From a virus, in IMG/VR virus record IMGVR_UViG_3300025889_000849, positions 1 through 25,818 of that record: DNA of 25,818 bases; one strand, 5' to 3'. Shown piece after piece: positions 1 to 25,818 of this stretch; within the stretch, counting starts at the first letter, position 1, and each line of letters opens with the position of its first letter. The notes under the pieces are model-generated. The model worked only from the letters and a program-made list of their open reading frames with translations. It was not told the origin of the DNA and did no database searches. The position numbers were made by a program, and so were the translations under genes.

Positions 1-1603
1 AGCTGATCGTTGCGTTACTTTCGACGTTGCCGACCACCTGTAGGTTGCCGCTTGCGTCTAGTTTCATTTTGTTGTTACCGCCCGTGGCGAAGTACAGGGA
101 GCCGCCAGACTCTGTGATTGTCCAATCGCCGAGGTCTACTGTGGTGGCATTGAGTGTGCCAAAGGTAGGACTGTCGTTAGGCTGTACCGCACCGTTCAGC
201 TTGGTAAGCAGAGTGTCCGTGAGGTTGTTAGTGTCTGCCTCAGCAAACAGTGCTGTTTTAATCTCTGCCCCAGTTTGGTCTGCCGTAGCTCCGGTCTCAA
301 TGCCAGCCAGCTTAGTGAATTGGGCATCGGTGAAGGCATTGGCTTCAGTCTCATAGAGTGCCTTAATCTCTGCACCGGTTTGATCTGCTGTAGCACCGGA
401 CTCTACACCTGCAAGCTTAGTCTTCTCCGCATCGGTGTAGGCGTTGGTGTTAGCCTCGGCCTCGTACAGAGACTTAATCTCTGCCCCAGTTTGGTCTGCC
501 GTAGCTCCGGTCTCAATGCCAGCCAGCTTAGTGAATTGGGCATCGGTGAAGGCATTGGCTTCAGTCTCATAGAGTGCCTTAATCTCTGCACCGGTCATGT
601 CTCCGGTGGCTCCACTCTCGATACCTGCCAGCTTTGACTTCTCGGAGTCCGTAAAGGCATTGGTGTTTGCTTCAGCCTCGTAAGCTAACTTGATCTCTGC
701 ACCTGTCTGGTCCGCAGTGGCACCGGCTTCGATACCGTCTAGCTTTGAACCGTCAATGGCTAAGTCCCGTCCGTCTACCGTACCCGTTAAGGTGAGGTCC
801 CCGGTAATATCGAGGGTGTGACTAGACTCCCACTGGTCTAGGGTCTCGTTCCACTTCAAAGACGAATTGACAGAATCCGGACGGTACACAGACACACCAG
901 CTTCGTGGTTTTCCGTGTCAGCCGTGGCATTGGACCCAAGGGTAATGTTCTTATCACCTACGTCAACCGTCGTAGAGTTTACCGTTGTGGTCGTACCGTC
1001 TACTTGCAGGTCTCCAGCAATGATTACCTTGCCCGTGTTGTCCCCAATAGCAGCAGGGTCAATGGTAAATGTAGCAGGTCCCCCTAGATACCCCGTCAAG
1101 GTGGTATTTACAAAGGCAGGGCTGTCCGTGGTTGCTACACCTTGGTCCAGTGCCTTAACAGAAGCCTCAGAGGTCAACTCAGAGTCCATTACGGCCCCGG
1201 CTGCTGTGACATTAGCCGTGTCGGTTACATCTGCCCCAGCCTCAATACCTGCCAGCTTCGACTTCTCCGAGTCTGTGTAGGCATTGGTGTCAAGTTCTGC
1301 CTCATAGAGTGCCTTGATCTCAGCACCGGTCTGGTCAGCTGTAGCCCCAGCCTCAATACCTGCCAGCTTGGACGTATCCAAGACCAAGTCATAAGAGGCA
1401 CCGTTCCAACGGTAGTAATTCACCGTGTCTACGGCAAGGTAGAGGACAGCTGCCTCCCCTGTTGCTGGGAAGGAAGCAAGGTTGGAATACTCCACTACGG
1501 AGGTATAACCAGCACTGCCCCTCGGCCCAATCAGGTCTAGCACTGAAAGGGAGATGGGTGAACTTAGTTCTTCACTGGTTAAGATTAAGTCGTATTTTGG
1601 CAT
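1..1603 (-). CDS. Repetitive tail fibre/appendage protein, 3' end outside window
   Basis: The frame is open for 534 codons from the ATG at 1603 to the left edge, so the C-terminus is missing. Residues about 1-75 form a non-repetitive head that probably attaches to the tail tip. After that the protein carries seven KLxGIExGAT-type units, mostly spaced by stretches such as TGAEIKALYEAE and ending TDSEKS or TDAQFT. A middle segment, with the motif VDGTTTTVNSTTVDVGDKNI, interrupts the units. Repeats of this kind are common in fibres of marine phages, where they build long trimeric shafts. The start lies 3 nt past the stop of the preceding gene. It is the last gene of the tail cluster in the window, which fits a receptor-binding role. 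Fibre identity is inferred from repeats and position; no receptor-binding tip is visible. Confidence 0.8.
   Translation of the reverse strand, partial: MPKYDLILTSEELSSPISLSVLDLIGPRGSAGYTSVVEYSNLASFPATGEAAVLYLAVDTVNYYRWNGASYDLVLDTSKLAGIEAGATADQTGAEIKALYEAELDTNAYTDSEKSKLAGIEAGADVTDTANVTAAGAVMDSELTSEASVKALDQGVATTDSPAFVNTTLTGYLGGPATFTIDPAAIGDNTGKVIIAGDLQVDGTTTTVNSTTVDVGDKNITLGSNATADTENHEAGVSVYRPDSVNSSLKWNETLDQWESSHTLDITGDLTLTGTVDGRDLAIDGSKLDGIEAGATADQTGAEIKLAYEAEANTNAFTDSEKSKLAGIESGATGDMTGAEIKALYETEANAFTDAQFTKLAGIETGATADQTGAEIKSLYEAEANTNAYTDAEKTKLAGVESGATADQTGAEIKALYETEANAFTDAQFTKLAGIETGATADQTGAEIKTALFAEADTNNLTDTLLTKLNGAVQPNDSPTFGTLNATTVDLGDWTITESGGSLYFATGGNNKMKLDASGNLQVVGNVESNATIS
258..595 (-). 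repeat. Perfect 122-bp direct repeat inside the tail fibre gene
   Basis: Bases 258-379 and 474-595 are identical and 216 bp apart (72 codons). They encode two copies of the same shaft unit pair. Neighbouring units encode similar protein but have diverged in DNA, so this copy looks like a recent duplication or gene conversion. Confidence 0.9.
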
Positions 1604-1606
1604 GTG

Positions 1607-1945
1607 TCAAGCCCTCGTCACGTCTTTAATCACCTTAATCTTAAACGTCTCCGAAGAAGACACGTCAGAATCAGGCTCGGTAATTTGCAAATCGCAGTCG
1701 TAAGTCCTAGTGTCCCATTCGGATGTCTCTGTAGGGGAGGCTGTAAAAGAGAATTGCCCCTCCAGTGCATTTATGAGTGTGTAAGTCAGGTTCCCATCGA
1801 AGTTGTCTGTTACCAGAAGGGCATCCGTAGAGTCCCGGAGCTGGCTGGAGAAGGAGTACCCGGTGATGTTTTGGGCTACCCCGTCAACTTTAAGCTGGAA
1901 GGTTAGTTCTAGGGTGTCACCCCTTTTGTGAATGATTGTGGTCAT
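1607..1945 (-). CDS. Small tail/baseplate-associated protein
   Basis: A 112-aa beta-rich acidic protein. It opens with MTTIIHKRGDTLELTFQLKV and has the pattern of short phage tail-tip proteins resembling the N-terminal domain of BppU-type upper baseplate proteins: strand-rich, with a 'QNITGYSFSSQLRDS' stretch followed by T/D-rich strands. It sits directly between the distal tail protein and the fibre gene, with 3 nt to the fibre start, so it may link fibre to tail tip. The family assignment rests on overall pattern only; no catalytic motif is present and none would be expected. Confidence 0.55.
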   Translation of the reverse strand: MTTIIHKRGDTLELTFQLKVDGVAQNITGYSFSSQLRDSTDALLVTDNFDGNLTYTLINALEGQFSFTASPTETSEWDTRTYDCDLQITEPDSDVSSSETFKIKVIKDVTRA

Positions 1946-1946
1946 T

Positions 1947-2582
1947 TTACGTTATTACCTCTACTGCATCAAATGAAATGCCGTAAATACTGGCATTATT
2001 AATAGACCAGTCAGAGACAGGGCTACCAAGACGGAATAAGCCTTTTGCATCCTCCACCACTACAGCCTCAGAAAGGCTTACTGTCCTCCGAACGTCTGGC
2101 CATACGTCAAAGGTGGCCTCACCAGATACGTCAGAGTTCACTTGCTCTAGGACTTTGTGAAGGGTGGAGGTGGCCCCGGAACCCAGTTGGATGTAGTCGC
2201 CCCTCTCAAGGTATCCCGTCTCACTGACTGGGAGCCCCGACAAGTGTACCGAGTTTTCCCCTGCAGACATGGCCGTAGCTATAACAGGAGTCCCCGGTGT
2301 GGCTGAGGCCGTGCCTCTTGCTGTGGAGGCATTAGGGTCTCCAAGGAGGAAGGTTCCGACCTGCCCCCGTAAGGACAACAGAAAGGCATTCCACTCTTCG
2401 GCCTTATCCCTACGGATAGCCGGTATGGAGACACTAGCCTCCCACCGTTGACCGGCATGAGCCACCACTTGCTGTTTCAAGGTGAAGGGGGACTGGGTGA
2501 GTGAAACCACGTTCTTAGCCCGTAGTTCAATGTCCCCAATCCCTATGGTTGTCGGAATGGACAAGGGGTAAGTGATAGCCAT
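1947..2582 (-). CDS. Putative distal tail / minor tail protein
   Basis: A 211-aa protein whose ATG overlaps the tape measure stop as TAATG. Residues about 50-85 contain an arginine/tryptophan-rich stretch ending in VGTFLLGDPNA, a pattern I associate with small tail-tip proteins of marine and alphaproteobacterial siphophages. The position right after the tape measure gene is where siphophages encode the distal tail protein that caps the tube and holds the baseplate. There are no signal peptide or membrane segments. Function is inferred mainly from gene order. Confidence 0.55.
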   Translation of the reverse strand: MAITYPLSIPTTIGIGDIELRAKNVVSLTQSPFTLKQQVVAHAGQRWEASVSIPAIRRDKAEEWNAFLLSLRGQVGTFLLGDPNASTARGTASATPGTPVIATAMSAGENSVHLSGLPVSETGYLERGDYIQLGSGATSTLHKVLEQVNSDVSGEATFDVWPDVRRTVSLSEAVVVEDAKGLFRLGSPVSDWSINNASIYGISFDAVEVIT

Positions 2583-4717
2583 TAGCCGAATACCTTCCTG
2601 ATACTACCACCCCTTTGGCGGCTGTTGATAATACTGCGTTCAGTAATCTTCGCAATCTTGGGGGCCTCGGAAGCAATGATTCTCTTTACCGAGTCGTCAC
2701 CGTTAGCAGAGAAGTTGAAGGATTGGTTTATGACCACCTGACCACTGCCTCCGTTCATTGCCACACCCAGCTTGCCATCGGCTCCCCGGCGTAGGGGTAG
2801 GATTGCCTCCGGTCCAGCTTCACCCATGACACCCCGGCGTCCGTTGGTCATACCGAAACGGGTAGCACGGTTCACCACCCCACCGATTGCAAATTCTTCC
2901 TCCTCTGGGTAATTGTGCATAGCCCAAAACTCATTGGCTGCAAAGTCCCCACCGTAACGGGGAGCTGTGGAGAATGGCCGTATGTCTACACCTTGGGACT
3001 TAAAGAAGTCCCGTAAAAGTTCTGCATTTGCATTCAGGGCTTCGGTGTTGGCCTCTTGTGCCTCTCTAGCTCTCTTTGCAGCTTCTCTAGCCTCTTGTTG
3101 GGCGATAATGTCTTTCATTATCTCCTCTTGAAGGGCGGTGTTGGTTTCCGTAATGACGTGCTGATATTCCTCGAAAATGGAATACAGTTCGTCAATATCT
3201 ACAGTCCCCTCTTGGATAGCTGTCTCTACGGCTTCGGTTTGCTCTTGAATAAGCCCCTGAATCCAAACCGACTCTTGCTCTGTGGCCCTAGCCATAGCTG
3301 CTTCCACGTCAACAGAAAGCCCGTCGTAGAAACGGTCCTTGAAGTCAGAGAACATTTCACCCAGTTCAAACTGAGTCTCAGAGCTGGCTACGACCTCATC
3401 CGTAAGGTCTGTTATTGCCTCTGCTAATTTATCGGCTTGCTCATAACCCTTGGCTACATGGTCGTCGGACCTTGCGCCATGGCTTGCCCAAAATTCATTA
3501 GCTGCAAAGTCTCCACCATAACGAGGAGCCGAAATGAAGGGAGCTGAACGGATGCCATGGGATTCAAAGTAAGCCTTCAGGCCATCCTCTACACCCATCT
3601 TTACGTCATTTGCGGCATAGCCTTTGGTTACATAGTCATCCGAGGAGGCATCATGGCTTGCCCAAAATTCATTAGCTGCAAAGTCTCCACCATAACGAGG
3701 AGCCGAAATGAAGGGAGCTGAACGGATGCCATGGGATTCAAAGTAAGCCTTCAACGGGTCCTTTGCTGTTTTACCGTCCCTACGACGTACCAAACCGGAA
3801 CGGTCACGGGCAACAGTGGCAGACTCGTCTACACCGTAGCCCAAGGCTGCATCCAGCTTTGCCTGATTCATTTCTACCGATGCAAGAAATTCGGTAATGG
3901 AATCACCGAACTCCCGTAGCTTTTCGATCTTCTTTTTGTCTAGGTTCAGGCTACCTTCCAACTGTTGCTCCAGAACGACGTTGACCGTTTTCAAGGTGTC
4001 AACCATGTCCTTGACACTGGAAGTATCTACCTCGTCAACTTCGGAAAGGTACTTCAGAGCCACCTTCATAGACTCAAGCCTAGCCGCCTCCTCTGGGCCA
4101 CGGGAACCGGCAAACTCGTACCGTTTCACCAAAGTCTCCATATGCCCGAAAAGACCCGACATAACCTTTGTGGCGTCTTTGGAGGCAACGGAAACATCAT
4201 ACTGCAAAGACCGTTGAGCAAAGGCAGAAACCTCCCTACCCAAGTCTACGTCCCCACCGGTGAGGCTCTGGTAGTTCTCAAAGGAGCTAATTACGGAGTC
4301 AATGCCAGCTGCAGCCTTTTCCACAGAGGAACCAAAGTCTTTAAACAACCCGGTGTGTTCAATTATTTTAGGACCAAGGGCAACCAAACCCGCAGTTACC
4401 GCCGGAATCATTATAGCCCCAATGGGGCCCAAACTTCCACCCAGCCCGGCCACAAAGTCAATAAAGGCGTCCTGTGGGGCAGCACCACCTGCCATTTGCT
4501 CAAACATCATTCCGAGGGAGCCGGTCGTATCGTCTACGGTGTCCTTAAAAGAGAACGTGTTTCTTTGCAGGTTCCCGGACGGAGAAAAGGCAGTAGCCAT
4601 GTCTGAGGCATTGGAACCTGTCTTTTTAGCAGCTACCTCCAGCTTCTCTAAGCTGTCTGTGGCCTTCTGGATTTTACCGTCGTCGTCTACGTCGATTATG
4701 AGCTTAATGTCTGCCAT
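2582..4717 (-). CDS. Tail tape measure protein
   Basis: A 711-aa protein that sets tail length and is ejected during infection. Residues 12-35 are charged and helical. Residues about 85-116 are a Gly/Ala-rich hydrophobic segment, long helical stretches follow, and the C-terminus has the tape-measure signature GGVVNRATRFGM...GEAGPEAILPL. A roughly 33-residue motif (LKAYFESHGIRSAPF...FAANEFWASH) occurs nearly identically at about 322-355 and 380-413, and in diverged form at about 570-600. It lies just after the frameshifted chaperone pair, the usual order. At about 1.5 angstrom per residue, a known rule for tape measures, the tail would be near 100 nm (inference). Confidence 0.9.
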   Translation of the reverse strand: MADIKLIIDVDDDGKIQKATDSLEKLEVAAKKTGSNASDMATAFSPSGNLQRNTFSFKDTVDDTTGSLGMMFEQMAGGAAPQDAFIDFVAGLGGSLGPIGAIMIPAVTAGLVALGPKIIEHTGLFKDFGSSVEKAAAGIDSVISSFENYQSLTGGDVDLGREVSAFAQRSLQYDVSVASKDATKVMSGLFGHMETLVKRYEFAGSRGPEEAARLESMKVALKYLSEVDEVDTSSVKDMVDTLKTVNVVLEQQLEGSLNLDKKKIEKLREFGDSITEFLASVEMNQAKLDAALGYGVDESATVARDRSGLVRRRDGKTAKDPLKAYFESHGIRSAPFISAPRYGGDFAANEFWASHDASSDDYVTKGYAANDVKMGVEDGLKAYFESHGIRSAPFISAPRYGGDFAANEFWASHGARSDDHVAKGYEQADKLAEAITDLTDEVVASSETQFELGEMFSDFKDRFYDGLSVDVEAAMARATEQESVWIQGLIQEQTEAVETAIQEGTVDIDELYSIFEEYQHVITETNTALQEEIMKDIIAQQEAREAAKRAREAQEANTEALNANAELLRDFFKSQGVDIRPFSTAPRYGGDFAANEFWAMHNYPEEEEFAIGGVVNRATRFGMTNGRRGVMGEAGPEAILPLRRGADGKLGVAMNGGSGQVVINQSFNFSANGDDSVKRIIASEAPKIAKITERSIINSRQRGGSIRKVFG
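3478..3753 (-). repeat. Perfect 102-bp direct repeat inside the tape measure gene
   Basis: Bases 3478-3579 and 3652-3753 are identical with a 174-bp offset (58 codons). A third, diverged copy lies near 2920-3015. Each encodes the YFESHGIRSAPF...NEFWASH motif. Confidence 0.9.
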
Positions 4718-4721
4718 TCGG

Positions 4722-5449
4722 CTAAGTCCTCAAGTAAATTCGGTCCAGTCTTTGCAGGACCTCTACGTCTCTGGGAGACAGGGGAACTCCCATGAGGGAA
4801 ACCCAGCTGTGTATGGTGTTGTAAGTGAGGGGTTCGGGGCCATTTCTCCCCAAGGTCCTACCGGCGTTCAAAGAAGAAAAGGCAGACCAGAGGTGGGCCA
4901 AAAGTTGCGGAAAAGGTGGTCCCACTAATTCTTTCGGCTTTACTCCTGTCTGCCTTTCTACTTGCATGAGGTGGCTCTTTTTTGTAGTTCCACCAACGTC
5001 CGAGTTTAATTCGAAGTGCCAAGAGGCATAAGCTTCGAGTTCCTTGGTCAGCCCTTCATAAAATTTAGGCTGTCGTCAATGGCTGACTCAATTTGCTTTT
5101 TCATCCAGAAACAGTCCTTGTAAACCCCCAAGGCTCTCTCAAAAGTAAGTCGTGGTTTAACTCCGTCGTAGGTAATGTCCCACTTCTTAGTGATACGGGC
5201 CATTAGCTCGATACCAGAGTCTTGCTGTTCTAGGAATTGCTGGCTTTTCTTTCCACCCTTCTGGTTTCTGGCAATCTGTAGCTCTGCTTGCTCAAAGAGT
5301 GCAGCCCGGTATTCTTTGGTGTGAGGAGCATGTACGGTGATTGTCATTTCCTCGTCACTGTCCCCGTTCATCAAGGTTTCCCCTGTGTTGGGGTGAACAA
5401 GAACAACCTCAATTTCGTCTGACTTAGGTGTCAGGTCTTTTAAATCCAT
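4722..5449 (-). CDS. Tail assembly chaperone, -1 frameshift fusion (gpGT-like)
   Basis: The frame after the short chaperone is open from 5075 to the TAG at 4722 and has no good start of its own near its beginning. A slip at AAATTTT (5066-5060) joins the first 130 residues of the short chaperone to 112 further residues, giving about 242 aa. The extension begins YEGLTKELEAYASWHFELN and continues through the ATG at 4967, which would otherwise look like a separate 81-aa gene. In lambda and most siphophages the equivalent gpGT binds tape measure and tube subunits during tail assembly. The extension ends 5 nt before the tape measure ATG. No protein match to a named chaperone could be run. Confidence 0.85.
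5011..5066 (-). promoter_or_regulatory. Programmed -1 frameshift signal: slippery AAATTTT plus stem-loop
   Basis: On the transcript the heptamer A AAT TTT (5066-5060) is in the correct phase of the short chaperone, the X XXY YYZ form in which both tRNAs can re-pair one base back. Twenty-one bases downstream, 5038-5011 folds as TCGAAG, CTTA bulge, TGCC, loop TCTT, GGCA, CTTCGA. That is ten base pairs in two stacked stems and a plausible stimulator. The -1 frame is open from 5075 onward. Confidence 0.87.
5048..5449 (-). CDS. Tail assembly chaperone, short form (gpG-like)
   Basis: A 133-aa acidic, helical protein between the tube and tape measure genes, the standard place for gpG-type chaperones. 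It starts with MDLKDLTPKSDEIEVVLVHP, a strand-rich head, followed by helices with a KEYRAALFEQAELQIARNQK stretch. Normal termination at TGA 5050-5048 gives this short, more abundant form; slippage three codons before gives the long form. Identity rests on position, size and the frameshift arrangement. Confidence 0.85.
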   Translation of the reverse strand: MDLKDLTPKSDEIEVVLVHPNTGETLMNGDSDEEMTITVHAPHTKEYRAALFEQAELQIARNQKGGKKSQQFLEQQDSGIELMARITKKWDITYDGVKPRLTFERALGVYKDCFWMKKQIESAIDDSLNFMKG

Positions 5450-5516
5450 CTGTCGGGTCCTTAGTTCGGGTCAGGTTGAAAGAGAGGGGAGCCACCCGAC
5501 AAGCTCTCCCTCCCTA

Positions 5517-5529
5517 CCGGCTAGGCCGG
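5517..5529 (-). other. Small hairpin after the tail tube gene
   Basis: CCGGC-CTA-GCCGG begins 3 nt after the tube stop codon, in the 83-nt gap before the chaperone start. A G-rich stretch follows with no T-run, so it is not a clear intrinsic terminator. It may protect or process the abundant tube message. I see no gene in 5450-5532. Confidence 0.35.
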
Positions 5530-5532
5530 ATT

Positions 5533-6453
5533 CTATGCTGTGGTAATGGTCAGGTTAGTGGCTTCGGTGGTGTCGTACAGGGACACAAACGGAAGGGAGA
5601 TAACCCGAGAAGTGGCAGAGGACACCGGTACGTTAGCACCGTTAATCTTTACCCGTGGGAAAAGGAACGTCATAGAGTTCCCGGTTGGGTCTGCTACTGA
5701 TACTTCGATACCACTTTCCACTTCGTTGATGAAACGATTGATCAAGGTGTCATCCTCAAAGTAGGCCGTGATGGTCCCTTCAACTACGGCTCGTCCAAAC
5801 TGCAAGGATGGAGCTGCGTCGTCTCCTACGACAAACGTAGGGCTGAAGGAATTGCTTACGGAGAAGTTCATACCAGTCACAATGGACAGGGCAGAGGATG
5901 CATTAATTGCAGTCACACCGTCGTCAGCTACCTTGATGTCACCAGAGTAAGAGTCAAACGGCTCTGCAATCGTTGCAGAATCTACAGTCTTTTCGGTGGT
6001 AGAGATGGTCATGTCCTTCCCTACCATGTCAAAGTTTGCAGTAACCATTTGGTTAGGGGAGATAGAAACGGACATGGTGGAGACCGTCATGCCGGTAAAT
6101 ACACGGGACTGGTCAATGTCTGCTGCGTAGTCCTCGATAGAGAAATACTTAGGAGTAGTACCGACCTTGGCTACACCGACAATGAACGAGGAACAAAGGG
6201 CCGATTCGATGAACGGGTCAAAAGCTTGGTCCCGGAGGTCTACGGAGATAGAGCCAGCTGCAGAACGGTTGCCGTGACGGTCAACACGGGCCATGCGATC
6301 TGGTTGGATTTCGTTACCCTGTACCCGTTGCTTTGACAGGTTCAGGCTGTGGGAGTTGTAGGGGAGGCTGGTAAAGTTTCCTACCGGCGTAGTCCCAAAG
6401 GTACTCTCTGCAATGTAAGAGAGACCGGAACGGGAACCCTGTGCAAAAGCCAT
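5533..6453 (-). CDS. Major tail (tube) protein
   Basis: A 306-aa protein that should polymerise as hexameric rings into the tail tube. It starts MAFAQGSRSGLSYIAESTFG and then TTPVGNFTSLPYNSHSLN, an opening typical of phage tail tube proteins, in which the N-terminal strand docks on the neighbouring ring. The rest is strand-rich with many Ser/Thr/Val, ending in a long Asp/Thr-rich domain. It sits between a tail-terminator-like gene and the frameshifted chaperones, as in most siphophages. A strong family resemblance plus position supports the call. Confidence 0.85.
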   Translation of the reverse strand: MAFAQGSRSGLSYIAESTFGTTPVGNFTSLPYNSHSLNLSKQRVQGNEIQPDRMARVDRHGNRSAAGSISVDLRDQAFDPFIESALCSSFIVGVAKVGTTPKYFSIEDYAADIDQSRVFTGMTVSTMSVSISPNQMVTANFDMVGKDMTISTTEKTVDSATIAEPFDSYSGDIKVADDGVTAINASSALSIVTGMNFSVSNSFSPTFVVGDDAAPSLQFGRAVVEGTITAYFEDDTLINRFINEVESGIEVSVADPTGNSMTFLFPRVKINGANVPVSSATSRVISLPFVSLYDTTEATNLTITTA

Positions 6454-6465
6454 TTTGGATTTTCC

Positions 6466-6888
6466 TTATTTGTAAACGTAAAACCCGATATTCACCGGGA
6501 TATAGTAAAAGGCCCCCTCAAGGAACCCCGCCTCTCTTTCGGCGTAGTCAACAGAGACGTTGGTAGTCACTGTGTCGGAATTGGTGTAGGATATGCTGGA
6601 AGTGGCGGGAAACCCGTCAAGGATTAACTCTGCCAATTCGTCACAGGCACCGGGTCCAGAACCCTCCGGAGAGTAGCAGATGACCCGAAAGATGCCCTCG
6701 TATCGTTCTTGAGGGTTTAACCCCCGGACTGCAGGTTTCTTCTCGGTGGGGAGTAGAATAGCCTCTACATATGCCGATTGTGCCGAAGGGTTATACTTCA
6801 GGTTTTCGTAGGAAATGTCCGGAATACCCGTAAGCCCTGCAAGTTGTGTCTCGAATGCAGCCCGTATGTCTCTAAAAACATTAGCCAT
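6466..6888 (-). CDS. Tail terminator-like protein (DUF4128-type)
   Basis: I chose the ATG at 6888 (140 aa) because AGGAGG lies at 6898-6893, 4 nt upstream. A longer frame from 6909 would lack this site. The start overlaps the previous stop by 8 nt. The protein runs MANVFRDIRAAFETQLAGL, an N-terminal helix followed by strands with RGLNPQERYEGIFRVICY. This is the pattern of small neck proteins that cap the tail tube and bind the head connector. It lies next to the tube gene in the order expected for a terminator (lambda U-like). Function is inferred from this pattern and order. Confidence 0.7.
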   Translation of the reverse strand: MANVFRDIRAAFETQLAGLTGIPDISYENLKYNPSAQSAYVEAILLPTEKKPAVRGLNPQERYEGIFRVICYSPEGSGPGACDELAELILDGFPATSSISYTNSDTVTTNVSVDYAEREAGFLEGAFYYIPVNIGFYVYK

Positions 6889-7294
6889 GAATCCTCCTAG
6901 CCCGTGCAATTACTGCATGGTTCTTGTCTACAGGCACGGCATGAGGGGAACCATTCACAAAGTAGAAAGTACCTGCCGATGTCCCCAGTTGCCTCCGAAA
7001 GGAGAACCTTTTCTTTAACCTTCCGATGTCGTAGACCACGTTTCCCAAGGCATCCCCTCTGGTCTTTGCTGGCCAAGGTGAGGAAGTCCTACCTTTAGAG
7101 GACTCGTACCTCAAAGCTGAAGGGCTGTTGCTGACGGACCAAGACGTAACAAAAGCCCCGGTGTCTACAGGGCTGTACTTAATCAGTGTCTCTGCGACCT
7201 CTACCAGCTTCTCTGCTACTTGGTTCTCTGCAATGTCAGAGATACTGTCTATTTTTTCCTGAAGGCTACGGGATATTTCAATGCTTCCGGCCAT
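6881..7294 (-). CDS. HK97 gp10-like neck/tail component
   Basis: A 137-aa protein. It has an N-terminal helical segment and then the core motif SPVDTGAFVTSW at about 41-52, characteristic of the HK97 gp10-like family of tail-completion proteins. The C-terminal YFVNGSPHAVPVD segment is the usual 'N-x-x-P-H/Y-A' element of the family. Basic residues cluster at the C-terminus (HAVIARARRIHG). The start overlaps the upstream stop by one base, suggesting coupled translation. The family is known to act between head connector and tail. Confidence 0.75.
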   Translation of the reverse strand: MAGSIEISRSLQEKIDSISDIAENQVAEKLVEVAETLIKYSPVDTGAFVTSWSVSNSPSALRYESSKGRTSSPWPAKTRGDALGNVVYDIGRLKKRFSFRRQLGTSAGTFYFVNGSPHAVPVDKNHAVIARARRIHG

Positions 7295-7638
7295 TAAATG
7301 TGTACCTCGCAGAGATAAACCACCGGGTTCCCCCGGCTATCAATCGTCCGGACGGAGCTTATCTCCCCGTAGCCGGAAATGCTGTCACCGTCCTCCGGGA
7401 CAAACTGTAGACCCACAGACGAAACGGCCAAGTTTCTTACCGTCTTTGTGGTCTTGGAGGCACTGGTAGGTCCCTCGGTGTCCGAGTAAAAGTAACCGGT
7501 AAACGTGTAATTTCTAGTAGAAGACCCGGTGACGGTCCCTGTAGAAGGGTCGTAGGAGCCATCTGTAGTCACCTTTGTAACCGTTAGCTGCTGTCCGAAG
7601 TCTGAGATAAGCCTGTCAAAGTCAGAGGGGTTTATCAT
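7294..7638 (-). CDS. Putative head closure (stopper) protein
   Basis: A 114-aa strand-rich protein between the connector adaptor and the gp10-like gene, where siphophages encode the head-tail stopper. It begins with a short helix (MINPSDFDRLISDFGQQL), followed by strands rich in Thr/Ser/Tyr and a final 'VVYLCEVHI' strand. The layout matches head-tail joining proteins in length and order. No diagnostic residue is visible, so this is a position-based call. Confidence 0.55.
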   Translation of the reverse strand: MINPSDFDRLISDFGQQLTVTKVTTDGSYDPSTGTVTGSSTRNYTFTGYFYSDTEGPTSASKTTKTVRNLAVSSVGLQFVPEDGDSISGYGEISSVRTIDSRGNPVVYLCEVHI

Positions 7639-7646
7639 AGCTTACC

Positions 7647-8105
7647 CTACTCGTAGTCTGCTGAGTTATCGTAACCCGGAGGGTTCCAGAAACGGTCCCT
7701 CTTAAATGCAGGGTCAACCCGGTCTGTCAGCTGTCTGGCTGTAGTGATCGAAGACTGACTAATTCCACCTGCTGAGAACCCAAGTCCGGACTGCTTCTTT
7801 GCTTCGGACTCTAGTGTGTCTGCAAGAGACAGGTAATGAGACTGAAGCATGGAATATTTGGCATCCAAGGCACCCGAGATATTTACGTCAATCTTACGGC
7901 TGTACTTGCTGGCAATGGCCCGACAAATGTAGGCTGAGGTGTAATGGATGTTGTCCGAGTTCTGGGAGAGTGCAAAAACAATCTCATCGTCGTAGACTTG
8001 AACGTCCGTAGAGTCGGTGTCGCCTACGAGAAAACGAACGGCGTTCTTCCTGCCGGTTGCGGTAGCTATCCCGAGGTCGTCAATGTCGTAGGTAAAGTCT
8101 GACAC
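7647..8105 (-). CDS. Putative head-tail connector adaptor
   Basis: A 152-aa mainly helical protein starting at GTG 8105, with GGAG 8 nt upstream and TAGTG overlap with the previous stop. It opens with a VRFLVGDTDSTDVQVYDDEI segment, followed by helices (ALSQNSDNIHYTSAYICRAI). Adaptors of the HK97 gp6 type have this 'VR..LGD......F.DEEI' opening and attach under the portal. The C-terminal half has Ala/Ser/Gln-rich helices and a proline-rich end. Order and motif agree. Confidence 0.7.
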   Translation of the reverse strand: MSDFTYDIDDLGIATATGRKNAVRFLVGDTDSTDVQVYDDEIVFALSQNSDNIHYTSAYICRAIASKYSRKIDVNISGALDAKYSMLQSHYLSLADTLESEAKKQSGLGFSAGGISQSSITTARQLTDRVDPAFKRDRFWNPPGYDNSADYE

Positions 8106-8512
8106 TATCTAAGCTCCATATCAGCCCAAGGGCTGTTTCTCCATCGTCTAATGTGCCCTCTTTGCTTCTCTAGAATAGTGGAGGACTTACACTTTTTAAT
8201 GCCGTATTCCTTGGCAGTCTTGGTGTGGAGCTTAACCTTGGCATTGATCGTGTTTACGATAACGTGGAGTTCATCCACCGTAAGCTCATCAAGCCCGTCT
8301 CCAACGGTTGTTTTAATGGCCCCTTCTTCCGGGGGCCTTTGGGTCAGTTCTCCCCTAGCATGCTTCTGGGCTACGATGTTCCAAGGGATGCTCCGACGTT
8401 TCCAGTCGAAGTGGTCCCCTCGTTCCCACCGTTTCCCAGAGGCAGTGAAAGGAACCACAACGAAGTGGTCCCAATCAATCTGAAAAGGAGCATTTGCGTA
8501 GTCGGGTGACAT
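8105..8512 (-). CDS. Head-cluster protein of unknown function
   Basis: A 135-aa protein between the major capsid gene and the adaptor. The N-terminal part is aromatic and charged, with VVVPFTASGKRWERGDHFDW. The middle has a Leu/Asp-rich stretch (DGLDELTVDELHVIVNTINA) that looks helical. The C-terminus is strongly basic (KKCKSSTILEKQRGHIRRWR). Lambda-like phages place small head-completion proteins at this spot, but I recognise no specific family. Possible roles are head completion or DNA-contacting structural protein, both guesses. Confidence 0.75.
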   Translation of the reverse strand: MSPDYANAPFQIDWDHFVVVPFTASGKRWERGDHFDWKRRSIPWNIVAQKHARGELTQRPPEEGAIKTTVGDGLDELTVDELHVIVNTINAKVKLHTKTAKEYGIKKCKSSTILEKQRGHIRRWRNSPWADMELR

Positions 8513-8522
8513 GGCAAAAGCC

Positions 8523-9524
8523 TTATGCTACGATGCTTGCGAAGTACAGGCCGAGGTCTGCACCTACGACTTTCATGTCGTAAGCCATCTTAACCTGAAT
8601 CATCTCAGCAATCTGCTGACGGCGGAGAGCTTCATCAGAGAAGGACTCAACCGTGATACCGAGGTTGTTTACACCCGGCATGTTGTTCCAAGCAAAGGTC
8701 AGACCAGCTGCAGGGGTCATCAGACCGGCAGAGGAAGGCGTGTAGCAAAGCAGTGCAGCCTTACCGCCGATGAACGAGTTAGACTCGGTAGCACCGTCAG
8801 CAGCAGTGTTTTCTACAGCTTCCATGACGTAGAAATTCTCTACCTCAAAGATTTCTGCCAGTTTAGCTTTCGTTACGAGAGCCGTGTTGGTAACGGTAGC
8901 ACCACCATTCAAACGTGCGAGAATAGCAGGGTTGTTTACCAGCTCGTCATAAACTTCACGGCCTACAACCATAGTGTTAGGACGGAAGCCACCAGAAGCC
9001 AGCTGAATGGTACGAGAGGCAGTCGTCACGTCCTGAATAGGAGTAGAGGATGCATCGTTCCACTGCAGAACTTCGTTGGTGGAAGGCGTAGCAGAAACAC
9101 CGGTCAGCTTGGAGGTCCAAACGTCAGCAAAGAAGTTGCTTGCAAACTGCTTCTCACGGTGAATGAGGAGACGGTTTACGAGGGTCTGGGCACCAGCAGA
9201 ACGAATGTCCAAAGCTGCGTCTTCGTTAGCAAGGGTCTGCTCATCGAAGTCCATGCCGAGGCCGTAAACGTCAGCCGTGAAGGTGGTGTTGCTGATAGCC
9301 ATACCGATGCGTTCTACTTCGGTACGAGGTGCCAGCTTCTTAACGTCACCGGAACGGTTCATGTTGTCACGGTCATAGGTGTAGTAGTAGTCAGACTGCT
9401 TGTCTACACCAACGGTAGGGAATACCTTATCGGCGATGAAGTTGTCCTGAGACTGGACATAAGCCAGCGTAAGGTTGGACAATGGTGCATCAATATGCAC
9501 ACTAGATGGGGTCAGCAAAGGCAT
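8523..9524 (-). CDS. Major capsid protein
   Basis: A 333-aa protein in the position and size range of HK97-fold capsid proteins. It starts with PLLTPSSVHIDAPLSNLTLAY and contains 'FIADKVFPTVGVDKQS' and the spine-like region 'LLIHREKQFASNFFADVW'. The P-domain part ends RRQQIAEMIQVKMAYDMKVV, a known type of ending for lambda gpE-like capsid proteins. The SD AGGAGA lies 8 nt before the ATG. Just upstream are a decoration-like gene, scaffold and protease, so it is the shell subunit assembled on that scaffold. No N-terminal cleavage site can be fixed from sequence alone. Confidence 0.9.
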   Translation of the reverse strand: MPLLTPSSVHIDAPLSNLTLAYVQSQDNFIADKVFPTVGVDKQSDYYYTYDRDNMNRSGDVKKLAPRTEVERIGMAISNTTFTADVYGLGMDFDEQTLANEDAALDIRSAGAQTLVNRLLIHREKQFASNFFADVWTSKLTGVSATPSTNEVLQWNDASSTPIQDVTTASRTIQLASGGFRPNTMVVGREVYDELVNNPAILARLNGGATVTNTALVTKAKLAEIFEVENFYVMEAVENTAADGATESNSFIGGKAALLCYTPSSAGLMTPAAGLTFAWNNMPGVNNLGITVESFSDEALRRQQIAEMIQVKMAYDMKVVGADLGLYFASIVA

Positions 9525-9540
9525 TATTCAGTTCTCCTAA

Positions 9541-9906
9541 TTATGCTGCTGCGTTGCCGCCGAGGAAGATTTCAACAGAGCCCAAAGTGTCTACTGCTGC
9601 GTCTTCTACTGCGTAACCAACAATGATTTCGCCGGTCGTAGCCGTTGCTGCTTTACCATCGGTGGTAGCTGCTACTGCATCACCTGCAGTCAGTGCTTCG
9701 CCTACGTAGACGAGAACCTGACCAGAACGGGCAACGGTGAGAGCATCACCAGCTGCAGAGGCAGAGTTGAGGGAAACGCCAACGGCTTTTGCACCATCGG
9801 CTGAGTGGTCTACTTGACCGTCAGAGGCCAAGTCCACAAAACGGTATTGAGAAACTGCAGAACCAGCTTCATAGGTACGATTATCACGGCCATGCATAGT
9901 AGCCAT
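9541..9906 (-). CDS. Capsid decoration-like protein (DUF2190-type)
   Basis: A 121-aa Ala/Gly/Val/Thr-rich protein directly before the major capsid gene. The central pattern 'AVGVSLNSASAAGDALTVARSGQVLVYVGEALTAGD' resembles the small beta-tulip decoration proteins of phages (DUF2190 and gpD-like). These clamp onto capsomers and stabilise the expanded head. No membrane or signal segments are seen. Function follows from the fold pattern and the head cluster position. Confidence 0.7.
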   Translation of the reverse strand: MATMHGRDNRTYEAGSAVSQYRFVDLASDGQVDHSADGAKAVGVSLNSASAAGDALTVARSGQVLVYVGEALTAGDAVAATTDGKAATATTGEIIVGYAVEDAAVDTLGSVEIFLGGNAAA

Positions 9907-9908
9907 TT

Positions 9909-10832
9909 TTACTCTCCTTTGTAGAGTTCTTTAATGAGTGCCTTGCCTTCATCGGTCTTAGCTACAGCAGCATATGCTTTAGCAAAAGCAGACTTTGGCA
10001 TTGCGTTTTCGTCCATGTGGCTCTTTACCAAAGAGTCCAGCTTATCCTTTGGAGAAGCCATGTCAGCTTCCACAGAGGCTTCGCCTACCTCGGACATTGA
10101 AGCACCAATAGCAGCATCAGCCGCCTTGAGAGCTTCTACAATTGCGTCATCCTTGGACACTGCCTTGAGGATGTTGGCCGCAACGTCATTGTCGAAGTTA
10201 GGGAGTATTTCAGTAGCTTGCTTCTTCAGCTCAATAAACTGCTTCTCAATCTCCACTGCTTCGAGTGCTTTCAGGACAGGTGCAGGAATGTCAGACTTGG
10301 CAATCTGTTCCCCGTCCAATTCGATAAACTCAGGGGCCGGAGCCGCCTTAGTAATGGCTTCATCGGTTACGGTGAAACCGTTGTCTTCCAGAGCCTTGGA
10401 GAGACGGTCGTTCTCAGCTTTCAGGGCGTCAACTTCAGCAAGGAGTTCGTCGGACTTTGCAGTGTCCTCGTATTCCTTGTCAGCTTCCTCGTCTTCCTTC
10501 TCGGCGTCGTCTTCTTTGTCAGCTTCGGTGTCCTCTGCCTTCTCAGCATCGTCTTCCTTGTCTGCATCGTCTTCCTTGTCTGCATCGTCCTCAGCCTTGC
10601 CGAACATTTCATTACGTTCTGCTTCAGGCATCTTAGACAGTTCTTCCTCAGCCATTTTCATGGCCTCGTCCTCGGAGGCACCTGCTTCCATGTGGAAGGC
10701 TTGGCGTTCCTTCAAGTATTCTTCTTGCATTGGTGAATCCCTTTTTACAAGGCAAATTGTGGCGGCTTGGTTAGCTGGCCGGTCTACCAGAGACAGCTCG
10801 TCCAGTTCCAAGTCCATCAGTAGGGTAGTCAT
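9909..10832 (-). CDS. Acidic capsid scaffold carrying the protease-tail motif SLVDRPAN
   Basis: A 307-aa protein. Residues 13-21 read LSLVDRPAN, a motif that in XkdF-type phage proteases normally lies at the C-terminal end of the protease itself. Residues 80-124 are an almost pure Asp/Glu/Lys/Ala repeat of DADKED units. The middle is coiled-coil-like (KSDELLAEVDALKAENDRLSKA at 127 onward), and the C-terminus has two basic-helical stretches. Scaffolds are typically acidic, coiled-coil and removed before packaging. The ATG overlaps the protease stop as TAATG. The arrangement suggests an assembled protease-scaffold unit. Confidence 0.75.
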   Translation of the reverse strand: MTTLLMDLELDELSLVDRPANQAATICLVKRDSPMQEEYLKERQAFHMEAGASEDEAMKMAEEELSKMPEAERNEMFGKAEDDADKEDDADKEDDAEKAEDTEADKEDDAEKEDEEADKEYEDTAKSDELLAEVDALKAENDRLSKALEDNGFTVTDEAITKAAPAPEFIELDGEQIAKSDIPAPVLKALEAVEIEKQFIELKKQATEILPNFDNDVAANILKAVSKDDAIVEALKAADAAIGASMSEVGEASVEADMASPKDKLDSLVKSHMDENAMPKSAFAKAYAAVAKTDEGKALIKELYKGE

Positions 10833-11749
10833 TAGATGGTCTCCCGTTTGGCTTTACCGCCGATAGAAAAGGCCTTTAGCTGGCCAGACTTAACCGATTC
10901 CCAGACCTCGTCATCCTGCACTTTAAATGCGACAATCCAGCCCTCTCGGTCACTGTGAACCCCAAGGGAGTCCCCAATCTCTTTAGTCAGTGGGAGGCTG
11001 TGTACTACCAGACCGATCTGGTCTCCGGCATGCATGAGCTTGCCTACTCGTACATCCTCCATAAATTTGTTTGCTGCTTTGACCATGGTGTCAGCTTCAA
11101 TAACGTCACCCTGTCGGTCAATCAGTGGGATGCCTCCGGAGGAGACTACAGAAGCCCAGCCCCAAACGAGACGTTGTTCCTCGTCAGTCTTCAGGATGGT
11201 TCCCTCTACGTCAGACTTAGACAGCATGTCCGAAACGGAAAAGTCAGATTCCCACATACGGCAAGACCAGTACCCCGGAGTAGTCTTGTCCTTTTTGGCG
11301 TCGCACTTGTGGCGTGCCCGGAAGGAAGCTCTGGCCTTTGGGTCGTCCCGGCGAATCTCCATAGACGGGGAGCCGAAAGTAACCCTCTTAACTTTCTCCC
11401 CATCCTTGACGTAAACACCGAATTTCTTAGCAGAACCTTTGGGAAGTCGGAAAGGCTTGTCTAGCCGTACCTTTTCTCCCCGGTACTCTGCCTTCTCAAA
11501 CACCTTGCCATAGACTGCAAACTCTGCTGCGTTCTTTGCTCGTTCTGCTGAACCCGTCCGTTCTAGGACCGACTTAAATACTCGGTCAAACTTGGCTTTG
11601 TTCAAGGGAGCCTCCGTCTTTGGTTGTGGGCTGCTTTTAGCTGCCTCCCACTGCTTCTCTGTGTAACCATGCTTGATGGTCAAGTGTCGTTTGAAGTTGC
11701 CACTGTTCAGGTTCTCCCTGCCACAGTCGGGGCAATCGTAATATTTCAT
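10832..11749 (-). CDS. Prohead protease, XkdF-type, with N-terminal C2H2 zinc finger
   Basis: A 305-aa protein with three parts. Residues 6-27 are a classical C2H2 finger (C6-X2-C9-X12-H22-X4-H27). Residues about 97-166 hold a domain with SFRARHKCD at 142-150 and DKTTPGYWSCRMW at 154-166, which I know from other viral proteins of uncertain role. Residues about 192-300 are the XkdF-like protease: WGWASV, DRQGDVIE, GKLMHAGD with likely catalytic His240, and KAFSIGGK with likely nucleophile Ser295. It would cleave scaffold and capsid during head maturation. It sits just before the scaffold, the usual place. Catalytic residues are assigned by motif, not by alignment. Confidence 0.75.
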   Translation of the reverse strand: MKYYDCPDCGRENLNSGNFKRHLTIKHGYTEKQWEAAKSSPQPKTEAPLNKAKFDRVFKSVLERTGSAERAKNAAEFAVYGKVFEKAEYRGEKVRLDKPFRLPKGSAKKFGVYVKDGEKVKRVTFGSPSMEIRRDDPKARASFRARHKCDAKKDKTTPGYWSCRMWESDFSVSDMLSKSDVEGTILKTDEEQRLVWGWASVVSSGGIPLIDRQGDVIEADTMVKAANKFMEDVRVGKLMHAGDQIGLVVHSLPLTKEIGDSLGVHSDREGWIVAFKVQDDEVWESVKSGQLKAFSIGGKAKRETI

Positions 11750-11757
11750 CTGGCCCC

Positions 11758-12486
11758 CTATGGGTTATCTGCGTAGTCCTCAACTAGAACCATGTCAAAG
11801 TTTACACTAATCTTTGTGTTGGATGCACCGGCAATGACTCTGGTGTCAAAGTCAGTCTTCTCCGGAAACCTCAAAGGCAGTGTGAAGTCGTAACGGTACG
11901 AGACGGAAGCCTCTGCCTTGTGAGCAATCCGGAAGTTCTGGCCCACTGGCCTATGCCACCCCTCAAACTCGATAGCTTGGTCCTTGGTCCCCGAGACAGA
12001 TACGGAGGTAATGTAGGCCCAATGTCCTGCAGGAACCGTGTAAACCCCCATGAGGGTCTGGTTGTAAGCTGCGTCAATCTGTGCAACCACTGTACCCACC
12101 CCGGAAGTCACCCTTGCAGTGATGGTCCCGACGTTGTCCGTAGAGCCGAGGTATATCATCCGGAAGACCCGGAGGAAGGTGTTTGTGGTGGAGGCTGCTG
12201 TGAGCCCCGTCATGGTCACTTCCTCGGTCTGCAGGGCGTAGTTCTCGTCTAGCCCCTGAACCTGTACGACTCCGGTGTCCCCGGCATCTGTGGAGATAAG
12301 GTAGAGGGTCTGAGCCGTTGCAAGAGCTGACCAAGGGTAAAGACCACCGGCAGACCAGACGGTCTCCTTAGTTCCCCCAACGTCCGGGTTGTAGCCGAAC
12401 TTGGAGACTACGGAATGACCAGCTACCTGCCCCTGTGAAATGGAGAGTAGGCTGTCCTTGAATAGCTCTCTTGCGTACTGGCTCAT
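11758..12486 (-). CDS. Virion structural protein, beta-rich, unknown role
   Basis: A 242-aa protein beginning SQYARELFKDSLLSISQGQV followed by VAGHSVVSKFGYNPDV. It is rich in Thr/Val/Gly strands and has a WHRPVGQNFRI segment near residue 175. I know this opening ('Q-G-x-V-x-G-H-S-x-x-x-K-F-G-Y-N') from structural proteins of marine phages, but not with a defined role. Its place between portal and protease suggests a head-associated or head-fibre protein. The start ATG overlaps the DUF1127 stop (ATGA), indicating coupling. Confidence 0.7.
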   Translation of the reverse strand: MSQYARELFKDSLLSISQGQVAGHSVVSKFGYNPDVGGTKETVWSAGGLYPWSALATAQTLYLISTDAGDTGVVQVQGLDENYALQTEEVTMTGLTAASTTNTFLRVFRMIYLGSTDNVGTITARVTSGVGTVVAQIDAAYNQTLMGVYTVPAGHWAYITSVSVSGTKDQAIEFEGWHRPVGQNFRIAHKAEASVSYRYDFTLPLRFPEKTDFDTRVIAGASNTKISVNFDMVLVEDYADNP

Positions 12487-12647
12487 TTCTTGCCGTCCCT
12501 CAGTGCTTCATCAATCTGGAGCCGGGAGATACCAATATCACTCAGTTCCCTGTCCGTCATATTCATCAAACTCGAACGATCTTTGGCCAGACGGTTCCGG
12601 CGTTCCATCGACTGAATTAGGTTCTGAAATCGTGTCTTTAGGTTCAT
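12483..12647 (-). CDS. DUF1127 small basic protein, overlapping the portal gene end
   Basis: A 54-aa frame on the minus strand, out of phase with the portal gene and overlapping it by 110 nt. Its start is ATG 12647 and its stop is TGA 12485-12483, forming ATGA with the next ATG. The C-terminal half reads LMNMTDRELSDIGISRLQID, the DUF1127 signature (L-x-D-R-E-L-x-D-I-G-[IL]-x-R). The N-terminal half is basic (MERRNRLAKDRS). DUF1127 proteins of alphaproteobacteria are small, arginine-rich and have been linked to RNA turnover and phosphate or stress responses. In this phage the role is unknown. Ribosome binding is weak, so reinitiation or coupling from portal translation is likely. Confidence 0.8.
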   Translation of the reverse strand: MNLKTRFQNLIQSMERRNRLAKDRSSLMNMTDRELSDIGISRLQIDEALRDGKK

Positions 12648-13908
12648 AGCTCAGCTCTGCAATATCCATGAGGTCTTGGATAACCTCTGGGTGATCGTGT
12701 ACGGTGATGTTTGCTTGGTTCAGGTTCCGGAGGAAGCCAGAGATTTGCTGCAGGTCATGCGGTGCAACGTCAGATGCCTTAATCTTCGGCATGGTCTCAG
12801 GAGACAAACCGTTCAGCTCCCAGAGGGGCTTCACAAGCTGCTTGTTGAGAACATCGGTGATAGTGGTGATGTAGCTCTCCAAGGCCCGGAGGTAAATGTC
12901 TGTCTTAGACTTAGACAAGGCGTAAGAGCCGCCTGACTGCTGAGAGCCCAACAACAGGAACTCAGAGAGGACAGACCGTGCAATGTCATGCTGGTAACGG
13001 CTGACAATCGGGTCAATCTCAATGTTCCGAGTACCAGACGAACTCATCAGCTCGATATTGACCAGAGGGTTACTGGTCGGGGAACCGTCCTTGTCCGGGT
13101 ACATGTCGGAGGGCAGGATTAGGTAACCCTGTTCGTTGAACTTAACGTCCCGGAGGATGGTCTCGAACTCTGCCTTGATTGCAGCCTGTGTATCGGTTGC
13201 ATCAGCTGACAGGTACTCCGAAGGGAGACGACCAACCGGAATACCGGCAAGCTCTCGTTCTACAGCAATCGCCTCAATCGCCTGAAGGTTGTTCAGGTAC
13301 TCATAAGAGGTGTAGGCGTTCCGGAGGATACTACGACCAGAAGGGTCTCCGTTGATCGTATGCGTCTTGTAGTGGATGGACTTGGACTTGGGGATGTAGT
13401 TGGAGATTGAACCCGGACGAGAAGACGACTGGTAAACCCCCAGTACGTCACCGGACTTCAGCTCTACATCAAACCGGTCAATGGTCCAAGGTGCCCTTGC
13501 AGCAATTTTCTTGATGCCTAGCTTGCCATCTTTACGACGTTTGTAGACCAGCTCAAACCACATGAACCCGTAAGACAGGAACGAGAGGCTCTCAGAGATA
13601 TGGTCATCCAGAGAATGGTCCATATCCTCAAGGATGGACTCTAGGAACCCTGCTGCAGCCTGTGCTTCAGGGCTGTCATCAGCTGGTTTTACCCGGAGGT
13701 CAACGTCCCGGAGGATTTGTTCTGCTGAGTAGAGGACAGCTCCAATGGTGCTATCGTTCTCTCGCATTTCCCGGAACTTCTTAATGGCCTTGCGGCCTTT
13801 CAGCTCCGGAAGGAACTCATCGGCCCGGATTCCGCCATTATGGACGTTATTTCCCGAAATACCGAGTTCTTTTACTGCTTTTGTCGGGGAAAGTATCTTT
13901 TTAGCCAT
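12538..13908 (-). CDS. Portal protein
   Basis: I chose ATG 13908 (456 aa). AGGGGAG lies at 13920-13914, 5 nt upstream; an in-frame GTG at 13914 would overlap that site. The portal forms the ring at one vertex through which DNA passes and to which the terminase docks. Features seen are IRADEFLPELKGRKAIKKFR near the start, a long helical region (EQILRDVDLRV), the aromatic FLSYGFMWFELVY core segment at about 110-125, and the C-terminal helices (DVLNKQLVKPLWELNGLSP). This pattern matches the Mu gp29/DUF935-like portal family. It lies after the terminase and before protease and capsid, as usual. The last 110 nt also encode the DUF1127 protein. Confidence 0.85.
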   Translation of the reverse strand: MAKKILSPTKAVKELGISGNNVHNGGIRADEFLPELKGRKAIKKFREMRENDSTIGAVLYSAEQILRDVDLRVKPADDSPEAQAAAGFLESILEDMDHSLDDHISESLSFLSYGFMWFELVYKRRKDGKLGIKKIAARAPWTIDRFDVELKSGDVLGVYQSSSRPGSISNYIPKSKSIHYKTHTINGDPSGRSILRNAYTSYEYLNNLQAIEAIAVERELAGIPVGRLPSEYLSADATDTQAAIKAEFETILRDVKFNEQGYLILPSDMYPDKDGSPTSNPLVNIELMSSSGTRNIEIDPIVSRYQHDIARSVLSEFLLLGSQQSGGSYALSKSKTDIYLRALESYITTITDVLNKQLVKPLWELNGLSPETMPKIKASDVAPHDLQQISGFLRNLNQANITVHDHPEVIQDLMDIAELSYEPKDTISEPNSVDGTPEPSGQRSFEFDEYDGQGTE

Positions 13909-13958
13909 TTTCACTCCCCTTTTGAGGGTCCTCGTGTTCTTAGGGACCCCTCATACGG

Positions 13959-13986
13959 CCCTGTAAAGCCCACTGAGAGGCTTTGG
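13959..13986 (-). repeat. Hairpin element copy 1 in terminase-portal gap
   Basis: The transcript carries AAAGCC-8 nt-GGCTTT. Twenty-six of 28 bases match 18149-18176, 4.2 kb away in the repeat-rich intergenic region. It lies in the 108-nt gap before the portal start. There is no T-run, so a terminator is unlikely. A protein-binding or leader element is possible. Confidence 0.6.
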
Positions 13987-14016
13987 GTAGTTTCTGGGGT
14001 ACTGACACCGGGGAAA

Positions 14017-15381
14017 CTATCGGAGCCCCTGTGCAGACGAATAAGCCAGCCTCAGCTGCGGTTTAGCATAGCCGTTCAAGGCCAAGTCAGTGATTGCCCA
14101 CACCATTGCGTCTAATCGGTCAGGGGAACCCGTGGAACCAAGTGGCTCCCACTGGACCATCTGGTCCTCTAGGTCGTTTAGTCCTCTGACATGAAAAACC
14201 TTCCCCTGCTCGTATAGAGCACTAACTGGTTCGGCACGGGCCATTTTGCCTCTGGATGCATGTACCAGCTTAATGGGGACGGTTGGGTCCTCGGTGTGCA
14301 GAGTATGCCTCACCATGTCCCCACCCTGATTCTTCTCTGCTACAATCCGGTCTGCCTCGTACTCATGGTACAGCTCGATAGCTTTTGAGGCCCACTCTTG
14401 GGGACTGTATCTCTCAGTGTGGTCTGCAAGGACATAAGCCTTGCCGTTGATGTCCACACCTGCAACCACAATACCGGTCATGTCGGACTCAGCATTGGCT
14501 GAGACTGCAGGGTCAATAGATACGATAACTCTCTGAAGGTCGGGAACGTCCTCTGGCTCAATCTCACAGGAGGCCAGAAGGGTACGGTTCCACAAGGCTC
14601 CAGAAGCCTCGTCTAGGATTTCTGCGTAGAGTTCCTGCCTACCCAGTCGGGTTCCCTCGTAGGTGGCCTTGACTGCGTCTAGGAACGTGTCTGCAAGGTT
14701 TGCAGCATTGTCGAAAGTGCTACCGGTTGTGACGATGGTCTTTTCGTCAGCAATGATGTTCCGGATTAGCTTGGTGGTCTTCGGGGTGGTGGTGATGAAG
14801 ACTTGAGGGTGTTTGCCCAGTCGAAGTCCGAACATCATCATGTCCCAAGTCATCTGGGCATTACGCCATGCACAAAGCTCGTCAGTCCAAGCTGCATGAC
14901 ACTGTGGACCCCTGAGACGTTCCGGGTCCTCTGCCGAGAAGAACACTGCCTTGGCACCGTTGGCCCAAGTGATGGTGTTGTTCGTTGGAGACCACTCCGG
15001 GGCTCCCATTGGGACACCCTTATATGTCTTGTCTCCGGGCCAGCATACGTTCAGGAGACCGGAGTCACCTTCAACCATTACCTTCCGAACGTCCCCTTTT
15101 GTTGGGGCTACACAATGAATGATTTTATCACCGGATTTGACCCGGTGTCGGACCCACTCAGCTCCGGCTCTTGTCTTCCCCCAGCCACGGCCAGCTAGTG
15201 CTAGCCAGATGTTCCAGTCCTTGCCCTTGGGCTCTAGTTGGTCCGGACGTGCCCAGAACTCCCAACTGTGCTGAAGCTCTGCTACCTTCTCAGGACCCAA
15301 TGCTGTAAGAGCTGCTTGGACTTGCTCGTCAGGTAGCTCTCTGAGGGTCTGTGCTGTGATGGGTGGGACTTTGTAGCCCAT
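14017..15381 (-). CDS. terL: Terminase large subunit (ATPase-nuclease)
   Basis: A 454-aa packaging motor. The Walker A is at 61-70 (ALAGRGWGKT) and Walker B is HAAWTDELCAW with Asp167-Glu168. The coupling-motif region has FITTTPK at about 195-201. The nuclease domain carries Asp290 in SIDPAVSANAESDMTG, AEKNQGGD at 348-355, and Asp424 in SPDRLDAMVWA. The combination resembles terminases of alphaproteobacterial phages and the gene transfer agent. SD GAGGA is 7 nt before the ATG. It follows the small subunit after 3 nt and precedes the portal. Confidence is high from multiple catalytic motifs. Confidence 0.93.
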   Translation of the reverse strand: MGYKVPPITAQTLRELPDEQVQAALTALGPEKVAELQHSWEFWARPDQLEPKGKDWNIWLALAGRGWGKTRAGAEWVRHRVKSGDKIIHCVAPTKGDVRKVMVEGDSGLLNVCWPGDKTYKGVPMGAPEWSPTNNTITWANGAKAVFFSAEDPERLRGPQCHAAWTDELCAWRNAQMTWDMMMFGLRLGKHPQVFITTTPKTTKLIRNIIADEKTIVTTGSTFDNAANLADTFLDAVKATYEGTRLGRQELYAEILDEASGALWNRTLLASCEIEPEDVPDLQRVIVSIDPAVSANAESDMTGIVVAGVDINGKAYVLADHTERYSPQEWASKAIELYHEYEADRIVAEKNQGGDMVRHTLHTEDPTVPIKLVHASRGKMARAEPVSALYEQGKVFHVRGLNDLEDQMVQWEPLGSTGSPDRLDAMVWAITDLALNGYAKPQLRLAYSSAQGLR

Positions 15382-15384
15382 GTC

Positions 15385-15804
15385 TTATTCCTCGGGTTCT
15401 GACCCCGTGGAAGACTTGCCCAGAAGGGTCATTAGTTCGTCAATAGCTGAAACGTCGGTCTCGGGGTCTTTCTCCAGCTCTTGTTCCTGTACGGTGCTGG
15501 TGGGGCTCCAACCGGCTCGTGACCGGAGGAACAGCTCTTGGCTCTTAAAGGTGGCTGCATCCTTGCTGTCACCATGTAGAGCTTGGTCTAGGACCCTGTT
15601 CCCCACAGCCTCGTAAATCTCAGCTCGGGCTTCGGCGATGTCTGCCCCGTAGATTTTGTAAACTGAGGTAGGGGAGCTTGGGGCTCCCTTGAGGTGTTGA
15701 ATATCAGCAAAGATGTCTCTCATCGAGACACCGGCTTTGATAAGCCGTTTGATCTTGTTGGCAATCGGCTTCTTATATGGAAGTTTCTCTGGCATGTCTT
15801 TCAT
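15385..15804 (-). CDS. Terminase small subunit
   Basis: I chose ATG 15804 (139 aa), which overlaps the HNH stop as ATGA; ATG 15795 (136 aa) is the alternative. The frame reaches 15951, but upstream residues only mirror the HNH gene. The N-terminal half looks like a helix-turn-helix DNA binder: KKPIANKIKRLIKAGVSMRD and then IFADIQHLKGAPSSPTSVYK. The C-terminal part is helical and acidic (DPETDVSAIDELMTLL), suited to bind the large subunit. The call rests mainly on position and the HTH-like start. Confidence 0.75.
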   Translation of the reverse strand: MKDMPEKLPYKKPIANKIKRLIKAGVSMRDIFADIQHLKGAPSSPTSVYKIYGADIAEARAEIYEAVGNRVLDQALHGDSKDAATFKSQELFLRSRAGWSPTSTVQEQELEKDPETDVSAIDELMTLLGKSSTGSEPEE

Positions 15805-16298
15805 CCATGATTGGCGAAGTCGCCATGGTGTTGTTCTCTGAACCCAGCTACAGCTTCGGCTGCTTCCTCTGGGGTGGTGTAGTAGCCGAGGTAGTGGAGG
15901 TTGCCGTTGACCTTGCACCGGGCTCGCCACTTTCCTGCGGTACGGTCCCAACTCACTCCTTTGAAACCGGAGGTGTTGTTCCGGTACATTCCCTTATTTT
16001 GCATGTTCTGGCTACGGGTAGCCGGTCTCAGGTTCTCTATACGGTTGTCCTGCTTATCGCCGTTGATATGGTCTAGGAACTGGGGAGGTTGTTCTCCGGT
16101 CTCTAGGAACCAGACTATTCGATGGTTCAGGTATAAACTCCCACCAAGTGCGGTACGGAAGTAGCCGGGGTCTTTTAGGCATCCTGCACTCTGCCCGGCC
16201 TTCAACCGGGGGGCTACAGGGTTCTCCCAGATGAGTCCGGTAGGGCCTCCGGTGACAAGTCTCTCAGCTGCTACGGCAGGAATAAGTTTGGGTTTCAT
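15801..16298 (-). CDS. HNH endonuclease with AP2 DNA-binding domain
   Basis: A 165-aa protein. The HNH part has LNHRIVWFLETG at 57-68 and then LDHINGDKQDNRIENLRPAT at 75-94, with His77 and Asn85/Asn89 in the expected spacing. The AP2 domain runs from about 108 (NTSGFKGVSWDRT) to 150 (LGYYTTPEEAAEAV). This pair is typical of homing-type endonucleases that cut and spread between phages. AAGGAGC lies 5 nt before the ATG. Its stop is fused to the start of the small terminase (ATGA), which is unusually tidy for a selfish element. HNH proteins near terminases are also known to aid packaging cuts in some phages. Confidence 0.88.
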   Translation of the reverse strand: MKPKLIPAVAAERLVTGGPTGLIWENPVAPRLKAGQSAGCLKDPGYFRTALGGSLYLNHRIVWFLETGEQPPQFLDHINGDKQDNRIENLRPATRSQNMQNKGMYRNNTSGFKGVSWDRTAGKWRARCKVNGNLHYLGYYTTPEEAAEAVAGFREQHHGDFANHG

Positions 16299-16340
16299 TG
16301 TAAGCTCCTTTCTGGTATGGATATGGGAGCTGTATAAGTC

Positions 16341-16898
16341 CTAATCAAGTGTTCTCGGAAATAGGTCAATCTGAAAAACGTACTCTCCGGCTTTGTGGTC
16401 CCCCGCAGGGAAGGCAAGCCAGATACTAAATTGGGTGGGTGAGGAGGTTGCTTCAGGTCTAGTGATAAAGACCTCCCCGAACCCTGAGAGGCAGGTGACT
16501 CCCACCTTGCCCCTTGTCTGGTAGGAGAGAGTCGGACTAATTGAGGAGTAATATTCCTCGTCCGCACTCACCTTAAATTCTGCTTTGACGTAAGACCCAT
16601 CCTCATGCCGAAAGACTGGGATACACGATCCTCTTACATTCTCCATCGGCATTCTTAATTGGACTACAAAACCAGAATTGGATTTAACCTTGAACCCTTG
16701 GCTATGGACTACAACGGTCCTTTGGGTACGGTCCTTATCAATCCCGATTGTTCGGCTTACGTCTTTTAATTCATTTTCGACTACAACCACGTAAGGGTCA
16801 ACCTGTACGGTGTAAGTCGTAGTGTCAGCTACAGCCCCAAAGGGGAGAAGGCTTAAAAGCCCTGCTACAAAACACTTTAGGTACTGTCGAAGTCGCAT
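16341..16898 (-). CDS. Exported protein of unknown function, first gene of the late operon
   Basis: A 185-aa protein with a clear signal peptide: RLRQYLK basic start, hydrophobic core CFVAGLLSLLPF, likely cut after AVA at about 24. The mature part is strand-rich with two cysteines (Cys92 and Cys136) that could form a disulfide in the periplasm. It ends 'SIWLAFPAGDHKAGEYVFQI', a pattern reminiscent of fimbrial-type beta-sandwich domains (weak). No SD is obvious before ATG 16898. It precedes the HNH and terminase genes. It could be a moron acting on the cell envelope, for instance in superinfection exclusion or lysis, but nothing in the sequence decides this. Confidence 0.7.
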   Translation of the reverse strand: MRLRQYLKCFVAGLLSLLPFGAVADTTTYTVQVDPYVVVVENELKDVSRTIGIDKDRTQRTVVVHSQGFKVKSNSGFVVQLRMPMENVRGSCIPVFRHEDGSYVKAEFKVSADEEYYSSISPTLSYQTRGKVGVTCLSGFGEVFITRPEATSSPTQFSIWLAFPAGDHKAGEYVFQIDLFPRTLD

Positions 16899-17158
16899 AC
16901 TAAAGTCTTACTTAAGGTGCACTACAAAGTGGTATTAAAAACCATTAAGCTCCTCTTACTAGAGTCTAACTTTAGTCTAGCTTAAGGTAGTTAATTAATA
17001 ATATTAAACTTTACTGGTTTCTCCTTGAGTCCCTAAGTGTCCTTGTGACTTATGGGAAACTATCGTCTTACTATAGTAATACATACCTCTCTCTCACAGA
17101 TTTGGTTCACTACCTAAAAAGGGCTTGTTATCAAGGGTTTACGAGTGTGGGTCCTCCC

Positions 17159-17223
17159 GTATGACTCCCGTATGACTCCAGTGTGGCTCTGGGTTCCTTG
17201 GTATGACTCCAGTGTGGCTCTGG
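17159..17223 (+). repeat. Triplicated GTATGACTCC with a 23-bp perfect repeat
   Basis: GTATGACTCC occurs at 17159, 17170 and 17201. The 23 bases at 17170-17192 recur exactly at 17201-17223 (31-bp offset). Each copy holds a GACTC (GANTC) site. Confidence 0.85.
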
Positions 17224-17245
17224 TAAGCCATTTGCACTGTGCCTG

Positions 17246-17476
17246 TCAGCTATCCCTTTTTTGCGTAGTCATAACTAATTTTCTTATTTTGGAAATATAA
17301 CCCACTGCCAGAGCCCCTAAAACCCCTCCTAGAAACACCAAGGGACCCACTCCCGTACACGTTGCACAACTTATGCTAGAGGAGAGACGAGGGTGTGGCT
17401 CCGGTGTCACAGTCAAGGGCTTTCGTGTAAACTTTAAGATAAACAGTACGGTATGGTTCTTGATAGGTGTAGTCAA
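17246..17476 (-). CDS. Doubtful small membrane protein
   Basis: A 76-aa frame with a TTG start at 17476 (AAGGA 7-8 nt upstream). The C-terminal half contains a hydrophobic helix (GPLVFLGGVLGALAVGYI, about 44-61) followed by basic KIRK. The N-terminal half is Thr/Pro-rich. The rare start and the repeat-rich surroundings argue against it; the well-formed membrane segment with positive flank argues for it. The same TTGACT could instead be a -35 box. No family recognised. Confidence 0.3.
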   Translation of the reverse strand: MTTPIKNHTVLFILKFTRKPLTVTPEPHPRLSSSISCATCTGVGPLVFLGGVLGALAVGYISKIRKLVMTTQKRDS

Positions 17477-17535
17477 ACTGAGTCCTTCAACTTAAGTTTA
17501 ACTCCAGTATTTGGAGGGTCGTACAACTAGAGGTG

Positions 17536-17854
17536 GACTCCCGTGTGACGATAGTGAGAATTGAGTCCTACTACTTAAGGTTACGGAGGGACTGGACACA
17601 CGTTGTCGTAGTAATAAAACTTAAATCAAATTTTAGATACTGCATCAGCTGACCCCCGCCCTCTCGTTTTACGATGGCCTAACTTTGATTCATCAACTTA
17701 AGGTTAGAGACCCCCAGTGCAACCTCTGGTTGACTCCCGTTTTACGATAGACAAACTTTATCTCAAATTTTAGCAATTGCCCCCCCGTTGCAACCAGAGG
17801 TAGACTCCCGTTTTACGAGAGACAAACTTTAGCTCAAATTTTAGCAATTGCCCC
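17536..17854 (+). repeat. Iteron-like block GACTCCCGTnTnACGAnAG
   Basis: Copies lie at 17536-17554, 17732-17750 and 17803-17821, with a partial one near 17661-17677. Two copies are preceded by CAACnAGAGGTnGACTCCCG (17791 and, with variation, 17524). The 52-bp units 17732-17783 and 17803-17854 match at 50 of 52 bases with a 71-bp offset and share the tail CAAATTTTAGCAATTGCCCC. A perfect inverted repeat CAACC-TCT-GGTTG is at 17720-17732. Confidence 0.85.
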
Positions 17855-17928
17855 AGTCACAACCGGAGGTGAGGTGTCCCAAAAGGAGAGACGACAGTGA
17901 GTCCTTCAACTTAAAGTTAGAGACCCCC
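17693..17928 (+). repeat. Direct repeat TCAACTTAAgGTTAGAGACCCCC
   Basis: Copies at 17693-17715 and 17906-17928 match at 22 of 23 bases. Shorter relatives (CTTCAACTTAAG, CTACTACTTAAGG) lie near 17486 and 17569. They bracket the iteron-like units. Confidence 0.8.
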
Positions 17929-18148
17929 GGTGTCGATGAGGTATCCAAAAACGATAAATAAAATTTGATCTATCAACCCAAAATTGCCCCAAATACCAGA
18001 GTCCAAACAAACGTCCCACTTCAGTTTCTCCCCGGTACAAACGTACCGACACCAGAGCCAAACCCCTGTCCTCAAAAGTAAACACCCGTTTACATCCCCT
18101 TCCCAGTTTGGACTCCGTCCCTCTTTGGAAAGGGTTCCCCTGTGAAGC

Positions 18149-18176
18149 CCCTGTGAAGCCCACTGACAGGCTTTGG
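18149..18176 (-). repeat. Hairpin element copy 2 in the intergenic region
   Basis: Matches 13959-13986 at 26 of 28 bases. The stem AAGCC/GGCTT with an 8-nt loop is kept; the two changes fall at a stem end and in the loop. Immediately alongside, CCCTGTGAAGCC is duplicated (18138-18160). Confidence 0.6.
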
Positions 18177-18250
18177 CTGTTCCAGAGTGTGCCAGTGCCA
18201 GACTACAGCTAGAGCCTGTCTACGGGCCTTGTGGAGACGACCAGAGACTG

Positions 18251-18288
18251 AACAAAAAAGAAGGCCCACCGGATGAACCAGTGAGACC
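18251..18288 (-). terminator. Intrinsic terminator after the three-gene cassette
   Basis: The transcript folds GGTC-T-CACTGG, loop TTCAT, CCGGTG-GGCC (10 pairs with one bulge, two G-T) and is followed by TTCTTTTTTG. It lies about 95 nt past the stop at 18382 and would end leftward transcription before the repeat region. Confidence 0.8.
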
Positions 18289-18310
18289 TGAGTTGGGAGG
18301 GTACTAGAGA

Positions 18311-18324
18311 CTAGCTCCAGCTAG
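18311..18324. other. Perfect palindrome CTAGCT-CC-AGCTAG
   Basis: A 6-bp inverted repeat with a 2-nt centre, just upstream of the terminator and outside any gene. It could be an operator half-site pair or chance. The 18289-18381 stretch holds nothing else I recognise. Confidence 0.3.
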
Positions 18325-18381
18325 GAGGAGAGAAGCCCATCGTTTAGCCAAAGGCACGGAGACTGGGCAATCCGGATTCTG

Positions 18382-18555
18382 TCAGAAGGGCACCTGTACG
18401 GTGAGCCCTTGTTCGATGTCGTCCTGTACCGAGTTCAGCTGTGCCTGAAGGCTGGCTTCCGTCTTCGGGTCTGTGCAGTCAAACAGTGCCTCTCGAAGCT
18501 CGGTACGGAGGACCCGGAGGTCCTTCCAAGTGGACTGGTCCCACACGTCAATCAA
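18382..18555 (-). CDS. Small helical protein of unknown function
   Basis: I chose TTG 18555 (57 aa): GGAAGGA lies 8 nt upstream and the start overlaps the previous stop. The frame stays open to 18633 (83 aa from another TTG), and GTG 18546 is also possible. The protein is helical and charged, with WDQSTWKDLRVLRTELREAL and later EASLQAQLNSVQDDIEQGL, a likely short coiled coil. No family recognised. It is the last gene of the cassette enclosed by two terminators. Confidence 0.55.
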   Translation of the reverse strand: MIDVWDQSTWKDLRVLRTELREALFDCTDPKTEASLQAQLNSVQDDIEQGLTVQVPF

Positions 18556-18778
18556 GGCCCCAATCCTTCCGTTCGGTGTTGTCGAAGTAGCCCTCAAGGT
18601 AAGCCTGTTTTGTGGTCTCACAAGGGTTGTCAACGAGGACTCCCCAGAGCTTGCTCCCGAGGCCGTGGTAGTGGGGCTTGGGTGGACGACCGTAATAACT
18701 GTCCATTTCCCCGGCTTTGTGGGCCCATCCCCATGGGGTGTCTGGGTCGTACTTTGGTTCTGTACTCTGGTTAGGCAT
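18548..18778 (-). CDS. Small protein of unknown function
   Basis: I chose ATG 18778 (76 aa), overlapping the upstream stop by 8 nt, with GGAGA 9 nt upstream; a TTG at 18799 would add 7 residues. The first half is rich in Pro/Tyr/Trp (DPDTPWGWAHKAGEMDSYYG, GRPPKPHYHGLGSKLWG). A short helix follows (ETTKQAYLEGYFDNTE). There are no membrane segments or signal. Middle gene of the cassette. Confidence 0.65.
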   Translation of the reverse strand: MPNQSTEPKYDPDTPWGWAHKAGEMDSYYGRPPKPHYHGLGSKLWGVLVDNPCETTKQAYLEGYFDNTERKDWGLD

Positions 18779-18998
18779 AGTAAGTGTTCTCCACTTCAAG
18801 GGTAAGCTCTGCGGCCTCGTCTAGCCATTGCTCAAGGGTCAGCTCATTCAGACGGTAAACGTAGACAGACCGTGTACGGTAGATTCCGGAGTTTGGGTCG
18901 TCATAGACAAAGTACCAGTAACCCTCGCCTTTGTAGAGGCTAACGTACGGGTTGGGTAGTTTACTGTTCACTGCAGCTTCGATAGTCCGGGTTTGCAT
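18771..18998 (-). CDS. Small protein of unknown function, first gene of the cassette
   Basis: I chose ATG 18998 (75 aa) because AGGAG lies 6 nt upstream; the frame extends to a TTG at 19028, which would sit in the promoter. The protein has many Tyr (YVSLYKGEGYWYFVYDDP) and strands, followed by an acidic helix (LEQWLDEAAELTLEVE). No family recognised. With its own promoter it may be expressed at a different time from the genes upstream. Confidence 0.65.
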   Translation of the reverse strand: MQTRTIEAAVNSKLPNPYVSLYKGEGYWYFVYDDPNSGIYRTRSVYVYRLNELTLEQWLDEAAELTLEVENTYYA

Positions 18999-19026
18999 CG
19001 GTAACTCCTGTTTCTGTGATACCCCC

Positions 19027-19054
19027 AATTTAAACCCTCCTCTGGGGAAGTCAA
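19027..19054 (-). promoter_or_regulatory. Sigma-70-like promoter for the three-gene cassette
   Basis: On the minus strand TTGACT (19054-19049, 5 of 6 to consensus), a 16-nt spacer and TAAATT (19032-19027, 4 of 6). Transcription would begin near 19020, about 20 nt before the AGGAG of the first gene. It lies just after the upstream terminator, where a new promoter is needed. Confidence 0.6.
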
Positions 19055-19064
19055 CCCCTGAAAC

Positions 19065-19102
19065 GAAAAAAGGGACACAAGAGTCAAAACCCCTGCATCC
19101 CT
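19065..19102 (-). terminator. Intrinsic terminator of the metabolism operon
   Basis: The transcript pairs AGGGATGCA with TGTGTCCCT (nine pairs, two wobbles); four more weak pairs can extend inward around loop TTTTGA. TTTTTT follows immediately. It starts 6 nt past the stop at 19108. Confidence 0.85.
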
Positions 19103-19107
19103 CGTTT

Positions 19108-19296
19108 CTAGACCTTGGGCCAGACGGTCACAAAACCGTCATCCTCTAGGTCAACCGTCTTGGCCTCCGTTGGCCCCGTTGCCGGAGTTACCGGGTTAGC
19201 AACCGTCACCACCGTTGCCGATGCCGTTGTTGCAGGAACCACCGTTCCCTCCGTTCCCGTTGTTCCCGTTGTCGTCTCCATCGGTGCTGTCGTCAT
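19108..19296 (-). CDS. Doubtful Thr/Ala-rich frame, mostly a shadow
   Basis: A frame of 62 aa from ATG 19296 (AAGGA 7 nt upstream), extendable to GTG 19323. It is nearly all Thr, Ala, Val and Pro until its end, where VDLEDDGFVTVWPKV looks like normal coding sequence. In the Thr/Ala part almost every codon ends in G or A, unlike other genes here. This is the footprint of the Asn/Gly-rich frame overlapping it (19196-19357). The last 15 residues, or the whole frame, may still be used, since the stop is 6 nt before the terminator. Confidence 0.3.
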   Translation of the reverse strand: MTTAPMETTTGTTGTEGTVVPATTASATVVTVANPVTPATGPTEAKTVDLEDDGFVTVWPKV

Positions 19297-19357
19297 CGTC
19301 TGTTCCTTCGTCTTCTGGTTCACTGGTAGAGCCTCCGTTTTTTCCCTTGCTGGTCAA
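19196..19357 (-). CDS. Asp/Asn/Gly-rich small protein in an overlapping frame
   Basis: A 53-aa frame starting at TTG 19357, which overlaps the previous stop TGA. It runs STSEPEDEGTDDDDSTDGDD, then GNNGNGGNGGSCNNGIGNGG, ending DGC. Glycine codons vary freely in the third base, as expected if this frame is selected. After the TAA at 19198 the same frame reads PGNSGNGANGGQDG before a second stop, so an older, longer reading frame is likely. Such Asn/Gly-rich ends occur on small phage proteins of unknown role. No clear SD; translation may depend on coupling to the exported protein upstream. Confidence 0.5.
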   Translation of the reverse strand: MTSKGKNGGSTSEPEDEGTDDDDSTDGDDNGNNGNGGNGGSCNNGIGNGGDGC

Positions 19358-19590
19358 AGGCTTATCCAGCTTTTCTGGTTCTGGCAGTTACCGCCCCCGA
19401 TCAGCTCCCCGATTTCCCGGTTTGCTTCCCAGTCTGTGTAGTTGGAGTTAAAGTCACCGGACAGCTTCCAGCCGTTGGGCCCTTGGTCTGCACAGAGCAT
19501 CTTGCCGAGGTTCGGGTTACGGAATGCCTCGTACACGTCACCTGCTACTGGTGACTGGGAGAGGACTGCAGCAATAACTAAGTTTAGCAT
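19354..19590 (-). CDS. Small exported protein of unknown function
   Basis: A 78-aa protein starting at ATG 19590 with GGAG 8 nt upstream. The first 17 residues (MLNLVIAAVLSQSPVAG) look like a short signal peptide, though it lacks a strong basic start. The mature part has two cysteines (CADQG and GGNCQNQ) and a Trp/Asn/Asp-rich middle (GWKLSGDFNSNYTDWEANRE). The stop overlaps the start of the Asp/Asn/Gly-rich frame. No family recognised; a periplasmic role during infection is a guess. Confidence 0.65.
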   Translation of the reverse strand: MLNLVIAAVLSQSPVAGDVYEAFRNPNLGKMLCADQGPNGWKLSGDFNSNYTDWEANREIGELIGGGNCQNQKSWISL

Positions 19591-19593
19591 TGG

Positions 19594-19989
19594 TCAGACT
19601 CCAGAGGTTGGGATGTAGAGAGAGAAAACGTCTTCCACAGTGTTCATGTCGAAACGGTGGTCAATGATGTAGCTGTTGAAGGTGAAGCAGCCCTTCTCTC
19701 GGATGACCCTCTCTCCGACGTTTGCCCCATGCACAAGCTCAGACTTGATGAGGACCTTCAGGGATTCGTTAGACAGGCCCTCCTCGTCCAGTGCCTTGTA
19801 GACGGCAGACAGGGCTGAGACCTTTGACTCGATGGCCTCGTAGTCTGCCTCTCCACAGCCAGAGGTGTGGCCGATGATGAGGACGCCTATGTCCTGAAGG
19901 TCGGAGACGATTAACTCCTGTCCGGTGGTTTCAGATACGGCTACAGCCGGGGTGAGGGCCAGTAGAAGGCCAGCCAGTATGTGTTTCAT
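19594..19989 (-). CDS. Exported protein of unknown function
   Basis: I chose ATG 19989 (131 aa) since AAAAGGA lies 8 nt upstream and a signal peptide follows at once: MKHILAGLLLALTPAVAVS with cleavage likely after AVA. The longer frame to 20037 has no such support. The mature protein is helical with two cysteines (TSGCGEAD and EKGCFTF), which may pair. No catalytic motif or family recognised. It is one of two adjacent exported proteins at the end of the operon. Confidence 0.75.
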   Translation of the reverse strand: MKHILAGLLLALTPAVAVSETTGQELIVSDLQDIGVLIIGHTSGCGEADYEAIESKVSALSAVYKALDEEGLSNESLKVLIKSELVHGANVGERVIREKGCFTFNSYIIDHRFDMNTVEDVFSLYIPTSGV

Positions 19990-20003
19990 TGTTCGGGTCC
20001 TTT

Positions 20004-20093
20004 TCAGAGGGTGAGAAAGAGAGGCGAGTAGATACAAGCCAGAATGATGGTGAAGAAAGAGAGGATGAGGACCATCCAGAAAATCTGTGCCAT
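20004..20093 (-). CDS. 29-aa single-span membrane peptide
   Basis: ATG 20093 has AGGAG 6 nt upstream. The product is almost entirely one hydrophobic helix (MAQIFWMVLILSFFTIILAC and then IYSPLFLTL). The longer frame to 20198 crosses the terminator hairpin and is unlikely. It might be a small membrane effector or pinholin-like peptide, but nothing proves it. Confidence 0.6.
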   Translation of the reverse strand: MAQIFWMVLILSFFTIILACIYSPLFLTL

Positions 20094-20120
20094 TGGTGGC
20101 TCCTGTTCGTTGTGTCCCTC

Positions 20121-20155
20121 ATAAATAAAGGGCCTCAACCCGAAAGTCAAGGCCC
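20121..20155 (-). terminator. Probably leaky terminator after phoH
   Basis: The transcript pairs GGGCCTTGAC with GTTGAGGCCC (10 pairs, two wobbles) around loop TTTCGG, and TTTATTTATG follows. It begins 10 nt past the phoH stop. No promoter is visible before the next gene, so readthrough is likely. Confidence 0.7.
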
Positions 20156-20164
20156 CCAGAGAAA

Positions 20165-20839
20165 TTAAATTCCCTCCTCCATGAAAACCACAATCCACTT
20201 CTTGCAGATGTCGGAACGGACGATGTCGTCCACCGTGAACTCAACCACCGGAACCCCGACGCCATGCTTGCGGCTCAGCTCGATAAGTGTAGCCAGACCG
20301 TTGGCAGACCGGAGGTCCGACTGTTGAACGTCCCCGTTCAGGACCAGCTTTGAACCTTGGCCCACCCGAGTCACCAGCATTTTAATCTCTGGAACGGTGA
20401 TGTTCTGGGCCTCGTCCACAATGATGAACGAGTCCTCGAAGGACCGACCCCGCATCAAGGCGAGAGGGGCAATCTCAATTTTCCCGTTCTTCAGTCCGGT
20501 GTCCACAGCCCCCTTGCCCATCCACTTCTCCAGAACGTCCAGAGTCGGGAGAGCCCAAGGAGCAGTCTTCTCCAGCAAGGTCCCCGGCAGGTGGCCGATG
20601 TCCTTACCTACAGAGACGTGTGGCCGGGTGATGACGACCTTGTCAATCTCACCGTCCAGCAAGGCCAGAGCTGCAAAAGAGGCTGCAACAAAAGTCTTCC
20701 CGGTGCCAGCTGGACCGAGAACGATGGTCTGGTCAGAGGTCTTGAGGGAGTTCAGGTAGAACTTCTGAGCCTCCGTCTTGGCCTCCAGCTGTGGTCCTTC
20801 CCGAAGGAATTTAGACCGTTTCCCACTTGTCTTCCGCAA
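20165..20839 (-). CDS. phoH: PhoH-family P-loop ATPase
   Basis: A 224-aa protein with Walker A GPAGTGKT at 42-49, Walker B FIIVDEAQN (Asp142-Glu143), and the family segment TRPHVSVGKDIGHLPGTLLE at 71-90. The GDVQQSDL motif at 169-176 also matches PhoH. PhoH-like proteins are common in marine phages; their proposed link to RNA metabolism or phosphate stress is unproven. The start is TTG 20839, with AGGAGG 6 nt upstream and overlapping the previous gene by 29 nt. Confidence in the family is high, low in the precise role. Confidence 0.93.
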   Translation of the reverse strand: MRKTSGKRSKFLREGPQLEAKTEAQKFYLNSLKTSDQTIVLGPAGTGKTFVAASFAALALLDGEIDKVVITRPHVSVGKDIGHLPGTLLEKTAPWALPTLDVLEKWMGKGAVDTGLKNGKIEIAPLALMRGRSFEDSFIIVDEAQNITVPEIKMLVTRVGQGSKLVLNGDVQQSDLRSANGLATLIELSRKHGVGVPVVEFTVDDIVRSDICKKWIVVFMEEGI

Positions 20840-21260
20840 AACGGACCTCCTGAATTTCGTTCACTGGGACGTGGAAGAAAAGCTCTCCCCGGTAAATCCC
20901 CGGTCCATAAGCTGGCTTGAGCCTACGGCTGTCCAGCTGGTCCCCCTTCACCACCCAGCATCGGGAGCAATCGTTGGAGAACACGTAGAAGGTAACGGCG
21001 TCATGCTTTGACAGTAGCCGTGCCTTCCGTCCGGGGATACGGACCTCAGCCCACTTTTCGGGCCAGTCCCCTTTCCAAGCTGTCTTAATCTCAGCCTCGG
21101 AGTAGTGGTCTTCCCCGTCCTTGGTGGAGGTAATATCGGCGTTGTAGTTTTCCTCTACGTTCTGGATTTCGTGCCCCCATTGTTCGAGAAGGGAGACCAG
21201 AGCCTCCCGTCCGGGTTTGTCGTAGGTCTTGTAAAGGGTCGGGTCGAAGGGCTTATTCAC
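20811..21260 (-). CDS. PD-(D/E)XK-like protein, putative nuclease
   Basis: A 149-aa protein starting at GTG 21260 (GGAGAA 6 nt upstream, GTGA overlap with the glutaredoxin stop). Asp42 in NADITS, a 14-residue spacing and Glu57-Ile58-Lys59 in AEIKTAWKG give the PD-(D/E)XK spacing. Later strands (AVTFYVFSND) and a GRKARLL segment fit this fold. It might act on phage or host DNA ends. The residues are recognised by motif only; activity is inferred, and a non-catalytic relative is possible. Confidence 0.6.
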   Translation of the reverse strand: MNKPFDPTLYKTYDKPGREALVSLLEQWGHEIQNVEENYNADITSTKDGEDHYSEAEIKTAWKGDWPEKWAEVRIPGRKARLLSKHDAVTFYVFSNDCSRCWVVKGDQLDSRRLKPAYGPGIYRGELFFHVPVNEIQEVRFAEDKWETV

Positions 21261-21481
21261 AGGTTGTTCTCCAGTGCTTCAAAGCCACCAATGTATTCCC
21301 CTTGGTGGTTCCAGATTTGAGGGACGGTGTTCAGGCTGGACTTCCGCATGACCCCGATGAGCCACTTGTTTTTGTAGTCGGACAGGTCGTACTCCTGAAA
21401 GGTGAGCCCCCGTTCCTTGAGGAGAGTCTTTGCCTTCTGGCAGGAGGGGCAGTTGGGCTGACTGATAATTGTGCAGGGCAT
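21257..21481 (-). CDS. Glutaredoxin
   Basis: A 74-aa protein with the redox motif CPSC at 11-14 (QPNCPSCQKAKTLLKERGL), the cis-proline element TVPQIW and the C-terminal GGFEAL. Length is typical of small phage glutaredoxins. Start ATG 21481 is fused to the ThyX stop (TGATG); an in-frame GTG three bases upstream is possible. It would supply electrons to the ribonucleotide reductase encoded just upstream, a known pairing in phages. High confidence. Confidence 0.92.
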   Translation of the reverse strand: MPCTIISQPNCPSCQKAKTLLKERGLTFQEYDLSDYKNKWLIGVMRKSSLNTVPQIWNHQGEYIGGFEALENNL

Positions 21482-22122
21482 CACTTGGGTTCCTTCAACA
21501 GTGCCCGGAAAGAGACCGGGTAGATTTCGTCAAGAGCCTCCGCAATCTGCAGGGCTACCTCTCGGGTTTCGGCTTGAGCATCGCAGCCCATCCGGAGTTT
21601 GCACATATCGGCAAAGGCGTCCAGACTACCACTCCACCACCAGCTAGTCATCATGGATTGAGGCAAAACCATTCGGGCTTGCTCCGGTGCTGCCCCCTGA
21701 GACAAAAGAAAGTCGTACACCTTTTCCATTCTGGACATGGCTTCCTCGTACTGACTGTTCAGGAAGCTCTGGTGAGTCAGGACTCCGGAGGAACCCTGCT
21801 TCTTGTCCCGAGACTTGCCCCGCCAAAAGTCAGGACTGTAGAAGGACGGTGGTGTGTCCACGTACCGACGAGAGACCTCGTTCATCCGGAGGAACTTGTG
21901 TTTCACCAGCTGTCTGGCCACAAAGACCGGGGCGTCCACCTTGAAGGTTGCAAAGGCATGGCCGAAAGGTGAGGTGTGTTTGTGGTCAGCCAAGTAGCCA
22001 ATCAGCTTCCGGTCCCGGTCGGACAGGGTCTCACTGGACTTGTCGAAGGAAACACGTGCCGCATTCACAGTCGTCAGGTCATCCCCACAGGAGTGGACAA
22101 GGGTTGCTTTGATCTCAGACAT
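21481..22122 (-). CDS. thyX: Flavin-dependent thymidylate synthase ThyX
   Basis: I chose ATG 22122 (213 aa); upstream residues in this frame mirror the small membrane gene. ThyX makes dTMP from dUMP using FAD and methylenetetrahydrofolate. The signature region reads KHKFLRMNEVSRRY at 74-87 and keeps the RHR-X7-S spacing, but with Lys74 and Lys76 where most members have Arg. The C-terminal block AQARMVLPQS and the QAETREVALQI helix match the family. It sits in the nucleotide operon after the reductase. High confidence in the family; the Lys changes are conservative. Confidence 0.93.
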   Translation of the reverse strand: MSEIKATLVHSCGDDLTTVNAARVSFDKSSETLSDRDRKLIGYLADHKHTSPFGHAFATFKVDAPVFVARQLVKHKFLRMNEVSRRYVDTPPSFYSPDFWRGKSRDKKQGSSGVLTHQSFLNSQYEEAMSRMEKVYDFLLSQGAAPEQARMVLPQSMMTSWWWSGSLDAFADMCKLRMGCDAQAETREVALQIAEALDEIYPVSFRALLKEPK

Positions 22123-22228
22123 GGGTTTTCCATTTCGGTGAAAGAAGCATCCCGGCAAAACCGAGGAACATCACCGAGGCATAAGCCCCGGCAACGATTG
22201 GGAGGAGGGTGTGAAGGAAGGGAATCAT
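22115..22228 (-). CDS. 37-aa single-span membrane protein
   Basis: ATG 22228 has AGGAG 6 nt upstream and the stop overlaps the ThyX start by 8 nt. The sequence is one hydrophobic helix (LLPIVAGAYASVMFLGFAGM) followed by LLSPKWKTHV, a positively charged tail that should face the cytoplasm. No family recognised. The strong SD and exact packing support it as a real gene. Confidence 0.7.
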   Translation of the reverse strand: MIPFLHTLLPIVAGAYASVMFLGFAGMLLSPKWKTHV

Positions 22229-22237
22229 CGTCGTCTC

Positions 22238-24151
22238 CTAAGTTATGTCTACAATCTCACAACCGGAGTCTCCGGTGCAAGCCAAGGTTTGAGCCCCAGA
22301 GGTACTATCCTCCAACTCGTACTCAGCCAGCTTGTCCCAGTCAATCGACTTGGGCATTCTGGACAGTGCCTCCTCGTACTCAGCCTCCGTACACTCCTGA
22401 TACGGAGCTTGTTGGTAGGTGTGGTCCGAGTGAGGCAGGAACGAGACACCGGACATTTCGTCAAAGTGCTTGAAGACAAAGGCCCCCACGTCCATCCATT
22501 CCTCGTCTCGGACAGAGACGGTGATGGAAGGCTTGTGTTCACACCAGTGTCTCTGGTAGGTGAGCCACGTCTCCAATTGCTCAATTGCTGTTTGGTCCCC
22601 TCGGACTTCGGTGTGGTATCCAGCCGGAGCCTTCACCGGAAAGGAGAAGACAGTGGTGGAGTTCGGGTTCATCACGTCTGGCTCGCAGGGGACACCGGAG
22701 TCCATCAGGAACTCCGTCAGTGGGTCCTTGTTGTCACCCCGGACAGTCCGAATGTAGAACTCACTGTGTCGGGCGTGAATGCCAGAAGCAGAGTCCACCA
22801 GCTGAGAGACAGTGCCCGAAGGCTTGACGCAGGTGATTGCAGCAGAGGCAGGAATGCCCAGCTTTGCAGCCCACTCTTTGTTTGTCTCCACAGCAGTCCG
22901 TTTCAGGTTCTCCAGAAGTCCGTCCAAGAGCTGGTTCTCCGAGGTCATCAGTGGGTTGTCCATGATGCCGGTAAGAGAGACCCCCAACAGACGTTCTTCC
23001 TCGGTGTTGTTCTGCCACACCTTCCGAAGGTAAGGGAACTTGGTGAAGCTGGACTGGATGGTCCCGAGGATGGTTGCAAGTCGTACCTTCTCCCGGAGGC
23101 TCACCTCGTCATCCGTTGACCGGACTACAACCTCAGTCAGATTGCAAAACTGGTACGGTCGGAGGATGATTTCTGAACAGGGATTCGTGCCCCACTCGAA
23201 ACCACCTGCCCTACGTCCGTTCTTCACAGCCTGAGCTTCAGCAGCCTTCCGGTTGAAGATGCCACGTTCACCAGACTTCGACTCAATCAGTGCCCCCCAC
23301 TCTTTGATGAACAGCTCTGCATCCGGCTTCTCTGTGTAGCAAACGGAGTTGTTTGCCAAGGCACGTTGGCCCTCGGTGTCCCACCAGTTACCGGACTTGG
23401 CATGACGCATCCGGTCATCAGACAGGTTGGACAAGCTAATCATGGCTGAACGTCGGACACCACCGACAACCACAACCTGACCGATTTTACACATGAGGTC
23501 ATGGCACTCCAGAGAGGAGAGCTTTCGACCCTTGGCCTTGTGGAAGGTGGCCACTGCAAAATTGAACAGGTCAACCAGAGGGGCAGGGCCGGAGGCTCGA
23601 CCACCAAAGGTCTTCAGTCGGGCACCAGCTGGACGGACTTTCGACACGTCCCACTTAGGGACCTCTCCAGCCCACAGCAGGGACAGGACTTGACGGAACG
23701 CCTTTGCCCAGCCTTCCTTACTGTCCTTGACCACTACTGTAGTCTCACTCATAAACAGCTCGTCAGGAACTTCTGGGAGCTTCGACACAAACTGACGTTC
23801 AACCGAGAAGCCTACCCCGGTCCCACAGAGGAGAATGAACATGGCCTCGTCAAAGGACTTCGGGTCATCCACCGGCAGGTAGCTGCAGTTGTAGCCGGAG
23901 GTGTTGTCCCGGTGCAGTGCTGGTCCTGCTGTCATCATGGCACGCATTGAAGGCATCACCCGGAGGCTCAGGATTGCCTCCCGGATTTCTTCGGCTGTGT
24001 CTGCAGGGACCTTGTCACCGACAACCTCCGTCATGTACCGGTCCACAGTCTCGGCCCAAGTCTCCCGGCGTCCCTTGTCTTCTAGCCAACGGGCGTACCG
24101 AGACTTAGCAATGAATTGCTGGTAGGGGGTTGGTAGGTAGTTATCCGACAT
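22238..24151 (-). CDS. nrdJ: Class II (B12-dependent) ribonucleotide reductase
   Basis: A 637-aa monomeric reductase of the Lactobacillus leichmannii type. It reduces ribonucleoside (tri)phosphates with adenosylcobalamin. Visible elements are Cys89 in SGYNCSYLPV and the finger loop NPCSEII at 323-329, with Cys325 (thiyl), Asn323 and Glu327. Cys336 in FCNLTEV pairs with Cys89, and Cys625 and Cys631 in ACTGDSGCE carry electrons from thioredoxin or glutaredoxin. All needed residues are present. SD AAGGAAG is 9 nt before the ATG. It indicates a host that makes or imports cobalamin. Confidence 0.93.
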   Translation of the reverse strand: MSDNYLPTPYQQFIAKSRYARWLEDKGRRETWAETVDRYMTEVVGDKVPADTAEEIREAILSLRVMPSMRAMMTAGPALHRDNTSGYNCSYLPVDDPKSFDEAMFILLCGTGVGFSVERQFVSKLPEVPDELFMSETTVVVKDSKEGWAKAFRQVLSLLWAGEVPKWDVSKVRPAGARLKTFGGRASGPAPLVDLFNFAVATFHKAKGRKLSSLECHDLMCKIGQVVVVGGVRRSAMISLSNLSDDRMRHAKSGNWWDTEGQRALANNSVCYTEKPDAELFIKEWGALIESKSGERGIFNRKAAEAQAVKNGRRAGGFEWGTNPCSEIILRPYQFCNLTEVVVRSTDDEVSLREKVRLATILGTIQSSFTKFPYLRKVWQNNTEEERLLGVSLTGIMDNPLMTSENQLLDGLLENLKRTAVETNKEWAAKLGIPASAAITCVKPSGTVSQLVDSASGIHARHSEFYIRTVRGDNKDPLTEFLMDSGVPCEPDVMNPNSTTVFSFPVKAPAGYHTEVRGDQTAIEQLETWLTYQRHWCEHKPSITVSVRDEEWMDVGAFVFKHFDEMSGVSFLPHSDHTYQQAPYQECTEAEYEEALSRMPKSIDWDKLAEYELEDSTSGAQTLACTGDSGCEIVDIT

Positions 24152-24269
24152 TTCTTATTACTTCCTTGATTAGATTGTCCTCGGTGACGGCAGTAAGTAC
24201 AGCCGTACTCATTACAAAGCAGAGCCAGCCTACGACTAGGGCCAGTGTTATCGCATATTGAGTTCGCAT
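24141..24269 (-). CDS. 42-aa single-span membrane protein
   Basis: It starts at ATG 24269 inside the end of the previous small gene (22-nt overlap) and its stop overlaps the NrdJ start. One hydrophobic helix (YAITLALVVGWLCFVMSTAV) is followed by a polar tail (TEDNLIKEVIRN). No family recognised. Confidence 0.6.
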   Translation of the reverse strand: MRTQYAITLALVVGWLCFVMSTAVLTAVTEDNLIKEVIRNVG

Positions 24270-24367
24270 AGAATCCACGTCACTAGGTTAAAGACTACAA
24301 AGGAGGTCCCGAGTAGGACCCCCGTTATAAGTGGGGCTAGGGCTACGACAATCAAGACCGTCAGCAT
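24248..24367 (-). CDS. 39-aa single-span membrane protein
   Basis: The ATG at 24367 is fused to the MazG-like stop (TAATG). The protein is hydrophobic over nearly all its length (LTVLIVVALAPLITGVLLGT, then SFVVFNLVTWILC) with a short ELNMR end. No family recognised. Confidence 0.6.
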   Translation of the reverse strand: MLTVLIVVALAPLITGVLLGTSFVVFNLVTWILCELNMR

Positions 24368-24858
24368 TAGAACAGGTCGTCCAGCTTCGGCGGTTCGTAG
24401 TTTGGCCCCTTCAGGACTTTACCGTCGTCCCGGTAGATGGGCTTACCGTCGTCACCCAGTTTGCTCATGTTGGAACGGTGGACCCTCTCGAACACCTCAT
24501 CAATGGGCAGGTCGAACGTAACGGCCATTCCGTAGATCACGTAAAGAAGGTCCGCCAATTCTTTGGTAAAGGCAGGTTTGTTCGTTCTTCCATCGGGTCT
24601 ATACCAGACCACTGGCGTTTCTTGGCCCATTTCATCTATTTCTTCGTCAATCAGGTCCAAGCGCATTTCCAGAAGGTCTCTGTTTTTACGGTCATTAATA
24701 TCAACCCCCACAGGCTGACCCATCGCCAGTGTGAATGCCTTGACCGCATCGTAGTGAACGGAGGTTGAACGGGGAGTTCCGTTGGGGTTGTATTCTACCA
24801 TTTTTACTGCTAGCTCCATTGATTCGTCGTAAGGCATATTACCAAAGATACTCCTCAT
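24367..24858 (-). CDS. MazG-like NTP pyrophosphohydrolase
   Basis: A 163-aa protein starting at ATG 24858 (ATGA with the upstream gene). The all-alpha NTP-PPase pattern is visible: EMRLDLIDEEIDEM at 64-77, then KELADLLYVIYG at 99-110 with Glu100 and Asp103, and HRSNMSKLGDDGKPIYRDDG. These acidic residues bind magnesium. The family hydrolyses dNTPs to monophosphates; in marine phages it may also alter stringent response signals (debated). The first 50 residues are extra and unknown. Located in the nucleotide operon. Confidence 0.88.
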   Translation of the reverse strand: MRSIFGNMPYDESMELAVKMVEYNPNGTPRSTSVHYDAVKAFTLAMGQPVGVDINDRKNRDLLEMRLDLIDEEIDEMGQETPVVWYRPDGRTNKPAFTKELADLLYVIYGMAVTFDLPIDEVFERVHRSNMSKLGDDGKPIYRDDGKVLKGPNYEPPKLDDLF

Positions 24859-25037
24859 TCTTCATCCCCCCAGTCTTGGTCGGAGGAGCCACGGAACAGC
24901 ATGAGCATTCCGACAACTACCCCCATCATCACCTGAGAAACTGCGAGAACGAGGCCTAACATCATGCCCACCCCGACGATAATCAGGGGGGACACCAGAG
25001 CCACCAAAGCAGCTATTTGCAGAGTCTGCATAATCAT
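24855..25037 (-). CDS. 60-aa membrane protein
   Basis: It starts at ATG 25037, fused to the DUF3310 stop (ATGA); its own stop is fused to the MazG-like start. It is hydrophobic from residue 5 to 48 with several Met/Gly/Val stretches (ALVSPLIIVGVGMMLGLVLA, then VSQVMMGVVVGMLMLF). This suggests two helices in a hairpin with an acidic tail (SSDQDWGDEE). No family recognised; holin-like size, but position with metabolism genes does not support lysis. Confidence 0.65.
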   Translation of the reverse strand: MIMQTLQIAALVALVSPLIIVGVGMMLGLVLAVSQVMMGVVVGMLMLFRGSSDQDWGDEE

Positions 25038-25288
25038 AGGATACTCATACCTTTCAGGCGGTTGATTTCCATTTCCGCATATCGACGTACTTTCTCAAGG
25101 TCGGTGATACGGGACTCGATTTCGTCTTGGTCTGGGTACAGCTTACCCCCGGCTCTACAGGCGTATTTCACTATATTCCCAATTTCAAACGATAGGCGGT
25201 TGCGCATTATGAATTCTACAGGTTCCAATTCGTACTTGGTGTAGTGGGACGGTCGGACTACGATGTCGTCCTCTTTCTTCTTTGCCAT
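25034..25288 (-). CDS. DUF3310 protein
   Basis: An 84-aa protein with the DUF3310 pattern: RPSHYTKYELEPVEFIMRN at 12-30, then IGNIVKYACRAGGK and an acidic-basic helix (DLEKVRRYAEMEINRL). The domain occurs widely in phages near nucleotide genes and is related to the N-terminal part of the T7 1.7 nucleotide kinase, so a role in dNTP metabolism is plausible. No kinase motif is visible here. Confidence 0.85.
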   Translation of the reverse strand: MAKKKEDDIVVRPSHYTKYELEPVEFIMRNRLSFEIGNIVKYACRAGGKLYPDQDEIESRITDLEKVRRYAEMEINRLKGMSIL

Positions 25289-25297
25289 GTCGGGCTC

Positions 25298-25534
25298 CTA
25301 GTGAATAGTGGTGTTGTCGTCTAAGCCCACAGCCATGAGAAGGGCCGAAGCTGTCTCGATAGGTAGTATCTGAAACTCAGAGTACAAGCCCATTTCTAGA
25401 TCAAGTCGGGACTGAGGGGAGTTCACAAAGTCTACACAGTCCTCGTAAGTACCGTCCCAGACTTGCTGGAACCCGCCAAAGGTCTCATGCTCCAGCCATG
25501 CGTAGACTACGAACTGTTCGTCTGACTCTGACAT
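25298..25534 (-). CDS. Small acidic protein of unknown function
   Basis: I chose ATG 25534 (78 aa), with GGAG 8 nt upstream; the frame reaches 25579. It overlaps the end of the nuclease gene by 28 nt. The protein is acidic with aromatic residues (SDEQFVVYAWLEHETFGGFQ, YEDCVDFVNSPQSRLD) and a hydrophobic C-terminal helix (ASALLMAVGL). No family recognised. Confidence 0.65.
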   Translation of the reverse strand: MSESDEQFVVYAWLEHETFGGFQQVWDGTYEDCVDFVNSPQSRLDLEMGLYSEFQILPIETASALLMAVGLDDNTTIH

Positions 25535-25818
25535 TTGGTAAGCTCCAAGTAATGGTCCATGTTTACGATAACCAGCCAAGGCTTACGGTCCCCCCGGAGG
25601 AAAACCACAGGCTCGTAGTAACCGTCCTGCTTGGCTTGGTCTTGGTAGTTGTAAAGTGCAGCAAAGTCCTTCCTACGTTTGACCTCGATAGACACCGGCA
25701 TCAAACGACGGGCGGCAGGGGAAAGCTGTACGTCCTCCCCGTTCTGGCCCATAGCTGTAGACTTTACGTCGTCTGGCTCAAGTTGGGGGAAGGTCTTGAG
25801 GATTGCGTCCCGGACCTC
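25507..25818 (-). CDS. PD-(D/E)XK nuclease, 5' end outside window
   Basis: The frame is open to the right edge, reading EVRDAILKTFPQLEPDDVKS before the internal Met at 25752, so the real start lies beyond the window. Visible motifs are the acidic GEDVQLSPAAR and SIEVKRRKDF with the E-V-K core, as in phage PD-(D/E)XK endonucleases. A QDQAKQDGYYEPVVFLRGDR helix-strand pair follows, also family-like. It could be a recombination or replication nuclease; the exact substrate is unknown. Confidence 0.75.
   Translation of the reverse strand, partial: EVRDAILKTFPQLEPDDVKSTAMGQNGEDVQLSPAARRLMPVSIEVKRRKDFAALYNYQDQAKQDGYYEPVVFLRGDRKPWLVIVNMDHYLELTKCQSQTNSS

Follow-up and report, generated by a model that had tools for sequence, protein, structure and literature searches.

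A DUF1127 Small-Protein Gene at the End of the Portal Gene of a Marine Phage, and a Portal Tail That Looks Overprinted on It

Introduction

Judged by its sequence, a marine bacterial virus known from a 25.8-kb record (this whole stretch of DNA is called the window below) carries a genuine gene for a small protein of the DUF1127 family, and the end of its portal protein is read, in another frame, from the same nucleotides. The likeliest role of the small protein is that of a host-directed regulator, acting either as CcaF1 does, on RNA, or as the proteins of Agrobacterium and Escherichia coli do, on the sensor kinase PhoR; we give this reading a probability of roughly 0.6. Its regulatory function, target and timing, and the direction in which the gene was transferred, are what we infer from the comparisons set out below.

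DUF1127 is among the largest families of bacterial small proteins, with an arginine content of ~14% on average, and its mode of action, through an RNA or a protein target, is disputed (PMC12501420). Because several unrelated phage lineages keep DUF1127 genes and apparently replace them, infection offers an independent test of how the domain acts.

The DUF1127 Gene and Its Product

All recognisable genes of the window lie on the minus strand. The small gene (12483-12647, minus strand) runs from an ATG at 12647 to a TGA ending at 12483 and encodes a protein of 54 aa (MNLKTRFQNLIQSMERRNRLAKDRSSLMNMTDRELSDIGISRLQIDEALRDGKK). A first-pass annotation had placed a 54-aa DUF1127 frame at the right positions, without naming the strand. 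It had also described a 110-nt overlap with the portal gene and an ATGA junction with the next gene, and both follow from the coordinates: the portal open reading frame (13914-12538) and the small gene share positions 12538-12647, and the ATGA at 12486-12483 contains both the DUF1127 stop codon and the start codon of the gene that follows (11758-12486, minus strand), which encodes 242 aa and belongs to phrog_8198. Since an in-frame stop codon lies just upstream of the ATG at 12647, an earlier start is impossible; the bases 5' of that ATG do not form an evident strong ribosome binding site.

The profile search against Pfam that the annotation had proposed as a check gave a significant match to PF06568 (DUF1127) of 34.7 bits (E 1.5e-8; curated cut-off, 23.3 bits), with residues 10-45 aligned to positions 1-36 of the 37 in the profile. 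The protein is arginine-rich, as had been stated, with eight arginines in 54 residues (14.8%) and four lysines besides. Residues 32-42, DRELSDIGISR, contain the conserved DIG[IL] motif, and D32, R33, E34, L35, D37, G39, and R42 are invariant across 13 viral DUF1127 copies. In PHROGs the match is weak (phrog_26566, E 0.0022). The predicted model has helices at residues 3-28, 32-37, and 42-51, with a mean pLDDT of 78 and values of only 59-69 over residues 1-20; neither sequence nor fold comparison found a usable solved relative in the PDB. In predicted structures of the family, the arginines lie in two helical segments (PMC12501420). The profile search of the whole record found no second DUF1127 gene.

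The short bacterial DUF1127 proteins (CcaF1, the SDPs of A. tumefaciens, and YjiS of E. coli and Salmonella) are of a similar size class and match PF06568 over nearly the whole profile; they also share an arginine content of ~15% and the motif DREL.DIG[IL]. The window copy differs from them in being phage-borne and in overlapping a structural gene, and the sampled host proteins stand apart from the window set in the tree described below.

Selection on the Two Overlapping Frames

A DUF1127 gene occupies the same site in six viral contigs with closely related portals. They hold four distinct versions of the protein: one identical to that of the window (L009 and L003) and others with 91% (L010), 74% (L011), and 61% (L012 and L013) amino acid identity to it. 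The frame is open and its start is kept in all six, and in all except L010, which has TAATGA, a 4-nt ATGA or GTGA joins it to the gene that follows. That the whole frame, its start, and its junction are kept over such distances is more than chance would give. The out-of-frame gene that the first-pass annotation had proposed looking for in related phages is thus retained down to 61% identity; it had also named stops in this frame beside an intact portal frame as evidence against the gene, and none occur where the gene is present, most other portal relatives having no such gene at this site.

Neutral simulation of the overlap between the window and L012 gave an expectation of 20.8 changed DUF1127 codons, whereas 13 of 30 had changed, a number as low as this arising in none of 5000 runs. 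The other pairs likewise have fewer DUF1127 changes than expected (P 0.001-0.10), and a stop appeared in the DUF1127 frame in 24-68% of runs, the highest value belonging to the most divergent pair. Changes in the portal tail, on the other hand, are near the neutral expectation in every pair (21 versus 21.6 for the window and L012). The pN/pS ratio of the DUF1127 frame is 0.44-0.65 inside the overlap and 0.19-0.44 outside it, so that the last third of the gene, which lies beyond the portal, is likewise constrained; the ratio of the portal frame is 1.1-2.1 in the overlapping tail and 0.02-0.05 over the last 100 core codons, a large contrast, although the counts themselves are small (~30 overlap codons and four distinct sequences). 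A dN/dS-type comparison of both frames, as had been suggested, therefore finds constraint on the DUF1127 frame and none on the portal tail, and these comparisons indicate that the DUF1127 frame is under purifying selection.

An open frame without a product, held open by the portal frame, would also be short and overlapping and would have a start context as weak as the one seen here. Such a chance frame would hardly match PF06568 at E 1.5e-8 or keep its start, length, and stop in four distinct versions, and the constraint falls on the DUF1127 frame rather than on the portal frame and extends to the third of the gene outside the portal. We regard the chance explanation as refuted as far as sequence can refute it, with a very slight likelihood left to it.

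The Portal Tail as the More Recent Frame

The portal gene (12538-13914, minus strand) encodes 458 aa (Portal_Mu, E 6.9e-29; phrog_113, E 1.5e-68), and its product is 69% identical to the portal of roseophage CRP-6. In the overlap (12538-12647, minus strand), a variable portal tail of 37 aa and the first 36 DUF1127 codons, in the +1 frame, are written in the same 110 nt. Over the last 40 core residues the portals are 95-100% identical, but identity in the tail is only 34-81%, and the drop coincides with the DUF1127 start. When the portals of the window lineage are aligned with 11 further sequences, the alignment is good up to about this point and there is none beyond it; portal relatives without a DUF1127 gene at the site have different tails, mostly acidic and of differing lengths. 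DUF1127 homologues are found across bacteria and phages, whereas the portal tail of the window can be aligned with that of none of these portal relatives.

Because the DUF1127 frame is conserved and the portal tail is unconstrained in the overlap, the last 37 portal residues look overprinted on the DUF1127 gene. The tail looks like the newcomer, a lineage-specific and unconstrained frame, and the small gene like the older of the two. The first-pass annotation had spoken of a gene hidden under the portal gene; the overlap stands, but the relation is better described the other way round. On the simplest reading of this pattern, an ancestral portal with a variable, mostly acidic, and change-tolerant tail would have received, behind its core, a DUF1127 gene of the kind found upstream of the terminase in CRP-212 and other roseophages, and the new portal tail would be that gene read in another frame. 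As in other overprinted viral genes, one frame would be old and constrained and the other recent and loosely constrained; the difference is that the recent frame in the window is the tail of a longer structural gene, so that the overlap would be a clean case of a structural protein tail read from the gene of a regulator.

In another contig (L014/L049, IMGVR_UViG_3300037682_000026), whose portal is 88% identical to that of the window, a collagen-like gene replaces the stretch behind the portal, ahead of the DUF1127 and protease genes. The DUF1127 gene of this contig is found 2.9 kb farther along, still in the head cluster and with the protease gene immediately after it. From this contig, the region that follows the portal seems to be a hot spot of exchange.

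DUF1127 Genes in Other Phages

When 50,697 phage records were searched in translation with three different DUF1127 queries, 32, 38, and 24 records matched at E values of up to 0.1 or 1; one query was a consensus-like sequence written by ourselves, and its result was reproduced with real viral sequences. The organisms or hosts named among these matches are all phages of Rhodobacterales, Rhizobiales, or Methylophilales. Matches to tape-measure genes of Pseudomonas phages, at E values of about 1-2, we attribute to chance. In IMG/VR, a pattern scan yielded at least 493 confirmed DUF1127 loci, and together with the many named phages this implies that DUF1127 genes are common in phages; the earlier view that a phage copy is unusual has to be given up. 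What is rare, in the records compared, is the position under the portal gene, which is confined to a small lineage: it was seen only in the six contigs of the window lineage and is absent from other relatives of the portal or of phrog_8198, the phrog_8198 genes outside this lineage having no DUF1127 gene ahead of them.

The copies are easy to miss. That of SIO1 (NC_002519.1, ~19995-20177, between the MazG and ribonucleotide reductase genes) is missing from the RefSeq annotation, and most others are labelled "hypothetical protein". The suspicion that relatives had been overlooked is correct to this extent, but CRP-603 gp69 and the genes of the Melnitz phages are annotated as DUF1127. A description of phage DUF1127 genes was not found in the open-access literature that we searched. 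In bacterial genomes, relatives were found with an alignment as query, and none with a single protein.

Among relatives picked by their portal or phrog_8198 genes, not by DUF1127, CRP-6, G007, G009, and G020 carry one DUF1127 copy each. The broader statement, exactly one copy in each relative, holds less well: G019 (48.7 kb) and most short fragments have none, and Atu_ph07 has two; it should be mentioned that many IMG/VR records are fragments.

Two Kinds of Phage Copy and the Empty Slot

The cobaviruses (SIO1, P12053L, ICBM1, and CRP-5), CRP-6, and CRP-403 have one DUF1127 gene per genome and share with the window the genes for MazG, a class II ribonucleotide reductase (RNR), and PhoH. The order MazG-DUF1127-RNR, mostly with 4-nt overlaps, is found in SIO1, P12053L, ICBM1, CRP-5, and CRP-403; CRP-6 has MazG, DUF1127, and one extra gene before RNR. 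In the window, the corresponding genes, all on the minus strand, encode a MazG-like nucleotide pyrophosphohydrolase (24367-24858; phrog_671, E 1.2e-33; PRA-PH, E 7e-11), the class II RNR (22238-24151; phrog_367, E 8e-184), and, in the same metabolic cluster, a PhoH-like protein (20165-20839; PhoH, E 3.7e-63); ThyX and a thioredoxin/glutaredoxin-like gene are also present. The usual DUF1127 slot is a 215-nt gap between MazG and RNR (24152-24366, minus strand) with no PF06568 match. Apart from this empty slot, the window differs from the MazG-DUF1127-RNR subfamily in that its protein has no C-terminal WL.EDK tail.

The closest phage copies are those of the roseophages CRP-212, CRP-603, and CRP-345 and of viral contigs such as L310 and L313, a group that we take to be HMO-2011-like, and they lie near packaging genes. 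Identity to the window protein is 64% over 36 aa for CRP-212 and 45% over 51 aa for L310. In the CRP-212 kind, however, the DUF1127 gene stands upstream of the terminase small subunit and not under the portal, and these phages have a different type of terminase and portal. At 67 of 76 loci, near kin of the window DUF1127 have a terminase small subunit of this kind nearby.

A tree of 95 proteins groups the window lineage, the L014 contig, and CRP-212 (100/99) and places the MazG-RNR copies in a separate set (99/99), and FastTree agrees, but the tree is based on 58 columns, has CRP-212 on a very long branch, and shows bootstrap values that have not settled. A simple move of the window copy out of the MazG-RNR slot was considered and dropped, as the tree, with its few columns, separates the two sets. 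The empty slot, together with the weak placement of the window copy beside terminase-side phage copies, has the look of a replacement. Subject to these cautions, we prefer replacement by another phage DUF1127 to relocation of the original gene: the MazG-RNR copy of related phages is missing, and its function would seem to have been taken over at another site.

The flanks of 80 viral DUF1127 loci contain genes for Hsp20-like proteins (31), RNR (16), MazG (14), GH19-like endolysins (14), and ATP synthase subunit c-like proteins (13), and in none of them was a terminase or portal of the window type found; since the loci were sampled by similarity, these counts do not represent frequencies in the population. 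Marine phages commonly carry Hsp20, MazG, and PhoH, and for this reason the neighbourhoods alone are no proof of function.

Possible Functions of the Phage Protein

DUF1127 genes lie near packaging genes in two groups of phages, that of the window and the CRP-212 kind. A role late in infection or linked to packaging is therefore conceivable, and the protein might be produced along with the portal and serve in packaging or in head assembly, an assembly role having been suggested by the first-pass annotation as well. In the window lineage it is encoded between the portal and a head-cluster gene, in a region with the terminase large subunit (14017-15381, minus strand; Terminase_6N/6C) and a putative head maturation protease (10832-11749, minus strand; XkdF-like, Peptidase_S78_2, E 5.6e-17); in the CRP-212 kind it is close to the terminase small subunit, and the L014 contig has it in the head cluster before the protease. 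Most relatives of the portal and of phrog_8198, however, have no DUF1127 gene in their head cluster, so that its position is not conserved with the head genes; the larger relatives CRP-6 and G009 carry it in the nucleotide module instead, and the overlapping portal tail is not conserved. Neighbourhoods that change from phage to phage, and head clusters of relatives that mostly lack the gene, make a dedicated role in assembly improbable.

We favour a host-directed regulator. The phage DUF1127 proteins retain the motif and the arginine content of the family. With a start codon of its own within the last part of the portal gene, this phage copy of a bacterial family would be a basic, helical small protein that works as a regulator in the cytoplasm of the host, mimicking the DUF1127 proteins already present there and docking on negatively charged host targets, which may be sensor kinases such as PhoR, or RNA. 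Phosphate and stress regulation, or RNA turnover, would thereby be shifted during infection.

If the target is RNA, as the first-pass annotation had suggested, the protein would be a CcaF1-like RNA-binding protein that alters the decay of host or phage mRNA. According to the summary of Grutzner 2021 given in PMC12501420, CcaF1 of Rhodobacter sphaeroides binds RNA and takes part in sRNA maturation. This bacterium belongs to the same order as the likely host, the relatives of the window portal and DUF1127 being roseophages, and the 54 residues, eight of them arginine and four lysine, suit an RNA-binding protein. YjiS of Salmonella, in contrast, is membrane-associated and interacts with SsrA, without RNA association (PMC11707872, PMC12501420), its single arginine mutants are still functional (PMC11707872), and the Agrobacterium proteins work through binding of PhoR (PMC12501420). 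The first-pass description of the family as regulators of RNA turnover is accordingly one reading of it, against which stand these protein-binding results and the behaviour of YjiS. We consider an RNA-directed action possible, with the odds clearly against it.

If the target is PhoR, the protein would bind this host kinase and reset phosphate uptake in support of nucleotide synthesis. The DUF1127 proteins of A. tumefaciens and E. coli bind PhoR directly, and an Agrobacterium mutant is complemented, including its control of pstS, by DUF1127 proteins of Sinorhizobium, Rhodobacter, and E. coli (PMC12501420). Phage copies stand in MazG-RNR-PhoH modules; that of L147 has PhoH directly downstream, and that of L180 (2770-2937) lies between an Hsp20 gene and a downstream gene for a PstS-like phosphate-binding protein (PF12849, E 5e-47). 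Adjacency to PstS was seen only in this single case, however, and the gene of the window lineage is distant from the phosphate and nucleotide genes. Moreover, Agrobacterium and E. coli take up more phosphate when DUF1127 is lost; additional protein should then reduce uptake, and the benefit of this to a phage is not obvious. We rate this action as likely as one on RNA, and the comparisons favour neither target.

More broadly, it is conceivable, at somewhat less than even odds, that phages of Alphaproteobacteria, and of Methylophilales, commonly carry a DUF1127 gene, in most cases a single one whose site in the genome is interchangeable, as a shared means of taking over a host hub under the control of host DUF1127 proteins, either PhoR and phosphate or RNA turnover, and that in the window lineage the same gene also gave the portal a new tail in another frame.

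Other Features of the Window and of Related Contigs

Three-frame translation of the MazG-RNR gap gives only two short, overlapping, hydrophobic frames of ~40 aa each, resembling small membrane proteins.

A gene for an ATP synthase subunit c-like protein of 73-76 aa (PF00137, E 6e-11 for L156) lies ~190 nt downstream of DUF1127 at L156, L163, L164, L166, L169, L173, L177, L178, L194, L197, L203, L205, and L219. The L173 contig (56 kb) has RecA-like and DnaB-like genes nearby, identified by eye, suggesting that the subunit c gene is a solitary one carried by a phage.

Positions 16900-19350 of the window comprise ~2.4 kb without a convincing gene and contain several families of degenerate direct repeats, among them a 71-nt unit at 17711-17852, CTCCCGTTTTACGA boxes, and TGAGTCCTTCAACTTAAG boxes. 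No tRNA or Rfam match was found in this region, which might be a replication or control region. Near the edge of the window, a tandem repeat of ~105/216 nt at 258-726 perhaps lies inside a gene of the tail-fibre type.
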